DNA from: Moorella humiferrea
Lineage (GTDB): Bacteria > Bacillota > DSM-521 > Neomoorellales > Neomoorellaceae
DNA: 64,000 nucleotides
Assembly: GCF_039233145.1 (NCBI RefSeq)
Contig: NZ_CP136419.1
Coordinates: forward strand, 1,772,001-1,836,000
Direction of reading: 5' to 3'
This document shows, in pieces, positions 1 through 64,000 of this stretch. The notes under the pieces were generated by a model. That model worked only from the letters and a program-made list of their open reading frames with translations, had not been told where the DNA came from and did no database searches. How positions within the stretch are numbered: position 1 is the first letter of the stretch; the number at the start of each line of letters is the position of its first letter. The translations under genes and the position numbers were made by a program.

Positions 1-658
1 CCTTGGCGGCCGTTTCCGGGTCGTCGATAGTTACCGTAGTTTGGGGTACCATGGCGATTTCGGCGCTCGCAATATTAGCTCCGGCCTCCTCCAGGACCTT
101 TTTTACCTTCTCCATATCTGCGGTAGCCGTCTTGATCTCTATGGCCGCGGGATCGCTGTCATCGACGTCTTCTGCCCCGGCCTCAATGGCCTGCAGGATT
201 ATTTCTTCCCGCTTTTCTCCCACTGGAACTTCAACGGTAATGACCCCTTTGGCGTCAAACATCCAGGCCACACAACCGCTTTCTCCCAAACTGCCGCCGT
301 TGCGGGAAAAAATATAGCGGATTTCTGAAGCCGTGCGGTTACGATTGTCTGTTGCGATATTTAACAGCATAGCTACGCCGCCGGGACCGTACCCCTCATA
401 AACCATCTCTTCATACGCCGCACCTTCTAGTTCTCCGGTACCCCTCATTATGGCCCGCTGAATATTATCATTGGGCATATTTACTTCCTTGGCCCGGGCT
501 ATGGCCGCCTTCAAGCGCGGATTGCCTTCCGGATCGCCACCGCCCTGCCGGGCGGCGATAATAATCTCCCGGGCAATTTTGGTAAAAAGGCGTCCGCGTT
601 TCTCATCCATTTTGGCTTTGCGGTGCTTTATATTAGCCCACTTGGAATGGCCAGACAT
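1..658 (-). CDS. yebC: YebC/PmpR-family regulator, 3' end cut by window edge
   Basis: Partial gene read on the minus strand; about 219 residues are visible of a family usually near 245-250. The protein opens MSGHSKWANIKHRKAKMDEK, the signature start of YebC/PmpR/TACO1 proteins, and continues with NMPNDNIQRAI and YEGYGPGGVA, both typical of the family. A strong AGGAAAGGGGGG Shine-Dalgarno lies about 6 bases before the ATG at 658. Family members are cytoplasmic DNA-binding regulators and, in newer work, translation factors that relieve ribosome stalling; which role applies here cannot be told from sequence. The C-terminal end lies outside the window. Confidence 0.95.
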   Translation of the reverse strand, partial: MSGHSKWANIKHRKAKMDEKRGRLFTKIAREIIIAARQGGGDPEGNPRLKAAIARAKEVNMPNDNIQRAIMRGTGELEGAAYEEMVYEGYGPGGVAMLLNIATDNRNRTASEIRYIFSRNGGSLGESGCVAWMFDAKGVITVEVPVGEKREEIILQAIEAGAEDVDDSDPAAIEIKTATADMEKVKKVLEEAGANIASAEIAMVPQTTVTIDDPETAAK

Positions 659-775
659 CCTTTGCCCCCCTTTCCTTAAGCTGCCGTCAAAATTCTAGCA
701 TATAATCCTCCAATTAAGCAATAAGCCCCCGGCATTCCTGGTATATATTACCTCGCCAAAGACGTAAGTTTTATG

Positions 776-804
776 TTAACTTTCTGCCTGTAATATGATA
801 GAAT
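776..804 (+). promoter_or_regulatory. Candidate sigma-A promoter of the CAP-domain gene
   Basis: A -35-like TTAACT (776-781) is followed after 17 bases by a -10-like TAGAAT (799-804). It lies about 90 bases before the TTG start at 895, and no other promoter-like pair is obvious in the 659-894 gap. Position and spacing are good, the -35 match is only moderate. Confidence 0.4.
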
Positions 805-826
805 TCATACAGTAACTTTTTCACCG

Positions 827-882
827 CCGCGATCACTAGGGGAGGTGAGTTGTTGTTATCGCGGATGGTAGGAAAAAAATAG
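827..882 (+). other. Leader hairpin and possible mini-ORF
   Basis: CCGCGAT (827-833) can pair with ATCGCGG (858-864). Inside the hairpin is a very strong Shine-Dalgarno, GGGGAGGTGAG, not attached to the annotated gene. It could serve a 10-codon ORF starting TTG at 850 (stop TAG 880-882) or an 8-codon ORF starting GTG at 845 that contains two adjacent Cys codons. The true gene has a separate GGGGGG just before its TTG at 895. This may be a leader peptide or only a leftover ribosome-binding site. Confidence 0.3.
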
Positions 883-894
883 GGGGGAATTATT

Positions 895-1539
895 TTGCGG
901 TTTAAGGTTAAAATTCCGACCGCATATTTAATTGCCTGCCTCGTCGTCACCGTTTTAGTTTTAACCTTCGCACCCCTTCCACCGGTGCAAGCCGCCACTT
1001 ACAGCGGTAACTATTATGCCTTCCATTTTGCACCACTAAAATATTTATACTCTAGATATGCTCAACCGCAGCCGGCACCGCTGCCTGCCCCGGCACCAAA
1101 ACCGGTACCAGTTCCGGCTCCGCAGCCTGAACCGCAGAACGAAAACTATCAGCTCCATGAGTTTGAACAGAAAGTCGTCGATTTGGTCAATGCCGAACGC
1201 GCCAAAGCCGGACTAAAACCCCTGACTTTAGACATACAGCTGGCCAGGGTAGCACGTCTCAAGGCCGAAGACATGCGGGACAATAATTACTTCAGCCACG
1301 AATCGCCCACCTACGGTTCTTTTTTCACCATGTTGCAGAAATTCGGCATTACTTACCGCACCGCCGGTGAAAACATCGCCGCCGGTTATCAGACGCCGGA
1401 GGCAGTGGTCGCAGCCTGGATGGGCAGTCCTGGTCATCGCAATAACATTTTAAATCCTAATTTCACCTCCATCGGCGTCGGCTATACGATGGGCGGCAGT
1501 TACCGGAACTATTGGGTTCAGCTGTTTATCGGCAAATAG
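895..1539 (+). CDS. Secreted CAP-domain (SCP/PR1, YkwD-type) protein
   Basis: A 214-residue protein starting at TTG, preceded by GGGGGG. Residues about 1-33 form a signal peptide (basic MRFKVK, hydrophobic core, VQA-A cleavage-like site). Residues about 55-85 are a Pro/Ala-rich linker of PAPxPxP repeats that probably spans the cell wall. From about residue 88 to the end is a CAP domain with VDLVNAERAKAGLKPL, NNYFSHESPTYG, GENIAAGY, MGSPGHRNNILNP and a C-terminal YWVQLFIGK, all hallmarks of the bacterial YkwD/SpoIVB-associated CAP group. Family members are exported and often linked to spores or the cell wall; their biochemical role is unsettled. The gene stands alone between a leader and a bidirectional terminator. 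Confidence 0.9.
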   Translation: MRFKVKIPTAYLIACLVVTVLVLTFAPLPPVQAATYSGNYYAFHFAPLKYLYSRYAQPQPAPLPAPAPKPVPVPAPQPEPQNENYQLHEFEQKVVDLVNAERAKAGLKPLTLDIQLARVARLKAEDMRDNNYFSHESPTYGSFFTMLQKFGITYRTAGENIAAGYQTPEAVVAAWMGSPGHRNNILNPNFTSIGVGYTMGGSYRNYWVQLFIGK

Positions 1540-1541
1540 TT

Positions 1542-1591
1542 AAGAACAAAAGCCCCTTTTAATCACGGCGGTTAAAAGGGGCTGTTCTTTT
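1542..1591. terminator. Bidirectional terminator between CAP gene and cysK
   Basis: AGCCCCTTTTAA (1551-1562) pairs with TTAAAAGGGGCT (1572-1583). The stem is extended by AAGAACA/GTTCTT flanks and ends in a T tract on each strand. It lies between convergent genes and overlaps the cysK stop codon. Confidence 0.85.
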
Positions 1592-2510
1592 ATGCCATTT
1601 TAAAGAGTTCGGTGCTCAAATAACGTTCGCCCGTATCGGGGGCGATGACCAGTACTTTTTTTCCTCGTCCCAGGGTCCTGGCCACCTGCAGGGCGGCATA
1701 TACTGCCGCACCGGAAGATATGCCTACCAGCAGACCTTCCTTCCGCGCCAGATTCCTGGCAGTCATGATGGCGTCTTCATTGGAAACGGTTATGATTTCA
1801 TCGAGTAAATCCGTGCGAAGAACCGACGGTACAAAACCGGCCCCGATGCCTTGAATTTTATGGGGACCGGGCCTGCCTCCGGAAAGGACGGGTGAAGCAG
1901 CCGGTTCCACGGCAATTATCTTTATACCCGGAATTTCCCTTTTTAGAACTTCGCCGACGCCGGTAATGGTCCCACCTGTACCCACTCCGGCCACAAAGGC
2001 ATCCAGCTCCTTACCCATTTGCTCCAGGATCTCCCGGGCGGTGGTACGACGGTGGATTTCAGGATTGGCCGGGTTCTCAAACTGCTGAGGCATAAAATAA
2101 TCGGGATTTTCCCGGACCAGCTCCTGGGCCTTTTCCACGGCGCCTTTCATACCCAAATGCCCCGGGGTAAGAATAAATTCCGCGCCATAAGCCGCCAGGA
2201 GCTTGCGCCGCTCAATGCTCATGGTTTCCGGCATGACAATGATTAAACGATAGCCGCGAACGGCGGCGATCATGGCCAAACCTATTCCGGTGTTCCCGCT
2301 GGTCGGTTCTACAATGGTGGACCCCGGTTTAAGCCTGCCTTCCGCCTCCGCGGCTTCCACCATACCGAGGGCTATCCTGTCCTTCACACTGGCCCCGGGG
2401 TTAAAATATTCCAGTTTTACATACACGTCCGCCCCGTTTTCCGCCAGGCGCTGCAGCTTCACCACCGGTGTCTTGCCAATCAACCTGGTAATGTCGTCGG
2501 CTATCTGCAT
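1590..2510 (-). CDS. cysK: Cysteine synthase A (O-acetylserine sulfhydrylase)
   Basis: A 306-residue PLP enzyme that makes L-cysteine from O-acetylserine and sulfide in the cytoplasm. The PLP lysine is in [11 protein letters not shown], followed by the substrate loop [15 protein letters not shown], the glycine-rich cofactor loop [12 protein letters not shown] and the C-terminal [13 protein letters not shown]. Length is normal for CysK. The open frame extends to 2540, but TACGGAGGA sits right before ATGACC-ATG, giving 6-base spacing to the ATG at 2510, so [15 protein letters not shown] is the likely N-terminus. Monocistronic; it ends in the shared terminator. No regulatory motif such as a T-box or S-box was recognised upstream. 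Confidence 0.95.
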
Positions 2511-2588
2511 GGTCATTCCTCCGTAAATTATAGTTTTCATATCGGAATTTATTATATTTTAATCCCCGGTTAAAGTCCCTGTCAAGAG

Positions 2589-2628
2589 AAAAGCCACTGC
2601 CTATCTCAAAGATTATTGCAGTGGCTTA
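2589..2628 (-). terminator. Terminator after the CooT-like gene
   Basis: AAGCCACTGC (2591-2600) pairs with GCAGTGGCTT (2618-2627). On the minus strand the stem is followed by TTTTCTCTT. It sits just downstream of the DUF3842/CooT-like pair and upstream of cysK. Confidence 0.75.
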
Positions 2629-2655
2629 AAAGGATGCCCGATAATTAATATCGGG

Positions 2656-2847
2656 TTATATGGCTTCGAGGAAGATTTTGTGATCGACCAGGGCCATTTC
2701 TTTAATGCGCGCACGGAAGATTTTCTTTTTGCCAAAAATATCTTCCATAAGGATGCCGTCTTCCCGGGGAATAATACGGTCAACGTTTTCAAACACCAGC
2801 TCTTCTTCTCCACCTTCTTTCAAGAAGTAGGCGTTGGCCTCACACAT
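2656..2847 (-). CDS. CooT-like small protein
   Basis: A 63-residue protein beginning MCEANAYFL. CooT family members begin MC, and that Cys2 takes part in Ni(II) binding in the characterised Rhodospirillum rubrum protein; they are small dimeric nickel-binding accessory proteins associated with CO dehydrogenase. The rest (VFENVDRIIPREDGILMEDI, then IKEMALVDHKIFLE) fits the CooT/RNA-binding-like small fold. The frame continues 7 codons upstream, but AAGGAGG within that extension is the Shine-Dalgarno for the ATG at 2847. The start overlaps the end of the DUF3842 gene by 8 bases, so the two are translationally coupled. The nickel role here is inferred from family resemblance; cooS itself is not adjacent. 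Confidence 0.75.
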   Translation of the reverse strand: MCEANAYFLKEGGEEELVFENVDRIIPREDGILMEDIFGKKKIFRARIKEMALVDHKIFLEAI

Positions 2848-3271
2848 CTCTGCGGCAACCTCCTTCACAAAAGGTTTTTAGACGCCTCGCAAGGGCGTCG
2901 ATCAAATGGGGCAGGGGCTCAGGCGTTACACCGATTATCTCAACGCCGGCCTTGTTTATAGGGAGCAGAAATTTGCGCGCCGGACTGGCGGCGATGGCCG
3001 CCGCTACGGCCGGCGTCACTTCCCCGAGCATGGCATCGGCGAGGATAATCGCCACCGAACCGGTTATGGCGTCCACCCGGGGAGCGTTATAGATAATGGC
3101 CCGTTCTCCGGTCGCTCCTTCATTGGCTCCGGCTTTTAACATGGCCACTGTCGCGGCCGCATTGGTCCCCAGGGCCAGGATTTCTACTTCCGGGTCCAGT
3201 TCTTCCCTGAGTTTAATGGTGATATGCCTGCCGATGCCGCCTCCCTGACCGTCCACTACGGCTATACGCAG
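2840..3271 (-). CDS. DUF3842 family protein, probable CTG start
   Basis: About 143 residues. The N-terminus RIAVVDGQGGGIGRHI is a Rossmann-like nucleotide-binding start, and the rest (EILALGTNAAATVAMLKAGA, then LGEVTPAVAAAIAAS and KAGVEIIGVTPEPLPHLIDA) matches the DUF3842 family, whose function is unknown. In-frame GTG at 3322 would give 17 extra residues, but it lies inside a terminator-like stem and has no Shine-Dalgarno. CTG at 3271 has AGGGAGTG 8 bases upstream and gives the canonical LRIAVVDGQGGGIG start. Operon partner of the CooT-like gene. The function is not known to me, though the pairing may tie it to metal or CODH physiology. Confidence 0.8.
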   Translation of the reverse strand: MRIAVVDGQGGGIGRHITIKLREELDPEVEILALGTNAAATVAMLKAGANEGATGERAIIYNAPRVDAITGSVAIILADAMLGEVTPAVAAAIAASPARKFLLPINKAGVEIIGVTPEPLPHLIDALARRLKTFCEGGCRRDV

Positions 3272-3301
3272 ATAAAAATCACTCCCTGGAGAAAATGTAT
3301 C

Positions 3302-3394
3302 AAAAATGTAAAAAAGGGCCACTGAGAACCTTGTCGACTCCAGTGTCGACTCCGACCTCCTCGTGGCCTTCCATCCAGCGCGGTCTCCACACCG
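3302..3394 (-). terminator. Terminator/attenuator-like structured element before DUF3842 gene
   Basis: Read on the minus strand: a small hairpin GCGGT-GTGGAG-ACCGC, then GGCCAC (3368-3363) pairing with GTGGCC (3322-3317). Nested inside is a GTCGAC-ACTGGA-GTCGAC hairpin, and the outer stem is followed by CTTTTTTACATTTTT. A GC-rich closing stem plus a U tract is a classic intrinsic terminator. It ends about 30 bases before the likely CTG start of the DUF3842 gene, so it may end yunB transcripts, attenuate the next operon, or both. No known riboswitch class was recognised. Confidence 0.55.
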
Positions 3395-3452
3395 CTTTAG
3401 TATTTATTATTCGCCCTTAAATCTCCGATTCCTTCCTGGGGTTGCTAAAATT

Positions 3453-4121
3453 TTAAAATTGGGGTGTCCGCAAGATTCCCTTTAATAACTCGGAACTCAG
3501 GGAGATATAGGTCTGCGGTACGGGGCCCACGATTATTGCTTCGGCCACCGGTATAGTGGCGGTAACAAAAACGTCCTTTTTAAACAAAGGCGCTATTACC
3601 TGAACTTCGCTTTCCACATGAAGATAAATTCGGTGGCGCGTCTGGTTGATGCCGGCCGCTTCAAAAGTATCCCCTATGTCGACGTTGACGGTTCCCATAG
3701 GGATAAAGCGCAGGGGCACCGGCGGCCCGTAGGCGGCCAGCAATTTCATCCCCAGGATCTGGCCTAAGGGTAGATAATAGGTCTTGCTTTTTAGCTGGGT
3801 CAGGCGTTCCTGAATGGCCAGTTGGGCCTCGGCCTGAAGGCGGCTGATGCTTAAGGCGTCGGCCTGCATGAAAACTATTTGCCCGTTGCCGCTTTCCGGT
3901 TTAATCAAGTTGTTATAATTTACCTGGCCGGTTATTTTATCTAAAACAGCCCCCTGAATAGCGTCGGTGGCCGTCCACCGGGCCTGGGCATCGGCAATCC
4001 TCTCCATGGCCAGGTGCAGGCGCCATTCCAGCAGAGTAAGGAACACCAGCCCTGCCGCCACGGCTAGAAATACCGGCCCCAACGGTCGCCAACGCCCCGG
4101 CCGCCGCCACCGCCGCCGCAA
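3453..4121 (-). CDS. yunB: Sporulation protein YunB
   Basis: A 222-residue protein with a basic N-terminus (MRRRWRRPGRWR), one membrane helix at residues about 14-33, and an extracytoplasmic domain. ATDAIQGAV, YNNLIKPESGNGQIVFMQ and the C-terminal TATIPVAEAIIVGPVPQTYISL match YunB, a sigma-E-dependent sporulation protein of Bacillus and Clostridia. It probably starts at TTG 4121, with GGGGGTGG six bases upstream; other frames here give no homologous protein. Its presence supports a spore former. No clear sigma-E promoter could be assigned. Confidence 0.85.
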   Translation of the reverse strand: MRRRWRRPGRWRPLGPVFLAVAAGLVFLTLLEWRLHLAMERIADAQARWTATDAIQGAVLDKITGQVNYNNLIKPESGNGQIVFMQADALSISRLQAEAQLAIQERLTQLKSKTYYLPLGQILGMKLLAAYGPPVPLRFIPMGTVNVDIGDTFEAAGINQTRHRIYLHVESEVQVIAPLFKKDVFVTATIPVAEAIIVGPVPQTYISLSSELLKGILRTPQF

Positions 4122-4187
4122 AGCATACCACCCCCATATAGAAGTATACTCCCGGGGCGGTTAAAATGTGAAAATCTTTTATGAGCT

Positions 4188-5405
4188 TTAACCGCGGCGC
4201 AGGCGTACAAATTTGCGTTTACCGGCCTTAAGAACCGCACCGTCCCGAACTACTAACTCGGCATCGGGGTCGTCCAAACGTTGACCGTCAATTCTTACGG
4301 CCCCCTGGCGGATCAGACGCCGGGCTTCACTTGTACTGGGTGCTAATCCGGCCTGAACCATTAACCGCGGTAACCAAATTTGCGTCTCTTTAACCTCAAC
4401 CTCCGGTATGTCCTGCGGCAGGTCGCCCAATTGAAAAACTTTGCGGAATTCCTCTTCTGCCTCCAGGGCCGCAGCTTCGCCGTGGTAGAGGCCCACTATT
4501 TCCCGGGCAAGGCGCATCTTCGCGTCCCGCGGGTGCAAAGTGCCATCTGCCAGGCCTTTCCTTATCTCTTCCAGCTCCTCAAGGGAAACTGTGGTCACTA
4601 GCTCAAAATAGGTAAGCATCAGCTCGTCGGGCAAAGACATGGTCTTTCCGTACATCTCTTTCGGCGGTTCATTGATGCCGATATAATTGCCCAGGCTCTT
4701 GCTCATCTTCTGCACTCCGTCAAGCCCGGGCAGAATTGGCATCATGACGGCCACCTGAGGTTCTTGACCGTATTCCCGCTGTAAATGACGGCCCATCAGG
4801 AGGTTGAACTTCTGGTCCGTCCCTCCCAACTCGACGTCGGCGGCCAAGGCGACGGAATCGTAACCCTGCATCAATGGATAAAAGAATTCGTGAACGCTTA
4901 TCGGCCGGTTTTCTTGATAGCGCCGGGCAAAATCTTCCCTTTCCAGCATCCTGGCCACCGTTATTTTTGCCGCCAGTTGAATAACGTCGGTAAAGGTTAA
5001 GTTTGCCAGCCAGCGGCTGTTAAAAGTCACTTCCGTACGGGCCGGATCCAGGACTTTAAAGATCTGCTCCTTATAGGTTTCGGCATTGGCGAGTACTTCT
5101 GCTTCCGAAAGCTGCCGCCTGGTTTCTGATTTGCCGGTAGGGTCTCCGATCCTTCCGGTAAAGTCGCCGATGATAATGATCACCTGATGCCCCAGTTCCT
5201 GAAACTGGCGCAGCTTCTGGAGCACCACAGTATGTCCCAGGTGAATGTCCGGTGCCGTCGGATCCAGACCCAATTTCACCCTTAAAGGTTTTCCCTCCGC
5301 AAGGGAACGCTCCAGCTTATCTTTAAGGTCTTCCTCCGGAATAATTTCTGCCACACCACGACGTATAATCTTAAGCTGTCGCTCTACTTCTCGTTGCAAC
5401 CCCAT
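4188..5405 (-). CDS. tyrS: Tyrosyl-tRNA synthetase
   Basis: About 405 residues, a class I aminoacyl-tRNA synthetase charging tRNA-Tyr. The ATP site [11 protein letters not shown] (HIGH equivalent) is near residue 52, [12 protein letters not shown] is the KMSKS loop, and the C-terminus (LVMQ to FVRLRRG) is an S4-type RNA-binding domain. This arrangement is the TyrRS-2 (TyrZ-like) type. GGAGGAGG directly abuts ATG 5405; TTG at 5399 has better spacing, and an in-frame TTG exists at 5417, so the exact start is uncertain by a few codons. Only about 150 bases separate it from the divergent PBP gene, and no T-box sequence was seen there, unlike pheST in this window. Confidence 0.95.
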
Positions 5406-5564
5406 CCTCCTCCACAACTCGGCTCTCTACTTTAAAGTTACTAAAAAAAATAACAGACCCGTTTAAGTTTAACATAAGCCATGACCGGCCTTCAAGCTCT
5501 TATCATTCCCCTGGGGGGAAAGCTATGTTATAATAAAAAGGCCGTAAAGGAGGTCATTGGCACG

Positions 5565-8285
5565 ATGACATCCCCTAAAAAACGAAAACGCAAATTAAAC
5601 GTCTTCCGCGTTTTCTTATTGATTTTTTTAGTGTTGGCCGTAACCCTGGCCGGTGCGGGTGTAGGTTTTGCCATCGGCATTATCCGTACCATGCCCGATT
5701 GGCAACCGGACAAACTCCAGCTGGCCATGACCACTTTTATATATGATAAAAATGGCCAGCTGGTCGAAGAGCTGCACGGCGAACAAAACCGCATTGTCGT
5801 CCCCCTGGAAAAAATCCCGAAAGATCTTCAAAACGCCGTCGTGGCCATCGAAGACGCCCGTTTCTACCAGCACCACGGCATTGATCTCAAAGCCATTTTC
5901 CGGGCGTTATGGATCAATTTGCGCAGCGGCGGTATACGCGAAGGCGGCAGCACCATCACCCAGCAGCTGGCCAAAAACGCCTTCATTGAAAATCCAGAGC
6001 GCACTTTACGCCGCAAAATCCAGGAAGCCATTATGGCCATTGAACTGGAACGTATGTATACCAAAGAAGAGATCCTGGAAAATTATCTCAACATCGTCTA
6101 CCTTGGTCCGGGCACCTATGGAGTAGAAGCGGCGTCAAGGTTATATTTCGGCAAATCGGTGTCCGACCTTAATCTTGCCGAAGCGGCCATGCTCGCCGGC
6201 ATAATCCAGAGCCCGGCGAATTACGATCCGCGCCATCACGAAGAAGCCGCCAAAACCCGCCAGGAACAGGTCCTTGACAACATGGTCAAGTACGGTTACA
6301 TCACCCCCGAACAGGCAGAAAAGGCCAAGGCAGAAAAGTTGGAATACCATGAAGCCCCACAAACTAAGACCGAAAAATATCCTTATTTTATAGACGCCGT
6401 TATCGACGAAGCCGGAAGACTGCTGGAAAGTCAGGGAATAGATGCCGCCGAACTTTTCCGGGGCGGCTTGAAAATTTATACTACCCTCGATCCCAAGATT
6501 CAAACCGAGATAGAAAAAGTCTATGCCGATAAAAACAATTTCCCCGCCGGCAGCCCAGACCGGCAGATAGAGAGCGCCATGGTGGTCCTCGATCCCCATA
6601 CGGGTGAAGTGCGCGGCCTTGTCGGCGGAAGAGATTATACCACCAAACGTGGTTTCAACCGGGCCATCCAGGCCGCACGCCAGCCGGGATCGACCATCAA
6701 ACCTTTAGTCGTATACGGCCCGGCCCTGGAAAAGGGATACCCTCCCGCCTTTGTCATCGATGATGTACCTGTTAGTTTTCCCGGCGCATCCAAACCCTTC
6801 ACCCCCGTCAACTACGACGGCCGCTATCGTGGCCTTATCAGCATGCGGGAGGCCATTCGTTGGTCGGTTAATATTCCCGCCGTCAAAATGCTCAATACCA
6901 TCGGTATTGAAACGGGGTATGAATTCGGCCGCCGTCTGGGTCTGCCCTTAAAGCCCGAAGACAAAAACTTATCCCTGGCTCTGGGAGGCCTGACCACGGG
7001 GGTATCCCCCCTGCAGATGGCGGGGGCCTACGGGGCCTTCGCCAACCAGGGGATCTACATTGCACCCCATTTTGTCACCAGGATAACTGATCGCAACGAT
7101 CGGGATTTAATCGTCAACAAACCCCAGCGCCAAGAAGTCATGAGCGAACAGGTCGCTTACCTGATGACCGATATGCTGGAAACAGTGGTCAGGTCCGGCA
7201 CCGGTACGAATGCCCAGATCGGCCGGCCGGCTGCAGGTAAAACGGGTACCACCTCCCTGCCGGACACACCTGAATACCGTGGACTTAAAGGAGAAAAGGA
7301 TGCTTGGTTTGTCGGCTATACACCTGAACTGGTGGCCGCCGTATGGATGGGTTATGATCAGACGGACCCCAAACATTATCTAAAAAACGTCGCCGGCGGC
7401 GGTTACCCGGCACTAATTTGGAAAAAGGTGATCAGCGCCGCTTTAAAGGATCAGCCGGTACAAGATTTCCCGCGGCCGGCCGGCATAATTTATGCCGACG
7501 TCGATGCCAAATCAGGCCTTTTACCAAGCGAGTTGACGCCCAAGGAATTTATAGTTAAAGAAATTTTTACCCAGAATATGTTGCCGACAAAGGTTTCCGA
7601 CGTATGGGTGCAGGCCCAAGTCTGTGTAACTACAGGCCAACTGGCTTCCCCCAACTGTCCGGATGTTAAGACGGGTGTCTTTTTAAAACGTCCCGACAAC
7701 TACAGCGGTTCGATAAAGCCCGAAGATGCCTATTTGGAAGCACCTACGGTGGTCTGCACCCTCCACGGCGGCGCCGGCAATGGAAAACAAGGATTGGTAA
7801 GCATCTGTACCGATCCGCGCCATGGGGCCGAACTTTTTTTGGCTAATATACCGAAAAAGGGAGAAGAAGGGGGTTGCCCACCCCAATACGTTAAACAAGT
7901 GGAACTGCCGCCGGAGAAAATCCCCACCAGGTATTGCAATCTGCCCGACCATCAATTGACAAAAAAAACATCGGGTTCGGCAAATGAAGAAACGGGCCCT
8001 CCTGCACCAAGCTTAACGGCCCGCCTGGAAGTAGGGCCCAACGTTAGCGAGCCCAAAGTCGTCTTGCAATGGGAATTCCCCGCAGGAGAAGGCTATCTTT
8101 TTTCCATTGAACGCAGCAGTCAGGGCACCGGCCGGCGAAGCCTGGCCATCGTTAGGGATACCACTTATACTGACACCGGCGTCAAGCCCGGTTTTACCTA
8201 TCGATACCGGGTAATTGCCCTTGATGAGAAAAGCAATTTAAGCACGCCTTCCAATGAAGTAACCATTGCCATCCCCAAAAAATAG
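5565..8285 (+). CDS. Class A penicillin-binding protein with C-terminal FnIII-like domain
   Basis: A 906-residue bifunctional cell-wall synthase (PBP1A type). Basic N-terminus (SPKKRKRKLN), one membrane helix at about residues 14-40, a GT51 glycosyltransferase domain with EDARFYQHHGIDLKAIF (catalytic Glu near residue 96) and GGSTITQQLAKNAF, then a transpeptidase domain with QPGSTIKP (catalytic Ser near 376), SVNIPAVKM (SxN) and KTGTTSLPD. The C-terminal 80 residues look like a fibronectin type III module ending YRYRVIALDEKSNLSTPSNEV. The start at 5565 is set by AAAGGAGG; the frame opens earlier at 5481. A -10-like TATAAT is at 5529-5534, but the -35 is poor. It acts outside the membrane in peptidoglycan polymerisation and crosslinking. 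Confidence 0.95.
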   Translation: MTSPKKRKRKLNVFRVFLLIFLVLAVTLAGAGVGFAIGIIRTMPDWQPDKLQLAMTTFIYDKNGQLVEELHGEQNRIVVPLEKIPKDLQNAVVAIEDARFYQHHGIDLKAIFRALWINLRSGGIREGGSTITQQLAKNAFIENPERTLRRKIQEAIMAIELERMYTKEEILENYLNIVYLGPGTYGVEAASRLYFGKSVSDLNLAEAAMLAGIIQSPANYDPRHHEEAAKTRQEQVLDNMVKYGYITPEQAEKAKAEKLEYHEAPQTKTEKYPYFIDAVIDEAGRLLESQGIDAAELFRGGLKIYTTLDPKIQTEIEKVYADKNNFPAGSPDRQIESAMVVLDPHTGEVRGLVGGRDYTTKRGFNRAIQAARQPGSTIKPLVVYGPALEKGYPPAFVIDDVPVSFPGASKPFTPVNYDGRYRGLISMREAIRWSVNIPAVKMLNTIGIETGYEFGRRLGLPLKPEDKNLSLALGGLTTGVSPLQMAGAYGAFANQGIYIAPHFVTRITDRNDRDLIVNKPQRQEVMSEQVAYLMTDMLETVVRSGTGTNAQIGRPAAGKTGTTSLPDTPEYRGLKGEKDAWFVGYTPELVAAVWMGYDQTDPKHYLKNVAGGGYPALIWKKVISAALKDQPVQDFPRPAGIIYADVDAKSGLLPSELTPKEFIVKEIFTQNMLPTKVSDVWVQAQVCVTTGQLASPNCPDVKTGVFLKRPDNYSGSIKPEDAYLEAPTVVCTLHGGAGNGKQGLVSICTDPRHGAELFLANIPKKGEEGGCPPQYVKQVELPPEKIPTRYCNLPDHQLTKKTSGSANEETGPPAPSLTARLEVGPNVSEPKVVLQWEFPAGEGYLFSIERSSQGTGRRSLAIVRDTTYTDTGVKPGFTYRYRVIALDEKSNLSTPSNEVTIAIPKK

Positions 8286-8288
8286 ATT

Positions 8289-8318
8289 AGACCCCGGGCC
8301 TTCGACCCGGGGTTTTTT
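8289..8318. terminator. Bidirectional terminator between PBP gene and mutS2
   Basis: ACCCCGGG (8291-8298) pairs with CCCGGGGT (8306-8313) around a short CCTTCGA loop and is followed by TTTTTT. The hairpin lies between convergent genes, with the mutS2 stop codon directly after the T tract. Confidence 0.9.
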
Positions 8319-10683
8319 AACGACCGATATATACGATAGTAACGCCGCTACCTCCTTCACCGGCCCCGCCCAGACGATAGCTTTTGACCAGGGGATGCTG
8401 TTGCAGGTAATCCTTTAGGGCCTCCCTCAAGGTTCCCGTCCCTTTACCGTGGATTAAACGTACCTGGTTTAAACCCGCCAGCACGGCATCATCCAGATAG
8501 GCATCAACTCGATGGCAGGCTTCTTCTACCGTCAGCCCCCGTAAATCGATTTCCGGCTTGACTTCTTCGTGGCTTACTGACTTTACCGTCCAGCCCTTGC
8601 TTTCAATTTTTCCGGGTACTTTTCCTTCGCCTTTTATCAGCCGTAATTCCCTTATATTTACGTTTATCTTCAAAACTCCCACCTGTACCTGAACTTCCCT
8701 CTGCTCGTTGGGGGGACTCAACACTTTACCGGTCTGGCCCAGGGAAACGAGAAAAACGGTATCGCCCACCTGGAGTTCTGTCGGGGGTGCGCCGCTGTCG
8801 ACCGGCTCATAACGGGCCGCCCCGGCTTCAATAGTGTCCTCCAGTTCTTTTAATTGCCGCTGGGCTTTATTGATCGCCTGCTGCCTGGCCCGCAAGTTTT
8901 CTTCTGCCAGGGCTTTTTCTATGCGGGCCATAATCTCCCTAACCTCTGCCTTGGCCCGCCTTAAGATGGCCCTGGCTTCTCGGCGGACCTTCTCCATCTC
9001 TCTCGCCGCCTGCTGTTGCCACTCCTCTTTTTCCCTGGCCAATTCCTCACGGACCTTTTCAGCTTCCCGGCGCAAAATTTCGGCCTGCTCCCTTTCCCGC
9101 GCGCTAACCCGTTTGTCTTCCGCCAGACCGGCTATCAGGCGGCTTATCCGCCGGTTTTCTTCACCAAGGAGGTTGCTGGCCCGTTCAATAATATCCGGGG
9201 CAAGTCCCAGGCGGGCGGCGATGACGAAAGCATTGCTTTCGCCCGGCGTACCGATGACGAGGTTGTAGGTTGGCTCAAGGGTTTCACTGTCGAATTCCAC
9301 GGCGGCGTTTTCTACCTTTGGAGTGGCATAAGCATAGGCCTTCAATTCGCTGTAATGGGTGGTGGCAATGCTCCTCGCACCTAGATCGGTTAGGTAATCG
9401 AGGATGGCCATGGCCAAAGCCGCTCCTTCAGTGGGGTCGGTACCAGCGCCCAGTTCGTCCAGGAGGACAAGACTTCCGGCCGTTACTTCATTAATGATCT
9501 TAACGATCTGGGCCATGTGGGCGGAAAAGGTGCTTAAAGACTGCTCGATACTTTGTTCGTCGCCGATATCGGCATAAACGGCGGCCGTTGGGTCTACTTC
9601 CGTACCCTCGCCCGCCGGCAGGTGCAGGCCACACTGGGCCATAAGGGTAAAGAGCCCCACCATCTTCAGCGTTACCGTTTTGCCGCCGGTATTGGGGCCG
9701 GTGATGACCAGGGTAGTAAAATCTTCCCCCAGGGTGAGGCTGACAGGTACCACTTTCCCTTTCAGGAGGGGATGGCGGCCGCTTTTAATGCGCCAGCGTC
9801 CTTCATTGTTTAATTGGGGTTCTACGGCCCCCATCTCCAGACTCAAACGCCCTTTTGCCAGGGTAAAATCCAACTCCGCCAAGGCGTCTAGGGTGGCTGC
9901 CAATCCCTCCTTTTCGCGACCAACCAGGCTGCTGAGGTGCCTTAAAATAGCCTCAACTTCCCTGGCTTCAGCCGCTTTTAGGTGACGGAGCTCATTATTG
10001 AGCTCTACTAAGACCATGGGCTCAATAAAAAGGGTTGCCCCGCTGGCCGATTGATCGTGAATCAGTCCTGGAACGTGGTGGCGGTACTCCTGTTTTATGG
10101 GCAGGACGTAACGGTCGTTGCGTATGGTGTAAAGATTATCCTGAAGGTATTTCTGCATTTCCGTGGAACGCAGGAAAGTGTCCAGGCTTTCTTTTATCCT
10201 CTCCTGGATCTTTAGTATCTGCTGCCGCAAAGAATAAAGCCGCGGCGTTGCCTGGTCTACAACCTCTCCATCGGGACCGACGGCCTGTTCAATGGCCTTT
10301 TCCAGTTCACGAAATTCGCCAATCCTCTCTGCTATGGCGGTAATAATTGGCCGGCGACCTTCAAGACCCAGGAGATACCGCCGCACCCGCCGTCCATTCT
10401 TTAAGGTGGCCACTATCCGCAGCAACTCTTCCCCTTCCAGAATCCCGCCCACAGCCGCCCGGGCCAATTGCGGCCGCACGTCATAGATACTAAAGGGTAA
10501 ATCGGGATAACGCCGCAGTACTTCTTCAGCTTCGCTGGTGGCTTTGATACGGCGGCGGACTTCCTCCAGGTCCCGAACCGGTTCAAGGGTCCGGACGAGC
10601 TCTACCCCAAGGGATGAAAGACATTTTTCCTCAAGGCGCAGCAGAACCTTGTCCAGCTCCAATTTCAAATACGTCTTATTCAA
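8317..10683 (-). CDS. mutS2: Endonuclease MutS2
   Basis: A 788-residue MutS2 protein: a MutS core and ATPase domain (Walker A GPNTGGKT near residue 330, LVLLDELGAGTDPTEGAAL Walker B/signature, STFSAHM), a long coiled coil at about 515-620, a KOW-like strand region (VGDTVFLVSLGQTGKVL) and a C-terminal Smr nuclease domain at about 710-788 (IDLRGLTVEEACHRVDAYLDDA, LIHGKGTGTLREAL). MutS2 lacks the mismatch-recognition domain; members suppress homologous recombination and act on collided ribosomes. Length is normal. It is followed in the transcription direction by the shared terminator and preceded by the U32 gene some 70 bases away. Confidence 0.95.
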   Translation of the reverse strand: MNKTYLKLELDKVLLRLEEKCLSSLGVELVRTLEPVRDLEEVRRRIKATSEAEEVLRRYPDLPFSIYDVRPQLARAAVGGILEGEELLRIVATLKNGRRVRRYLLGLEGRRPIITAIAERIGEFRELEKAIEQAVGPDGEVVDQATPRLYSLRQQILKIQERIKESLDTFLRSTEMQKYLQDNLYTIRNDRYVLPIKQEYRHHVPGLIHDQSASGATLFIEPMVLVELNNELRHLKAAEAREVEAILRHLSSLVGREKEGLAATLDALAELDFTLAKGRLSLEMGAVEPQLNNEGRWRIKSGRHPLLKGKVVPVSLTLGEDFTTLVITGPNTGGKTVTLKMVGLFTLMAQCGLHLPAGEGTEVDPTAAVYADIGDEQSIEQSLSTFSAHMAQIVKIINEVTAGSLVLLDELGAGTDPTEGAALAMAILDYLTDLGARSIATTHYSELKAYAYATPKVENAAVEFDSETLEPTYNLVIGTPGESNAFVIAARLGLAPDIIERASNLLGEENRRISRLIAGLAEDKRVSAREREQAEILRREAEKVREELAREKEEWQQQAAREMEKVRREARAILRRAKAEVREIMARIEKALAEENLRARQQAINKAQRQLKELEDTIEAGAARYEPVDSGAPPTELQVGDTVFLVSLGQTGKVLSPPNEQREVQVQVGVLKINVNIRELRLIKGEGKVPGKIESKGWTVKSVSHEEVKPEIDLRGLTVEEACHRVDAYLDDAVLAGLNQVRLIHGKGTGTLREALKDYLQQHPLVKSYRLGGAGEGGSGVTIVYIGR

Positions 10684-10753
10684 CTAATATGCCCCCATCT
10701 CTCTTTCTCCGTCCTGATGATATCCGTCCCGGAATGTAAGATCAACAGTTCTA

Positions 10754-13285
10754 CTAAAGCACTCCTCGGAAATAATGACCCCGGGTAATACCGCCCGGAG
10801 CCATCTTTTCTGCCTCCAGGGACAGCTCTGCGAGGGCTTCCCTTCCTTCCCCCCGGGCCACGAGGTCCAGGGCAGTCCGGTACAGGGACGTTACCCGCCT
10901 GATGTAGCCGGCAGGTTTTTCCGTAGCCTCAACTCGAACCCAATGAAAACCCAAAGAAGATATATCTTCTAAATGCTTAAGGAGATTTATTTCCTTGACG
11001 TTGTATAAATAAAACCGGCACTTATCATCGGTCGCAATGGGAAATACAAGTCCCAGACGATCTTTTAAACCATAGCGACCCTTAAGACATGGAGCGGTAC
11101 ATTTGCGGCCGGGCCTTTGACCGCCCAAACGTGCCCCCAGGACGCAGTGGGCGGAAATCATCAGGGGCAAAGCGCCGTGCACAATGAGTTCCAGGGGTAA
11201 TGGGGATACGAGCCGGCGCAGTTGCTCCCGGTTCACCTCCGGGGAAAGGGTAACACCCTTTAATCCCGCCTCGGCCAGGGCTTGAAGGGACCAGCCGTTG
11301 AAGGCGTTTAAAGGATAATCGCCCCAACCGGCCAAGCCGTATTTCCTTAAAAGCTCAATGCCGCCGAAATTGCCGACAAGGATTAGGTCGGCGCCGGCAT
11401 CGACAAGTTCCTCAAGCCGTCTGCCGACCCCTGCCACCTCCGTTTCATGCCAGATGCGCGGCAAGGCCGGTACCAGGGTTGCCCCCTTTATTTTTGCCTC
11501 CTCTATAAGATCACGCAACAGGTTCCCTCCAGGAACCCCGTGCCCCCGCCATATTTCACCTGCAAGATAGACGCGTTCGGCTCCCGCAGCCAAAGCCGCC
11601 CTGGCGCCTTCCGGGTCGCCCACCGCCACCGCCAGGCGCGGGGGCTCTTGTCGTCGCCTGCCGGTTCTTTCTCCGTCTGCCGCCTGCGGTGGCTGCCGGA
11701 GTTCTAATAGCCTTTTGCGGAATTCTTCTTCCGGGGGCACTCGCCGGGGCCACGCCTCAAGGCGCATCTGGCGCAGTTTTTCGATGGCCTCCCGTCGGAT
11801 GCGGTTTAATTCGCTTAAAGGCACCATCAGCCGACCTTCCAATTCGACAATAAGGTGCCCTAATCGATAAGGTGTATTTCCCAGGCGCCCCAGGTGCTCC
11901 GCCAGGACGGCTTCGTTTAACGGATGGCGCTCGGCCGCTTCGGCGGCCCTGCTCGTTTGGGCCTCCGCCCGGTTTCCGCCGGGGTCGATTATCTCCAGCT
12001 TTAAAGGTTCTCCCTCCCGGGCATAAACTTTCATGGTTAGGGGCAGGCGTCTTTCTTCCGGAATGGTAGTAAAGGTACGCCTCACTTCCTGTAAAAGTAA
12101 GGCATCGCTCGTCTTAAAAATGCGGTCCCCCGGTCTGGTCGCGGGCGGTAGTTTTAAAGTAACGGTAGCCCCCGCCGGAGCAGAGTCTACCTCTCGCTCC
12201 CCCTGCCGGATGTGATGAACTACAAGGCCCTGATGGCCTCCTTTGCTCACCCAAACTTCCAAGCCGTCGCCGCGGCTTAAGGGGGCTTCCAGATGAACCT
12301 GAAAGCCGTCGTTCTGGCGCCGCTCCACCCGCCCTAAATAAAGCCCGCGGTTACTGGGGCGGCCGTAACTCATTAATTCTGCCCCCGGATTGCCGTCAAG
12401 ATACCCTGGCGTAAAGTCGCGGTTAAAAATCTGGGCCACTTCCCTCTCTTCTTCGGTAAATACCTGAAAGTCTTCGGGATTGTTATAAAATCGATCAATA
12501 ACTCGACGATATGCCCGGGTTACCACCGCCACATACTCAGGCCGGCGCATCCGCCCTTCAATTTTAAAGGCCTTGACGCCGGCGGCTATTAGTTCCGGTA
12601 TGCGGTCCAGGGTATAGAGGTCGCGGGTACTTAACAGGTGTTCCGGCTTCTCTTCCAGTGCCCGTCCCTTTTCATCCACCAGCGTGTAGGCCAGGCGACA
12701 GGGCTGGGCGCACCGACCGCGGTTGCCACTCCGTCCCCCTACCATGCTGCTGAAAAGGCACTGGCCGGAATATGAAAAACAAAGGGCGCCGTGAACAAAA
12801 ACTTCGAGCTCTATCCCCACTTTACTGCTAATGGCCTTAATATCCCTTAATGATAACTCCCGGCCGAGGACAACCCTTTTAAAACCGAGTCTCGCCAAAT
12901 ACTCAGCCCCGGCCGCGTTGGTTACCGTCATCTGGGTGCTGCCGATTAAAGGTAATTCGGGCATAATATTCCTTGATAAGTTGGCCAGCCCCAGATCTTG
13001 AACAATAATACCGTCAACACGGTTTTCTCCCAAGAAGTAGAGATAATCCACAGCCTCTGCCAGCTCCCAGTCTGACAGGAGGGTATTGACGGTTACATAA
13101 ACCCGCACATCGCATTCGTGGGCATAAGCCACGGCATCCCGTAGCTCATCCCGGGAAAAATTCGCAGCCCCCTCGCGGGCGTTAAACTGTTTGCCGCCCA
13201 GGTACACGGCATCGGCACCGTTGTTTACCGCAGCCTTTAAAGCCTCGGGGCTGCCTGCCGGGGCCATTAATTCAACCCTTGTCAT
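10754..13285 (-). CDS. U32 family peptidase / RlhA-like protein with DUF3656
   Basis: An 843-residue protein opening VELMAPAGSPEALKAAVNNG, with AVYLGGKQFNAR and the U32 signature EVFVHGALCFSYSGQC, and a Cys-rich metal site across CLFSSMVGGRSGNRGRCAQPCR. The middle carries a DUF3656-like region. The C-terminal part from about residue 560 (LAVAVGDPEGARAALAAGAERVYLAGE, LIVHGALPLMISAHCVLGA) is a second, degenerate U32-like barrel. E. coli RlhA (YdcP), of this architecture, makes 5-hydroxycytidine in 23S rRNA with prephenate-dependent chemistry, so an RNA-modification role is more likely than proteolysis. It is longer than RlhA by the second barrel. Conserved Cys residues suggest an Fe-S cluster. 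Confidence is high for the family, moderate for function. Confidence 0.85.
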   Translation of the reverse strand: MTRVELMAPAGSPEALKAAVNNGADAVYLGGKQFNAREGAANFSRDELRDAVAYAHECDVRVYVTVNTLLSDWELAEAVDYLYFLGENRVDGIIVQDLGLANLSRNIMPELPLIGSTQMTVTNAAGAEYLARLGFKRVVLGRELSLRDIKAISSKVGIELEVFVHGALCFSYSGQCLFSSMVGGRSGNRGRCAQPCRLAYTLVDEKGRALEEKPEHLLSTRDLYTLDRIPELIAAGVKAFKIEGRMRRPEYVAVVTRAYRRVIDRFYNNPEDFQVFTEEEREVAQIFNRDFTPGYLDGNPGAELMSYGRPSNRGLYLGRVERRQNDGFQVHLEAPLSRGDGLEVWVSKGGHQGLVVHHIRQGEREVDSAPAGATVTLKLPPATRPGDRIFKTSDALLLQEVRRTFTTIPEERRLPLTMKVYAREGEPLKLEIIDPGGNRAEAQTSRAAEAAERHPLNEAVLAEHLGRLGNTPYRLGHLIVELEGRLMVPLSELNRIRREAIEKLRQMRLEAWPRRVPPEEEFRKRLLELRQPPQAADGERTGRRRQEPPRLAVAVGDPEGARAALAAGAERVYLAGEIWRGHGVPGGNLLRDLIEEAKIKGATLVPALPRIWHETEVAGVGRRLEELVDAGADLILVGNFGGIELLRKYGLAGWGDYPLNAFNGWSLQALAEAGLKGVTLSPEVNREQLRRLVSPLPLELIVHGALPLMISAHCVLGARLGGQRPGRKCTAPCLKGRYGLKDRLGLVFPIATDDKCRFYLYNVKEINLLKHLEDISSLGFHWVRVEATEKPAGYIRRVTSLYRTALDLVARGEGREALAELSLEAEKMAPGGITRGHYFRGVL

Positions 13286-13378
13286 AAAGACACCTCAAAA
13301 CATATTATACCGCCGAAAAAGACAATAAAAAATGCCGGTGGTAAAATAGCGCCACCGGCTTTAAAATCCAATAACTTA

Positions 13379-13564
13379 TTAATTCTGTTCCACCCTGTGC
13401 CACACCCCATTTTCCGGTGTGTGCTTGACAGAAGTAAACCACTCCCAGTTGGACCTATAACAATTATAGCGTTCATCCAGGCGGGCATAGGCTTCGTTCA
13501 ATTCCCTAATGGTAAGGAGCGGCAACCCCCGTTCATATTTTACCCTCGCCAAAACCTGTGCCAT
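13379..13564 (-). CDS. Small hypothetical protein (61 aa)
   Basis: I do not recognise this protein. It is 61 residues, aromatic-rich in the middle (RYNCYRSNWEWFTSVKHT), with an N-terminal charged helix (LARVKYERGLPLLTIRELNEAY) and a single Cys. A good GAGGGGGG Shine-Dalgarno lies 8 bases before the ATG at 13564, which supports translation. Overlapping frames in the same interval lack one. It stands alone between the U32 gene and the hydrogenase-domain sigma-54 regulator, with an AT-rich spacer upstream. Confidence 0.5.
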   Translation of the reverse strand: MAQVLARVKYERGLPLLTIRELNEAYARLDERYNCYRSNWEWFTSVKHTPENGVWHRVEQN

Positions 13565-13747
13565 CTTACAGCCCCCCTCTACATTCTCCTTTTGTTAGGA
13601 TTATTTTACCACACTTTTTTAACATTTGCGTCATTCTCCTGCTACAAGGTCGATTTTACCTTTTCAATGGATGAAAACCCCTCCTGAACGGTTTTTTGTA
13701 TTTCCATTGCCGATAATATCATATAGCAAATTCTATGCCAGGATAAT

Positions 13748-13799
13748 ATAAAAGAGGACTTTCTCCTTTGAAACGCCTTGAGAAAGTCCTCTTTTTTAT
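13748..13799. terminator. Strong hairpin terminator
   Basis: AAGAGGACTTTCTC (about 13752-13765) pairs with GAGAAAGTCCTCTT (about 13780-13793). T tracts lie on both sides, so it can stop transcription either way; the relevant upstream gene is the sigma-54 regulator ending at 13912. Confidence 0.8.
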
Positions 13800-13911
13800 A
13801 TTTATAGTTTTGTCGTCTTTATTCAATTTATTGAATTAGTAATTCCATCAAAGGAGTTATGGTGGCACTTTTTCTGTATCTATTTTTTTGGACTTCATTC
13901 GTAATTTTGTA
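13800..13911. other. AT-rich spacer with a perfect palindrome
   Basis: Downstream of the sigma-54 regulator. It contains the inverted repeat ATTCAAT-TT-ATTGAAT at 13821-13836 and no credible gene. A 26-codon hydrophobic ORF at 13859-13939 has an AAGGAG too close to its ATG and was not accepted. Confidence 0.35.
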
Positions 13912-16140
13912 TTATTTTTTCGCCGGCCGCAGTTTATAACGTTTAATCATTTCATTCAGGGTGCTTCTTTTAAGGCCGAGGATTTCCGCCGCCCTCGCCT
14001 GGACCCACTGGCTTTCTTCAAGGGCCTGAACTAACAAGTTGATTTCATATGCTGTTACGGCCTCCTTAAAGCTCATTCCCTTGGTATAAGCCCAGCCGGA
14101 AGCGTTGGCGGACAAGTTGCGGAACTGGCGCGGCAGATCTCCCACTTCTATTTTTTTGCCCTCCGCCAGGATCACCGCCCTTTCGATGACGTTTTCCAGT
14201 TCCCGGACATTACCCTGCCAGTCGGCCCGAACCAGGGCGTCCATGGCCTCGCTGGTAAAACCGGTTATCTCTTTTCCTAAGCGGCGACTATACTTCTCTA
14301 AGAAATGCCTGGCCAGTAAGGGAATATCGTCCCGCCGTTCCCTTAGCGGCGGCAGCCAGATGGTTATAACATTTAGGCGGTAGAAAAGCTCCGGACGGAA
14401 AGCCCCTTCTTTTACAGCCTTCTCAAGATCGCGGTTGGTGGCTGCCAGAACACGCACGTTAACCCGGGTGGGTCGTGTCTCGCCTACTCTTATAAACTCT
14501 CCTTCTTGTAAAACGCGTAAAAGCTTGCTCTGGAGCCCCGGGCTAATGTCGCCGATCTCATCCAGAAAAATGGTTCCTTCATGGGCTTCCTCGAACAATC
14601 CCTTCTTGGCCGTCACCGCGCCGGTGAAGGCGCCCCGGGCATGGCCGAACAACTCGCTTTCCAGGAGCGTTTCCGGCAGGGCGGCGCAATTAATACTGAT
14701 AAAGGGCGCTTCGCTGCGGCGACTGCGGTAATGGATGGCCCTGGCCACAAGTTCCTTGCCGGTGCCACTCTCCCCGCGGATGAGAACGGTGGCATCGGTT
14801 TTGGCGACTTTTTCAATCATACGATATACTTCCTGCATGACGGCGCTGTTACCGACCAATTGGCCGTACTGCCCCTGAAAAACCTTAAGTTCCTGGCGCA
14901 GGTTAAGGTTACTTTTTTCCAGCTGGGCGATGAGATAAGGCAGACACATGCGGTTTTCGGCCAGACCGTGATAAACGGCGATGGCCTTCTCCCGGCAGGA
15001 TGAATAGCCGCAGGCGCCACAGTTAAGTTCATCTTCGGGGGTGAGTTTGCCCAACTCGGCAAGGATTTTTCGTATATCGGCCTCGGTTGGACGGGGGAAA
15101 AATACGCTTTTATCGTGAAATTCCCGGCGTAAATTGATAATATCGGGGTTTATCGGCCGCGGTGTTGCCTTTTCTAACCCCTGGCGGGTAAATTCGGCCA
15201 CAATTTTGCGCCGGCGAAAGGCGGAGAATTTATTTTCCTGCATGGGCCCGTTTATACAACCTTTACAGAAGAGCATATCTACCATTTTGGGCATCATTTG
15301 TCCTTCATTGACGGCTTTTAAAAATTCCAGGCAGTCTTCCCGGCCCTCTATTACCAGTACCTGGTTGGCCAAAATGTCGGCGTCCACCCCCGCGCTCCTT
15401 AAAAGACCGCCGCCTACCGGGTACAAACGTCCTAGATAGGCCGGTTCGCTGTCGAAATCCATATTACCGCAGGAATTAACGTCGATCTGCCTGACGGCCA
15501 GCATTTCCTTTATTTCCAAAAAAGTCAGGACGGCGTCAACGGCCCCGGCAACTTCGTCTTCCTGGGCCTCCCCTTTTTTGGCCACACAGGGGCCTATAAA
15601 AACTATCCGGCTGTCCGGACCAACCTTCTTTTTAAGATACCTGCCCAGGGCAATCATCGGTGAAACAACGGGGATTAACTGGGATAATAATTTAGGATAA
15701 TATTTGCTCACAAGGTTGACCACCGCCGGGCAGGGGGTGCTGATTAATCCCTGGCGTTCCCCGGCTTCCTGGAGGTAGCGGCGGTATTCAAGGGTGACTA
15801 AATGGGCGCCAAAGGCCACTTCATGGACCTCGGCAAACCCCATCTGCTTTAAAGCCGCCACTACCTGTCCGGGCCAGGCAGGATGGAACTCGGCCACGAA
15901 AGAAGGAGCCAGGCAGGCAATAGTCCTTTTTGTCGTGAGATACCCCTCCACTTTCTCTACCTCACGTTGCACTTCCTTGGCCTGCTGGGCACATACCTGG
16001 ACGCAGTGGCCGCAGGCAATACAGAGTTCGGGGACAACCCTGGCCTGACCCTCCACTACTTTTATGGCTTTCACAGGGCAGTTACGAATGCAGGCATAAC
16101 ACATGCGACATTTACCTGTGATTGTTTTCACTATTTCCAT
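13912..16140 (-). CDS. Sigma-54 activator with [FeFe]-hydrogenase-like sensory domain
   Basis: A 742-residue regulator with an unusual input. Residues 1-55 carry two ferredoxin motifs (CRMCYACIRNCP, CIACGHCVQVC). About 70-310 is an [FeFe]-hydrogenase H-cluster-like domain with all three cysteine loops in altered form: STPCPAV (C137), IGPCVAKKGE (C185) and FCKGCINGP (C292/C295, CxxC rather than the catalytic CxxxC). About 370-400 is a further Fe-S domain (CGACGYSSC). Then a sigma-54 AAA+ module (GESGTGKE near 456, GAFTGA near 503) and a C-terminal Fis-type HTH. Start at ATG 16140 is set by AAAGGGTGG. It probably senses H2 or redox state and activates sigma-54 promoters; two such promoters lie within 5 kb. 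Sensing and targets are inferred. Confidence 0.9.
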   Translation of the reverse strand: MEIVKTITGKCRMCYACIRNCPVKAIKVVEGQARVVPELCIACGHCVQVCAQQAKEVQREVEKVEGYLTTKRTIACLAPSFVAEFHPAWPGQVVAALKQMGFAEVHEVAFGAHLVTLEYRRYLQEAGERQGLISTPCPAVVNLVSKYYPKLLSQLIPVVSPMIALGRYLKKKVGPDSRIVFIGPCVAKKGEAQEDEVAGAVDAVLTFLEIKEMLAVRQIDVNSCGNMDFDSEPAYLGRLYPVGGGLLRSAGVDADILANQVLVIEGREDCLEFLKAVNEGQMMPKMVDMLFCKGCINGPMQENKFSAFRRRKIVAEFTRQGLEKATPRPINPDIINLRREFHDKSVFFPRPTEADIRKILAELGKLTPEDELNCGACGYSSCREKAIAVYHGLAENRMCLPYLIAQLEKSNLNLRQELKVFQGQYGQLVGNSAVMQEVYRMIEKVAKTDATVLIRGESGTGKELVARAIHYRSRRSEAPFISINCAALPETLLESELFGHARGAFTGAVTAKKGLFEEAHEGTIFLDEIGDISPGLQSKLLRVLQEGEFIRVGETRPTRVNVRVLAATNRDLEKAVKEGAFRPELFYRLNVITIWLPPLRERRDDIPLLARHFLEKYSRRLGKEITGFTSEAMDALVRADWQGNVRELENVIERAVILAEGKKIEVGDLPRQFRNLSANASGWAYTKGMSFKEAVTAYEINLLVQALEESQWVQARAAEILGLKRSTLNEMIKRYKLRPAKK

Positions 16141-16293
16141 TGTATACCACCCTTTGCCGTACCTTTTTTCTCTAATAATTATACAATACACCGCTTCGGA
16201 TGGCGAGACAAAATTTTGAACTAAAAAGGACATAAAAAAGCCGCCTCATAAAAAGGCAGCAAAAAAGGAGGCGGTGTACGTCGTTTTCTTGCT

Positions 16294-16503
16294 TTAATTC
16301 TCATCAAAGAACAATTCATCAACAGTCAAACCGAAAAAATCAGCCAGTTTCTTCATGGTGTCTTTACGCGGGTAACGCCGGCCCCTTTCGATCATGGCAT
16401 AGGCACTCTGGGTGATACCCACCGCCATCGCCACCTTCTTTTGAGTGAGGCCGCGTTCCCGGCGCAGTTGGTACATTTTTTCATTGCGCATAAAGTTCAC
16501 CAT
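16294..16503 (-). CDS. Small XRE-family HTH regulator
   Basis: A 69-residue single-domain Cro/CI-type DNA-binding protein: QLRRERGLTQKKVAMAVGIT is the helix-turn-helix start, then AYAMIERGRRYPRKDTMKKL and the family-typical end LADFFGLTVDELFF. ATG at 16491 (MRNEKMYQL) has a weak GGTG upstream and may be the true start. The gene is divergent from a second XRE regulator; a TTGACA/TAAATT promoter with TATCGCGATA between the boxes lies directly upstream, which suggests autorepression. AT-richer than its neighbours. Confidence 0.85.
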   Translation of the reverse strand: MVNFMRNEKMYQLRRERGLTQKKVAMAVGITQSAYAMIERGRRYPRKDTMKKLADFFGLTVDELFFDEN

Positions 16504-16526
16504 ATAGAGAAACTATTGCTAGTAAT

Positions 16527-16556
16527 AATTTAATCACGTATCGCGATAATTGTCAA
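16527..16556 (-). promoter_or_regulatory. Promoter of the small XRE gene with palindromic operator
   Basis: On the minus strand TTGACA (16556-16551), an 18-base spacer, then TAAATT (16532-16527). The perfect palindrome TATCGCGATA (16539-16548) fills the spacer, as expected for an operator that blocks RNA polymerase. Confidence 0.55.
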
Positions 16557-16569
16557 GTGCGAAAGCATT

Positions 16570-16618
16570 TTATCACATTTAGTGATAAAATATTGCTTAT
16601 TATCACTTAGAGTGTTAA
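16570..16618 (+). promoter_or_regulatory. Paired 19-bp dyad operators
   Basis: TTATCAC-ATTTA-GTGATAA at 16570-16588 is a perfect inverted repeat. A second copy with one mismatch, TTATCAC-TTAGA-GTGTTAA, lies at 16600-16618. Their centres are 30 bases apart, about three helical turns, so two repressor dimers could bind on one DNA face. The downstream copy lies in the promoter spacer of the XRE gene at 16666. Confidence 0.6.
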
Positions 16619-16621
16619 ATT
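16593..16621 (+). promoter_or_regulatory. Promoter of the 150-aa XRE gene
   Basis: TTGCTT (16593-16598), a 17-base spacer and TAAATT (16616-16621). The spacer is covered by the second dyad operator, which implies repression by an XRE protein, most simply its own product. Confidence 0.5.
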
Positions 16622-16665
16622 GGCAGTAGCTGGTGCGTGATATGAGAAAGTTTAGGGGTGTACTA

Positions 16666-17118
16666 ATGAAAACATTGGGCGAAAGACTGACGGCTCTACG
16701 AAGAGAAAGAAACCTCACCCAGGCCGAATTGGCCCGCAGCCTTAATATGGCCCAGAGCACCATTGCCATGTACGAAAAGAATAAGCGCACCCCTGATGCT
16801 GCAACGTTACAAAAGCTGGCTGATTTTTTCAGGGTTTCTGTTGATTACCTGTTGGGTCGTGACGAATCCTCTCTACCTGCGGTATATGAAATCCAAAACG
16901 AAAAATTATCTAAAAAACTACCCTTCCTTAAGGAAACAAATAGCAATCCACACGAAGATCCTTTATTTCAATATCTATTTCAACGCCTTTCCGATCTTAC
17001 TCCCCAGCAGAGGAAAAGACTCGCCCGCAGTTGGTATAACGCCTTAAAAAAAATCGAAAAGGAAAAGCCGGGGGACCATCTTAACGGCACCCCCGGCTTT
17101 GAACCTGAAGGTAAATGA
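16666..17118 (+). CDS. XRE-family transcriptional regulator
   Basis: A 150-residue protein. The N-terminal 65 residues form a Cro/CI HTH (LGERLTALRRERNLTQAELA, MYEKNKRTPDAATLQKLADF) ending VSVDYLLGRDE, typical of SinR/Xre-type repressors. The C-terminal 80 residues are charged and unassigned. Start at ATG 16666 follows AGGGGTG; an in-frame ATG at 16633 lacks a Shine-Dalgarno. The last 50 bases of coding sequence double as a terminator hairpin for the convergent permease gene. It likely represses itself and perhaps the divergent regulator through the 19-bp dyads. Confidence 0.88.
   Translation: MKTLGERLTALRRERNLTQAELARSLNMAQSTIAMYEKNKRTPDAATLQKLADFFRVSVDYLLGRDESSLPAVYEIQNEKLSKKLPFLKETNSNPHEDPLFQYLFQRLSDLTPQQRKRLARSWYNALKKIEKEKPGDHLNGTPGFEPEGK
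17062..17100 (-). terminator. Terminator of the permease gene, inside XRE coding end
   Basis: AGCCGGGGG (17064-17072) pairs with CCCCCGGCT (17090-17098). On the minus strand it is followed by TTTTCCTTTTCGATTTTTTTT. It overlaps the last codons of the convergent XRE gene. Confidence 0.7.
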
Positions 17119-17123
17119 AAATA

Positions 17124-18398
17124 TCAGGCCAGATGGAATACACTGAAGTAAATCCAACTAACTATGGCGCCTACTACCGACATAGATAACCCCCATATCA
17201 ACATATCCCGGAAGAGTTTTTGCTTGTCGGTTTTCGGACCGGCATTGGCATAGTATAGGGCCCCGGTGGTCGACAAAGGACTCATATCCGTCATGAAGCC
17301 GCAAACGGCGATTGCCGAAATGAGGGCCAATAGTTCTGACGGCGGGGCGCCGACCTTTTCTAAAAGCATCGGCGCCATGGGAATAAAGGCCGGGAGAATG
17401 ACGCCCGTGGTGCTCGCGTAAGCGGATATCAAGCCGGCGATGAATCCCGCAACCAAAGTAATGGTAAAGGGTGTTGAAAATCTGGCGATGAGACTGGCGA
17501 AAAGATCCATGCCGCCGATCTGTCCCATTAAGTTGATAAGCACGGTAACGCCGCAAACAAAAAGGATGGCTCCCCAGGGCATTTGTTTGATGGCCTTGCC
17601 TTCGTCCGCCACTTTAAAAAACGAAAGGATTGATCCGATGAGAAACGCTCCCAGGCCGACGTCCATTTTAAACGCAAGGGCGCCAACGACGAAAATTATA
17701 ATCCCCAGTAAAGTTATAAGTTGATTATGGTCGAAAGGCTCAACCTGGATCCTGGCCAGCGTCTCGCGCTGACCACCGTCCCCTTTTTTAAAAAGCCTCA
17801 ACCCCCCAAAAAGAATATAGGCAATTAATGAAATTATAAAATAGGTGATTAACATATTAAGCCACAATTTCCATCCGATATTGGTCAAACCCATTTTGGC
17901 CGTAATCCCGGTGGTGATGATGCCGCCGATAGCAATGGGTGACATGGAGCCCGCCTGGCCGCCGTTGCCGGCGACAATGGACATCATCAAAGGGCTTATG
18001 CCTACCTCCTCGGCCAGTAGCATAGCCATCGGGGCCATCAGGGCGGCTATGACCGTAGGTCCCGGACCCATCGACGAGAGGATAAAGGCCAGGAAAAAGA
18101 ATATAAACGGTAAAAGGGCGGTATTTCCCCTTACACCTTTAATGGTATATTTGACTATCTTCTCCAGGGTACCGTTGACCTGGGCCAGGGCAAAAAGATA
18201 AGTGCTCCCCGCCAACATCAGGAAAATATTAGTAGGATAGCCTTTGATAACTTCGCTAATTTTAACGCCGCCGATATAGCTTACCAAAAGGCTCAAGCCC
18301 AGAGATAAAGTGCCAATATTCAATGTCGTCACACAGCTTATGACAATAGCAAAAAGTAGCGCTATTAAGGATATAACCGGTAAAGACACTTTTCTCAT
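17124..18398 (-). CDS. MatC-like/SLC13-type dicarboxylate permease
   Basis: A 424-residue polytopic membrane protein with about 11-12 hydrophobic segments. The N-terminal half (LLFAIVISCVTTLNIGTLSL, VSYIGGVKISEVIKGYPTNIF, SMGPGPTVIAALMAPMAML, NGGQAGSMSPIAIGG) matches the MatC N-terminal domain and SLC13/ion-transporter signatures; the C-terminal half repeats the pattern (SAYASTTGVILPAFIPM, DMSPLSTTGALYYANAG). Such proteins take up malonate or C4-dicarboxylates with cation symport; the substrate cannot be read from sequence. A near-perfect sigma-54 promoter is 104 bases upstream, so the permease is under an enhancer-binding activator, most likely the PrpR-like protein next door. Probably supplies the substrate used by the divergent operon. 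Confidence 0.8.
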   Translation of the reverse strand: MRKVSLPVISLIALLFAIVISCVTTLNIGTLSLGLSLLVSYIGGVKISEVIKGYPTNIFLMLAGSTYLFALAQVNGTLEKIVKYTIKGVRGNTALLPFIFFFLAFILSSMGPGPTVIAALMAPMAMLLAEEVGISPLMMSIVAGNGGQAGSMSPIAIGGIITTGITAKMGLTNIGWKLWLNMLITYFIISLIAYILFGGLRLFKKGDGGQRETLARIQVEPFDHNQLITLLGIIIFVVGALAFKMDVGLGAFLIGSILSFFKVADEGKAIKQMPWGAILFVCGVTVLINLMGQIGGMDLFASLIARFSTPFTITLVAGFIAGLISAYASTTGVILPAFIPMAPMLLEKVGAPPSELLALISAIAVCGFMTDMSPLSTTGALYYANAGPKTDKQKLFRDMLIWGLSMSVVGAIVSWIYFSVFHLA

Positions 18399-18501
18399 TC
18401 CTCCTTTTTTACCTTTTTAAACTTTTATCTATTGCTAACCCACCCTTAAAAATCAGCCCACGCCGTCTTCACCTCCCACAAAGGTTCGTGCCATATTTTT
18501 A

Positions 18502-18517
18502 TGCAATTTTCGTGCCA
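18502..18517 (-). promoter_or_regulatory. Sigma-54 (-24/-12) promoter of the permease gene
   Basis: Minus strand TGGCACGAAAATTGCA matches the TGGCACG-N4-TTGCA consensus completely. A second -24-like TGGCACG lies downstream (18493-18487) but without a good -12 box. The distance to the ATG is about 104 bases. The rest of the 18399-18650 gap shows no gene. Confidence 0.85.
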
Positions 18518-18622
18518 CAAAATCCCGGGCCATAAAAACAAAAGGTTTGGCATTATCGTTTTAAATTTTTATGCGCCTTTCTATACCATAATGAAATACT
18601 CGGCTTTTCTTTTTAAAACACT

Positions 18623-18644
18623 AAAAATGTCCCCTTGCGGGGAC
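18623..18644 (-). terminator. Terminator of the PrpR-like gene
   Basis: GTCCCC (18629-18634) pairs with GGGGAC (18639-18644) around a TTGC loop. On the minus strand it is followed by ATTTTTAG, right after the PrpR-like stop codon. Confidence 0.65.
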
Positions 18645-18650
18645 GTTACA

Positions 18651-20558
18651 TCACCCGGTCCCTTGGCCGCCCTTTCGATATTTATTTAGCTTACGCCACA
18701 GGGTTGTGCGCCCGATACCCAGACGCCGCGCTGCCTCGGCCTGATTGCCGCCGGTGGCGGCCAGAACCCTTTCAATCAACGCCCATTCGGTTTTATCGAG
18801 GAGATTCTGGCTTTCCCCTCCTAGATCCGCAATGCCGCTGGGAGAGAAGCTTTCCTCTTCTAGCATTTCCTTGATTAATCCCGCGGTGATTGCCGATTTA
18901 TCGGCTAACAAAACCAACCTTTCTACCATGTTTTTTAATTCCCGCACATTTCCCGGCCAGGTATACTGCCTTAACAAATTTAAAGCCTGTTCCCCCACTG
19001 CCGGTATTTCCTTTTGGAATTTAATGCAAAAATCATGCAGGAAACTATAAAACAAAATTATTATATCCTCGCCACGGGCCCGCAGTGGCGGTATATTAAG
19101 GGTCAAAACGTGCAGGCGGTAATATAAGTCAGCGCGAAATCGTCCTTCCTGCACCATTTGTTTTAAGTTGCGGTTTGTGGCGGCAATAACGCGTACGTCC
19201 ACGGGTAAGAGCCTGTCATCACCCAGACGCATAACTTGACCTTCTTCAAGGACCCGCAATACCCTGGCCTGGAGTTGACCGGACATTTCACCGATTTCGT
19301 CCAGAAATATGGTCCCGCCATGGGCAATTTCAAAAAGCCCAGGCTTCCCGCCGCGGCGGGCACCGGTAAAAGCCCCTTCTGCGTAGCCAAAAAGTTCGCT
19401 TTCTAACAAGTTTTCCGGAAGGGCGGCGCAGTTGACGGCCACGAAGGGGCCGTCCTTTCGCCTGCTAGCCCGGTGAATGGCCTGGGCGAACATTTCTTTA
19501 CCGCATCCCGTCTCCGCCTGCAGGAGAACGGTGGCGTCGGCCGTGGCAAATTTCCTGGCTTTTCTTACGGCTTCCTTAATGGACGCGCTATCTCCCAGGA
19601 TGTCGTCAAAGGTATAGCGGGCCACATGGCCGCGGTTCACAAGATTACGCCGTATTTTATGCTCCAGTTTCTGTATCTGTTGTACGTCTTGCAGGGTAAT
19701 AATCAAACCGCGGATGCGGTTTTCGACTTTTATGGGGATGCCGTTAATTACAACTTGGCGTTCTTCTAGGGGCATGAGCACCCCCTTTTCCTCCCGGCCT
19801 GTACGCCGGATCCTATCTAAAAACGGCCAGGAAAAAATTTGGGTGATGGGAACGCCGATAACCTCATCGCGGGAGCGGCCCAGCAACCTCTCGGCCGCAG
19901 GGTTAAAGGTAGTAATTACCATATTCTCGTCTACGGCTATGATGGCGTCGGAATTAAAATCGACAATGGCCTTCATCTGCTGTATTTTGGCCTGCTCTTG
20001 CTCGTAAATCTTGAGGACGCGCCATGCCTCTTCCAAGGCCTGTAGGACACCTTCCCAACCGGAAGTTATCATTACGGCTTTAAGGCTATAAGCTTGCGCC
20101 AGGCGGGTGGCGGTACCTTTTCCTACGAAAACCTTCGCCCCTTCCCGCTTTAGATACCTGATGGCGCGCCGCATCCCCTTTATATCTTTTACGGCCACAC
20201 CCATAATTTTTTCTCCCAAGATTTCGCCGATGGCGTTAAAACCCATTATAACTTCTTCTTCTTCCGCCACCCCCACCGGCGTCCCTTCCTGGCGGGCCTG
20301 CCAATAGGCGCGCAGGAGGTCGTAGCCGGTAACCGGAACTGAGACGACCGGAACTTCCAGGGCATTACGTATATATCGTGCCGTAAGGCCGCGGGAAATG
20401 ATAACACGACTGCCGCCTTTAACCGCCGCCCTCGCCAGTTCCACTCCCTGCTCCAGCTGGCCGACGACAATATCTACTTCCCATTTGTTCTCCTGACAGA
20501 TGGCCATGGCCATCTCCGCCAGGGATTGATAAGTAGCCACCATGGTAATGGCCGCCAT
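18651..20558 (-). CDS. PrpR-type sigma-54-dependent activator
   Basis: A 635-residue enhancer-binding protein. Residues about 10-180 form a PrpR_N-like domain (VVGQLEQGVELARAAVKGGS, VISRGLTARYIR, VVSVPVTGYDLLRAY). About 195-300 is a PAS domain (DFNSDAIIAVDENMVITTFN). About 330-550 is the sigma-54 AAA+ domain with ETGCGKE (Walker A), GAFTGA and FLDEIGEM (Walker B). The C-terminus is a Fis HTH (NQAEAARRLGIGRTTLWRKL). PrpR_N domains sense intracellular small molecules such as 2-methylcitrate. It is flanked by two genes or operons with sigma-54 promoters, one on each side, so it is the obvious local activator. Effector unknown. Confidence 0.92.
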   Translation of the reverse strand: MAAITMVATYQSLAEMAMAICQENKWEVDIVVGQLEQGVELARAAVKGGSRVIISRGLTARYIRNALEVPVVSVPVTGYDLLRAYWQARQEGTPVGVAEEEEVIMGFNAIGEILGEKIMGVAVKDIKGMRRAIRYLKREGAKVFVGKGTATRLAQAYSLKAVMITSGWEGVLQALEEAWRVLKIYEQEQAKIQQMKAIVDFNSDAIIAVDENMVITTFNPAAERLLGRSRDEVIGVPITQIFSWPFLDRIRRTGREEKGVLMPLEERQVVINGIPIKVENRIRGLIITLQDVQQIQKLEHKIRRNLVNRGHVARYTFDDILGDSASIKEAVRKARKFATADATVLLQAETGCGKEMFAQAIHRASRRKDGPFVAVNCAALPENLLESELFGYAEGAFTGARRGGKPGLFEIAHGGTIFLDEIGEMSGQLQARVLRVLEEGQVMRLGDDRLLPVDVRVIAATNRNLKQMVQEGRFRADLYYRLHVLTLNIPPLRARGEDIIILFYSFLHDFCIKFQKEIPAVGEQALNLLRQYTWPGNVRELKNMVERLVLLADKSAITAGLIKEMLEEESFSPSGIADLGGESQNLLDKTEWALIERVLAATGGNQAEAARRLGIGRTTLWRKLNKYRKGGQGTG

Positions 20559-20586
20559 ACCCTCTACCCCCTCTCTTCAAGTTGTT

Positions 20587-20603
20587 TCGTTATAAAATAA
20601 CGA
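20587..20603 (+). promoter_or_regulatory. Candidate enhancer (UAS) for sigma-54 activator
   Basis: Perfect inverted repeat TCGTTAT-AAA-ATAACGA, about 62 bases upstream of the -24 box of the dehydrogenase operon and just upstream of the PrpR-like start. The spacing and symmetry suit a dimeric Fis-type HTH of an enhancer-binding protein; autoregulation is possible. Confidence 0.5.
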
Positions 20604-20664
20604 CCTTTTCATTTTGGTATACTACCCTTCCTCGACCCAATATCACTCCCGGCAGAATCTTTTA

Positions 20665-20680
20665 TGGCATTAAATTTGCA
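20665..20680 (+). promoter_or_regulatory. Sigma-54 (-24/-12) promoter of the six-gene operon
   Basis: TGGCATTAAATTTGCA: TGGCA and TTGCA boxes with the required 6-base gap, 69 bases before the ATG at 20749. GG and GC dinucleotides have the correct spacing. No competing sigma-A promoter was seen in the divergent intergenic region. Confidence 0.8.
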
Positions 20681-20748
20681 TATTTCGTTTATTGCCTGCC
20701 GGACGATTATAGGACAGGCAAAAACAACAGGTAAGGAAGGGATAGACG

Positions 20749-21708
20749 ATGCAGACAAAAGCGGCGGTCTTAACTGCACCGGGAAACCTTGAAATTACAA
20801 CAAGGGAATTAGAATTGGGCGAAGATGAAGTCCTGGTCAAATGCCATCTTACCGGTATTTGCGGCTCAGACAAATCGATATACAAGGGCGACCTGCCGCC
20901 CAATATCACTTTGCCCTTTTATATCGGCCATGAAAGCGGAGGAACAGTGATCGCCGTAGGAAGCAAGGTCAGGGAATATAAACCGGGGGACCGCGTTATG
21001 GTCTTCAACTGGTGCAATGCCTTTGCGGAATATTATAAAGTTCCCGTCACCGGATTACAACCTGCGCCGGCAGGATTAGATCCGGATATAGCCGCCCTGG
21101 GTGAACCCGTAGCCTGCGCCATGTACTCGGCCCTTACATGCGGCGCCCAACTGGGAGATACGGTGGTCGTCTACGGAATGGGCTTTGCCGGCCAGATCAT
21201 CGCCCAGGCCGTTAAAGCCATGGGGGCCTACCGCGTTATAGCCGTTGATGTGGCTCCTGGAAAACTCGAGCTGGCAAAAAAATTGGGGAGCGATATAATC
21301 ATCAATGCCGCTCTCGAAGATCCCGTCCAGGCAGTTTTAGATCTCACCGACGGTGTGGGTGCCGACGTCGTAGTGGAAGCGGCCGGCAGCGAAAAAAGCA
21401 TGAATCAGGCCACTGCCATGTTGAAACACAACGGAATCCTCGCCCTTTATAGCTGGATTACCCAGCCGGTCACCCTCAACATCGGCAGATGGCATGATGA
21501 TGCCCTGGAAATCAGAACGACCTGTCTGGTGCATCATACCCGCGAACAGCGTTACATCTGGACGCCCTGGGCTTTGAGACCGGTAATCCAGGGACAGATC
21601 GACGTCCGTTCATTGATAACCCATGAGTTCCAACTTGACCGCATCGCCGAGGCCTTTGCAGTGGCGGTTCAAGATCCGGGAGCAATTAAAGTGGTCGTAC
21701 GGCCTTAA
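20749..21708 (+). CDS. Zinc-type MDR alcohol/polyol dehydrogenase
   Basis: A 319-residue medium-chain dehydrogenase and first gene of the operon. The catalytic zinc ligands are in TGICGSDKSIYKG (Cys) and YIGHESGGTV (His-Glu). The NAD(P) Rossmann fold has VVYGMGFAGQIIAQAVKAMG with an acidic residue at the next strand end (VIAVDV), which favours NAD over NADP. The usual structural-zinc four-Cys lobe is missing, which explains the shorter length (typical 340-350) and places it with MDR members of the sorbitol or threonine dehydrogenase type lacking that lobe. GGTAAGGAAGG precedes the ATG. It probably oxidises a hydroxylated substrate in the cytoplasm and hands electrons to NAD; substrate unknown. 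Confidence 0.88.
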   Translation: MQTKAAVLTAPGNLEITTRELELGEDEVLVKCHLTGICGSDKSIYKGDLPPNITLPFYIGHESGGTVIAVGSKVREYKPGDRVMVFNWCNAFAEYYKVPVTGLQPAPAGLDPDIAALGEPVACAMYSALTCGAQLGDTVVVYGMGFAGQIIAQAVKAMGAYRVIAVDVAPGKLELAKKLGSDIIINAALEDPVQAVLDLTDGVGADVVVEAAGSEKSMNQATAMLKHNGILALYSWITQPVTLNIGRWHDDALEIRTTCLVHHTREQRYIWTPWALRPVIQGQIDVRSLITHEFQLDRIAEAFAVAVQDPGAIKVVVRP

Positions 21709-21726
21709 AAAAGGGGGAACCGGAAA

Positions 21727-22251
21727 ATGCATCTTATTGTAGCCGACGCAGAAAGATGTATGGCCTGCCGCACATGCGAATTAAGTTGTGCCGTGGGCCG
21801 TGCCTCAATAAGCAAAAACCTCATTGAAGCGGCACGGGAAGCGCCCCTGCCCCGCCCCCGCGTTCAGGTGCGGGGGGGCGAAGGCTGGCAGATTGCCCTT
21901 CATTGCCGTCATTGTACGTCGGCGCCCTGTTTGGAAATCTGTTCAACCGGGGCCCTCCAAAGAGACGGGGAAAGCGACGTCGTTTTCCTGCAGGAAGACC
22001 GGTGCATCGGTTGCTGGATGTGCGTAATGGTCTGTCCCTTCGGCTTGGTGCGTCCTAATACCGAATTGGGACGGGCATGGAAGTGCGACGGCTGTTTTAA
22101 TATGGAAGAGCCGTTCTGTGTCGCTTCCTGCCCGACAAAGGCGTTGACCATTAAAGATACAGAAGATGATTCCTTAATTACCGAGAAAATTGCAGTATGG
22201 GCCCAGATTGCCGCCGGAATCGGCAACCCATGGAAAAAGGAGGAAGTTTAA
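21727..22251 (+). CDS. CooF/HycB-like polyferredoxin
   Basis: A 174-residue iron-sulfur protein with four Cys motifs as in CooF, HycB and DMSO-reductase-type electron-transfer subunits: CMACRTCELSC near residue 12, CRHCTSAPCLEIC near 60, CIGCWMCVMVCP near 95 and CDGCFNMEEPFCVASCP near 120. That suggests three to four [4Fe-4S] clusters. CooF passes electrons from CO dehydrogenase to a hydrogenase; here it directly precedes a CODH-like gene, so it is probably its partner. AAGGGGGAACCGG is the ribosome-binding site. It ends 2 bases before the next ATG, indicating coupling. Cytoplasmic, no signal peptide. Confidence 0.88.
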   Translation: MHLIVADAERCMACRTCELSCAVGRASISKNLIEAAREAPLPRPRVQVRGGEGWQIALHCRHCTSAPCLEICSTGALQRDGESDVVFLQEDRCIGCWMCVMVCPFGLVRPNTELGRAWKCDGCFNMEEPFCVASCPTKALTIKDTEDDSLITEKIAVWAQIAAGIGNPWKKEEV

Positions 22252-22253
22252 TT

Positions 22254-23714
22254 ATGAAACAGGTAAGGCGTAAAACCATCGACCCCCTTTTACCGGCACT
22301 AATTGAAGCTTCCCGTAAGACGGGTTTCGCCCTTGTGTGGGATCGTTACGAAAGGCAATTGCCCCAGGACGGTTTTGCCCGTCTGGGATTGAGCTGCTAC
22401 GATTGCCTTCAGGGACCCTGCCGGCTGCATCCCTTTGGCGAAGAACCCCAAGTTACTATCTGCGGCCGTAGCAGTGATGATCTGATCGCAGGTTGGTTGC
22501 TGAAAAATATCACCCTGGCCAACTTCAAAAGGAATGCCCTGTTGCAGGAAATGTTTGAGGCCGCCCAGGCCAGAGGAATCTCCGAAGAAATCCCTTTTAA
22601 AGATAATACTTCTCACGGCAGCGAAATAGACATCCTTAATATGTGCATGGAAAAAGCATATACGTCCCTATCCTATGACGAAGCTATCATAGACCTCGCC
22701 CATCGCTTATGGCCTCGAAACGCCGGGGAGGATGCGGGTTATAAGGAGTATAGGCCGGAGCCTGAAAAAGCAAATGTCCTCCTTCATAACTGTTCTCCCC
22801 TTTTCATCGCCTGGCTTAAGGAAAAAATTCGGGACGCCGGTCTCAAGATGTCTCTATTATTGCTTGGCGGCGACAGCCTGTTCGAGTATTTGGATTTGCC
22901 CGCCATACCCACCAGCCGGTACGAAGCCGTACTCCTCAGCGGTTTGGTTGATCTGGTTCTGACTGGTGATTCTTTTGAAGGCTGTGGGCCTGGTAATTTG
23001 GCCAGAAACTTAAACATAAAAGTTATAAGCGTACCCTCTAGATTCAACGCGGAAGGGGCGGCTGCCGTCTGGGATACGATACGGGAAAAGGCCGCCAATC
23101 CTTCGCCTCGTACGGGAAACGCCTCCCTGGCGGCCTTCAAGAAACCCCAATTTAATTTTGATATGGAAAAAATCCTTGAGGATTTGGTAAGCGGCTATAA
23201 AAACAAAAAATACCGCGGTTTTTGCCTTCTGGGGGGCGGCAGCAATGTCAAGCATACGGGTGACGAGGCTCTTGCCTATCTAGCCAAAACACTAACGGCC
23301 AACGACGTTGCCTGTTTCGTCGCCGGCGACGCCCTTTTAAACCTCGCCAAATACGACGAAATAGACGGGGTGATCCCCTTAGGCTCCTTTTTTGCCATGG
23401 GGCGCGGCCGGAAACTGCTGGCGGAATTGGCCAGGCGGCTGGGATTGAGCCTTAGTGATTTACCGGCCATAGCCATCTATCCCGAGATGAACACGTCCAT
23501 GGAATTGAGTCAGGCCTTCGGTATAGCCCGCCATGGTATCCCTACCTACATCGGCACTCTCCTGCCTATATGGGGGAGCCGGGATACGGCGGACCGTTTG
23601 CGGCGCGAAGGTTTAATCCTCGTCACTACCCCTGAAAATCCAGAAAAAGTGATAACCACCCTGGAACCGTTCCTGACGGCCAAGGGAATGTTCCAAGGGA
23701 TGAAAGGGGCGTAA
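22254..23714 (+). CDS. CODH (CooS)-like protein lacking C- and D-cluster ligands
   Basis: A 486-residue relative of Ni-containing CO dehydrogenase, which is normally about 630 residues. The N-terminus LSCYDCLQGPCRLHPFGEEP matches the CooS B-cluster segment; C48, C51, C56 and C70 fall at the same numbers as in Carboxydothermus CODH-II. The D-cluster cysteines 39 and 47 are replaced by D39 and S47. By eye the C-cluster ligand segments align at VLLHNCSP (His178 kept), LLGGDSLF, GDSFEGCGPG (C244), LLGGGSNVK, FVAGDALL and PLGSFFAMGRG. Only His178 and perhaps C244 remain of one His and five Cys, so catalytic CO chemistry is unlikely. GGAGGAAG fixes the start. Its place between a CooF-like ferredoxin and another ferredoxin implies electron transfer or a scaffold or sensor role. 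The function is not known to me. Confidence 0.8.
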   Translation: MKQVRRKTIDPLLPALIEASRKTGFALVWDRYERQLPQDGFARLGLSCYDCLQGPCRLHPFGEEPQVTICGRSSDDLIAGWLLKNITLANFKRNALLQEMFEAAQARGISEEIPFKDNTSHGSEIDILNMCMEKAYTSLSYDEAIIDLAHRLWPRNAGEDAGYKEYRPEPEKANVLLHNCSPLFIAWLKEKIRDAGLKMSLLLLGGDSLFEYLDLPAIPTSRYEAVLLSGLVDLVLTGDSFEGCGPGNLARNLNIKVISVPSRFNAEGAAAVWDTIREKAANPSPRTGNASLAAFKKPQFNFDMEKILEDLVSGYKNKKYRGFCLLGGGSNVKHTGDEALAYLAKTLTANDVACFVAGDALLNLAKYDEIDGVIPLGSFFAMGRGRKLLAELARRLGLSLSDLPAIAIYPEMNTSMELSQAFGIARHGIPTYIGTLLPIWGSRDTADRLRREGLILVTTPENPEKVITTLEPFLTAKGMFQGMKGA

Positions 23715-23716
23715 TC

Positions 23717-24448
23717 ATGAAAATCGACAGCCAAAAATGCGTCGGCTGCGGACGCTGCCAGCATTACTGTACGATGGGGGCCATATATTTTCGCCAGACC
23801 ATGGGCAAGGTCCACGCCGCCGTGAATGAAGAAGAATGTGTCGACTGCGGCGTCTGCGAGCGCGCCAAAGTTTGCCCCGTCGACGCTTTGTATCAACCAA
23901 TCCACGATTGGCCCCGCTCCATTCGCGGTACTTTCAGCAATCCTTTGGCCGAACACAAGGAAACCAAAGTACCGGGACGCGGTACTGAAGAAATGAAAAC
24001 TAACGACGTCACAGGGCGTTATCGTCCGGGCTTCGTCGGCCTGGCAGTAGAAATGGGCCGGCCGGGAACGGGAGCCAAAATGCCGGAAATTGAAAAGGTA
24101 GTCATGGCCCTGGCGGCCTTGGGTGTAGAATTTGAAACCAAGAACCCCTTGACTAGCCTAATTGTGGACCGCAAGACGGGGAAAATGCATCCCGAGGCCA
24201 TGAACGAAAAAGTACTTTCGGCCATAATCGAGATGCTCATTCCCCTGGACCAGGTGCCCCGGGTCCTCCAGGCGGTCAAGAAAGTGGCCGCGGAAATAAA
24301 CACCGTATTCAGCGTAGATTTAACCAGCCGGGCCGATGAAAATGGTTTATCTCCCGGAGCCCTTCTCGCGGCCGAACACGGTTACAAGATATCAATAAAC
24401 GGGAAAACCAATCTGGGCCTCGGCCGGCCCCTTGCCCGGGAGGTGTAA
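23717..24448 (+). CDS. Ferredoxin-domain protein with unknown C-terminal domain
   Basis: A 243-residue fusion. The first 60 residues hold two ferredoxin motifs, CVGCGRCQHYC and CVDCGVCERAKVCP, for [4Fe-4S] clusters. From about residue 90 to the end is a domain I cannot assign: NDVTGRYRPGFVGLAVEMGR, then MPEIEKVVMALAALGVEFE and PLTSLIVDRKTGKMHPEAMN, then alternating helix/strand sequence that could be ACT-like. It starts 2 bases after the CODH-like stop codon and ends 3 bases before the next gene, so it belongs to the same transcript. Probably an electron carrier joined to a regulatory or binding domain. Confidence 0.7.
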   Translation: MKIDSQKCVGCGRCQHYCTMGAIYFRQTMGKVHAAVNEEECVDCGVCERAKVCPVDALYQPIHDWPRSIRGTFSNPLAEHKETKVPGRGTEEMKTNDVTGRYRPGFVGLAVEMGRPGTGAKMPEIEKVVMALAALGVEFETKNPLTSLIVDRKTGKMHPEAMNEKVLSAIIEMLIPLDQVPRVLQAVKKVAAEINTVFSVDLTSRADENGLSPGALLAAEHGYKISINGKTNLGLGRPLAREV

Positions 24449-24451
24449 AAC

Positions 24452-25093
24452 ATGAGCCATACACTCCATCGTCGGGGAAATGAGGAAAACCTCAAAGAAG
24501 ATATTATAGTCTTTGCCATGTCGGCCAAAGGAATAAATGATAAAAACTCGAAGGATAAGCTACAACATTTCTTACGCATCATGCACCGCCATCATCCCGT
24601 CAACATGGGGGATATGAAAACGGGCAACCTTTTCAGCGCCGGTGCCGAAAACATAATCGCCAACGTACAGGATACTTCCATCGTCCACGCCGTATTTACT
24701 TCTAAAGAAGAAGTGGCGAAGGTTATTAAAGAAGTTAAGGAAGCCGATCTGGGAATATCCGTGATTGTCAGCGGTATTATGACCGACGTGCACCAAATAT
24801 GCGGCCAGGTAGGAATAAAACCCCATACGGTTGAACACTCCCTGGGAATTATGGGGAAACTCTCACGGCTTCCCGAGGATGAGCTTTTGCAGATTACCAC
24901 CATGTGCGGCCACGGCATGGTTTCCAGTCGCCTGGCGCGCAAAATGTTGCTGGAAGTAAAAAGAGGCCGCCTTCAGGTCGAAGAGGCGGCGCAAAAATTG
25001 GCCTATCCCTGTGTGTGCGGGGTTTTCAATCCCGCCCGGGCGGCCAAAATTTTATCCCAGCTCGTAGATTTGTGGTGCCTAGATGAATTCTAA
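24452..25093 (+). CDS. Conserved-looking Cys-containing protein of unknown function
   Basis: A 213-residue protein I do not recognise. The N-terminal part is alpha/beta (DIIVFAMSAKGIND, ENIIANVQDTSIVHAVFTSK, SVIVSGIMTDVHQICGQVG). The C-terminal part carries regularly placed cysteines, TTMCGHGMVSSRLARKML and LAYPCVCGVFNPARAAKIL, and these with QICGQVG could ligate a metal or Fe-S cluster. GGGAGGTG precedes the ATG. It ends 13 bases before the oxidoreductase start. Being fifth in a sigma-54 operon of redox proteins, it may be an accessory or catalytic partner of the CODH-like protein. No membrane segment. Confidence 0.7.
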   Translation: MSHTLHRRGNEENLKEDIIVFAMSAKGINDKNSKDKLQHFLRIMHRHHPVNMGDMKTGNLFSAGAENIIANVQDTSIVHAVFTSKEEVAKVIKEVKEADLGISVIVSGIMTDVHQICGQVGIKPHTVEHSLGIMGKLSRLPEDELLQITTMCGHGMVSSRLARKMLLEVKRGRLQVEEAAQKLAYPCVCGVFNPARAAKILSQLVDLWCLDEF

Positions 25094-25106
25094 AGGAGAG
25101 AGGCCT

Positions 25107-26285
25107 GTGGGCAGAATAGTGATAATCGGCAGTAGTGCAGCCGGTCTGGCGGCAGTCGACAGGATCAGGGAACTGGATCCCGACGTGCCTCTGCTCCTTA
25201 TTACGGCCGAAAAAGGTCAACCTTACAGCCGCCTGCGGCTGCCGGAATACGCCGCGGCCTTAATTGGTGGAGAAGAATTGTTAAACCGCCCGAAAGATTA
25301 CTACCGGCAAAAAGGCCTTGAAGTTATATCCGGCAGAAAAGTCGTTGCCGTTCACCCCGGGGATCAAAGGGTAAAACTTGATAACGGCGAGGCAATACAA
25401 TACACCAGGCTGTTAATAGCTTCCGGCTCTACCCCCGTGGATCTACCCTTATCAGGAACGAGACTGCCCGGCGTCTTCCACCTTTGGTCCCGGCAAGATG
25501 CTGAGGCCATCCGCAAATATCTGCCGGAAGTAAAGAACGTAGCCGTAATCGGTGCCGGTTTAATAGGGTTAAAAACGGCCGAAGCTCTGGTCCGTCACGG
25601 CGTAAACATCTATCTGGTAGAACGCGAAAAACAGGTCCTGCCTTCCCAACTTGATGAAGAGGCCGCACAGATCTTACAAAGACGGCTCGAAGAGGCGGGT
25701 ATAATCACCTATTGCGGTAGACGGGTCACCGCCATCGCCGGAACAAAATCTGTTGAAGGGATAATCATGGAAGACGAATTTCTTCCCTGCCAGATGGTGC
25801 TGTTGACTGCCGGCGTCCGACCCAATATTTCCTTCCTTGAAGGTACAGGTATAAAGATAAAAAAAGGCATCGTCGTCGATCGACATATGGCGACGTCGGT
25901 GGCGGGAATTTGGGCCGCCGGTGATGTTGTGGAAAGCATCGATATAGTAAGGCGGGTTAACGATGTCAACGCCGTCTGGTATAACGCTGTGCGTCAGGGA
26001 AGGATAGCCGCAGAAAATATAATGGATGTTCCGTCAATATATTACGGTTCTATATCCATGAATTCTTTTCACCTTTTCGGCTTAAATGGCGTGGCCCTGG
26101 GCGATTCCACCGGTAGATACACCGCCGCAGGAAAAAGTCATATATATATGAAGACGGACGACGGGATATATGAAAAAGCAGTCTTTACCAGTGAAGGGAA
26201 GCGAATGACGGGTTACCTGGCCCTGGGGAAAATTGATAAAGCCGGTTATGCTTATTATCGTATATTACGCGATAATCGCGACTAA
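25107..26285 (+). CDS. FAD/NAD(P)H-dependent oxidoreductase (pyridine nucleotide-disulfide family)
   Basis: About 392 residues. The FAD Rossmann motif VIIGSSAAGLAAVDRIRELD is at the N-terminus, the NAD(P) motif VAVIGAGLIGLKTAEALVRHG near residue 150 with a following acidic VERE (NAD preference), and the second FAD motif GIWAAGDVVE near 270. Overall this is the NADH:rubredoxin/ferredoxin reductase type seen beside several CODH operons as an FNOR. The redox-active CxxxxC of disulfide reductases is absent. The frame opens at 25083, but AAAGGAG places the start at GTG 25107. Last gene of the operon; it likely links the ferredoxins upstream to NAD(P)H. Confidence 0.85.
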   Translation: MGRIVIIGSSAAGLAAVDRIRELDPDVPLLLITAEKGQPYSRLRLPEYAAALIGGEELLNRPKDYYRQKGLEVISGRKVVAVHPGDQRVKLDNGEAIQYTRLLIASGSTPVDLPLSGTRLPGVFHLWSRQDAEAIRKYLPEVKNVAVIGAGLIGLKTAEALVRHGVNIYLVEREKQVLPSQLDEEAAQILQRRLEEAGIITYCGRRVTAIAGTKSVEGIIMEDEFLPCQMVLLTAGVRPNISFLEGTGIKIKKGIVVDRHMATSVAGIWAAGDVVESIDIVRRVNDVNAVWYNAVRQGRIAAENIMDVPSIYYGSISMNSFHLFGLNGVALGDSTGRYTAAGKSHIYMKTDDGIYEKAVFTSEGKRMTGYLALGKIDKAGYAYYRILRDNRD

Positions 26286-26287
26286 CT

Positions 26288-26878
26288 TTATGTTCCCCTC
26301 TTTATTTCGCGAAAGAAAGGAAGGACGGCGGCGGCCATAACGCGGTAACCGGCCTTACTGGGATGGGCATCGTCGACAAAATACTCTTTACGCCCCCAGC
26401 CTGTAGCCGGATCAAGCAGGGGGTTGAAAAAGTCGATAAGTTTTAATCCTTCAATGGCGGCCAGCTGGCGAAAAACATTACGATATTCTGCCAGGAGGGC
26501 AGCCATTTTTTCTAAAAAAGATAAGGGAATATCTGACCCTGTCCGGCAGAGGGGCGGCGGCAGGCAAAGAACGGGTTTAATACCCGCCTGCAGGGCACTT
26601 GCCACCATTGCCTTCAGATTTTCCTCTACTTCGGCGGCCGTGTAGCCTACCCAGGCATCGTTGGTACCGCCCATGATGGTCACCACATGGGGCTTGAGCC
26701 GGATCACGTCATCATCAAAACGGGCCAGCATTTCTCCAGTTGTCTCGCCGCTTATACCCTGATTTTTTGCTACGAGTCCGGTTTCCCTGGCGGCTAGCTC
26801 CAGCCAGGAAGCCTCCGGCCCAAAGGGATAACCCCACGTCAGGCTGTCGCCCATGCCGACAATATCGATTTTCGCCAT
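26288..26878 (-). CDS. SGNH/GDSL-family hydrolase
   Basis: A 196-residue esterase/lipase-like protein. Block I is IVGMGDSLTWGYPFG (nucleophile Ser in GDSL), block II KNQGISGETTGEML (Gly), block III MGGTNDAW (Asn), block V FVDDAHPSKAGYRVMA (Asp-His). That is a complete SGNH catalytic set. No signal peptide, so probably cytoplasmic. The frame extends to 26971, but AGGAAGGA supports ATG 26878. It converges with the six-gene operon, just 2 bases apart. Substrate unknown; related enzymes hydrolyse acyl esters or acetylated sugars. Confidence 0.85.
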   Translation of the reverse strand: MAKIDIVGMGDSLTWGYPFGPEASWLELAARETGLVAKNQGISGETTGEMLARFDDDVIRLKPHVVTIMGGTNDAWVGYTAAEVEENLKAMVASALQAGIKPVLCLPPPLCRTGSDIPLSFLEKMAALLAEYRNVFRQLAAIEGLKLIDFFNPLLDPATGWGRKEYFVDDAHPSKAGYRVMAAAVLPFFREIKRGT

Positions 26879-26947
26879 GAAACCCATTCCTTCCTCGAAG
26901 AAAGATCCGTCTAAAATTTTACGCTTATTAATGGATAAAGGCAATAG

Positions 26948-26992
26948 AAAAAGGGGATAGAAACCGGACAAACCCGGTCCTATCCCCTTTTT
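26948..26992 (-). terminator. Terminator of the hydrogenase operon
   Basis: AAAAAGGGGATAG (26948-26960) pairs with CTATCCCCTTTTT (26980-26992), with an inner ACCGG/CCGGT stem. It lies right after the hydA stop codon on the minus strand. Confidence 0.85.
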
Positions 26993-27003
26993 GTTTTTCC
27001 GTC

Positions 27004-28725
27004 CTAATATTTTCCCCTGGGCGTGTAATGGGTGTGGAGGAGGTGATGGGATTTTTCGCTTAGAGGCTTGCCCAGGAACTCGCGATACAGGGCCTGGATG
27101 GACGGATTTTCATGGGACTTGCGGATGGGCATCTGGGCGTCGGCCTGGTAAATGCCTTTAATCCGCTGTTCTCTGATTTCGGTAGTGGTGGGAATGGGCT
27201 GACCGCCGCCGCCGATGCAGCCGCCCGGACAGCACATGATTTCAATGAAGTGGTACTGCTCCCCAGCCTTCACCCGTTCCAAAAGCTGCCGGGCATGACC
27301 CAGGCTGTGGGCTACGGCCACCCGAACCTTGGTGCCTTCGATATCCACGGTGGCTTCTTTAATTCCTTCAAGGCCCCGGACATCATGGAAATCAAGGGAA
27401 GGCAGGGTTTTACCGGTGATCAACTCATAGGCGGTGCGCAGGGCCGCTTCCATCACGCCGCCGGTGGCGCCGAAAATCACCGCCGCCCCGGTGGATTCGC
27501 CTAAAGGATCGTCATACTGTTCTTCCGGCAGGGTCTTGAAGTCGATCCCCGCTTCTTTTATCATCCGCGCCAGCTCGCGGGTGGTGAGGACGTAGTCCAC
27601 ATCCTGGTAGCCGCTGTCCCGCATCTCCGGCCGCTGGCACTCAAACTTCTTGGCCGTGCAGGGCATGATGGAAACCACGACCATTTTGGCCGGGTCGATA
27701 CCCACCTTTTGGGCATAGTAGGTCTTGGCCACGGCTCCGAACATCTGCTGGGGCGATTTGCACGTCGACACGTTGGGAATAAATTCGGGATAGAAGTGCT
27801 CCATGAACTTGATCCATCCCGGGCTGCAGGAGGTAATCAACGGCAGGGGACCGCCCTTGGTAAAGCGCTCGATAAACTCGGAGCCCTCTTCCATAATGGT
27901 CAGGTCGGCGGTAAAGTCGGTATCAAAGACCCGGTCAAAACCGAGCCGCCTTAAGGCCGCCACCATCTGGCCGGTGTTGATGCTTCCCGGCGGCAGGCCA
28001 AACTCCTGGCCAATTGACACACGGGTGGCCGGGGCCGTCTGGACGACGACGAATTTTTCCGGATCGGCCAGTGCCGCCCAGACTTCGTTGGTATAATCCT
28101 TCTCGTACAGAGCACCCACCGGGCAAACCAGGGTGCACTGGCCGCACTCTACACAGGGGATATTGAGCAGTTTATCCTGGAAGGCCGGGGCGATGACGGT
28201 GTCAAAACCGCGCCCTATGGGGGCGATGGCCTTTACCCCCTGGACCTTCTCACAAACGGCTACGCACCGCCGGCAGAGGATGCATTTGTCGGGCTCGCGG
28301 ATAATGGCCGGGGTAGAATCGTCTATAGGGTATTCGCTCCTTTTTCCTTCAAAACGCACCTGCCGGATTCCCAGTTCCTGGGCCAGGGACTGCAGCTCAC
28401 AGTTCAGGTTGCGGATGCAGGTGGGGCATTCCATCTTATGATTGGAGAGGAGCAGCTCCACATTCAACCGCCGGGCCATCCTCACCCTGGGGCTGTTGGT
28501 TTTGACCACCATGCCCTCGGCCACCGGAGCCACGCAGGAGGCCATCAAAGTTCTGGCTCCCTCTACTTCTACCACGCAGACCCGGCAAGCGCCGATCTCG
28601 TTGATGCCTTCCAGGTAACATAGGGTGGGGATGTGGATGCCGGCCTTTTCGGCGGCTTTCAAGATCGTCGTTCCGGCCTCTACTTCCACCGGGATATTAT
28701 CAATGGTAAGTTTTACGGTGCTCAC
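27004..28725 (-). CDS. hydA: [FeFe] hydrogenase catalytic subunit HydA (NAD-linked, trimeric type)
   Basis: A 573-residue catalytic subunit. The N-terminal [2Fe-2S] domain has CYLEGINEIGACRVCVVEV, then a His/Cys domain, CILCRRCVAVCE and CVECGQCTLVCPVGA ferredoxin motifs, and the H-cluster domain with intact L1 TSCSPGW, L2 MPCTAKKFE and L3 MCCPGGCIGGGGQP. This is the group A3/A6 subunit of electron-bifurcating HydABC, which couples H2 to NAD and ferredoxin. GTG at 28725 with GGAGG upstream gives the usual start VSTVKLTIDN; the frame opens to 28833 without homology. It is last in the operon, after the HydB-like fusion. Maturases HydE and HydG are 17 kb away in the same window. Confidence 0.96.
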   Translation of the reverse strand: MSTVKLTIDNIPVEVEAGTTILKAAEKAGIHIPTLCYLEGINEIGACRVCVVEVEGARTLMASCVAPVAEGMVVKTNSPRVRMARRLNVELLLSNHKMECPTCIRNLNCELQSLAQELGIRQVRFEGKRSEYPIDDSTPAIIREPDKCILCRRCVAVCEKVQGVKAIAPIGRGFDTVIAPAFQDKLLNIPCVECGQCTLVCPVGALYEKDYTNEVWAALADPEKFVVVQTAPATRVSIGQEFGLPPGSINTGQMVAALRRLGFDRVFDTDFTADLTIMEEGSEFIERFTKGGPLPLITSCSPGWIKFMEHFYPEFIPNVSTCKSPQQMFGAVAKTYYAQKVGIDPAKMVVVSIMPCTAKKFECQRPEMRDSGYQDVDYVLTTRELARMIKEAGIDFKTLPEEQYDDPLGESTGAAVIFGATGGVMEAALRTAYELITGKTLPSLDFHDVRGLEGIKEATVDIEGTKVRVAVAHSLGHARQLLERVKAGEQYHFIEIMCCPGGCIGGGGQPIPTTTEIREQRIKGIYQADAQMPIRKSHENPSIQALYREFLGKPLSEKSHHLLHTHYTPRGKY

Positions 28726-28750
28726 CTTGTTTTCGCCTCCTATCTTCCAC

Positions 28751-31700
28751 CTATTCCCGCACGTCGCAACGCAGACAGCGCGACGCTTCGGCAACCGCGG
28801 CCTCCAGGTCGTAGCCCAGTTCCACTTCGGCAAAGCCCGCCAGGCGTTCCGTCACTTCCAGGCTGGGCGCCGCCACCCGCGGCGTCTTCTCCTCTATCAC
28901 CGGTGCCGTCCGCTGGCGCTTGATTTCCATCTCCGGTACAATCACGCCGTCGCCGCCGAGGTATCGGTCGATGGCCGCCGCCGCCTTTTTGCCGGCCGCA
29001 ATGGCCCCGATAACGGTATCCGGGCCTGCTACGCAGTCACCGCCGGCGAAAACCCAGGACACCTTGGTGGCGCCGGTCTTCTCGTCAGCCACTATTGTAC
29101 CCGCCCGGCTCACTTCGAGGCCTTCGGGTATGCTCTCCGGATCAACCGTTTGACCGATGGCGGCTATGATTATATCCACCGGCATGGTGAATTCAGAGCC
29201 CTCGACGGGAACCGGCCGGCGCCGACCGCTCCGGTCGAATTCGCCCATCCGCATACGGATACACTTCACGGCAGTTACCTTGCCGTTTTCGCCCAGAATG
29301 GCAACGGGATTGGCCTGGCAGGTAATCTTTACGCCTTCCTTTTCCGCCTCGTGTATTTCTTCACGCAGGGCCGGCATATCGTCCTTCTGGCGCCGGTAAA
29401 TGATGTGCACCTCTTTAGCTCCCAGACGCAGAGCCGAACGGGCGGCGTCCATGGCCACGTTACCGCCGCCGACGACGGCCACCACTTTATCCTTTAGGTC
29501 TAACACCTGGCCCAGGTTAAGCTGTCGCAAGAAAGTGGCTCCGGCATATACGCCCTCCAGTTCCTCCCCCGGGATGCCGAGTTTCTGGTCCTTATGGGCG
29601 CCGATGGCCACAAAGACGGCTTCATAACCCTGTTCTTTAAGGTCTTCCAGGCGGAAATCGCGGCCTAAAGCTTTGCCGGTCTTAAGCTCCACGCCCAGTT
29701 CCAGAATGGTATCAATCTCCGCCTGGAGGGTCTTCTTGGGCAGGCGGTATTCCGGAATTCCTACGGCCATCATGCCGCCGGCCACCGGCAGGGCTTCAAA
29801 TACTGTTACACCGTAACCTTTCTGGGCCAGGTAATAGGCTGCCGTCAGTCCCGCCGGGCCGGCGCCGATTACGGCCACCTTTTTGCCGTTGGGCGGCGAG
29901 ACTTCCGGTCTTGGCCGCTGGCCGTTGAGCTTCATGGCGTAGTCGGCGGCAAAGCGCTTGAGTTCGCGAATGGCCAGGGGCTGGTCAATCTTGGCCCGGT
30001 TACACTTGCCCTCGCAGGGATGGTTGCAAACGCGGCCGCAGACCACCGGGAAGGGGTTCTCCCGCCGGATAACTTCGTAGGCTTCGGCGAAGCGCCGCTG
30101 CCGGATGAGGTCGATGTATATGGGTACGTCAACGTTGGCCGGGCAGGTGTTCTGGCACGGCGAATTAAAGAGGGCGGCGCAGACGCTGGCCGGGCAGCGG
30201 TGATCGCGGATGTGGGCCAGGTATTCATCCCGGAAGTATTTAATGGTGCTCAAAACCGGGTTGGGAGCCGTCTGGCCCAGACCGCAGAGGGCCGTATCTT
30301 TAATCTGCTGGCCCAGCTCCACCAGCAGGTCGAGGTCTTCCTCTTTGCCCTGGCCTTTAGAGATACGATCGAGGATTTCCAGCATCCGGGTCGTGCCGAT
30401 ACGGCAGGGGGTACATTTGCCGCAGGATTCGTCTTTGACAAAATCCAGGAAGAACTTGGCCAGGTCCACCATACAGGTGTCCTCGTCCATGATGATCAGA
30501 CCGCCGGAACCCATAATGGTCCCCAAGGCCGTCAGGGATTCGTAATCGATGGGGGTATTTAGATATTCGGCCGGGATGCAGCCGCCCGAAGGCCCGCCCG
30601 TCTGGGCCGCTTTGAATTTCTTGCCGTCGGGAATGCCGCCGCCGATGTCATAGATTACTTCGCCCAGGGAAGTTCCCATGGGGATTTCTACCAGACCGTT
30701 GTTGTTGATTTTTCCGGCCAGGGCAAAGACCTTGGTCCCCTTGCTCTTTTCGGTACCGATGCTGGCAAACCATTCCCAGCCCTCGCGGATAATGGTGGGA
30801 ATATTGGCCAGAGTTTCCACATTGTTGATAACCGTAGGTTTGCCCCACAGGCCGGATACGGCCGGGAAAGGCGGACGCGGCCGCGGTTCACCGCGGCGGC
30901 CTTCGATGGAGGCCAGTAGCGCCGTTTCTTCACCGCAGACAAAGGCGCCGGCACCAAGGCGGATATCGATATCAAAGTCAAAGCCGGTGTTAAAGAGGTT
31001 CTTGCCCAAAAGGCCCTTTTCTCGCGCCTGCTGGATGGCAATTTTCAAACGGTTTACGGCTATGGGGTACTCGGCGCGCACATAGATGTAGCCTTGACTG
31101 GCACCGATGGCGTAGCCGCCGATAGCCAGACCCTCCAGGACGGCATGGGGGTCGCCCTCAAGGATACTGCGGTCCATAAAGGCCCCCGGGTCACCTTCGT
31201 CGGCATTGCACACGATATATTTAACCGGTCCCGGCGAGCGGTGGGCAAACTCCCACTTTAAACCCGTGGGGAACCCGCCGCCGCCCCTCCCGCGCAGTCC
31301 TGACTTTTTAATTACATCGATTACCTCCGCCGGGGTCATGGTGGTGAGAACTTTCCCCAGGGCCTGGTAGCCGTCACGGGCAATATATTCATCTATAGAT
31401 TCCGGATTTATAAGTCCGCAGTTGCGCAGGGCGATGCGCACCTGATGTTTGAAGAAAGGAATCTCTTCAAAGGCCTTGACAGCCGCTTCCGTCTCCGGTT
31501 GTTTATAGAGTTTACGCTCCAGCACCCGGCCCTTAACGAAATGCTCCTCCACCAGTTCCGGTACGTCTTCCGGGTGAACCTGGGTATAAAATACCCCTTC
31601 CGGGTAAACCATCATATTGGGGCCGAAGCGGCAGAAACCGAAACAACCGGTATCGACGACCTGGATTTCCTTGTCCAGGCCCCTTGCCTTAAGTTCCTTT

Positions 31701-31786
31701 ATGAGGGCCTCTTTCGTGGCCGGGCTTTCCGAAGCCGTACAGCCGGTGCCGGCGCAAACCAGAACGTGGGCGCGATAAAAATCCAT
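28751..31786 (-). CDS. hydB: HydB/NuoF-like subunit fused to a GltD/NfnB-like module
   Basis: A 1011-residue fusion. Residues 1-95 are a thioredoxin-like [2Fe-2S] domain (C11, C16, C48, C52). About 110-460 is the FMN/NADH domain (SGLRGRGGGGFPTGLKWE, ADEGDPGAFMDR). An SLBB segment and a [4Fe-4S] site ESCGKCTPCRIGTTR follow. From about residue 545, instead of the usual C-terminal two-cluster ferredoxin, comes a GltD-type Fe-S domain (CQNTCPANVDVPIYI, CGRVCNHPCEGKC) and an FAD/NAD(P) oxidoreductase (AVIGAGPAGLTAAYYLAQKG near 650, VVAVVGGGNVAMDAARSAL near 780, VFAGGDCVAG near 920). HydB carries the NADH and flavin site of HydABC; the extra module could be a second flavin and pyridine-nucleotide site. 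Confidence 0.92.
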   Translation of the reverse strand: MDFYRAHVLVCAGTGCTASESPATKEALIKELKARGLDKEIQVVDTGCFGFCRFGPNMMVYPEGVFYTQVHPEDVPELVEEHFVKGRVLERKLYKQPETEAAVKAFEEIPFFKHQVRIALRNCGLINPESIDEYIARDGYQALGKVLTTMTPAEVIDVIKKSGLRGRGGGGFPTGLKWEFAHRSPGPVKYIVCNADEGDPGAFMDRSILEGDPHAVLEGLAIGGYAIGASQGYIYVRAEYPIAVNRLKIAIQQAREKGLLGKNLFNTGFDFDIDIRLGAGAFVCGEETALLASIEGRRGEPRPRPPFPAVSGLWGKPTVINNVETLANIPTIIREGWEWFASIGTEKSKGTKVFALAGKINNNGLVEIPMGTSLGEVIYDIGGGIPDGKKFKAAQTGGPSGGCIPAEYLNTPIDYESLTALGTIMGSGGLIIMDEDTCMVDLAKFFLDFVKDESCGKCTPCRIGTTRMLEILDRISKGQGKEEDLDLLVELGQQIKDTALCGLGQTAPNPVLSTIKYFRDEYLAHIRDHRCPASVCAALFNSPCQNTCPANVDVPIYIDLIRQRRFAEAYEVIRRENPFPVVCGRVCNHPCEGKCNRAKIDQPLAIRELKRFAADYAMKLNGQRPRPEVSPPNGKKVAVIGAGPAGLTAAYYLAQKGYGVTVFEALPVAGGMMAVGIPEYRLPKKTLQAEIDTILELGVELKTGKALGRDFRLEDLKEQGYEAVFVAIGAHKDQKLGIPGEELEGVYAGATFLRQLNLGQVLDLKDKVVAVVGGGNVAMDAARSALRLGAKEVHIIYRRQKDDMPALREEIHEAEKEGVKITCQANPVAILGENGKVTAVKCIRMRMGEFDRSGRRRPVPVEGSEFTMPVDIIIAAIGQTVDPESIPEGLEVSRAGTIVADEKTGATKVSWVFAGGDCVAGPDTVIGAIAAGKKAAAAIDRYLGGDGVIVPEMEIKRQRTAPVIEEKTPRVAAPSLEVTERLAGFAEVELGYDLEAAVAEASRCLRCDVRE

Positions 31787-32161
31787 TTACTCTTCCCCCC
31801 TGTTAACAACCCATTCGCTGATAACAATACCGTTAACTATGTGCTGGGCGACAATCTGCCGCGCCTTGCTGGCGTCTACTTTGCCGTAGGTAACCCGCGG
31901 TTTCCCCGGCAGGATGACGTCCACCAACGGTTCCTGGGCGCAGAGGCCGATGCACCCTGTCTGGGTGACGGCAACACCAGTGAGGCGCCGCTTGCCCAGC
32001 TCATCCAAAATGGCGCTCATTACTTCCCGGGCACCGGCAGCAATCCCGCAGGTGCCCATCCCCACGACGATTTTGGCCTTTTGGTCCGCTTCGCGGAGGC
32101 GAATAGCCTCCAGCTGGGCTTCTTTAATCCTTTGCAGCTCTTCCAGGGACTTGATCACCAA
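31787..32161 (-). CDS. Thioredoxin-like [2Fe-2S] ferredoxin-domain protein
   Basis: A 124-residue protein of the (2Fe-2S) ferredoxin type found in many HydABC operons. An N-terminal helix (LEELQRIKEAQLEAIRLREA) is followed by VVGMGTCGIAAGAREVM and VTQTGCIGLCAQEPLVDV; three cysteines are seen here, the fourth ligand position is not a Cys. It lies between the HATPase gene (overlap of 7 bases) and the HydB fusion (adjacent), so it is translationally coupled. It probably shuttles or positions electrons within the hydrogenase complex; the exact role in the family is not established. Confidence 0.85.
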   Translation of the reverse strand: MVIKSLEELQRIKEAQLEAIRLREADQKAKIVVGMGTCGIAAGAREVMSAILDELGKRRLTGVAVTQTGCIGLCAQEPLVDVILPGKPRVTYGKVDASKARQIVAQHIVNGIVISEWVVNRGEE

Positions 32162-32709
32162 TCTTCACCTCCGTGTAATTCTGCCAATCCTTTATTGATA
32201 TATCGCCGGACCCAGTCCAAAACCGGTCCGCAGTTTAACGGAACTTCCCCCAGGTGGAGCTTCAACCAAGATGAGGAAAATTGAAATTCTTTCTGTCCCC
32301 GACGGTGACGGTAAATTATGTCGGCTTCCTGTTCGCTGCTTAAAGCAGCCGCTATGGTGGCTCCCATATCCCCCAGGGGTGGTAAATCGGGATGCCCCAA
32401 CTGCAGGGTGGCTACAACCCTGGTACCCTGTCCGGGTCGCGATTCCAGGGTCAAATCTCCACCGCATTGAGCCGCCGTAGCCTGAAAGAGGGGGAGCCCC
32501 AGGCCCAATTTGCGCGTCTTTCTGGTGGTATAAAAGGGGTCCAGGACTTGCGCCAGGGCTTCGGCCTCTATGCCGCGACCGTCATCTTCAACCTCGATGG
32601 TGATTAACCCCCGCTCCGTATCTTCGGTGATGGTAACGATAATCCGGCGGGCTCCGGCCGCTAGGGCATTTTCTAGAAGATCGAGAATGTGTAATGCCAA
32701 TTCTTCCAT
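32155..32709 (-). CDS. HATPase-domain protein, histidine-kinase-like without HisKA
   Basis: 184 residues. The first 110 form a GHKL ATPase: HILDLLENALAAGARRI (N box), VEDDGRGIE (G1), DPFYTTRKTRKLGLGLPLF (F and G2 boxes), GQGTRVVATL. There is no phospho-acceptor His domain and no membrane segment. The tail of about 70 residues is unassigned. It lies between hydC and the ferredoxin gene of the hydrogenase operon. Such orphan ATPases recur in HydABC operons and are presumed to act in signalling with the PHP, DRTGG and H-cluster sensory proteins; this has not been tested to my knowledge. Confidence 0.85.
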   Translation of the reverse strand: MEELALHILDLLENALAAGARRIIVTITEDTERGLITIEVEDDGRGIEAEALAQVLDPFYTTRKTRKLGLGLPLFQATAAQCGGDLTLESRPGQGTRVVATLQLGHPDLPPLGDMGATIAAALSSEQEADIIYRHRRGQKEFQFSSSWLKLHLGEVPLNCGPVLDWVRRYINKGLAELHGGEDW

Positions 32710-32713
32710 GGCT

Positions 32714-33187
32714 TTACTGGTATTGCTTCAGCACTTCCACTGCCGTTTCCGGCTTCAGCAGCCCGTGGGCGCGCTTGTTGACAGTCATAACGGGTCCCAA
32801 GCCACAGGCGCCGAGGCACCGAACAACCTCCAGGGAAAACTTGCCGTCCTCGGTGCTGTCCCCGGCCTTGATACCGAGCTCCTTTTCCAAACGCTCCAGG
32901 ATTTCCGGGGAACCCTTGACGTAGCAGGCCGTCCCCTTGCAGACGGAAATCTGGTATTTGCCCTTGGGTTTTACTGTGAAATGATGGTAAAAGGAGATGA
33001 CGCTGTAAACCTCCGCCAGCGAAACGCCCAGGCCTTCAGCAATGGCCACTTGCACCTGACGGGGCAGGTAGCCGATAAGCTCCTGGGCCTTATGAAGTAC
33101 TTCGATAAGATCGGAGGGACGGCCGCGGTGGGCGGCGATAATCTTATCGAGCTCCTCCCATTTGGCTTCGCATTGACAGGCTTCCAT
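32714..33187 (-). CDS. hydC: HydC/NuoE-like [2Fe-2S] subunit
   Basis: A 157-residue subunit. The N-terminal helical domain (GRPSDLIEVLHKAQELIGYLPRQVQVAIAEGL, EVYSVISFYHHF) is followed by a thioredoxin-like [2Fe-2S] fold with SVCKGTACYVKGSPEI and EVVRCLGACGLGP giving four Cys ligands. HydC is the smallest subunit of bifurcating hydrogenase and corresponds to NuoE of complex I. Length is normal. It precedes the HATPase gene by 4 bases, in the same transcript as HydB and HydA. Confidence 0.95.
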   Translation of the reverse strand: MEACQCEAKWEELDKIIAAHRGRPSDLIEVLHKAQELIGYLPRQVQVAIAEGLGVSLAEVYSVISFYHHFTVKPKGKYQISVCKGTACYVKGSPEILERLEKELGIKAGDSTEDGKFSLEVVRCLGACGLGPVMTVNKRAHGLLKPETAVEVLKQYQ

Positions 33188-33244
33188 AACACAATACCTC
33201 CTTGAAAGAATGGTTTTTACAGAATACCGAACTCAAAATGTTAT

Positions 33245-34000
33245 TTATCTGAAATTATCCCTTTGGCCTACCACCACCTTAAATTGCTGTCGTCTTAAGG
33301 ATTGATGGAGTGACTTCAGATTGATTTCCTCCACGAAATCAAATATGGTAACCCGGCGGCCGATATCTTTTAAGTAATGGGCATCAGAAGCGATCGTCAG
33401 GGGCCAACCGGCCAGGGTCGGAAATTGCTTTAAGGCCTCATCGGGATATAGCAGGCCCAGCTCCATGGCCGCAAACGGCAGTCCTTCTGGTATTAACCCG
33501 AGGTGGCCCAGTAGGCCGTATGATGGCCGGTCCACATGGGCCGGTATACAAACGCCGCCACGCCCGCTTACCTCCCTGACCACCTCTTCCAACCCCATGT
33601 CGACACTTGTCAGGAGAAGCCTTTTTTCCCGTCCTATCTCCCTCCCGGCAGCATCCAAAAGCAACTGGCAACCGAAATACTCTTCCCGGTTTTCTTCGGC
33701 AGGTAGACGTTGGTATACTATTGATTGCCATTCCAGGGCCTCTGCCGCACTATTGAAGAGGCAAACCAGATGCACGTCTTCCCTTGTCTGAACTTCCAAA
33801 CCCGCGAAGACTATAAGCCCCGTCCCCCGGGCGGCTTCCTGGACGGCCGCTATATTCCCGGCGCTGTTGTGATCGGTAACGGCTATAAGCTGCAGTCCCG
33901 CCATAAGGGCGGCGGCCACAATCCGGGGCGGCGTCATCTCTTCCCCGGCGCAGGGCGACAGGGCGGTATGGATGTGGAGATCGGCACGGTAGAAGGTCAT
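33245..34000 (-). CDS. PHP-domain phosphoesterase-like protein
   Basis: A 251-residue protein: FYRADLHIHTALSPCAGEEM carries the HxH metal motif, AVTDHNSAGNIAAV the second, and further on ICIPAHVDRPSYG and TIASDAHYLKDIG complete the PHP active site. Cytoplasmic. Family members hydrolyse phosphomonoesters or nucleotides; standalone PHP proteins near [FeFe] hydrogenases have no assigned substrate. ATG 34000 (AGGGA upstream) is preferred to the GTG at 34015. It is part of the hydrogenase operon, between hydC and the DRTGG gene. Confidence 0.88.
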   Translation of the reverse strand: MTFYRADLHIHTALSPCAGEEMTPPRIVAAALMAGLQLIAVTDHNSAGNIAAVQEAARGTGLIVFAGLEVQTREDVHLVCLFNSAAEALEWQSIVYQRLPAEENREEYFGCQLLLDAAGREIGREKRLLLTSVDMGLEEVVREVSGRGGVCIPAHVDRPSYGLLGHLGLIPEGLPFAAMELGLLYPDEALKQFPTLAGWPLTIASDAHYLKDIGRRVTIFDFVEEINLKSLHQSLRRQQFKVVVGQRDNFR

Positions 34001-34011
34001 AATTTCCCTGC

Positions 34012-34350
34012 TCACTTCTCATTAAGGAGCTGATAAAGCCGGCCGGCCATTTCAAAAGTAGAATGGGGGGTTTGCAGAAGGGGAAGGCCTTCTGCCTCGG
34101 CCTTGCGGCAAACCTCCGGCGGAATGCCCCTGCCGCCGGTGAATACCACCCCCGCTGCTCCGGTCAGAAGGGCAACGGCCACTACGTTCATATGGGTCTG
34201 CAGGGTCAGCCAGAGACATCCGGGCGTACCGTTGGCCATAAAATCGCTGATCAGGTCGGAACAGTAACCGCCGGTAACTTCCCTGTCCAGGGCCTTTTCC
34301 CCTGCTAATACTTGTAAATGCAGGCGTTCAACGATTTCCCGAAGGCGCAT
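34012..34350 (-). CDS. DRTGG-domain protein
   Basis: A 112-residue single-domain protein. VLAGEKALDREVTGGYCSDLISDFMANG is the DRTGG signature region (DREVTGGY), followed by VVAVALLTGAAGVVFTGGRG and LPLLQTPHSTFEMAGRLYQL. DRTGG domains resemble CBS-linked ligand-binding modules, possibly nucleotide sensors. The frame extends to 34584 in a shadow of the preceding gene; AAGGGGAG sets the start at ATG 34350. It overlaps the end of the H-cluster-like gene by 23 bases. A second DRTGG gene opens the operon at about 36.5 kb. Confidence 0.85.
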   Translation of the reverse strand: MRLREIVERLHLQVLAGEKALDREVTGGYCSDLISDFMANGTPGCLWLTLQTHMNVVAVALLTGAAGVVFTGGRGIPPEVCRKAEAEGLPLLQTPHSTFEMAGRLYQLLNEK

Positions 34351-35647
34351 CTTCATCTCCCCTTTCCGGCCGGGCCATGGACGGCGGCAATTTCCGCGCC
34401 AGTTCCACCACCTCTTCCGCCAGGACCCGTACCCGCTCGCGCAGGACGAAAACGCAATCCGTATCCTGCGCCTCACCCTGGACGATATCTTCGGCAAGGG
34501 CGCGACAGCTGGGCGAGCCGCAGGAACCACAGTCCAGTCCCGGAAGCATGGCCTGTGTGGCTTCCAGGCGCCGCATCTTTTCAATAGCGGTGGCCAAATC
34601 GTCGTCCAATTGCAGGGCTGGCCGGGGATAAACCGGCTCCGCCCTCAGGTCTTTTTCCGTCACCGGGAGATCCATAGATCTTGACGGTAGGTCGCGGACC
34701 AGCTGCCGCAACTCCAGCTTTGCCAGGTAGGGATTTTGTACCATCAGGGCTCCGCCGACACATCCACCCGGACAGGCCTGGGCCTCGATGTATTCAATAT
34801 CCTGGAAGTCGCCCGCTTCTATACGGGTCAAGACTTCAATAACGTGATGAATGCCATCGACCTCCAGGAGGCGCCGACCGCCAATGCTGGCGTTTTCGCC
34901 GCCGCTGTGCCCCCAGCCGTAACCGGTTGCCCCGGCGCGGGAGGGATATGGGAGGGCGGAAGAAAGGCCCTTGAGTATGTCGCCATAAACGGTCGCCAGG
35001 GGAATGACCCCATCGGGACCTACCCTTTTTCCCTGGGGCTGGCGCGCCGCCGTAATCTTAGCCGGACAGGGGGAAATAAAGAAGGTGCCGACGGCTTCTA
35101 ACGGTAGGCCGGTGGCTTTCATCCCCTCCAGCCGGGCCAAGCGGGCTGCCAAATCAACGGGGGTGACCAGGGGCAAAATCTGCTCCACCAGGGAAGGAAA
35201 ACGGACTTGTATTAGGCCTACTACTGCCGGGCAGGCCGGGGAAATAAGCGGCCTTTTCCCGCCGTAATTATCCAGGTAGCGTCTGGTTGCCCTGGCCACC
35301 ATTTCCGCCGCCAGGGCCACTTCGTAAATGGCATCAAATCCTAAAGCCTTTAGGGCTCCCAAAATATGCTCAAGTTTAGCCTGACCGGCAAACTGGGAAA
35401 CCACGGCCGGGGCGGGCAGGGCAATGCGATACCTGTAAGCGGCCAGGGCCGTCAAGTCATCGCCTACGGCGATCTTGGCATGGTTGGGACAAATGCGGAT
35501 ACACTCGCCGCAGTCGATGCAGCGTTCCTGAATAATCCGCGCCTTGCCTTCCCGCACCCTTATGGCTTCTGTCGGGCAGTGCTTTATGCAGTTGGTACAA
35601 CCCTTACATTTATCCTCTTCCAGGCGAACGGAATGGAAATAACCCAC
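34328..35647 (-). CDS. H-cluster-like sensory protein (HydS type)
   Basis: 439 residues. Two ferredoxin motifs at the N-terminus (CKGCTNCIKHCP, CIDCGECIRICP), an [FeFe]-hydrogenase-like domain with PACPAV (L1), SPCPAK (L2) and QACPGGCVGG (L3, CxxxC kept but without the GGGQP end), then a C-terminal Fe-S domain LDCGSCGSPSC and a short helix. This is the layout of putative sensory [FeFe] hydrogenases (HydS/group C-D relatives) but without a PAS or kinase output. The separate HATPase genes in the operon might supply the output. Paralogous to the N-terminal half of the sigma-54 activator at 13.9-16.1 kb. Probably a redox or H2 sensor, inferred. Confidence 0.88.
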   Translation of the reverse strand: MGYFHSVRLEEDKCKGCTNCIKHCPTEAIRVREGKARIIQERCIDCGECIRICPNHAKIAVGDDLTALAAYRYRIALPAPAVVSQFAGQAKLEHILGALKALGFDAIYEVALAAEMVARATRRYLDNYGGKRPLISPACPAVVGLIQVRFPSLVEQILPLVTPVDLAARLARLEGMKATGLPLEAVGTFFISPCPAKITAARQPQGKRVGPDGVIPLATVYGDILKGLSSALPYPSRAGATGYGWGHSGGENASIGGRRLLEVDGIHHVIEVLTRIEAGDFQDIEYIEAQACPGGCVGGALMVQNPYLAKLELRQLVRDLPSRSMDLPVTEKDLRAEPVYPRPALQLDDDLATAIEKMRRLEATQAMLPGLDCGSCGSPSCRALAEDIVQGEAQDTDCVFVLRERVRVLAEEVVELARKLPPSMARPERGDEDAPSGNR

Positions 35648-35660
35648 CGCGCCACCGCCT

Positions 35661-36083
35661 TCAGCGATTATAAATAATTATATTAACAGTTGTCCCCTGC
35701 CCCGCTCCCGACTTTATCTCCAGTTCGTCGGCACAGCGGCGTATATTGGGAAGGCCCATACCGGCACCGAAGCCCATCTCCTGGATCTCCCGCGGTGCGG
35801 TAGAATAGCCCTCCTGCATGGCCAGTTCGATGTCAGGTATTCCCGGACCGTCATCAACGGCCGTAATGGTAATTGCCCCAGGAGTAATATGGGCCTTTAA
35901 TTCACCACCGTAGGAGTGGATGATGATATTCATTTCAGCTTCATAGGCTGCAATGGCAGCCCTGCGTATAATCTCCGGAGGAAAACCGACCTGCTGCAGT
36001 ACCTGCCGGATACGTGCCGCCCCGTGGCCACCGGCGAGAAAGTCACGCGCCCGCACGGGAAATGACAGCTTGAGGGACGGCAT
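35661..36083 (-). CDS. Anti-sigma/RsbW-like HATPase
   Basis: About 140 residues. VGFPPEIIRRAAIAAYEAEM and NIIIHSYGG form the N box, TAVDDGPGIPDIELAM the G1 box, FGAGMGLPNIRRCADEL the G2 box, GQGTTVNIIIY the end. This is the serine-kinase/anti-sigma type GHKL fold of SpoIIAB and RsbW. The ATG at 36083 has GGAGG upstream; the frame opens earlier. It lies second in the hydrogenase operon, between a DRTGG protein and the H-cluster-like sensor. Target unknown. Confidence 0.85.
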   Translation of the reverse strand: MPSLKLSFPVRARDFLAGGHGAARIRQVLQQVGFPPEIIRRAAIAAYEAEMNIIIHSYGGELKAHITPGAITITAVDDGPGIPDIELAMQEGYSTAPREIQEMGFGAGMGLPNIRRCADELEIKSGAGQGTTVNIIIYNR

Positions 36084-36124
36084 CTTATCCTCCAAGGAAA
36101 TCTCCTCCGGTCGTTCCAAGCATT

Positions 36125-36499
36125 CTATCGGTCCTCCCCGGAACATCCCTTTAGGCCCGCCTGGAAGAGGCGGCCGCAGCTGTCATACATTAAAAACCTG
36201 GTCCCTAGAAGGGGCAAACCTACTTCCCTGGCAGCCTGAATAAGGCTTTTATCCGGCCTTTTGCCACGAACAAAAACGATGGCCGCGGCGTCGATCATGG
36301 TAGCCGTATGAATAACATGGGGATTGGTCAGTCCCGTCAACAACAGTATCCGGCCGCTGGCAAAGGCCAGAACGTCACTCATTAGATCCGAGGCAAAACC
36401 GGCCTCCACTTCTAACTCCAGCTTATCCATACCGGTAAAGACCTCGGCATTCAGGATGGCCTGTACTTCTTTAAGTTTCAGCGGCCCGACCTCCCCCAA
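36125..36499 (-). CDS. DRTGG-domain protein, first gene of hydrogenase operon
   Basis: Up to 124 residues: LKLKEVQAILNAEVFTGMDK and VEAGFASDLMSDVLAFA resemble the DRTGG module, then PHVIHTATMIDAAAIVFVRG and LPLLGTRFLMYDSCGRLF. The DRTGG motif itself is degenerate (EVEAGFAS). TTG at 36499 has no ribosome-binding site; CTG at 36481 has GGGGGAGG 8 bases before it and gives the family-like start KLKEVQAIL, so CTG may be the true start. A Rex-like operator ends one base upstream of 36499. Overlaps the open frame, but not the likely start, of the following HATPase gene. Confidence 0.8.
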   Translation of the reverse strand: MGEVGPLKLKEVQAILNAEVFTGMDKLELEVEAGFASDLMSDVLAFASGRILLLTGLTNPHVIHTATMIDAAAIVFVRGKRPDKSLIQAAREVGLPLLGTRFLMYDSCGRLFQAGLKGCSGEDR

Positions 36500-36517
36500 T
36501 GGTGAATTACTTCACAA
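36500..36517. promoter_or_regulatory. Rex-like redox operator of the hydrogenase operon
   Basis: TGGTGAA-TTAC-TTCACAA matches the Rex consensus TTGTGAA-N4-TTCACAA at 13 of 14 fixed positions. It lies immediately upstream of the first gene, where a bound repressor would block transcription. Rex senses the NADH/NAD ratio. No rex gene is in this window. Confidence 0.55.
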
Positions 36518-36731
36518 TAAATGGTAAAATAAACAGGCCCGCGCTAGACCCTTGATAATAGCTTACTTTTCACTTTCACTTTATCTTATGCTTGTGATAG
36601 TTCTTATGTGGATTTTATTCGCCATGAATTTTGATTTTCCTGCTAGGTCTTATAAAATTCTTATTTGCCGTTCAACATTTTGAACACTATTATCCGTCAT
36701 TTTGACATCTTGTTTTTTGAATAATAACCAC
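36518..36731. other. AT-rich gap with palindrome and possible promoter
   Basis: No gene is seen. GTTCAA-CATT-TTGAAC (36670-36685) is a perfect inverted repeat. On the minus strand its right arm forms TTGAAC, followed 16 bases later by TTATAA, a possible promoter for the hydrogenase operon. CACTTT repeats lie at about 36570-36580. The sequence is much richer in AT than its flanks. Confidence 0.35.
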
Positions 36732-37061
36732 CTATTTGTCCCCCAAGCGCTCTGTAATAGCCTTAAACAAATCCATGGGTACGGGGAAGACAAGGATGTT
36801 GCTTTTATCGGAGGCGATCTCCGTTAGGGTCTGCAAATATCGCAGCTGTAAAGAAGCCGGCTGGGTAGAAATGATCCGTGCCGCCTCGGCCAGCTTTTCA
36901 GCGGCCTGGAACTCCCCGTCGGCGTGGATAATCTTAGCTCTACGTTCCCTTTCCGCCTCAGCCTGGGCGGCCATAGCCCGCTGCATACTCTGGGGTAACT
37001 CTACATCGCGTATTTCTACAAGGCCTGCATCAACCATTGTTTCCAGGGTTATCGCGCTCAA
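36732..37061 (-). pseudogene. Truncated slipin/SPFH-family protein (C-terminal remnant)
   Basis: 109 residues that match only the C-terminal third of slipins: [40 protein letters not shown], then [20 protein letters not shown] and [12 protein letters not shown]. Full-length slipins are about 250 residues with an N-terminal membrane hairpin and an SPFH core, both missing. The first 14 residues ([13 protein letters not shown]) do not look like slipin. The frame begins at TTG with no Shine-Dalgarno. It sits directly after kdpE, next to AT-rich sequence, as expected from a deletion or rearrangement. Very probably not functional. Confidence 0.75.
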
Positions 37062-37081
37062 ATATGGTTTGTATCTTTTAC

Positions 37082-37774
37082 TTATTCCCCGCCTACCAGG
37101 CGGTAGCCGACTCCGGGTTCGGTGATGATATAGCGGGGCCGGGTGGGGTCGGGTTCAATTTTACGCCTGAGCTGCCCGATGTATACGCGCAGGTAATGGG
37201 TTTCTTCCTGATACCCCGGTCCCCAGATGGTGCGTAAAAGCTGGCGGTGGGTCAGTACCCGGCCGGCATTGAGGGCCAGGTTTTTCAGGAGTTCGTACTC
37301 AGTAGGCGTAAGCTTGATTTCCCGGCCGTCAACCGTAACCAGGCGGCGGGCCAAATCGACGGTCAAGCCCCCAACGGTAAGTACCGGTTCATCACCGTTC
37401 TGGGCCGCATGTCTTAGGGCTGCCCGCATCCGGGCCAGGAGCTCCCCCATACCAAAGGGCTTGGTGACATAGTCATCGGCACCGGCGTCCAAAGCCTTAA
37501 TTTTATCATCCTCCTGCTCCCGTACGGACAGGATGATGATGGGCACCCGGGACCATTCCCGCAGGCGTTTAACTACCTCCAGACCGTCCATGTCGGGCAA
37601 ACCCAGATCAAGAATAACTAGATCCGGGTGCAGCAAGGCAGCTTGCTGCACTCCCTGTAGTCCCGAAACCGCCTCGGCCACTTCGTAACCGTGGGCCTTC
37701 AGGGCAACCTTTAACAGGCGGCGGATAGGGGTTTCATCATCAATAATAAGGACGCGAGCACCCTTAGCGGTCAC
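37082..37774 (-). CDS. kdpE: Response regulator KdpE
   Basis: 230 residues. Receiver domain with [16 protein letters not shown] and phospho-acceptor Asp in [17 protein letters not shown] in [14 protein letters not shown]-like YVTKPF, then an OmpR/PhoB winged helix ([33 protein letters not shown]). It activates kdp transcription when phosphorylated by KdpD. The frame opens at 37807, but GTG 37774 with GGAGG upstream is the likely start; it overlaps kdpD by 11 bases. Last gene of the kdp operon. Confidence 0.93.
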
Positions 37775-40490
37775 CCTGGCCACCTCCCCCTTCTGAAGGA
37801 ACCGCACCCGGCGGCTGTTCGGCCAGGGGAAGAGAAAAATAAAAGACGCTTCCGCCCCCCGAGCGGGCCTCTACCCAAATTTTACCACCGTGGGCCTCAA
37901 TAATCCCCTTACAGATGGAGAGGCCCAGACCCGTGCCGCTCACATGCCGGGGTGACTGCAAGCGGTAAAACTTACCGAATACCCTTTCCCGATCGCTTTC
38001 CGGAATGCCAACACCCCGGTCGGCAACGGCCACCTGCAACTCCTTTCCCTCCCGGCGCACTGCAATGTCAATTTTACTCCCGGGAGGAGAATATTTAACG
38101 GCATTCTCCAGCAAGTTGACCAGGACCTGTTCAATAAGGGTGAAATCCACCTTGACCAGGGGCAATCCCGGAGAAATGCTAACCTCCAGGGGCCGGTCCT
38201 GCAAGGTTTCCCGGAGCTGCCCCAGGGCAACACCGATAATATCTTCCAAATCGCACCATTCCAGTTTTAACTGCAGCATACCGCTCTCCAGGCGAGCCAT
38301 GTCCAGCAGGTTGCCGACCAGCCTATTCAGGCGTCGCGCGCTCTCTTTTATAGTTTGAAGAAGAGCCTGCCGTTCCTCCGGATGATAGACCTCATCCCCT
38401 TCCAGGAGGCCGGTAACCGCGGCCGTAATAGAAGCCAGGGGTGTCCGCAGCTCATGGGAAATAGAGTTGAATAAAGCAGTACGCAGTTTCTCCGAGGCTT
38501 CCAGGTAGCGGGCCTGCTGGGCCTCTGCCGCCAGTTGCAGGCGTAAGATAGCCAGGGCTGCGAGGCTGGCAAAAGCCTCTAGCAGCCGGCGCTGCTCCGG
38601 CTCCAGGTGGCGCTCCGGATGGGTAAGCTTCACCCCCAGGACACCCAGGTTATTTTCATCTGCTTTCAGGGGCAGGTACAGGCCGTCTGCCCCCGCCAGG
38701 GTATCGGTTCCCCTGCCGGCAATCTGTTCGTGGGTAAAAACCCACCCGGCTACAGCGTATTCATTGTTGTCAAGCCATTTTTCGGGCGAGGAGGGCACAG
38801 TAGCCCGCACTTCCAGCTTGCCTGCAGCGTCGGGCATGAAAATAACGGCCTCGCCATCAACAGTTTCTGCTACCGTTTTAACTACGGTCTTTAATATCCC
38901 CTCGATATCAGTCTCCGCCGCCATTTTCCGGCTGAGGGCGTAGAGAGCGGCTGTCCTTGTTTCCCGGCGCCGGGCATTTTCAACTTGAATGTTAAGCCGG
39001 GTAGCCATGGTACTGGTGATAACGGCAACTACCAGAAAGATCACGAAGCTGAGCAAGTAGCGGAGATTATAGACAGTAAAGCTTAAAACTGGCGGCACAA
39101 AGAAAAAGTCAAAGGCCAGCGCACCCAGCACGGACGCCAGAATCGAAGGTCCCCGGCCCCAGCGGGAGGCACTGAACAGCACCGGTAACAAGTAAAGTAA
39201 AGCGATATTAGTAAAATCAAAAACCGGCTGTAAGATTTTATTGAGGACGGTAACCAGCATTACAGCCACCAGGACCCCGGCATAGGGCCAGGAAGAGACC
39301 CGCTGGCGGTAGCGCCATCCAATGGCCCGGTGGCCTTCCCTGGAACTGGTTCTTCCAGGTATGATATGCACGCTGATCCCCTGGCTACCGCGAATAATTT
39401 TGTCCACCAGCGAACCCCGCCATAGTTCCTGCCAGCGGGGGTGTAAAGGTTTACCGATGACAATCTGGGTGACGTTCTTACGCCGGGCCACAGCAAGCAG
39501 TTCTTCGGCAGCATCGTTGCCTGTTAAAGTAATTACTTCCGCCCCCAGTTCTTCAGCCAGGTGTAAATTCCGCGCCAGCTGGTCCCGCCTGTTTTCATCG
39601 GCAGGAAGGCGATCTGGCGTTTCCACATAGACGGCCAGCCATTCCGCCTTGAGGCCGGCAGCCATGCGCCTGGCTGTGCGAATCACCTGGGCGGAAAAGG
39701 GGCTGGGGCTGACACAGGCCATGACCCGCTCACCGGCCGGCCAGGGGCCGGCAATGCCGTGCAGGCGCATATAGTGATCCAGTTGCCCTTCTACCCGCCG
39801 GGCCGTGTACCGCATGGCCAGTTCCCGCAAGGCATTGATGTTCCCCGGCCGGAAAAACTTTTGCAGAGCCCGTTCGGCCTGGGGCGGTACGTAGACTTTG
39901 CCTTCTTTTAGACGTTCGATTAATTCTTCCGGCGGGATGTCGATGAGCTGGATCTGGTCGGCTTCCTCCAGGAGGCGGTCGGGAACGGTTTCCTGCACCC
40001 GGATGCCGGTAATCTGGGCGACGATATCATTGAGGCTCTCCACATGCTGGATATTTAAGGTCGTATAGACGTTGATGCCTGCGGCCAGAAGTTCTTCGAC
40101 ATCCTGGTAGCGACGGGTGTGCCGGGAGCCGGGAATATTGGTGTGGGCCAGTTCATCTACCAGTGCCAGCTGGGGGCGACGCTGCAGCAGGGCATCCAGA
40201 TCCATTTCCCGAAAAACCTTGCCCCGGTAAACCAGCTCCCGGGGCGGTATGATGGATAATCCCCTGACCAGAGCTTCCGTCTCCGGGCGACCGTGGGTCT
40301 CCACCCAGCCGATGACCACATCAACGCCGTCGGCCTGACGCTCGTGGGCTGTTTCCAGCATGGCATAGGTCTTGCCGACACCGGCAGCAGCCCCCAGGAA
40401 AATAGTCAGCCGTCCCCGGTTTTCGGCCTTTACCTGGGCCAGCAGGTCTTCAGGATCAGGCCGCCGGATTTCGTCATCCCTTTCCATCAC
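37764..40490 (-). CDS. kdpD: Sensor histidine kinase KdpD
   Basis: A 908-residue membrane sensor. The N-terminal KdpD domain has Walker A FLGAAAGVGKTYAML and DELAHTNIPGSRHTRRYQDV. A USP-like domain follows (about 250-375), then four membrane helices (about 405-500), a GAF domain (about 520-660), HisKA with NSISHELRTPLASI, and HATPase with LVNLLENAVKYSPPG, VADRGVGIPE and GTGLGLSICKGI. It senses K+ limitation and turgor; in Firmicutes the USP domain can bind c-di-AMP, not testable here. It lies after kdpC in the operon. Confidence 0.95.
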   Translation of the reverse strand: MMERDDEIRRPDPEDLLAQVKAENRGRLTIFLGAAAGVGKTYAMLETAHERQADGVDVVIGWVETHGRPETEALVRGLSIIPPRELVYRGKVFREMDLDALLQRRPQLALVDELAHTNIPGSRHTRRYQDVEELLAAGINVYTTLNIQHVESLNDIVAQITGIRVQETVPDRLLEEADQIQLIDIPPEELIERLKEGKVYVPPQAERALQKFFRPGNINALRELAMRYTARRVEGQLDHYMRLHGIAGPWPAGERVMACVSPSPFSAQVIRTARRMAAGLKAEWLAVYVETPDRLPADENRRDQLARNLHLAEELGAEVITLTGNDAAEELLAVARRKNVTQIVIGKPLHPRWQELWRGSLVDKIIRGSQGISVHIIPGRTSSREGHRAIGWRYRQRVSSWPYAGVLVAVMLVTVLNKILQPVFDFTNIALLYLLPVLFSASRWGRGPSILASVLGALAFDFFFVPPVLSFTVYNLRYLLSFVIFLVVAVITSTMATRLNIQVENARRRETRTAALYALSRKMAAETDIEGILKTVVKTVAETVDGEAVIFMPDAAGKLEVRATVPSSPEKWLDNNEYAVAGWVFTHEQIAGRGTDTLAGADGLYLPLKADENNLGVLGVKLTHPERHLEPEQRRLLEAFASLAALAILRLQLAAEAQQARYLEASEKLRTALFNSISHELRTPLASITAAVTGLLEGDEVYHPEERQALLQTIKESARRLNRLVGNLLDMARLESGMLQLKLEWCDLEDIIGVALGQLRETLQDRPLEVSISPGLPLVKVDFTLIEQVLVNLLENAVKYSPPGSKIDIAVRREGKELQVAVADRGVGIPESDRERVFGKFYRLQSPRHVSGTGLGLSICKGIIEAHGGKIWVEARSGGGSVFYFSLPLAEQPPGAVPSEGGGGQGDR

Positions 40491-40611
40491 TTCACCCTTC
40501 CTTGCCTGTATGCCGCCGGGTCAGGCCAGTCCATCCCGGCGTCCAGGACGATTGGAGGTAAACATTTCCGCCCCCAAAGCCGGGGCACCGTTCAAGATGC
40601 TTTGCCAATTT

Positions 40612-41190
40612 TTAGCGTGTTAGTTTATCCAGCTCCAGGTTTAATTTTAGCACATTTACCCGGGGCTCACCCAGGATGCCCAATTGCCTGCCGGTGATAT
40701 TCCTGGCGACCAGGGCGCGCACCTTGTCTTCCGGAAGATTCCTGGCCCGCGCCACCCGCGCTACCTGTAAATAAGCAGCCTCCGGGCTGATGTCCGGGTC
40801 CAGGCCGCTGGCTGAAGCGGTGACCAGGTCGGCCGGCACCGGTGCTCCGCCCGGCAAGCCGTTTACAGCACGAACTGCTGCCAGGCGCTTGGCTACAATC
40901 GCCACCAATTCTTTACTGGTCGGCCCCAGGTTGGACCCGGCCGAGGCAGCAGCGTCATAGCCTTCTTTGCCTGCTGCTGAAGGCCGGCCGTGGAAATAAC
41001 CCGGACCCATGAAACTCTGGCCGATGAGGGCTGAGCCTACCGGCTGCCCATCGCGTGCAATGAGGGAACCGCCGGCCTGGCGGGGAAAAAGCACCTGTGC
41101 CAGACCGGTGACGGCTAAGGGGTAAAGAATGCCCGTTAGGACCGTCATTACCACCAGCATCCGGGCGGTTGTTAGAAGTTTTCTCGTCAA
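40612..41190 (-). CDS. kdpC: Potassium-transporting ATPase subunit KdpC
   Basis: About 192 residues, single N-terminal membrane helix ([20 protein letters not shown]), then [44 protein letters not shown] and [22 protein letters not shown], all KdpC signatures. It assembles with KdpA and KdpB. ATG at 41208 lacks a Shine-Dalgarno; TTG at 41190 has AGGAAGAGGG upstream and is preferred. It lies 42 bases downstream of kdpB. Confidence 0.93.
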
Positions 41191-41232
41191 GGTCCCTCTT
41201 CCTTTCATTAGCTTGCAACGGCCACAGCCCCT

Positions 41233-43296
41233 TCAGGCCAGCCTCAAAGCCACCAGGAGCATGTCAATGAGTTTGATGCCGATAAATGGTGCCACCAGGC
41301 CTCCCAGGCCGTAGATGACCAGGTTGCGGCGCAGGATGGCGTTGGCCCCCAGGGGCCGGTAGGCAACCCCCTTAAGGGCCAGGGGCACCAGGGCGATGAT
41401 GATCAGGGCGTTGAAGATCACGGCCGCAAGGATGGCGCTCTCGGGTGTAGCCAGCCTCATGATATTTAAGGCTCCCAGCTCCGGGTAAGTGACGGTGAAG
41501 AGAGCCGGGATAATGGCAAAGTACTTGGCCACGTCGTTGGCAATGCTGAAGGTTGTCAGGGAACCGCGGGTCATGAGCAACTGCTTGCCGATCTCCACCA
41601 CCTCGATGAGCTTGGTGGGGTTGCTGTCCAGGTCAATCATGTTGCCTGCTTCTTTAGCCGCCTGGGTACCGCTGTTCATGGCCAAACCCACGTCCGCCTG
41701 GGCCAGGGCCGGGGCGTCATTGGTGCCGTCGCCGGTCATGGCCACCAGGTGTCCTTTCGCCTGGTAGTCGCGAATCAGTTTTAACTTGGTCTCCGGGGTG
41801 GCCTCGGCCAGGAAATCGTCCACCCCGGCTTCCGCCGCTATGGCAGCCGCCGTCAGGGGGTTGTCCCCGGTAATCATAACCGTTTTGATTCCCATACGGC
41901 GCAGCTCGGCAAAACGTTCTTTGATACCGCCTTTAATCACGTCTTTCAGGTAAACGACCCCCAGGACCCGGGCCCCTTCAGCCACCACCAGGGGGGTGCC
42001 GCCCTCTTTGGCCACCCTGGCAACTGTATCTCTAACCTCCGCCGGCAGGGAACCGCCCTGTTCCCGGACGAAAGCTTCAATGGCATCGGCGGCACCCTTG
42101 CGAATCTGCCTTCCCTCCAAGTCGACGCCGCTCATGCGGGTATGGGCGCTGAAGGGGACAAAGGAGGCTTTCAGGCTGCCCAGATCCCGCTCCCGTAGTC
42201 TAAATTTATTTTTGGCCAGGACTACGATGCTGCGTCCTTCCGGCGTCTCGTCGGCCAGGGAGGCGAGCTGGGCGGCATCGGCCAGTTGCTCTTCGGTTAC
42301 CCCAGGGGCCGGGATAAAGGCCGTGGCCATGCGGTTGCCCAGGGTGATGGTACCGGTCTTATCCAGCAGCAGGACATCAACGTCGCCGGCCGCTTCCACA
42401 GCCCGGCCGGACATGGCCAGCACGTTACGCTTGAGAAGGCGGTCCATGCCGGCGATGCCAATGGCACTCAAAAGGCCGCCGATGGTGGTGGGGATCAGGC
42501 AAACCAGCAGAGCGATCAGGACAGGCACCGGGGCCGGGGCCCCGGAGTACAGGGCAAATGGTTCCAGGGTGGCCACTGCCAGCAGGAAGACGATGGTCAG
42601 GCCTATGAGCATGATGGTCAGGGCGATTTCGTTGGGTGTCTTCTGCCGCCGTGCTCCTTCCACCAGGCTGATCATGCGGTCGAGGAAGGTCTCGCCGGGG
42701 TTGGCAGTTATCCGTACCTTGATCCAGTCGGACAGGACGCGGGTACCGCCGGTGACGGCGCTGCGGTCGCCACCTGATTCCCTGATCACCGGAGCCGATT
42801 CACCGGTCACCGCGCTCTCGTCAACTGAAGCAATGCCTTCGATTACTTCGCCATCGCCGGGGATAATATCCCCCGCTTCTACCAGGACAATATCCCCCTT
42901 GCGCAGCTGTGATGCCGGTATCTGTTGCACCCTGCCGTTGACCAGTTTTTTAGCCGTAGTTTCGCTACGGGTGCGGCGTAAGGTCTCAGCCTGGGCCTTG
43001 CCCCGGCCTTCGGCCAGGGCTTCGGCAAAATTGGCGAAGAGGACGGTTATCCACAGCCAGGCGGCCAGCTGGATATTTAAGGCGACCATGGCGCGCCCGC
43101 CGGCTGCTAAATCCCGCAAAGTAAAAATAGTTGTCAGCAGGGCGCCGATTTCCACGACAAACATTACCGGGTTGCGCAGTTGCACCCGGGGATCGAGCTT
43201 GCGAAAGGCGTCTTTAATGGCGGGGACGATCAAAGCCCGGCTGAAGCTACCCCTGGACCCGGCCAGCCTGCTGGAAATATTAGCTTCCCTCGGCAT
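41233..43296 (-). CDS. kdpB: Potassium-transporting P-type ATPase subunit KdpB
   Basis: A 687-residue catalytic subunit. [19 protein letters not shown] is the actuator TGES loop, [16 protein letters not shown] contains the phosphorylated Asp, [20 protein letters not shown] and [22 protein letters not shown] the hinge. Seven membrane helices are apparent. It hydrolyses ATP to drive K+ uptake through KdpA. GGGAGGG is the ribosome-binding site. A 475-codon frame runs antisense across this gene but is a codon-bias shadow. Confidence 0.96.
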
Positions 43297-43315
43297 AAAA
43301 TTTTCCCTCCCTGCT

Positions 43316-45028
43316 TTAAAAAGTTTTACCCGCCAGCATCAGAAGCTGTTCCACCAGCGGCCCCAGGGCCAGGGCCGGGAAAAAGGTCAGGGCGCCGACG
43401 ATGAGCACCACCGCCGCCAGTAAACCGGTGAACAGCAGGGTAGTAGTCTGGAAAGTTCCTGGACCTGGCGGTGCGGCTTTTTTCGCCGCCATACCGCCGG
43501 CGATGGCCAGAACCGGCAGGATAACGCCGAAGCGGCCGATAAGCATGGCCAGGGCAAGGGCGATGTTATAAAAGGGTTTATTAGCGTTTAAGCCGGCAAA
43601 GGCGCTGCCGTTATTGCCCGCCCCCGAGGCAAAGGCGTAAAGGATTTCACTCAAACCATGGGGGCCGGGATTTAAGATAGATGCCGTACCGGCCCTGGTT
43701 GCGGCCGCCAGGCCGCTGCCCAGCAATATGGTCGCCGCCGGTATAAGTACAGCCAGGATGGCCATCTTCATCTCCCGCGATTCGATTTTCTTACCCAGGT
43801 ATTCCGGCGTCCGGCCTACCATCAGGCCGACGATAAACACCGTGAGGATGACAAAGATCAGCATCCCGTACAGGCCGGAACCAACCCCGCCAAAGACAAC
43901 TTCCCCCAGCATTATCTGCAGCATGGGGATCAGACCTCCCAGGGGTGTCAGGCTGTCGTGCATGGCGTTGACAGCGCCGCAGGAAGCGGCGGTAGTTACA
44001 GTGGCAAAAAGGGAAGAGCTGGCGATGCCAAAGCGGACCTCCTTACCTTCCATGGCCGTGGGACCGCTCACCCCCAGGGCGCGGAGGGTGGGATTACCAT
44101 AGCGTTCGCTGCCGTAAACTACCCCCACAGCCAGGACAAAAAGGAGCAGCATGGCGGCCAGGATGGCCAGGCCCTGGCGGCGGTTACCTACCATGTGGCC
44201 GAAGGTCACGGTTAACGCCGCCGGGATGACCAGGATGGCCAGCATCTCCAGCAAATTGGTCAAAGGTGTGGGGTTCTCGAAGGGGTGGGCGGAGTTGGCG
44301 TTAAAGAAACCGCCGCCGTTGGTGCCCAATAATTTAATGGCTTCCTGGGAAGCCACCGGGCCCATGGCCAGGGTCTGCCGGCCCCCTTCCAGGGTGGTCA
44401 CCGTCAGGTAGGGGCTCAGATTCTGAATAACCCCCTGGGATACCAGAACCAGGGCGAAAATCAGGGAAAGGGGTAACAGTACCCAGAGAATGCTCCGGAT
44501 GAGATCCTGCCAGAAGTTGCCGATGGTCTTGGCCGAGCGCCGGGCCAGGCCGCGGGTCAGGGCGACGACCACGGCGATGCCGGTGGCGGCGGAGAGGAAG
44601 TTCTGCACCGTCAGGGCGGCCATCTGGGTAAAGTAGCTCATGGTCCTCTCGCCGCCGTAGGCCTGCCAGTTGGTATTGGTCATATAACTGGCGGCAGTGT
44701 TGAAGGCCAGGTCCGGCGGTACAGCGCGGAAATGCTGGGGATTGAAGGGCAGTACACCCTGGAGGCGCTGGATCAGGTAAACAGCAACCATGCCCAGAAA
44801 ATTAAACACCAGGAGCGTGGCAGCATACTCGCGCCAGCTCATCTCCCGGTCGGTATTCACTCCCGCCAGGCGGTAGATCAGCCCCTCCAGAGGTTTGAGT
44901 ACCGGGTCGAAAAGGGTCCTTTCCCCGCTAAAAACCCTGGCCATATACCGCCCCAGGGGTACAGCCAGGAGTAACAACAGCACCAAGTATAGAACTATTT
45001 GCAGGATATCCGTAATTATTACCGCCAT
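43316..45028 (-). CDS. kdpA: Potassium-transporting ATPase subunit KdpA
   Basis: A 570-residue channel-like subunit of the superfamily of K+ transporters. Selectivity-filter-like glycines occur in [18 protein letters not shown] and [16 protein letters not shown], and the N-terminus ([25 protein letters not shown]) is typical. About ten membrane helices. GGGTGGGGTGACAG precedes the ATG. It starts 13 bases after the tiny kdpF. Confidence 0.96.
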
Positions 45029-45041
45029 CTGTCACCCCACC

Positions 45042-45128
45042 CTAAAGCTCCTCGGCCCGCATCAAGGCATAGACCAGATATACCAGCAACGCCACGGCAA
45101 CTAAACCACCGAGAATAAAATCAAACAT
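45042..45128 (-). CDS. kdpF: KdpF, small stabilising subunit
   Basis: A 28-residue single-helix peptide beginning MFDFILGGLVAVALLVYLVY and ending ALMRAEEL. Position directly upstream of kdpA, length and hydrophobic helix match KdpF, which stabilises the KdpABC complex in the membrane. GGGGAGGAAGG lies just before the ATG. Easily missed because of its size. Confidence 0.92.
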   Translation of the reverse strand: MFDFILGGLVAVALLVYLVYALMRAEEL

Positions 45129-45465
45129 AAACCTTCCTCCCCTGCCGCTTTATTTTACCCCGGGGTGAAATTCCCGCTTACATTTTCCCGCTTCTCCTGA
45201 ACCTTTATCCTTCACTATAGCTTTCTTCTCCCCCCCCTGCCTGCTATCCCCGGACATTCCCCACACCTTCAATATCCTCCAGGCATTCCAGGTTCACTTT
45301 TTCTTAGCCCGGTTTCATGGTACGCGGTGGTGGCGCCGACCTCCGTGCAGGCTTATTTTATCTCCGTTGGCGATCAATTAGGTGTAAAGAAACAATCGCG
45401 GGGAGTAAAAAAAATATAAAGACGAAGGCAAAAGAAAAAGCCGCTTAACGCGTCCTTGAAATGAT
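45129..45465 (-). other. Long untranslated leader of kdp with long-range pairing
   Basis: About 340 bases without a gene. On the minus strand GCCTGC-ACGGA... opens and TCCG...GCAGGC closes a 114-base segment (45239-45352): GCAGGC/GCCTGC gives 6 pairs and CGGA/TCCG 4 more. Inside are GGCGCC and several GGT/ACC pairs. It resembles a structured leader; the conserved sequences of the c-di-AMP (ydaO) riboswitch, common before K+ genes, were looked for and not found. A downstream GGGGGGGAGAAG tract is purine-rich. Confidence 0.35.
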
Positions 45466-45509
45466 AAAAACCCCCAGCCGTGAGATGGCAGGGGGTAACG
45501 GTTGGGGGT
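45466..45509 (-). terminator. Terminator after hydG
   Basis: CCCCCAGCCGT (45471-45481) pairs with ACGGTTGGGGG (45498-45508) with one G-T pair. On the minus strand the stem is followed by TTTTTATCATTT. It lies just after the hydG stop codon. Confidence 0.85.
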
Positions 45510-45516
45510 AGCGGCA

Positions 45517-46920
45517 CTAGAAATACAAATCCCTCTCCCCGGCGGCAATACGCTCCAGGCGGCGTTCGGTTTCGGCCCGGATAGCCGCATTTGGTATCTG
45601 AGCCAGGTGCTCCCTGATAGCCGCTTCCCCTGCTTCCCGGGTGGCCGGCCCGGCGTAGTCCAGCAGGTATTCTTTAAAGGTCAGGATGGCGTTGGGCTGG
45701 CACACATGCTGGATCTCACCGGTTTTGGCCAGGGCCATGAAGCGGTCGCCGGTACGGCCGCGGCGGTAGCATGCCGTGCAGTAGCTGGGAAGATAACCAC
45801 GCTGGCACAGGTCGCGGATTACTTCATCCGGATGCCGGTGGTCGCCGATTTCAAACTGGGGCACGTCGTCGCCGTTTTCAGTATAGTGGCGGCCATAGCC
45901 GCCGACACCGGTGCAGGAACCGGCGCTAAGCTGGGAAATGCCTAAAGCCAACAGTTCCGTCCGCAGTTCCGGCGTCTCCCGGGTGGAAATGATCATGCCG
46001 GTATAGGGCACGGCCAGGCGAATGATGGCTACTATCTTCTTAAAGTCCTCATCGTTAACCAGATAAGGGAAATTATCCAGGCTAATACCGTAAGCCGGCC
46101 GCAGGCGGGGAACGGAGATGGTATGCGGCCCGACGCCGAAGGTTTGCTCCAGGTGCCGGGCATGGTAGAGCAGGCCCATAACCTCAAATTTATAATCATA
46201 AAGACCGAAGAGCACTCCCAGGCCCACATCGTCGATACCCCCCTCCATGGCGCGATCCATGGCCGTGGTGTGCCAGTCGTAGTCCGCTTTAGGACCGGAC
46301 GGGTGCATGTAGGCATAGGTCGGCCGGTGGTAGGTTTCCTGGAACAGGATGTAGGTGCCGATGCCGGCGGCCTTTAACTGGCGGTAGGCGTCTACGGTGG
46401 TCGCGGCGATATTGATGTTGACCCGACGGATGTTGCCCCTGGCCTCGGTTATGTGATAGACACGGTCGATTACCTCCAGGACGTAGTCCAGGGGGCAGTG
46501 GACGGGGTCTTCGCCGGCTTCCAGGGCCAGGCGTTTATGCCCCAGGGATTCTAAAATGCGCACCTCCCGCTCCAGTTCCTCCGGTTCCAGACGGCGGCGT
46601 TCAAATTTGTTATCCCGTCGGTAGCCGCAGTAGCGGCAGTTATTAACACAGTAGTCGCTGAAATAGAGGGGGGCAAAGAGGACCATGCGCCGCCCGTAGA
46701 TCTTTTCCTTTATTTCCCGGGCGGCGGCAAACATCTCGCGACGCACCCCTGGATCGTCATTCTGAAGTAACACGGCCACTTCGTAGGGCTCCAGGCCTTT
46801 GGCTTCCCGGGCCTTGGCAACGATGCGGGCAGCCTCATCTCTCGTTGCCCTTTTGGCTTCTTCCAAGTAGTCTTCTATCTCATCATGTTTGATAAAGTCG
46901 GCATGATAACCGCCCTGCAT
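45517..46920 (-). CDS. hydG: [FeFe] hydrogenase maturase HydG
   Basis: A 467-residue radical SAM tyrosine lyase that makes CO and cyanide ligands for the H-cluster. Radical SAM motif CVNNCRYCGYRRDN, preceded by LFAPLYFSDY; C-terminal auxiliary-cluster motif YCTACYRRGRTGDRFM. Other HydG/ThiH marks: LEAGEDPVHCPLDYVLEV and LFQETYHRPTYAYMHP. GGGGGA before ATG 46920 is preferred over ATG 46938. Last gene of the TM1266-hydE-hydG operon. hydF is not in the window. Confidence 0.96.
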   Translation of the reverse strand: MQGGYHADFIKHDEIEDYLEEAKRATRDEAARIVAKAREAKGLEPYEVAVLLQNDDPGVRREMFAAAREIKEKIYGRRMVLFAPLYFSDYCVNNCRYCGYRRDNKFERRRLEPEELEREVRILESLGHKRLALEAGEDPVHCPLDYVLEVIDRVYHITEARGNIRRVNINIAATTVDAYRQLKAAGIGTYILFQETYHRPTYAYMHPSGPKADYDWHTTAMDRAMEGGIDDVGLGVLFGLYDYKFEVMGLLYHARHLEQTFGVGPHTISVPRLRPAYGISLDNFPYLVNDEDFKKIVAIIRLAVPYTGMIISTRETPELRTELLALGISQLSAGSCTGVGGYGRHYTENGDDVPQFEIGDHRHPDEVIRDLCQRGYLPSYCTACYRRGRTGDRFMALAKTGEIQHVCQPNAILTFKEYLLDYAGPATREAGEAAIREHLAQIPNAAIRAETERRLERIAAGERDLYF

Positions 46921-46991
46921 GGAAATTCCCCCATTCATAGTTTAATAATACTTAAGCGCTTTTCCGGGTTCTCTCCGCTTTCTCTCCGTCT

Positions 46992-48107
46992 TCACTCCGT
47001 TTTATGGTCTTTTGTTAAAATACCAGTTACCTGAACCCGTAGGGGCTTTAAGGTATGCCCCGGACCCCGCCCCAACCGCCGGCCCAAGGCACGCACCATG
47101 CCTTCCAGACAATGGCGGCAGTCTTCCGGGCCTTCATTGATGCAAATCTTATTGGGGTAGATCTGGTAATCAGCGCGGTAGCGGGTCGGGGTCAGGTTAG
47201 GCATGATGACATTGGCCCCCCGCTGCAGGGCGAGCTGGCGGCCGTTGGGGGCCAGGGTACCCACCGCTGTAGTTGCCGGTAAATGGGCATATGGTATGAC
47301 CAGCCGGGCGGTAGCCACCACCCGGTAGGTGAGGTCCAGGCTCCCCGCCGGTTCCCCGCCCAGGGGCGTTGCCGGGTGGGGGATAAATGGGCCTAACCCT
47401 GCCATTTCCACATCCAGTTCCCGCAGGAGGATTAAATCGTCGGCCAGATCCTCCAGGGTCTGGCCCGGCAGACCGATTATATTGCCGGAACCCACCTGAT
47501 ACCCTAGTTCTCGCAGCCACTGGAGGCACTGGAGGCGTTCCTGCCAGCTCATGCCGGGATGCAGGCGATTGTAAAGAGCGGCGTTGGCCGTTTCATGCTT
47601 TAAAAGGTAGCGGTCGGCCCCGGCCTCCCGCCACAGGGCGTATTCATCCCGCGTCCTCTCCCCGACGCATAAGGTTACGGCTACCCCCAGCTTCTTTATT
47701 TCCCTTATTATCCCGGCCAGTACCGGGCCCGTATACCAGGGATCTTCCCCCGACTGGAGGACGATGGTGCCGTAACCCAGTTCCGCCCCGCGCCTGGCGG
47801 CAGCCACAATATCTTCCGGCATTAAGCGGTACCGCTGTAAATTAACATTGTCGGCCCGCAGGCCGCAGTAATAACAGCGCCGGCGACAGTAATTAGAAAA
47901 CTCGATGACGCCGCGCAGATGAACCTCGTCCCCGGCCACTCGGGCACGAACGCTGTCCGCCAGCCGGTAGAGAGCCTCTTCTTCGGCGCCGGGGGCGGCG
48001 GCCAGCAGGTTAATAATATCTTTTCTGGTGAGTTCCGCTCCGGCAGCCGCTTTCTCTAAACTAGCGGCAAATTCCTTTCGCACAGCATACCTCTCCTCCA
48101 CCGTCAT
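46992..48107 (-). CDS. hydE: [FeFe] hydrogenase maturase HydE
   Basis: About 371 residues, radical SAM enzyme acting in assembly of the H-cluster dithiomethylamine bridge. Radical SAM motif SNYCRRRCYYCGLRADN (CxxxCxxC), then GYGTIVLQSGEDPWYTG and ITLC-like VTLCVGERTRDEYALWREAGADRYL-type sequence, and the C-terminal ICINEGPEDCRHCLEGM Cys motif. GTG at 48083, with GGAGGAGAGG upstream, may be the true start. It follows the TM1266-like gene by 56 bases. Confidence 0.95.
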   Translation of the reverse strand: MTVEERYAVRKEFAASLEKAAAGAELTRKDIINLLAAAPGAEEEALYRLADSVRARVAGDEVHLRGVIEFSNYCRRRCYYCGLRADNVNLQRYRLMPEDIVAAARRGAELGYGTIVLQSGEDPWYTGPVLAGIIREIKKLGVAVTLCVGERTRDEYALWREAGADRYLLKHETANAALYNRLHPGMSWQERLQCLQWLRELGYQVGSGNIIGLPGQTLEDLADDLILLRELDVEMAGLGPFIPHPATPLGGEPAGSLDLTYRVVATARLVIPYAHLPATTAVGTLAPNGRQLALQRGANVIMPNLTPTRYRADYQIYPNKICINEGPEDCRHCLEGMVRALGRRLGRGPGHTLKPLRVQVTGILTKDHKTE

Positions 48108-48163
48108 CGATAAGCAACCCGTTCGTAAAGCCGCAGGCTGCAAAATTACAAGTTTCTCCTTCT

Positions 48164-48418
48164 TTACTTCTCTTTTCCCGTCAGGGCTGCCCGCACTTTT
48201 ACCCCCGGCAGGTTGCCCAGTTTTCCCGTCAGGGCACCGATGGTGTCGGTGGTCCCGTCCACGATTAAAGCGATAACGGCCACGCCCCGTTCCCGGTAGG
48301 GAATACCCATACGGCCGACGATGCAGTCGCCATAATCACTGAGGATGGCATTAACGCGGGAGGCAATATGTTCTCGATTTTCAATAACTATACCCACAAC
48401 TCCCAGACGATTTTCCAT
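48164..48418 (-). CDS. TM1266-family iron-only hydrogenase system regulator
   Basis: An 84-residue ACT/NikR-C-like domain: RLGVVGIVIENREHIASRVN, LSDYGDCIVGRMGIPYRERG and VAVIALIVDGTTDTIGALTG are typical of the TM1266 family, which accompanies hydE and hydG. It has no DNA-binding domain of its own and might sense a small ligand. AAGGAGG with 6-base spacing supports ATG 48418 rather than 48424. First coding gene after the attenuator-like leader. Confidence 0.9.
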   Translation of the reverse strand: MENRLGVVGIVIENREHIASRVNAILSDYGDCIVGRMGIPYRERGVAVIALIVDGTTDTIGALTGKLGNLPGVKVRAALTGKEK

Positions 48419-48484
48419 CCACATCCTCCTTGGCGTCTTTGTTTTTTATAGCCCGGCGTTTTCCTCCAATTCACTTAACCAACC

Positions 48485-48524
48485 AAAAAGCGCTTCCCGG
48501 TGCGGCAAACAACCGACAAGCGCT
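48485..48524 (-). terminator. Attenuator-type terminator in hydEG leader
   Basis: On the minus strand AGCGCTT (48524-48518) pairs with AAGCGCT (48495-48489), followed by TTTT. It lies about 65 bases before the first real gene of the operon, so it must be read through for hydE/hydG expression. Its 5' arm overlaps the stop codon of the mini-ORF. Confidence 0.65.
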
Positions 48525-48540
48525 ACAAACGAGTGCTCAT
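48523..48540 (-). CDS. Five-codon leader ORF (MSTRL)
   Basis: ATG AGC ACT CGT TTG TAG, preceded by the strong GGGGAGGAGGG at 7-base spacing. Its stop codon falls in the 5' arm of the attenuator-like terminator, so a terminating ribosome would cover that arm and favour read-through. The Shine-Dalgarno lies inside a hairpin closed by GGTAA (48581-48577) and TTACC (48545-48541), containing CCTGAG-G-CTCAGG. This is what a leader peptide in a regulated 5' region looks like; translation is not proven. Confidence 0.5.
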   Translation of the reverse strand: MSTRL

Positions 48541-48764
48541 GGTAATTCCCTCCTCCCCTGAGGCTCAGGTTGCCCCTTACCGCAGGATAACTTTGCCGCC
48601 CTCCCGCACCGGTGTATTTCCCCGTACGGTCAGGTTTGTTCTAGATCTATTTTGCACGATTAATAACCAAGATGCAACAAATTTTTCTATCCCTCCTGAA
48701 GGAATTTTTTACCCGGTGGCGAAAAAATATTCTTAAATAGAAGAAGCGGGAAAGGTGAGTGCGG
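48541..48764 (-). promoter_or_regulatory. hydEG leader region and candidate promoter
   Basis: A candidate promoter TTGCAT (48677-48672), 17 bases, CAAAAT (48654-48649) points toward the TM1266-hydE-hydG genes. The transcript would then run through a G-rich structured stretch (CACCGGTGCGGGAGGGCGGC and the GGTAA/TTACC hairpin) before the mini-ORF. No known riboswitch was recognised. The match to the -10 consensus is weak. Confidence 0.35.
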
Positions 48765-49196
48765 ATGGAAGAAATCCTGCAACAACTCCTTCAGGGAATG
48801 GAAGAGATTAAAAAAACATTACAACAACACACTGAGATCCTGCAGCAGCACACTGAAACCCTGCAGCAACACACTGAAATCCTGCAGCAGCACACTGAAA
48901 TCCTGCAGCAGCACACTGAAATCCTGCAGCAGCACACCGAAACCCTCAACCAGCACAGCAAGCAGCTAGACTACTTGCAGCAAAGGCAGATTAGAATCGA
49001 AAACCGCCTCGACAACGAGCTCCTGCCGAAAATCAACGTCCTGTTCGACGCTTTTGAGTTGCGGGGAGATGAGATTGCCCAGTTACGGAAACACCTAGAT
49101 GAACGCCTCGACGTAATCACCCTAGATATTAATTACCTGCTGGGCAAAACCGCCCGCCAGGAAACGGCCCTTATGGAATTAAGAAAGGCCAGGTAG
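48765..49196 (+). CDS. Coiled-coil protein with LQQHTEI heptad repeats
   Basis: A 143-residue protein. After MEEILQQLLQGMEEIKKT come about seven near-identical heptads (LQQHTEI or LQQHTET), then LNQHSKQLDYLQQRQIRIEN and a helical C-terminus ending in RQETALMELRKAR. The whole chain is predicted coiled coil. The heptads are encoded by near-perfect 21-bp repeats, so length can vary by slippage. ATG at 48765 (AAAGGTGA upstream) is preferred over GTG 48759. Function unknown. It converges with pfkA, and the short gap shows no clear terminator. Confidence 0.75.
   Translation: MEEILQQLLQGMEEIKKTLQQHTEILQQHTETLQQHTEILQQHTEILQQHTEILQQHTETLNQHSKQLDYLQQRQIRIENRLDNELLPKINVLFDAFELRGDEIAQLRKHLDERLDVITLDINYLLGKTARQETALMELRKAR
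48819..48965 (+). repeat. Tandem 21-bp repeats
   Basis: Seven units of 21 bp, consensus CTGCAGCAGCACACTGAAAT followed by C. Units 4 and 5 are identical, the first and last are degenerate. They encode the LQQHTEI heptads in frame, with His and Thr at fixed heptad positions. Confidence 0.9.
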
Positions 49197-49218
49197 TAAA
49201 GTACCCGGCCAGAGTTGG

Positions 49219-50304
49219 CTAATCATCGCCAAAACTGATGCCTATAGCCCGGGCCGTGGCCAAGAGCTGGTGATCCGGTGGTATGGTCCTGGGTTTACCG
49301 ACGGCCTCTTCTAAGGTAACATGGGAAATTGTATTGCCCTGCAGGCAGACCATCACGCCGTGGATGCCCTTGACGGCCAGCTCTGCTGCCGCTACGCCGA
49401 AGCGGGTGGCCAGGACCCGATCGTAGGACGACGGCGAGCCGCCCCGCTGAATATGGCCCAGAACCGTCACCCGGGTTTCAATGCCGCTTTTTTCTTCGAT
49501 TAGCTTCCCTACCAACTGACCAATGCCGCCTAAGCGTACCCGCTCTACGCTGCCCTCCACCTTACGCTGGACAACCAGTTCTCCCTCCGGGGACTTGACC
49601 CCCTCGGCGACAACGACGATGCTGAAAGGCTTACCCTCGGCCCGACGGGCTTCTATTTTTTTTAAAACGCTTTCAATATGCCAGGGAATTTCCGGTATCA
49701 GGATGACATCGGCCCCGCCGGCCAGGCCGCTGTAGAGTGCTATCCAGCCGGCATAACGGCCCATGAGTTCCAGGACCATGACCCGGTGATGGGACTCGGC
49801 CGTGGTATGTAGTTTGTCCAGGGCATCTGTGGCCGTCCTCACCGCCGTGTCGAAGCCGAAGGTCTGATCCGTGGCTGCCAGGTCGTTGTCGATGGTTTTA
49901 GGTATACCGATGACCCGTGCCCCTTTGGCCTTGAAATCCCTGGCCCCGGCCAGGGTACCGTCACCGCCTACCACGAGTAAAACCTCAATACCCATTCTTT
50001 CCAAACGTTCCACGGCTTTATCCGACATATCGCGGTAGGTGACAACGCCATTCTCTTTTATGGGAAAGTAAAAGGGATTGCTGCGGTTATTGGTCCCCAG
50101 GATGGTACCGCCCCTATGCAAAAGACCGGAGATGGCCGGCGGATCCAACTTGATGTAGCGACCCTCTACTACACCGGTATAGCCGTCGAGGAAACCGATC
50201 ATCTCATAGCCGTACCTGTTGGCCGTTTTGGTTGCCGCCCGGATGACGGCATTGAGGCCGGGGCAGTCTCCCCCGCCGGTGAGGATGCCTAGACGTTTAG
50301 CCAT
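49219..50304 (-). CDS. pfkA: 6-phosphofructokinase
   Basis: A 361-residue glycolytic enzyme phosphorylating fructose 6-phosphate. GILTGGGDCPGLNAVIR opens the nucleotide site, LLVVGGDGTLAGA carries the Gly that favours ATP at the key position, and GIPKTIDNDLAATDQTFGFD the Lys found in PPi-using or mixed-substrate forms; MGRYAGWIA follows. This G/K combination belongs to the mixed-substrate PFK group, so phosphoryl donor choice is uncertain. Last gene of the pheST-zapA-polX-pfkA run, 7 bases after polX. Confidence 0.94.
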   Translation of the reverse strand: MAKRLGILTGGGDCPGLNAVIRAATKTANRYGYEMIGFLDGYTGVVEGRYIKLDPPAISGLLHRGGTILGTNNRSNPFYFPIKENGVVTYRDMSDKAVERLERMGIEVLLVVGGDGTLAGARDFKAKGARVIGIPKTIDNDLAATDQTFGFDTAVRTATDALDKLHTTAESHHRVMVLELMGRYAGWIALYSGLAGGADVILIPEIPWHIESVLKKIEARRAEGKPFSIVVVAEGVKSPEGELVVQRKVEGSVERVRLGGIGQLVGKLIEEKSGIETRVTVLGHIQRGGSPSSYDRVLATRFGVAAAELAVKGIHGVMVCLQGNTISHVTLEEAVGKPRTIPPDHQLLATARAIGISFGDD

Positions 50305-50311
50305 GGATGTC

Positions 50312-52132
50312 TCACCTCTTCATCTGCCGGTTTCTTTTGAGTCTCGCCAGCAGCCGCTCCAGCTCCCAAGTGTTGACCACATTCTCCGGCTCCAGCCAAC
50401 CACGCCTGGCGGTAAGGACGCCGTATTCCATATCCGCCAGGTGACCGGGATCGTGAGCGTCGGTATTGATAGCAATGGACACGCCGTATTCTTTCGCCAT
50501 GCGAACGGCAGTATCATTTAAGTCCAGGCGGTCGGTGCTGGCGTTAATCTCCAAAATAGTCCCCGTCTCCGCCGCCAATTCGATTATCCTGGTCACATCC
50601 ACGGCATAGGGACGGCGCCGCCCAAGCATTCTACCCGTAGGATGTCCCAGGATATCCACATAAGGATGGCGCAAGGCAGCCTCCAGCCGAGCCATTATCT
50701 GGCCTTCCTCCTGGCGGAAGCCAGAATGTATCGAGGCGATGACCAGGTCGAATTCCTTTAAGATTTCATCTTCATAGTCCAGGGTACCGTCGGCCAGAAT
50801 GTCGACTTCGATTCCGGCAAGTATAGTAATATCTTCTAACTCTTCATTCAGGCGGGCTATTTCCTCCCGCTGGGCCTTTATCTGTTCGACACTGAGGCCC
50901 CGGGCCACCACCAGGGACCGGGAATGATCGGTAACCGCTATATAGCGGTAACCCCGCCGCCGGGCTGCCGCCGCCATGGCCGCTATCGTTTCCACCCCGT
51001 CGCTATAGCGGCTGTGCATATGTAGATCGCCGCGAATATCTTCCAGGGTAATAAGGCGCGGTAGATCGCCTTTCAAGGCCGCTTCTATTTCGCCACGGTC
51101 TTCCCTTAACTCGGGTACTATATAAGGTAAACCCAGGCGATGGTAGAAAACGGCTTCCTCCCCTTCCTTATCCCCCGCTACAGCTTCTATCCCCTTATTC
51201 TGGCCAATTTCTTTTTCATTATCCTCGGTCGAAATTGTCGCCTTACACAATGCTTCCTCTTCGGCCAGCCAGCGGGAGGTAACCAGCCCGATATCGGCGG
51301 CCCTTAATCCCCGGGACAAAGCGAGACGCAGCAAAGCCTGCCGGTGGGCTTTAGAACCGGTGGCATAAAATACCGCAGCCGTAAACTCTTCTGGAGGAAC
51401 CATGATAATCTCAACCTTGACCCCGAGAACCGTCCGGAAAGACAGACGGTCCGGTTCCCTCGCCAGCACTTCCTTAACCTGGGGACAGCGGCTCATAACC
51501 TCCGCTACCTGATGGCCGGGGCGCACCGCCGTCACCAGGTCGATATCGCCCACCATCTCGCAGCCGCGGCGGACACTTCCGGCTACGGCTGCCTGCTCCA
51601 CCCCGGGTATATTAAGGAGCTGGCTTTGGAAAATCAGGGCCAAGGGCCGGGCTATCCCCAGGGGTACCTGTTCTTTTGTCTCCCTCAACATCTCTATGCC
51701 CTTAAGGATGGCCAGCTCCGTTTTACTGCCCAGCCCGGGCAAGGTTCTGATGCGTTTTTCCCGGGCGGCCTTTTCCAGTTCTTCCAGGGTAGTTATGCCT
51801 AACCCCTGGTAAATCTGACGTACCGAACGGCTACCCAACCCGGGAATGGCCAGCATCTCCCTCAGCCCAGGCGGTACTTCCCGGCGTAAATTCTCCAGAA
51901 AAGTAGAACGGCCTGTAGTTAAAAGTTCGGCGATCTTTTTGGCCAGGTTTTTTCCTACTCCCGGTATCTCTTCCAGGGCATCCCGGGCCAAAAGGGAGGC
52001 AGCCTCTTCTTCCAGGTTTTCCAGGGCACGGGCGGCGCGGTGATAGGCCCTGACTTTAAAGGGCTCTTCTCCCTTTAATTCAAGCAAATCTCCCATTTCT
52101 GCCAGCGCCCAGGCTATTTCCAGGTTGGTCAA
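50312..52132 (-). CDS. polX: DNA polymerase/3'-5' exonuclease PolX
   Basis: A 606-residue family X polymerase. Helix-hairpin-helix motifs near residues 50 and 95 (IPGVGKNLAKKIAEL, IPGLGSRSVRQIY), a nucleotidyltransferase palm with GDIDLVTAV (catalytic DxD) near 200, and a C-terminal PHP domain (DLHMHSRYSDGVETI, AVTDHSRSL, ILGHPTGRML, INTDAHDPGHL) giving 3'-5' exonuclease and phosphoesterase activity in DNA repair. A charged, low-similarity insert lies at about 300-335 (STEDNEKEIGQNKGIEAVAG). Overlaps zapA by 4 bases. Confidence 0.95.
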   Translation of the reverse strand: MTNLEIAWALAEMGDLLELKGEEPFKVRAYHRAARALENLEEEAASLLARDALEEIPGVGKNLAKKIAELLTTGRSTFLENLRREVPPGLREMLAIPGLGSRSVRQIYQGLGITTLEELEKAAREKRIRTLPGLGSKTELAILKGIEMLRETKEQVPLGIARPLALIFQSQLLNIPGVEQAAVAGSVRRGCEMVGDIDLVTAVRPGHQVAEVMSRCPQVKEVLAREPDRLSFRTVLGVKVEIIMVPPEEFTAAVFYATGSKAHRQALLRLALSRGLRAADIGLVTSRWLAEEEALCKATISTEDNEKEIGQNKGIEAVAGDKEGEEAVFYHRLGLPYIVPELREDRGEIEAALKGDLPRLITLEDIRGDLHMHSRYSDGVETIAAMAAAARRRGYRYIAVTDHSRSLVVARGLSVEQIKAQREEIARLNEELEDITILAGIEVDILADGTLDYEDEILKEFDLVIASIHSGFRQEEGQIMARLEAALRHPYVDILGHPTGRMLGRRRPYAVDVTRIIELAAETGTILEINASTDRLDLNDTAVRMAKEYGVSIAINTDAHDPGHLADMEYGVLTARRGWLEPENVVNTWELERLLARLKRNRQMKR

Positions 52133-52383
52133 CCCCGTTTCTCCTCCTGTATAAGCTTTACCAGTGTCTCATAATCCTGCTGAACTTTGTATAGCTCATC
52201 GGCTATATTCAGGGCGGCCAGAACAGCAACCTTAACCGGAGGATAATGGGGGAACTTTTGGTTGACCTGCCGCATCTTTTTGTCGACATATGAGGCCAGC
52301 TTCTGAATGTATTCCGGCTCTTCCCCCTTGACCACGTACTCCATGCCGTTAATGTTTACTGTGGTCCGGTTGGCATCATTCAA
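52129..52383 (-). CDS. zapA: Cell division protein ZapA
   Basis: An 84-residue protein: TVNINGMEYVVKGEEPEYIQ, then VDKKMRQVNQ and VAVLAALNIADELYKVQQDYE, the ZapA fold with a C-terminal coiled coil. ZapA binds FtsZ and bundles filaments at the division site. It precedes polX with a 4-base overlap, the usual Firmicutes order after pheT. GGGAGGGG lies before the ATG. Confidence 0.92.
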   Translation of the reverse strand: MNDANRTTVNINGMEYVVKGEEPEYIQKLASYVDKKMRQVNQKFPHYPPVKVAVLAALNIADELYKVQQDYETLVKLIQEEKRG

Positions 52384-52474
52384 GTCTACCCCTCCCTCGG
52401 CCTGGTTGTGATTTTACAAACGCATATTCTTTTTCGCCTAAAGCCTTTGAAAATCCTGCCATGGTTTAAACTAG

Positions 52475-54883
52475 CTAGCGCAATCTGGCTCCCAACTGCT
52501 CTTCCAGGGCCTTCCATACCCTTTCCTGGGCGGCGTTAACTTCCGCGTCGGTAAGGGTGCGATCCGGTAGCTGGTACACCAGAGAATAGGCCAGGCTTTT
52601 ATGTCCTTCAGGCACAGGAGCGCCGCGGTAGACATCGAAGAGGGTACATTCTTTCAACTCCCGCCCCGCAGCTCTGCGGATAGTTTCGGCCACCACCGCC
52701 GCCGGAATATCGTCTTTTACCACCACAGCCAGGTCCCTTTCCACCGCCGGGAAACGGGGCAGGGGATCGTATCCCACCTCCCGCCGGTTAAATTTCTCCG
52801 CCTGCTCCCAATCGAGTTCGAAAACGCAGGCCCTCGCGGGGAGATCATAAACCGCCAGAACATCGGGATGCAGCTCCCCTATAAAGCCCAGGGTTGTCCC
52901 GTCCTTTTTGATATTCGCCCCCCGTCCCGGGTGGAGGAAGGGGTAGTCCGCCGTTGCTTCCCAAACAACTTCTTTAATGTTTACCCTGGCAAGGATATTT
53001 TCTACAATCCCTTTTAAATAAAAGAAATCCATCTCCTCTGCCGGCCGGTTCCAGCTGCGGCCGGTGGATCCCATCACCAGTCCGCCCAGGCGTAGATGTT
53101 CTTCCGGCAACTGCCGCCCATGGGGCTTAAACACCCGACCTACCTCATATATGGCCACCGGCAGTACCCGGCGACTGGCATTCCGGGCGGTGACTTCCAG
53201 AAGTCCGGGCAAAAGGGAAGGACGTAAAATGCTCTGGTCCTCCCGTAAAGGATTCTGGAGTTTTACCGTATGTTTCCATTCATGTTCTTCGGGCAGCCTT
53301 AGATTATCAAGGGCGCGGGGACTGACAAAGCTGTAGGTAACCACTTCCGCAAGGCCGGCGGCAGCCGCCGCCTCCCGGCCCGCCTCTTCCCAACGCTGCC
53401 CAGGGGTTTCTTTTTTCCGGGCGGTGATATTTCCCGGCAATGACGCCGGAATCCTGTCGTATCCGTACAGGCGGGCGATTTCTTCGATTAAGTCTATTTC
53501 CTGGGTCAGATCGCCCCTGTTAGGGGGGACGGTAACCTCAAACGGCCCTTCTCCTTCAACTTCTAAATGCAGCCTTTCTAGGATCTCCTTCATGGTAGAG
53601 GAGGCAAGGTCCGTGCCTAAAATGAAGTTTACCCTTTCCGGCCGCAGAATAATTGTTGTCGGCTTATACTTCCTTACATATCTGTCCAAACGTCCCCCGG
53701 CCACCCTGCCGCCGGCCAGCTCGGCCATTAACTGGGCCGCCCGGTCGGCGGCTGCAGCCGCCCCTTCCAGATTGACGCCGCGTTCAAACCGCGTCGAGGC
53801 TTCCGAACGCAGGCCCAGCTTTCTGGAGGTACGGCGGATGGAGGTGCCGTCAAAATGGGCCGACTCGATGAGGATATTGACCGTACCGGAAGTGACTTCC
53901 GTCTCCAATCCACCCATGACGCCGGCCACGGCCACCGGCCTTGCGGCGTCGGCAATGATTAACATTTCCCTGTCCAGCTCTCGTTCCACACCATCCAGGG
54001 TCGTAATTTTTTCCCCGGCCGCCGCCCGGCGGACGATAATGGTATGTTGCTGCAGGAGATCGTAGTCAAAGGCATGTAAAGGCTGGCCCATTTCCAGCAT
54101 GACAAAATTGGTTATATCCACCACATTATTGATGGGCCGCATGCCGGCGGCCCGCAGGTAGGCCTGAAGCCAGGCAGGGGACGGACCGATCTTTACGTCC
54201 AGCACCAGACGGGCCACATATCGGGCGCAGAGATCCGGAGCTTCAATTTCTACTCTGGCAAGCCCCTCAATCCCCTGCCCTTTTTCCTCCACGGTAATGG
54301 CCGGCAGACGTAACGGTGCGCCGGTAATGGCCGCAACTTCCCGCGCCACCCCTAAAACGCTCAGGCAGTCGGCCCTATTTGGAGTGAGTTCCAGCACCAG
54401 AACCACGTCGTCCAGTCCCAGGACAGCAGCTACATCGGTTCCGGGAGAAGCGTCAGGGGGCAAAGTTAGGATCCCTTCCCGGTCGGCCGGGGAGACGAGG
54501 CCGACATCCAGCCCCATTTCCTGGGCAGAAAGAAGCATGCCTTCCGAGGTCACGCCCCGGAAAGTCGCCCGGCGTATCTCCTGGCCCGCCGGAAGCCGCG
54601 CCCCCTCCAGGGCTACTGCCACCTTCTGCCCTTTAAACACATTAGGCGCCCCGGTTACTAGCTGCAATTCGCGACCGGCGTCCACCCGGCACACGACCAG
54701 GTGCTCGGCATTGGGATGGGGCTCGATATCCTTTATCATCCCGGCCACGACCCCCTGAAACCCCGGATGCAATTGTTCTATATTTTCTACGGCCAGACCG
54801 GCCATGGTGAGCTTTTCTGCCAGTTCCTCAGGCGACAGTTGAATATCTACGTACTGCTTAAGCCATTTGTAAGATACGCGCAA
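52475..54883 (-). CDS. pheT: Phenylalanyl-tRNA synthetase beta subunit
   Basis: An 802-residue subunit. tRNA-binding OB domain ([20 protein letters not shown]), B3/B4 editing domain (about 200-380), B5 DNA-binding-like domain (about 400-470), a catalytic-like domain (about 485-700) and the C-terminal anticodon-binding domain ([18 protein letters not shown]). Forms an alpha2-beta2 enzyme with PheS. It starts 14 bases after pheS and is controlled by the same T-box leader. Confidence 0.96.
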
Positions 54884-54897
54884 AGTTTTTCACTCCC

Positions 54898-55920
54898 TTA
54901 AAACTGCTGCAAAAAGCGCAGATCGTTTTCGTAAAACAGGCGCAGATCGTCAATGCCGTATTTTAGCATGGCCACCCGGTCCACTCCGAGGCCGAAGGCG
55001 AAGCCGCAGACTTCTTCCGGATCGTAGCCGGACATGCTTAAAACCCGGGGATGCACCATGCCGCATCCCAGAATCTCCAGCCAGCCGCTGTGGCCGCAGG
55101 TACGACAGCCGCTGCCGCCGCACATAACACAGGATATATCCACCTCGGCGCTCGGCTCGGTGAAGGGGAAGTAACTGGGGCGGAAGCGCAGCTGTACTTC
55201 ATCGCCGAACATTTGCTTTACAAAGGCCATCAACGTCCCTTTTAATTCACCGAAGGTCACCCGTCTATCGACCAGTAAACCCTCCACCTGAAAAAACATG
55301 GGTGAATGGGTGGCGTCATCGTCGCGGCGGTAAACCTTACCCGGAGCGATGATGCGAATGGGCAACTGCGGTCGCCGCGCCTCCATGACCCGCACCTGGA
55401 CGGGAGAGGTGTGGGTGCGGAGCAATACATCCTCGGTGATATAAAAAGAATCCTGCATATCCCGGGCGGGATGTTCTTTTGGCAGGTTCAGGGCCTCGAA
55501 GTTGTAATAATCGCTCTCCACTTCCGGGCCTTCGGCCACATCGAACCCCAAGCCGATAAAAATTGATTTTATTTCATTTAAGGTCTGATACAAAAGGTGA
55601 CGGCTCCCCCGCGGAAACGGACGTCCCGGCAGGGTAACGTCGATGGTTTCTTTCTGAAGACGCTCGGCCAGTTCCCGGCGGGCAATAGCCTCCCTTGCTT
55701 CTTCAAGGGCCTTTTCCAGCTCTTCCCGCACCATGTTGGCCATCTGCCCTATCCGAGGACGTTCTTCCGGCGGGAGCTTGCCCATATTCCTTAAAACCCC
55801 GGTCAGTTCTCCTTTCTTCCCCAGGTACTGGATCCTTATGCCCTCCAGTTCCTCACTCCTTTTGGCGGCCGCCACCCGGGCCAGGGCTGCCTGTCTAATG
55901 GTTTCAATCGTTTCCAGCAT
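54898..55920 (-). CDS. pheS: Phenylalanyl-tRNA synthetase alpha subunit
   Basis: A 340-residue class II synthetase subunit. The N-terminal coiled coil ([20 protein letters not shown]) contacts tRNA; motif 2 is near [20 protein letters not shown], motif 3 [18 protein letters not shown]. Four Cys in [16 protein letters not shown] suggest a zinc site, as in some Firmicutes PheS. The frame continues upstream to 56175 through the leader, but GAGGTGA sets the start at 55920. First gene of the pheST operon. Confidence 0.96.
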
Positions 55921-55941
55921 CTGCTTCACCTCAAGTATCCC

Positions 55942-56190
55942 AAAATAAAAAGCCTTCGCCCCTTCGGGACGAAAGCTTAAACATGTCTTAATTAAGTACC
56001 ACCCCAAGTCTCCGGCACCATCATGCCGCTCCCCTCTAACGGCGGGAACACCGGCGCGGCCTACTAACCTTTCAGCCTGCTGCTCCTGGGCGAACTTCAC
56101 GCGGTCTTTCCCCGGCAGCGCTTCCAGTCCACGACGCCGCCTCCCTGTGGGTTCTGTACCGGCTACTTTGCCCATTCATAGCATTTAAAC
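55942..56190 (-). promoter_or_regulatory. T-box leader of pheST (tRNA-Phe sensing)
   Basis: On the minus strand the leader carries GGGCAAAGTAG (AGTA-like start), AGGGAGGCGG, a GNTG region, a likely specifier UUC in GTGAAGTTCGCCC, and the T-box GGGGTGGTACT (about 56005-55995). It ends in the terminator hairpin GCTTTCGTCCC-GAAG-GGGCGAAGGC (55976-55951) plus a T run. Uncharged tRNA-Phe would stabilise the antiterminator. The specifier assignment is by eye. Confidence 0.85.
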
Positions 56191-56276
56191 GCTATTAATA
56201 TTTTTGTCTACTTCTATTGAGTTACCAATCTGCGATAAATAATATAGGCAGCCACAGAACCTGTCTTTTCAAACAA

Positions 56277-56338
56277 CCTCCAAAAGAACTCCGCCGACAG
56301 GAACAACCTATCACGACCTTTCCTGGAGCTTTTGGGGG
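56277..56338 (-). other. Long hairpin upstream of the pheST T-box
   Basis: Between promoter and T-box. CCTCCAAAAG...CTCC pairs with GGAG...CTTTTGGGGG, with an inner CAGGAA/TTCCTG stem and a 17-base loop. The stem is much stronger than needed for spacing and lies at the 5' end of the transcript. Not part of the T-box; function unknown (possible 5' stabiliser or separate regulatory element). Confidence 0.55.
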
Positions 56339-56353
56339 ATAACCTCACGGTTA

Positions 56354-56383
56354 ATTATAGCATAGCTCCATCAGTCGTGACAA
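56354..56383 (-). promoter_or_regulatory. Promoter of pheST
   Basis: Minus strand TTGTCA (56383-56378), an 18-base spacer, TATAAT (56359-56354). The transcript would have a leader of about 425 bases before pheS, holding the long hairpin and the T-box. Confidence 0.7.
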
Positions 56384-56530
56384 GGCAAAAAATAAGGTTT
56401 TAAGCGCCCCAAGTCGTATCTCCCTTATTGTCCATGAAGGCAGCTTTATGGAACCTAGTGCCATAAAGGCGGCATTGAATTGGCCTTCGGCAGGATGATG
56501 TGGCCAAGGCTATTGGTGTAGAGAGGCTCA
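56384..56530. other. Intergenic gap without recognised feature
   Basis: About 150 bases between the pheST promoter and the coiled-coil membrane protein gene. No gene, repeat or hairpin terminator stands out. Confidence 0.3.
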
Positions 56531-56995
56531 TCACTTGTACAGCAAAGTTGCTATGGTCCCGATAAAACCCACAGCAATGGTAATTACGGCGCCGATAGCC
56601 CAGAATCTAAGGTTACTAAGCTTGTCATCCAGTTGATCAATACGCTTATTTAGTTTATCTTCGATAGCATCGATACGCTGGCTTAGTTTTTGCTCTACTG
56701 CATCAATACGCTGGCTAAGCTTTTGCTCTACTGCATCAATACGCTGGCTAAGTTTTTGCTCTACAGCCTCGATGCGCTGGCTTAGTTTTTGCTCTACTGC
56801 ATCGATGCGCTGGCTTAGCTTTTGCTCCACCGCGCTAATGCGTTCTTCGGAATTTTGGTCCCCATCCCGGATTTCTTTCGTCAATTTTTCGTCGAGTCGG
56901 TCTATACGCTGTAAAAGAAAGAAAAACTCCGCTGATGCCATTGTACGTGGCGGTTCATTTGTTGCTGCTATTTCCCGCAAGCTTTCCTCCGGCAT
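56531..56995 (-). CDS. Coiled-coil protein with 11-residue repeats and C-terminal membrane anchor
   Basis: A 154-residue protein. The middle is five 11-residue units of AVEQKLSQRID, then IEDKLNKRIDQLDDKLSNLR and a single C-terminal helix of about 20 hydrophobic residues (FWAIGAVITIAVGFIGTIA), so it is tail-anchored with the coil in the cytoplasm. The repeat is right-handed coiled-coil type (hendecad) rather than heptad. ATG at 56995, with AGGTGA upstream, is preferred over GTG 57004. Resembles phage- and plasmid-borne DUF1640-like coiled-coil membrane proteins; function unknown. Confidence 0.75.
   Translation of the reverse strand: MPEESLREIAATNEPPRTMASAEFFFLLQRIDRLDEKLTKEIRDGDQNSEERISAVEQKLSQRIDAVEQKLSQRIEAVEQKLSQRIDAVEQKLSQRIDAVEQKLSQRIDAIEDKLNKRIDQLDDKLSNLRFWAIGAVITIAVGFIGTIATLLYK
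56667..56831 (-). repeat. Five tandem 33-bp repeats
   Basis: Units start at 56667, 56700, 56733, 56766 and 56799; each holds GCATCRATRCGCTGGCTTAG or a close variant and encodes the 11-residue coiled-coil repeat on the minus strand. Near-identity suggests recent expansion. Confidence 0.9.
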
Positions 56996-57083
56996 GGCGC
57001 TCACCTGCCTTCACCCCCATTCTAAACCAATATTTTCATCAAATCAACTTAATTTACCATTCTCAACTATATTCTCAATTAAC

Positions 57084-57917
57084 TCATTCCCGACGTTGCC
57101 GGAGGGCCTCATAAAGAAGCAGAGCCGCCGCGACGGCGGCGTTCAAGGACTCCACCGACCCTACCAGGGGGATGCCCACGCGGGCCGCCGCCGCATCAAG
57201 CAATTCCCTTCCCGGCCCGTGGTTTTCGCTGCCCACGGCCAGAGCCAGGGGACCTCTTAAGTCCGCCTGCCAGAAAGTAATGGGGGCTCCCACGTCGGCC
57301 ACCACCAGCTTTACCCCGGCGCCTTTTAGTTTCCGGATTAGATCGGCCGGTTCTACGCCGCTTACCACCGGCAGTTTAAAGGTAGCGCCCATGGCCGCCC
57401 GGACCACCTTGGGGTTATAGGGATCTACACAGCCGCGACTCAATATCAGTCCTGCGGCCCCGGCCCCTAGGGCCGTGCGCCAGATGGTGCCCAGGTTACC
57501 CGGATCTTGCAGGGCGGCGGCAATCATAAATACGGGCGATGAAGGAGACGAAACTTGTTTTAGCAGCGCCTCCAGCGGTTGTTCCTGTATGGGTGCTATG
57601 GCCACAATCCCTTGTGGAGTAACGGTGGTGCTGATGGCCTGCATCAATTCCTCCGTCACAGCAAAGCAGCGGCACCCGGCCCCCTGCAGGTCGGCCACCA
57701 ACCGCTTACCCCGGAGAGTAGCAAAAACCTGCGGGCCGTACAAAACAACCTCCAAGGGTGTTCCAGCCTGCAGGGCTTCCTCCAGCAGGTGAATGCCTTC
57801 TATAAGATAAAGGCCCTTTTTCTCCCGCCATGAACGTTCCTTTAAGGAACGGGCCAGCTTCACATAGCGATTGTCCGGAGAAGTAATTTGCCCGGCTTGC
57901 TTCACAGCAGAATTCAC
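57084..57917 (-). CDS. TrmH/SpoU-family RNA methyltransferase
   Basis: 277 residues. N-terminal substrate-binding domain (SPDNRYVKLARSLKERSWR, LYLIEGIHLLEEAL) then a SPOUT methyltransferase domain with DPGNLGTIWRTALGAGAAGL (motif 1), LALAVGSENHGPGRELLDAA (motif 2) and VGIPLVGSVESLNAAVAAAL (motif 3). It 2'-O-methylates rRNA or tRNA with SAM; E. coli RlmB is the nearest described relative, target not assignable. It is the usual neighbour of pheS in Firmicutes and is transcribed toward it. Confidence 0.92.
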   Translation of the reverse strand: MNSAVKQAGQITSPDNRYVKLARSLKERSWREKKGLYLIEGIHLLEEALQAGTPLEVVLYGPQVFATLRGKRLVADLQGAGCRCFAVTEELMQAISTTVTPQGIVAIAPIQEQPLEALLKQVSSPSSPVFMIAAALQDPGNLGTIWRTALGAGAAGLILSRGCVDPYNPKVVRAAMGATFKLPVVSGVEPADLIRKLKGAGVKLVVADVGAPITFWQADLRGPLALAVGSENHGPGRELLDAAAARVGIPLVGSVESLNAAVAAALLLYEALRQRRE

Positions 57918-57949
57918 CTTCTAAGAGTACCGCCTTATTACTCCCGGAC

Positions 57950-58597
57950 TTAACTCTCCTGCAGCCTTTCTAAAGCCTTGTTCCGGCCCACCAGCACCAT
58001 GATGTCGCCTTCTTCCACCACGTCGTTGGCCCCAGGGGCGGCTATGATTTGATTATTACGTTTTATGGCCATGACGCTGACCCCGTGCTGGGCGCGCAAA
58101 TCCAACTGGCCCAGGGTTTTGCCTACCGCCTTGGCCGGGGCCACGATCTCGACAATACTGTATTCAGGCGACAGGTCGATATGCTCCAGGACGTTGCCGG
58201 AAGCAAGGGTATGGGCCACCCTGATGCCCATGTCCCGTTCCGGGTAAACAACTCTATCGGCGCCGATTTTGGCCAGGACTTTACCGTGGAGGTCGTTCAA
58301 GGCCTTGGCAACTACGCACTTAATGCCCATTTCCTTAACGATCAAGGTAACTAGAATGTTGGCCTCTACATTTTCACCGATGGCCACGACAGCAACGTCA
58401 ACATTGCGAATGCCCGAGGCCTTTAAGGCTTCCTCGTCACGGGCGTCGGCCTGGATGGCCGTAGTGACCTCGTTCATGAGGGCCTCCACCTTGGCCTCAT
58501 CACTATCAATGGCGATGACTTGATGGCCCATGCGTGCGAGGGTCCGGGCCACACTGGACCCAAAGCGGCCCAGGCCGATGACGGCAAACTGTTTCAC
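57950..58597 (-). CDS. ktrA: Potassium uptake regulatory subunit (KtrA/TrkA-like)
   Basis: A 215-residue cytoplasmic RCK protein. N-terminal NAD/ATP-binding Rossmann fold (FAVIGLGRFGSSVARTLARMG, VIAIDSDEAKVEALM, HMDS-like VALKA region) and a C-terminal TrkA_C ligand-binding domain (YSIVEIVAPAKAVGKTLGQL to EEGDIMVLVGRNKAL). It gates the KtrB pore. GTG at 58597, with GGAGGCAGG upstream, is preferred over 58627. Follows ktrB by 13 bases. Confidence 0.9.
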   Translation of the reverse strand: MKQFAVIGLGRFGSSVARTLARMGHQVIAIDSDEAKVEALMNEVTTAIQADARDEEALKASGIRNVDVAVVAIGENVEANILVTLIVKEMGIKCVVAKALNDLHGKVLAKIGADRVVYPERDMGIRVAHTLASGNVLEHIDLSPEYSIVEIVAPAKAVGKTLGQLDLRAQHGVSVMAIKRNNQIIAAPGANDVVEEGDIMVLVGRNKALERLQES

Positions 58598-58610
58598 GGC
58601 CCTGCCTCCT

Positions 58611-59960
58611 TTAGCCAATGATAACACCTTCTTCGGGATAATGTTTTATACCCTGACGGCCCAAACGCTGGGCTATGGCAAAGGCCAGGGTTAAAGGGCC
58701 AACTCGCCCGGAATACATAGTGGCGGTGATGAGAAGTTTGCCGGCCACCGTCAGTTGCGGCGTAAGACCCGCTGAAAGGCCCACAGTACCAAAGGCGGAT
58801 ACCGTTTCAAAAAGCACAATCTCCATTTCCTTTTGTTCCGTAATCAGGAGTACACCGGTTACGGTAACCACCAGCATCATTGATACCGCCGCCACAGCCA
58901 GGGCCTTAAGAACCATGCCCCGGGGCAAGCGCCGGCCAAAGATTTCAATGTCATATTTACCCTGAATAATCGACCATACAGCCACGGCGATAGTGGTAAA
59001 TGTGGATGTCTTAATACCGCCTCCGGTTGAACCCGGGGAAGCGCCGATAAACATAAGGATAATGAGGAGAAAAAGAGTAACCGGACGTAGAGCGCCGATA
59101 TTTAAGGTGTTAAACCCAGCCGTCCGGGGTGTAACGGCCTGGAAATAAGAAGCCAGAAGCTTTTCATTTAAGGGTAAAGGTGCCAGGCTCAAAGGATTAG
59201 TATACTCCAGGGCCATGAATAATATCGTACCCAGGACGATCAGCCAAAAGGTGGTGGTAAGCACAACCTTGCTATGGAGGGAAAGGCGCTGCCACGAACG
59301 TTTGGTATAAATATCGGCCACCACGCTGAAGCCCAACCCGCCCAGGATAATTAGAGTAGTAATTACCAGGTTGACCAGCAGGTCGCCCCGATAATCCATT
59401 AAGTTGGCGGAAAACAAGGAAAACCCGGCGTTGCAAAAGGCGGATACAGCATGAAAGATACCGAAGTAAAAGGCCTGACCCAAAGGAATGTCCCTGCTAA
59501 AACGCAGGCCCAGGAGAAGTGCCCCCAACCCTTCGCAAATAAATGTAAAGGTGAGTACGTATTTAGTCAAGCGCACGACCCCTTCTACCGTCAACTGGTT
59601 GAGGGCTTCCTGCATGAGGAGCCTTTCCTTCAAGGTAATGCGTTTGCCCAGCAGGAGGGCCACCATGGTGGACAGGGTTAAAAAGCCCAAGCCTCCCGTT
59701 TGGATGAGCAATACGATCACGATTTCCCCGAACAGGGAAAAGGTTGTCGGCGTGTCCACGGTATTAAGGCCGGTCACGCAGGTCGCCGAAGTAGCCGTAA
59801 AAAGGGCGTCCACAATGGAAACCGGTTGTCCTGTCTCGCTGGCAACCGGCAGGGCCAATAGTGTTGTACCCAAGGCAATGACCAGGGCAAAACCTATGGC
59901 CAGTATCTGGGGCGGCCGCAGACGAAAGGGCCATTCACGGATATTAGTCGTAGGCGTCAC
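58611..59960 (-). CDS. ktrB: Potassium uptake membrane protein (KtrB/TrkH-like)
   Basis: A 449-residue K+ channel-like transporter with about ten membrane segments and four pore loops; glycine filters appear in TSATCVTGLNTV, HAVSAFCNAGFSLF, QAVTPRTAGFNTLN and VSAFGTVGLSAGLTP. Lengths match KtrB rather than the longer TrkH. GTG start at 59960; a TTGACA/TAAAAA promoter lies upstream. Together with Kdp, this gives two K+ uptake systems in one window. Confidence 0.92.
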   Translation of the reverse strand: MTPTTNIREWPFRLRPPQILAIGFALVIALGTTLLALPVASETGQPVSIVDALFTATSATCVTGLNTVDTPTTFSLFGEIVIVLLIQTGGLGFLTLSTMVALLLGKRITLKERLLMQEALNQLTVEGVVRLTKYVLTFTFICEGLGALLLGLRFSRDIPLGQAFYFGIFHAVSAFCNAGFSLFSANLMDYRGDLLVNLVITTLIILGGLGFSVVADIYTKRSWQRLSLHSKVVLTTTFWLIVLGTILFMALEYTNPLSLAPLPLNEKLLASYFQAVTPRTAGFNTLNIGALRPVTLFLLIILMFIGASPGSTGGGIKTSTFTTIAVAVWSIIQGKYDIEIFGRRLPRGMVLKALAVAAVSMMLVVTVTGVLLITEQKEMEIVLFETVSAFGTVGLSAGLTPQLTVAGKLLITATMYSGRVGPLTLAFAIAQRLGRQGIKHYPEEGVIIG

Positions 59961-59986
59961 CTGCTTTTCTGCATTTATAACACTTA

Positions 59987-60015
59987 TTTTTATTCCCAGG
60001 CAAAATCTTTGTCAA
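59987..60015 (-). promoter_or_regulatory. Promoter of the ktr operon
   Basis: Minus strand TTGACA (60015-60010), a 17-base spacer, TAAAAA (59992-59987), 27 bases before the GTG start of ktrB. Confidence 0.55.
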
Positions 60016-60028
60016 GATCAATGCTAAA

Positions 60029-60067
60029 GGCCAATTAGTTTAGAAAAACCAATTGGCCCTTCTTTTT
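60029..60067 (-). terminator. Terminator of infC-rpmI-rplT
   Basis: GGCCAATT (60029-60036) pairs with AATTGGCC (60051-60058). On the minus strand the stem is followed by TTTAGC; the plus strand has CTTCTTTTT. It lies just after rplT. Confidence 0.75.
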
Positions 60068-60083
60068 ATCATTCCCCTTATTC

Positions 60084-60449
60084 TTATGCTCCAAGACCCA
60101 ATTTTTCTTTGGCCATATCCACCAGACGATTGAAAGCCGCTATATCGTTTACCGCCATATCGGCCAGCATCTTACGGTTGATTTCCACACCGGCCTTCTT
60201 TAATCCGTTTATCAAACGGCTGTAGGTCAGGCCCTGCATCCTGGCAGCGGCGTTGATGCGGGCTATCCACAGTTTCCGGAAATCGCCCTTGCGCTGCCGC
60301 CGGTGGGCGTAGGCGTAGGCCAATGATTTTATTACTTGTTCATTGGCCGGCCGGAATAACTTGGACTTGGCACCAAAGTAGCCCTTCGCCAGCTTTAGAA
60401 TCTTTTTATGACGTTGGTGCTTGGTAACACCGCGTTTAACACGGGACAT
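60084..60449 (-). CDS. rplT: 50S ribosomal protein L20
   Basis: A 121-residue r-protein: [43 protein letters not shown]-like [36 protein letters not shown]. It binds 23S rRNA early in assembly and represses its own operon in Firmicutes. It follows rpmI by 15 bases. Confidence 0.97.
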
Positions 60450-60464
60450 CCCTTAAACCTCCCT

Positions 60465-60665
60465 TTAAGCCTGATAAGGCAAGAGCCTGGCTATGCGCTT
60501 ACGATCCGTGATATCCACTAAGGAAGGCTGGCGCAGGCGCCTCTTACGCTTGGGCGATTTTCCGGCCAACAGGTGGCTTTTATAAGCCCTGGCGCGTTTT
60601 ACTTTTCCCGTAGCTGTGACGCGAAACCTTTTGGCCGCGCCGCGGTGAGTTTTCATTTTGGGCAT
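60465..60665 (-). CDS. rpmI: 50S ribosomal protein L35
   Basis: 66 residues, highly basic: [40 protein letters not shown], a canonical L35. GAGGTGATATT precedes the ATG. Middle gene of infC-rpmI-rplT. Confidence 0.97.
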
Positions 60666-60690
60666 AATATCACCTCGAATCGAATTTCCC

Positions 60691-61203
60691 TTAAGCCTTG
60701 GGGGCCAGGATCATGACCATATTACGACCCTCAACTTTGGGCGGTTTTTCCACGGAGGCAAGGTCTGCCACCTGGTCGGCCAGGCGCTGGCACAACTTCA
60801 TCCCGAGGTCGGCGTGGGCGATTTCCCGGCCGCGGAACATAACGGTTACCTTGACTTTATCGCCGTCCTGTAGAAAACGAATGGCATTGCGCGCTTTGAC
60901 CTGGAAGTCATGTTCTTCAATGTTAGGCCGCAGCTTAACCTCTTTAATATTTATTATGCGCTGCTTTTTCCTCGCCTCGCGCTCCCTTTTACTTTGCTCG
61001 TATTTATATTTACCAAAATCCATGATGCGGCAAACAGGTGGCCGCGCATTGGGAGCCACTTCTACCAGGTCCAGGCCCTGTTCCTGGGCAATGCGCAGCG
61101 CTTCTCGGGTCGGCATAATACCCAGCTGCTGCCCATCAACGCCAACCAGGCGCACTTCCCGGGTCCGGATTTCTCCATTGACCCTTAAATCCTTGCTGAT
61201 AAT
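60691..61203 (-). CDS. infC: Translation initiation factor IF-3, ATT start codon
   Basis: 170 residues. N-domain [20 protein letters not shown] and [20 protein letters not shown], linker [19 protein letters not shown]-domain [20 protein letters not shown] to [12 protein letters not shown]. The frame contains no ATG/GTG at the proper N-terminus; ATT at 61203, 3 bases after GGAGGTGA-AGC, gives the canonical [10 protein letters not shown] start, as in many bacteria where a rare start lets IF-3 regulate itself. GTG at 61155 would delete the conserved N-terminus. IF-3 binds 30S and proofreads initiation. Confidence 0.95.
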
Positions 61204-61358
61204 GCTTCACCTCCAGAAAAATTTACCGCCCAGTCAAAGACCTCCTTAAAAAATTTAAGCGAGTGGAATCCACCCGCCAAAAACAGACCTTTTACTGGGC
61301 AAACCTTACTGGCCCCGGGCCGTAAGGTGAGAAGCGGATGGCTTCTACTTCTTGGGAA
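61204..61358 (-). promoter_or_regulatory. infC-rpmI-rplT leader, likely L20-type
   Basis: Leader of about 150 bases. On the minus strand CCTTACGGCC pairs with GGCCAGTAAGG, and GCCCAGT pairs with ACTGGGC downstream. Firmicutes have an L20-binding leader here that attenuates the operon; the stems fit the position, but I could not match the known consensus in detail. Confidence 0.45.
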
Positions 61359-61387
61359 AGTATAACATAGAGGTTACTCCGCGTCAA
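61359..61387 (-). promoter_or_regulatory. Promoter of infC-rpmI-rplT
   Basis: Minus strand TTGACG (61387-61382), a 17-base spacer, TATACT (61364-61359). A strong sigma-A-like promoter for the ribosomal operon. Confidence 0.75.
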
Positions 61388-61390
61388 TAA

Positions 61391-62194
61391 TTAATTAGGT
61401 TTGTTGGGTTCAAAGTAAACTATCCTGTTTTTGCCCTGGCGTTTTGCCAGGTACATGGCCCTGTCTGCCCTGGCAATTAAATCATTTAAATCTCCAGGCC
61501 CACTACCAGGATACTCCACCGCACCAATGCTGACGGTTATTGTAACTTCTTCATGGTCAGGGATCATCTTTTGAGCGGCTATCTGGGTCCTGATACGTTC
61601 CAGGGCTATTCCTGCTTTTTCCAGGCTGGTACCAGGCAAAACGACCAAAAACTCTTCTCCACCATAACGTATTACTTTGTCCGCCGCCCGGAGGGCCTTC
61701 TTGATAATCAAGGCGGTAGAACGCAAAACTTCATCACCGGCATGATGTCCGAAACGATCGTTCACTTCTTTAAAGTCATCAAGGTCCAACATTGCTATAA
61801 CCAAAGGCGTCCCTTTTTCCTGTGCCTCTTTTAGCAAGTTATTTAAGGTTGGGTACATAGCTATCCGGTTATATAATCCCGTAAGGGGGTCATGCTCAAT
61901 ACGATCTTTTAACTGGAGAAGAAAGGTATCGATGACCACTAGGATTTGCGCCAGGAATTCTGTAGCCCGATCGATATAAATCCACTGAACGGCGTCACTA
62001 TCCCTTCTTATGCCCATCACTTCCCGTAGAGCACGGGTGTGTATATCAAGAATGTTAGAAGCCTGAACATAATAATCATCCAGATTTGCTGTTAAATCCT
62101 GATAAGCCTCCAGGAGAACGACTTCTGTTCCACCCTCGCACACATAGCGTTCTAAATAGTTTCTGTATGTATCGTAAAAAGCTTCGTGGATCAA
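61391..62194 (-). CDS. mtG: Diguanylate cyclase (GGDEF), stressosome output MtG-like
   Basis: 267 residues. About 100 unassigned N-terminal residues (probable partner-binding) precede a GGDEF domain: DPLTGLYNRIAMYPTLNNLL, MLDLDDFKEVNDRFGHHAGD, active-site GGEEFLVVLPG. An RAAD inhibition site lies exactly 5 residues before GGEEF, so product feedback is expected. It makes c-di-GMP. TTG at 62194 with GGAGGTGG upstream is the likely start. In Moorella thermoacetica the homologous stressosome kinase MtT controls such a cyclase (MtG). It is the last gene of the module, adjacent to the phosphatase. Confidence 0.88.
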   Translation of the reverse strand: MIHEAFYDTYRNYLERYVCEGGTEVVLLEAYQDLTANLDDYYVQASNILDIHTRALREVMGIRRDSDAVQWIYIDRATEFLAQILVVIDTFLLQLKDRIEHDPLTGLYNRIAMYPTLNNLLKEAQEKGTPLVIAMLDLDDFKEVNDRFGHHAGDEVLRSTALIIKKALRAADKVIRYGGEEFLVVLPGTSLEKAGIALERIRTQIAAQKMIPDHEEVTITVSIGAVEYPGSGPGDLNDLIARADRAMYLAKRQGKNRIVYFEPNKPN

Positions 62195-62195
62195 G

Positions 62196-62807
62196 TTACC
62201 ACCTCCTGCCCATAATAATGCTGGCATCGTCTTCTCCTATACCAAATTCCTCGAGGATGGAACAAATAATGGCCAAGCCATCATCCCACCACCATTGCCG
62301 GGGTAAGTTTCCCGGAAAAAAACTGCGTTTAATCCCATCTGAACAAGTTAACAGCATAGATTGCTCACCCAATTGTACCCTGCGCAAAGCAGGTACTATT
62401 CTCCGTCCACCAACAACTCCACTTTGGCCAAGAAGACAATCAATATCTCCCGGGTTTATTATCCAGGCGCGGATGTTGCCCACCAGTATGTATTCGAGAA
62501 AGCGTTTTTCCAATTTGCCCAGAAAGAGCGCACAGCCCCGCAGATGAAATGCGGTTGTCTCGATGTTGTGGAAAATATCTACGAGGCTCTCCCCGCCCTT
62601 CTCTATTACACTTTGAATTCTCTCTAAAGAACGATATGCCTCTTCCCCATGCCCCAGCACATCGACACAGGCCACCAACAGGCTATTTTCCTTATACCCG
62701 CCTATATAACAAAAATCCCCCCCAACGGTGCACCCATGGCGGGGACGCCAGCAGCCCCAGACCTGCCAGCCACTTGCCCCTATCTTATGCTGGGAATATA
62801 AAGTCAA
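62196..62807 (-). CDS. mtX: SpoIIE/RsbX-like PP2C phosphatase (MtX-like)
   Basis: A 203-residue PP2C-type phosphatase: VGGDFCYIGGYKENSLLVAC, DVLGHGEEAYRSLERIQ (metal-binding Asp), MLLTCSDGIKRSFFPG, then GEDDASIIMGRRW (last Asp). RsbX-like enzymes dephosphorylate stressosome proteins and reset the signal. It overlaps the kinase gene by 4 bases and precedes the cyclase gene. Confidence 0.88.
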   Translation of the reverse strand: MTLYSQHKIGASGWQVWGCWRPRHGCTVGGDFCYIGGYKENSLLVACVDVLGHGEEAYRSLERIQSVIEKGGESLVDIFHNIETTAFHLRGCALFLGKLEKRFLEYILVGNIRAWIINPGDIDCLLGQSGVVGGRRIVPALRRVQLGEQSMLLTCSDGIKRSFFPGNLPRQWWWDDGLAIICSILEEFGIGEDDASIIMGRRW

Positions 62808-63253
62808 AATTTGCGTCCCTTCTTTCCAGCTATGACTACCGTGCCTTTACCTACTTCTGAATATATAGCAAAGGAATCCATGAGGCGTTTTACGCCGGTA
62901 AGGCCAATACCCAAGCTGCGTTCATATGTAGTATAGCCTTTAGTCATGACCAGATCAATATCGGCAATTCCTGGCCCTTGATCAGAAGCTATTATTTCTA
63001 AATATGGTCCTTCCTTTTCTTCCGTCTTTTTTTTGAGCATAATCTTACCCTGGCCGGCATAACGATAAATATTGCGCGCCAGTTCGGAAACGGCCGTGGC
63101 AATCTTAGTGACATCGGCCAGGGAAAACCCCGCCTCCTGGGCTAGCTGTTTGGCCATTTGCCTGGCTACGGCGATGTCTTCTTCTCTGGTTATACGGATA
63201 AATACATCAAAATCATCCGCAGGGCTTTCATAGACCTTAGCGATATCAAACAC
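62804..63253 (-). CDS. mtT: RsbT-like serine kinase (MtT-like)
   Basis: 149 residues. GHKL kinase: ATAVSELARNIYRYAGQGKI (N box), IIASDQGPGIADIDLVMTKG (G1), LGIGLTGVKRLMDSFAIYSE (G2), GTVVIAGKKGRKF. RsbT-type kinases phosphorylate RsbR and RsbS, leave the stressosome and switch on a partner; here the partner is probably the diguanylate cyclase. It lies 3 bases after the RsbS-like gene. Confidence 0.9.
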   Translation of the reverse strand: MFDIAKVYESPADDFDVFIRITREEDIAVARQMAKQLAQEAGFSLADVTKIATAVSELARNIYRYAGQGKIMLKKKTEEKEGPYLEIIASDQGPGIADIDLVMTKGYTTYERSLGIGLTGVKRLMDSFAIYSEVGKGTVVIAGKKGRKF

Positions 63254-63256
63254 AGC

Positions 63257-63658
63257 TTACCCAACTCCTGATTGGCTATCCGCTAAAAGCAGGGCATGCT
63301 CTAGGTCCCGGGCAATGGTAATATCTTGCAGCATAACCCCCATTTGAGCCAGGGTTAATGCCACCGGAGGTTGAAGGCCGCATAATACCGTCCGGCATCC
63401 CATCAACCGCGCCATGGCCGCCGTTTCGGAAATGGTGTAGGAAATATAGCTATCCATAATATCCACCATGCGTACATCAATAATAACCGCTCTAGCTCTG
63501 GTTTTTTCTATTTCTTCCAATATTTGCTGCTGCAAGAGGCCTACCGTTCTATCATCAAGGTCAATCTGAATCGGCACGAGTAAAAACTCATTTAAAGCGA
63601 TTATGGGTACAACCCTGGAGTCACCGTAGTTAGATCTCAAGTTCTCCATCGTCTTCAC
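63257..63658 (-). CDS. mtS: RsbS-like STAS protein (MtS-like)
   Basis: 133 residues with a single STAS domain: SRVVPIIALNEFLLVPIQID, RAVIIDVRMVDIMDSYISYT, the phosphorylatable Ser in DIMDSYIS, then RTVLCGLQPPVALTLAQMGV. RsbS forms the stressosome core with RsbR and is the kinase target. It overlaps the RsbR-like gene by 29 bases. Confidence 0.9.
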   Translation of the reverse strand: MKTMENLRSNYGDSRVVPIIALNEFLLVPIQIDLDDRTVGLLQQQILEEIEKTRARAVIIDVRMVDIMDSYISYTISETAAMARLMGCRTVLCGLQPPVALTLAQMGVMLQDITIARDLEHALLLADSQSGVG

Positions 63659-64000
63659 TCTCTCTGCTTCCAGTTATAACCCGAGCTAACTGGCGACGTT
63701 TTTTCTTCTCATCAGCTATGATGGCGATACCCTTTCTCAAAGCATCTTCCAGATCCCTGGCAATAGTTACCATACGGAAATCCACCCCCAGTTTTACCAG
63801 GGTATGGGCTACTTCCGGTTTGATACCGGTCAAAATAACTTCAGCCCCTAAAAATCTAATGGCGTTAAACATTTCAATTAAAAATCCGCCCACGGCCGTA
63901 TCAATCATGGGAACGCCCGTTACATCGACCAATACCACTTTAGTCCGGGTAGCGCTTACCCTGTCTAGCAGTCTCTCAGCTATGCTCTGCGCCCACTGGC
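63630..64000 (-). CDS. mtR: RsbR-like STAS protein (MtR-like), 5' end outside window
   Basis: The C-terminal 120 residues of a larger protein continue beyond position 64000 in an open frame (QWAQSIAERLLDRVSATRTK before the first GTG at 63938). The STAS domain has VVLVDVTGVPMIDTAVGGFL with the phospho-Thr in MIDTAVG and ILTGIKPEVAHTLVKLGVDF. RsbR proteins carry an N-terminal sensor and build the stressosome. The last 35 residues (KKRRQLARVITGS) form a charged tail. Partial. Confidence 0.9.
   Translation of the reverse strand, partial: QWAQSIAERLLDRVSATRTKVVLVDVTGVPMIDTAVGGFLIEMFNAIRFLGAEVILTGIKPEVAHTLVKLGVDFRMVTIARDLEDALRKGIAIIADEKKKRRQLARVITGSRESEDDGELEI

Follow-up and report, generated by a model that had tools for sequence, protein, structure and literature searches.

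CODHs are valued for their Ni-Fe active site, and surveys usually filter out the divergent members of the superfamily. One CODH survey dropped hits shorter than 550 amino acids or scoring below 200 bits (PMC6344411), another dropped sequences shorter than 400 amino acids or lacking the B-cluster or the C-terminal C-cluster cysteines (PMC8776680), and a 2026 context study omitted clades G and H (PMC13056359). Where CODH clades have CooF and FNOR as neighbors, electrons from CO are thought to pass from CODH via CooF and FNOR to NAD(P) (PMC8776680). The D-cluster cysteines are missing in some Cdh-type groups (PMC6344411). CooS-V of Carboxydothermus (7b7q) is a CODH-scaffold protein without CODH activity, in which C295 → E is the only C-cluster loss and which contains an Fe/S/O hybrid cluster together with B-type and bridging clusters (PMC9311411). 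The mini-CooS proteins, or clade G (Thermosinus carboxydivorans WP_007288589), are short, deep-branching, and CODH-like, and a complete metal-cluster motif has been reported for them (PMC8776680). Class III hybrid-cluster proteins (HCPs; 7e0l, PMC10502027) have a shortened middle (helical) region, and HCPs keep the seven ligands of the hybrid cluster.

Here we analyzed P3, a protein of 486 amino acids encoded in a stretch of 64,000 nucleotides from Moorella humiferrea (the window; Table 1). Judged by its sequence, P3 is a descendant of the CODH superfamily that is, by its ligands, not a CODH. It shares with CODH-II of Carboxydothermus (1su6), a Ni-CODH of the CooS type, full-length homology, the fold, the motif and numbering of the B-cluster, and the CooF and FNOR neighbors seen in several CODH clades, but it has none of the C-cluster cysteines, H261, H93, K563, or the D-cluster, and its helical region is about 80 residues shorter. 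The nearest precedents are CooS-V and mini-CooS. CooS-V has Glu at C295 and keeps the other C-cluster cysteines, whereas P3 has no C- or D-cluster cysteine at all; mini-CooS resembles P3 in its shortness and deep branching and is set apart by its complete motif, as described. P3 shares the shortened helical region with class III HCPs, but it lacks Cys at the positions common to the C-cluster and the hybrid cluster, and its B-cluster motif is of the CODH type. In the literature that we searched for CODH-like proteins without C-cluster ligands, the P3 family is not described, and the length and ligand filters or the omitted clades would have kept it out of the published surveys.

Table 1. Positions of the genes, sites, and ligand codons discussed in the text. 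Positions refer to the window unless a locus is given.
Feature	Position	Strand	Basis
MatC_N/CitMHS dicarboxylate-type transporter	17124..18398	-	profile match
Perfect sigma-54-type site TGGCACGAAAATTGCA, upstream of transporter	18502..18517	-	motif scan
PrpR_N-PAS-sigma54 activator, divergent from operon	18651..20558	-	profile matches
Sigma-54-type -24/-12 site TGGCATTAAATTTGCA, upstream of P1	20665..20680	+	motif scan
P1: Zn-dependent alcohol dehydrogenase (threonine-dehydrogenase-like), first operon gene	20749..21708	+	profile matches
P2: CooF-like poly-[4Fe-4S] ferredoxin, 174 aa	21727..22251	+	profile matches
P3: CODH-fold protein with B-cluster only, 486 aa; ATG at 22254 with AAAAAGGAGG on its 5' side, stop at 23714	22254..23714	+	structure, profile, and alignment matches
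D39 codon, first D-cluster cysteine position; Asp invariant in family	22368..22370	+	alignment
S47 codon, second D-cluster cysteine position; Ser/Thr in family	22392..22394	+	alignment
B-cluster motif C48-x2-C51-x4-C56-x13-C70	22395..22463	+	sequence, CODH-II alignment; invariant in family
C180 codon, position of C-cluster ligand H261; not conserved	22791..22793	+	alignment
C354 codon; Cys invariant in P3 clade, Val/Ile/Leu in true CODHs and sister clade	23313..23315	+	alignment
P4: 4Fe-4S dicluster ferredoxin domain plus conserved domain without Pfam family, 243 aa	23717..24448	+	profile matches
P5: 213 aa, without Pfam/NCBIfam match; invariant CGHGMV and PCxCGVFNP motifs	24452..25093	+	profile searches
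P6: FAD/NAD(P) pyridine-nucleotide oxidoreductase (FNOR, PadH/NirB-like), 400 aa	25083..26285	+	profile matches
Second short CODH-like lineage, B-cluster kept	L035:4192-5613, L036:5691-7109, L037:6427-7800		locus reading

Fold and cluster ligands of P3

The NCBIfam model CO_DH_cata (TIGR01702) matched P3 with 74.4 bits (5.4e-21), below its cut-off of 478 bits, and Pfam Prismane matched above the family cut-off (1.1e-10). The closest solved structures were CODH-II chains (about 6e-29), and a profile of the 12-member family described below aligned through its positions 6 to 471 with residues 26 to 645 of CODH-II (tagged numbering; 8.6e-81). Structure prediction, which an initial annotation of the locus had proposed as a check, gave an AlphaFold model of low confidence (pLDDT 58.8, pTM 0.62), worst in the B-cluster segment. 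With this low-confidence model, Foldseek matched CODHs (5e-18), and VIA-align placed it on CODHs with Z scores of about 19 to 21 (390 to 440 residues, 4 to 6 Å) and on the class III HCP (7e0l) with the best Z score of 22.4 (362 residues, 5.2 Å).

For the assignment of ligands, P3 was aligned with 20 CODHs from other loci, and the CODH-II numbers were taken from an alignment with 2yiv. As the initial annotation had noted, C48, C51, C56, and C70 of the B-cluster have the same numbers and spacing as in CODH-II, and D39 and S47 stand in place of the D-cluster cysteines C39 and C47. The short length of the protein and of its helical region was likewise confirmed, with 104 residues between C70 and N174 compared with about 185 in CODH-II. 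The annotation had also held that most C-cluster ligands were lost and that H178 and perhaps C244 remained. Every C-cluster cysteine is indeed gone: the alignment has L at C295, F at C333, G329 at C446, D359 at C476, and F379 at C526, and P3 carries no cysteine at any of these positions. The two supposed survivors did not hold up. H178 aligns with H259 of CODH-II, which is not a ligand, the H261 column being occupied by C180; and C244, three residues past the C333 column, is not conserved, Gly standing there in all relatives of the P3 clade. Hence, no C-cluster ligand is left in P3. The catalytic acid-base residues are replaced as well (H93 → R, K563 → M).

The P3 family

A scan of genome contigs with the P3 sequence of the window alone returned no relatives. 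One relative (L062) was found in another genome of the same phylum, and a second scan, with the alignment of these two sequences as the query against about 85,000 species genomes, yielded ten further loci. Six are in four Desulfosporosinus genomes, and the other four are in MAGs labeled Bacillota, Anaerotruncus, Negativicutes, and Heteroscilispira; the contig of the Negativicutes MAG (L089) covers only the N-terminal part of P3. D39, Ser or Thr at position 47, and the B-cluster are present in all family members, and the C-cluster cysteines are absent from all complete ones. Because ten complete relatives have identical losses, these have not arisen by chance in the window, and a frameshift or sequencing artifact as their cause is ruled out.

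The eleven complete sequences, including that of the window, form one clade (bootstrap 100, SH-aLRT 98). Its sister clade (97/90) consists of short proteins (L040, L041, L074, and L127) that keep Cys at C333, C446, C476, and C526 (with one near C295) and have lost H261; this Cys-complete clade may belong to mini-CooS/clade G. The P3 clade persisted when 16 ligand columns were removed (SH-aLRT 96), and the ligand columns were therefore rejected as the cause of the grouping. With these columns gone, the L035/L037 group joined nearby, and the order of the deep branches is therefore unsettled. The CODH-like proteins L035, L036, and L037 (457 to 473 amino acids) resemble P3 in their gene order (CooF, CODH-like, FNOR) and in the loss of H261, C295, and C333, but in them the D-cluster and the final three cysteines of the C-cluster are intact; they form a separate branch and have no P4-P5.

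Other unusual CODH-like genes were seen among the loci. L107 (G291:C5) encodes a CODH of 607 amino acids with H261 → F, H93 → L, K563 → R, and an unaligned C295, in which the other cluster cysteines are kept and which is possibly not a CODH. At L038:487-1794, a CODH N terminus with the D- and B-cluster cysteines is joined to an FNOR without its first FAD-binding part, which could be a deletion fusion or an assembly artifact.

Is P3 then a decaying gene without function, retained by its position in the operon alone? The window copy has a roughly 20-residue deletion and a very long branch (2.4), which makes its placement within the clade unsure, and it may be drifting; P4 and P5 of the window are about 60% identical to their relatives despite the long P3 branch. 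The gene is also patchy, since among 18 genomes of the taxonomic family only that of the window has the C-cluster-less form (1 of 11 genomes of the genus); the Cys-complete form occurs in one congener (G008) and in one other genus (G015). However, ten intact reading frames with the same signature are found in several bacterial groups, and dN/dS values of 0.14 to 0.28 in five Desulfosporosinus pairs indicate purifying selection, which makes decay very improbable.

The mean pairwise identity of residues 1 to 85, the B-cluster segment, is 0.61 in the family compared with 0.56 in true CODHs, whereas that of the former C-cluster domains is 0.36 to 0.38 compared with 0.53 to 0.56. Because the B-cluster segment is the most constrained and the rest of P3 is relaxed, we favor a role as a B-cluster relay or scaffold that carries electrons between P4/P2 and the FAD of P6. 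It is conceivable but unlikely that P3 is instead an enzyme whose former C-cluster cavity houses a new active site (Cys354 and its neighbors, for instance, with an organic substrate or another metal), to which the B-cluster would feed electrons. The invariant Cys354 is specific to the clade, two Rossmann-like domains are retained, the core has an invariant E224 and nearly invariant N331, T335, and P410-E411, and the operon encodes no other obvious large catalytic subunit. On the other hand, conservation in the domains surrounding the old C-site is among the lowest in the family, the residues at the old ligand positions vary (F, N, E, I, or V at 526 and G, A, or D at 446), and one new cysteine is insufficient for a cluster site. 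C324 and C176 were rejected as new ligands, neither being invariant.

Operon, neighbors, and regulation

P3 and the CODH-like proteins of the Cys-complete sister clade are encoded in one type of operon, with genes for a CooF-like ferredoxin (P2), the CODH-like protein, P4, P5, and an FNOR (P6). P2, P3, P5, and P6 are found together in every P3 locus, as far as the contig extends. P4 is missing from L081 and L082 only, where P5 is shortened (180 amino acids), and the gene order in L089 is P4-P5-P2-P3. P5 is present in 19 of 299 genomes, with up to nine copies per genome, and P4-P5 pairs are common elsewhere in the phylum; a fold search with a P5 model (pLDDT 68.6) gave no matches at E ≤ 0.001. 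P2 occurred in none of 18 P4-P5 loci without P3, and neither did a real P6 (one weak generic match, 64 bits). Because loci without P3 also lack P2 and P6, P2-P3-P6 behave as a single unit for electron transfer, one that was joined to P4-P5, an enzyme unit that can also occur separately. In the P5 tree, the proteins from Cys-complete operons are not adjacent to those of the P3 clade, so the tree gives no support to the five-gene operon having arisen only once.

P3 could also be a non-redox scaffold or dimer partner that organizes P2, P4, P5, and P6 and in which the B-cluster is structural. Consistent with this, the N-terminal stretch in which the D-cluster was lost (LPQDGFxRLGLSC) is conserved and resembles an interface, D39 is invariant, and the rest of the chain has long diverged. 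However, the four Fe-S cysteines are strictly kept beside three Fe-S or flavin partners, for which a relay is the simpler explanation, and we consider a purely structural P3 quite unlikely.

Carboxylate transporters or organic-acid regulators adjoin most readable P3-type operons: MatC/CitMHS and PrpR in the window, PrpR in L089, DctM in L083 and L084, TctA and an sCache_3 kinase in L062, and TctA in L040. Six of these operons have the P1 alcohol dehydrogenase nearby, and P4-P5 pairs without P3 adjoin PdxA, glycerate kinase, AOR, and similar genes. The operons of L081 and L082 adjoin the gene set of an NADH-dependent group A6 [FeFe]-hydrogenase, and the operon of the window faces HydABC-like genes (27004-32161, - strand).

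Of the three best sigma-54-type sites in the 64 kb, two fall in the two intergenic regions that flank the PrpR-type activator, one before P1 and the other, a perfect site, before the transporter; these regions make up 0.7% of the window, and 1.9 such sites are expected by chance window-wide. The MatC_N/CitMHS transporter is probably in the same regulon as the operon. The PrpR-type activators and organic-acid sensor kinases that adjoin the operon might suggest that P3 senses CO, NO, or redox state on its behalf, but these regulators are complete separate proteins, and P3 has no output domain and is encoded inside an electron-transfer gene unit. We find a sensor hardly credible.

Elsewhere in the window, a single chain (13912-16233, - strand) combines several ferredoxin domains and one each of the [FeFe]-hydrogenase large-subunit, FeS, and sigma-54 AAA+ types with a Fis-type HTH; by its domains, it looks like a hydrogenase-derived sigma-54 sensor-activator. 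At 56679-56826 (+ strand), TGGCTnAGnTTTTGCT occurs five times with an exact spacing of 33 bases, forming a short tandem repeat that overlaps open frames.

Possible role of P3

The initial annotation had suggested that a former CODH was reused as an electron carrier, scaffold, or sensor. Descent and reuse are supported by homology, fold, the clade, selection, and the operon; the sensor gained no positive evidence, and an electron carrier or scaffold appears to be the best-supported of the three roles. We hypothesize, with a probability of roughly 0.5, that P3 has kept the CODH fold, has lost CO chemistry, and acts as a one-electron B-cluster relay and docking scaffold in an Fe-S flavoprotein of P2, P3, and P6 serving organic-acid oxidation. 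P3 would retain only the B-cluster [4Fe-4S] site, where a cluster is predicted to bind, and would form a multisubunit Fe-S flavoprotein with the CooF-like P2 and the FNOR P6. The carboxylate transporter, P1, and the P4-P5 pair would make up the pathway for oxidizing an organic acid or hydroxy acid to which this flavoprotein is attached. Electrons released at P4-P5 would pass to P2/P3, then to the FAD of P6, and finally to NAD(P), following the order of the route from CODH via CooF to FNOR, minus CO. We infer from genes and their neighborhoods that a cluster is bound, that the proteins form a complex, which way the electrons flow, and what kind of substrate is used. The CO site is gone, but the genes of the unit have stayed together and are linked to P4-P5 and to the uptake of organic acids. 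P3 probably acts like the electron-transfer half of a CODH.

Some points count against a relay. In a CODH-like dimer that has no D-cluster, the B-cluster would sit deeper than an exit cluster should, and its role could be structural only. Confidence in the AlphaFold model is low, above all at the B-cluster segment, and the long-branched (2.4) window copy may be drifting. More tentatively, and somewhat against the odds, the CODH scaffold may have become, in a so far unrecognized family, a subunit for electron transfer that works without CO, has only the B-cluster, and belongs to an undescribed organic-acid oxidoreductase (CooF/P3/FNOR plus P4-P5), a Cys-complete short CODH having turned into an active-site-less form within the same operon type.

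If our reading is correct, a conserved CODH-fold family without the active site would mean that the scaffold and the B-cluster have a separate existence, and the P3 family would provide a natural test of the role of a lone B-cluster. P3 also warns against inferring CO metabolism by homology alone. The operon also suggests that many genomes of the phylum encode an uncharacterized system (P4-P5) for the anaerobic oxidation of organic acids. P4-P5, a ferredoxin-X and a protein of 213 amino acids (23717-25093 in the window; L063-L080), are common in carboxylate-uptake clusters of the phylum.
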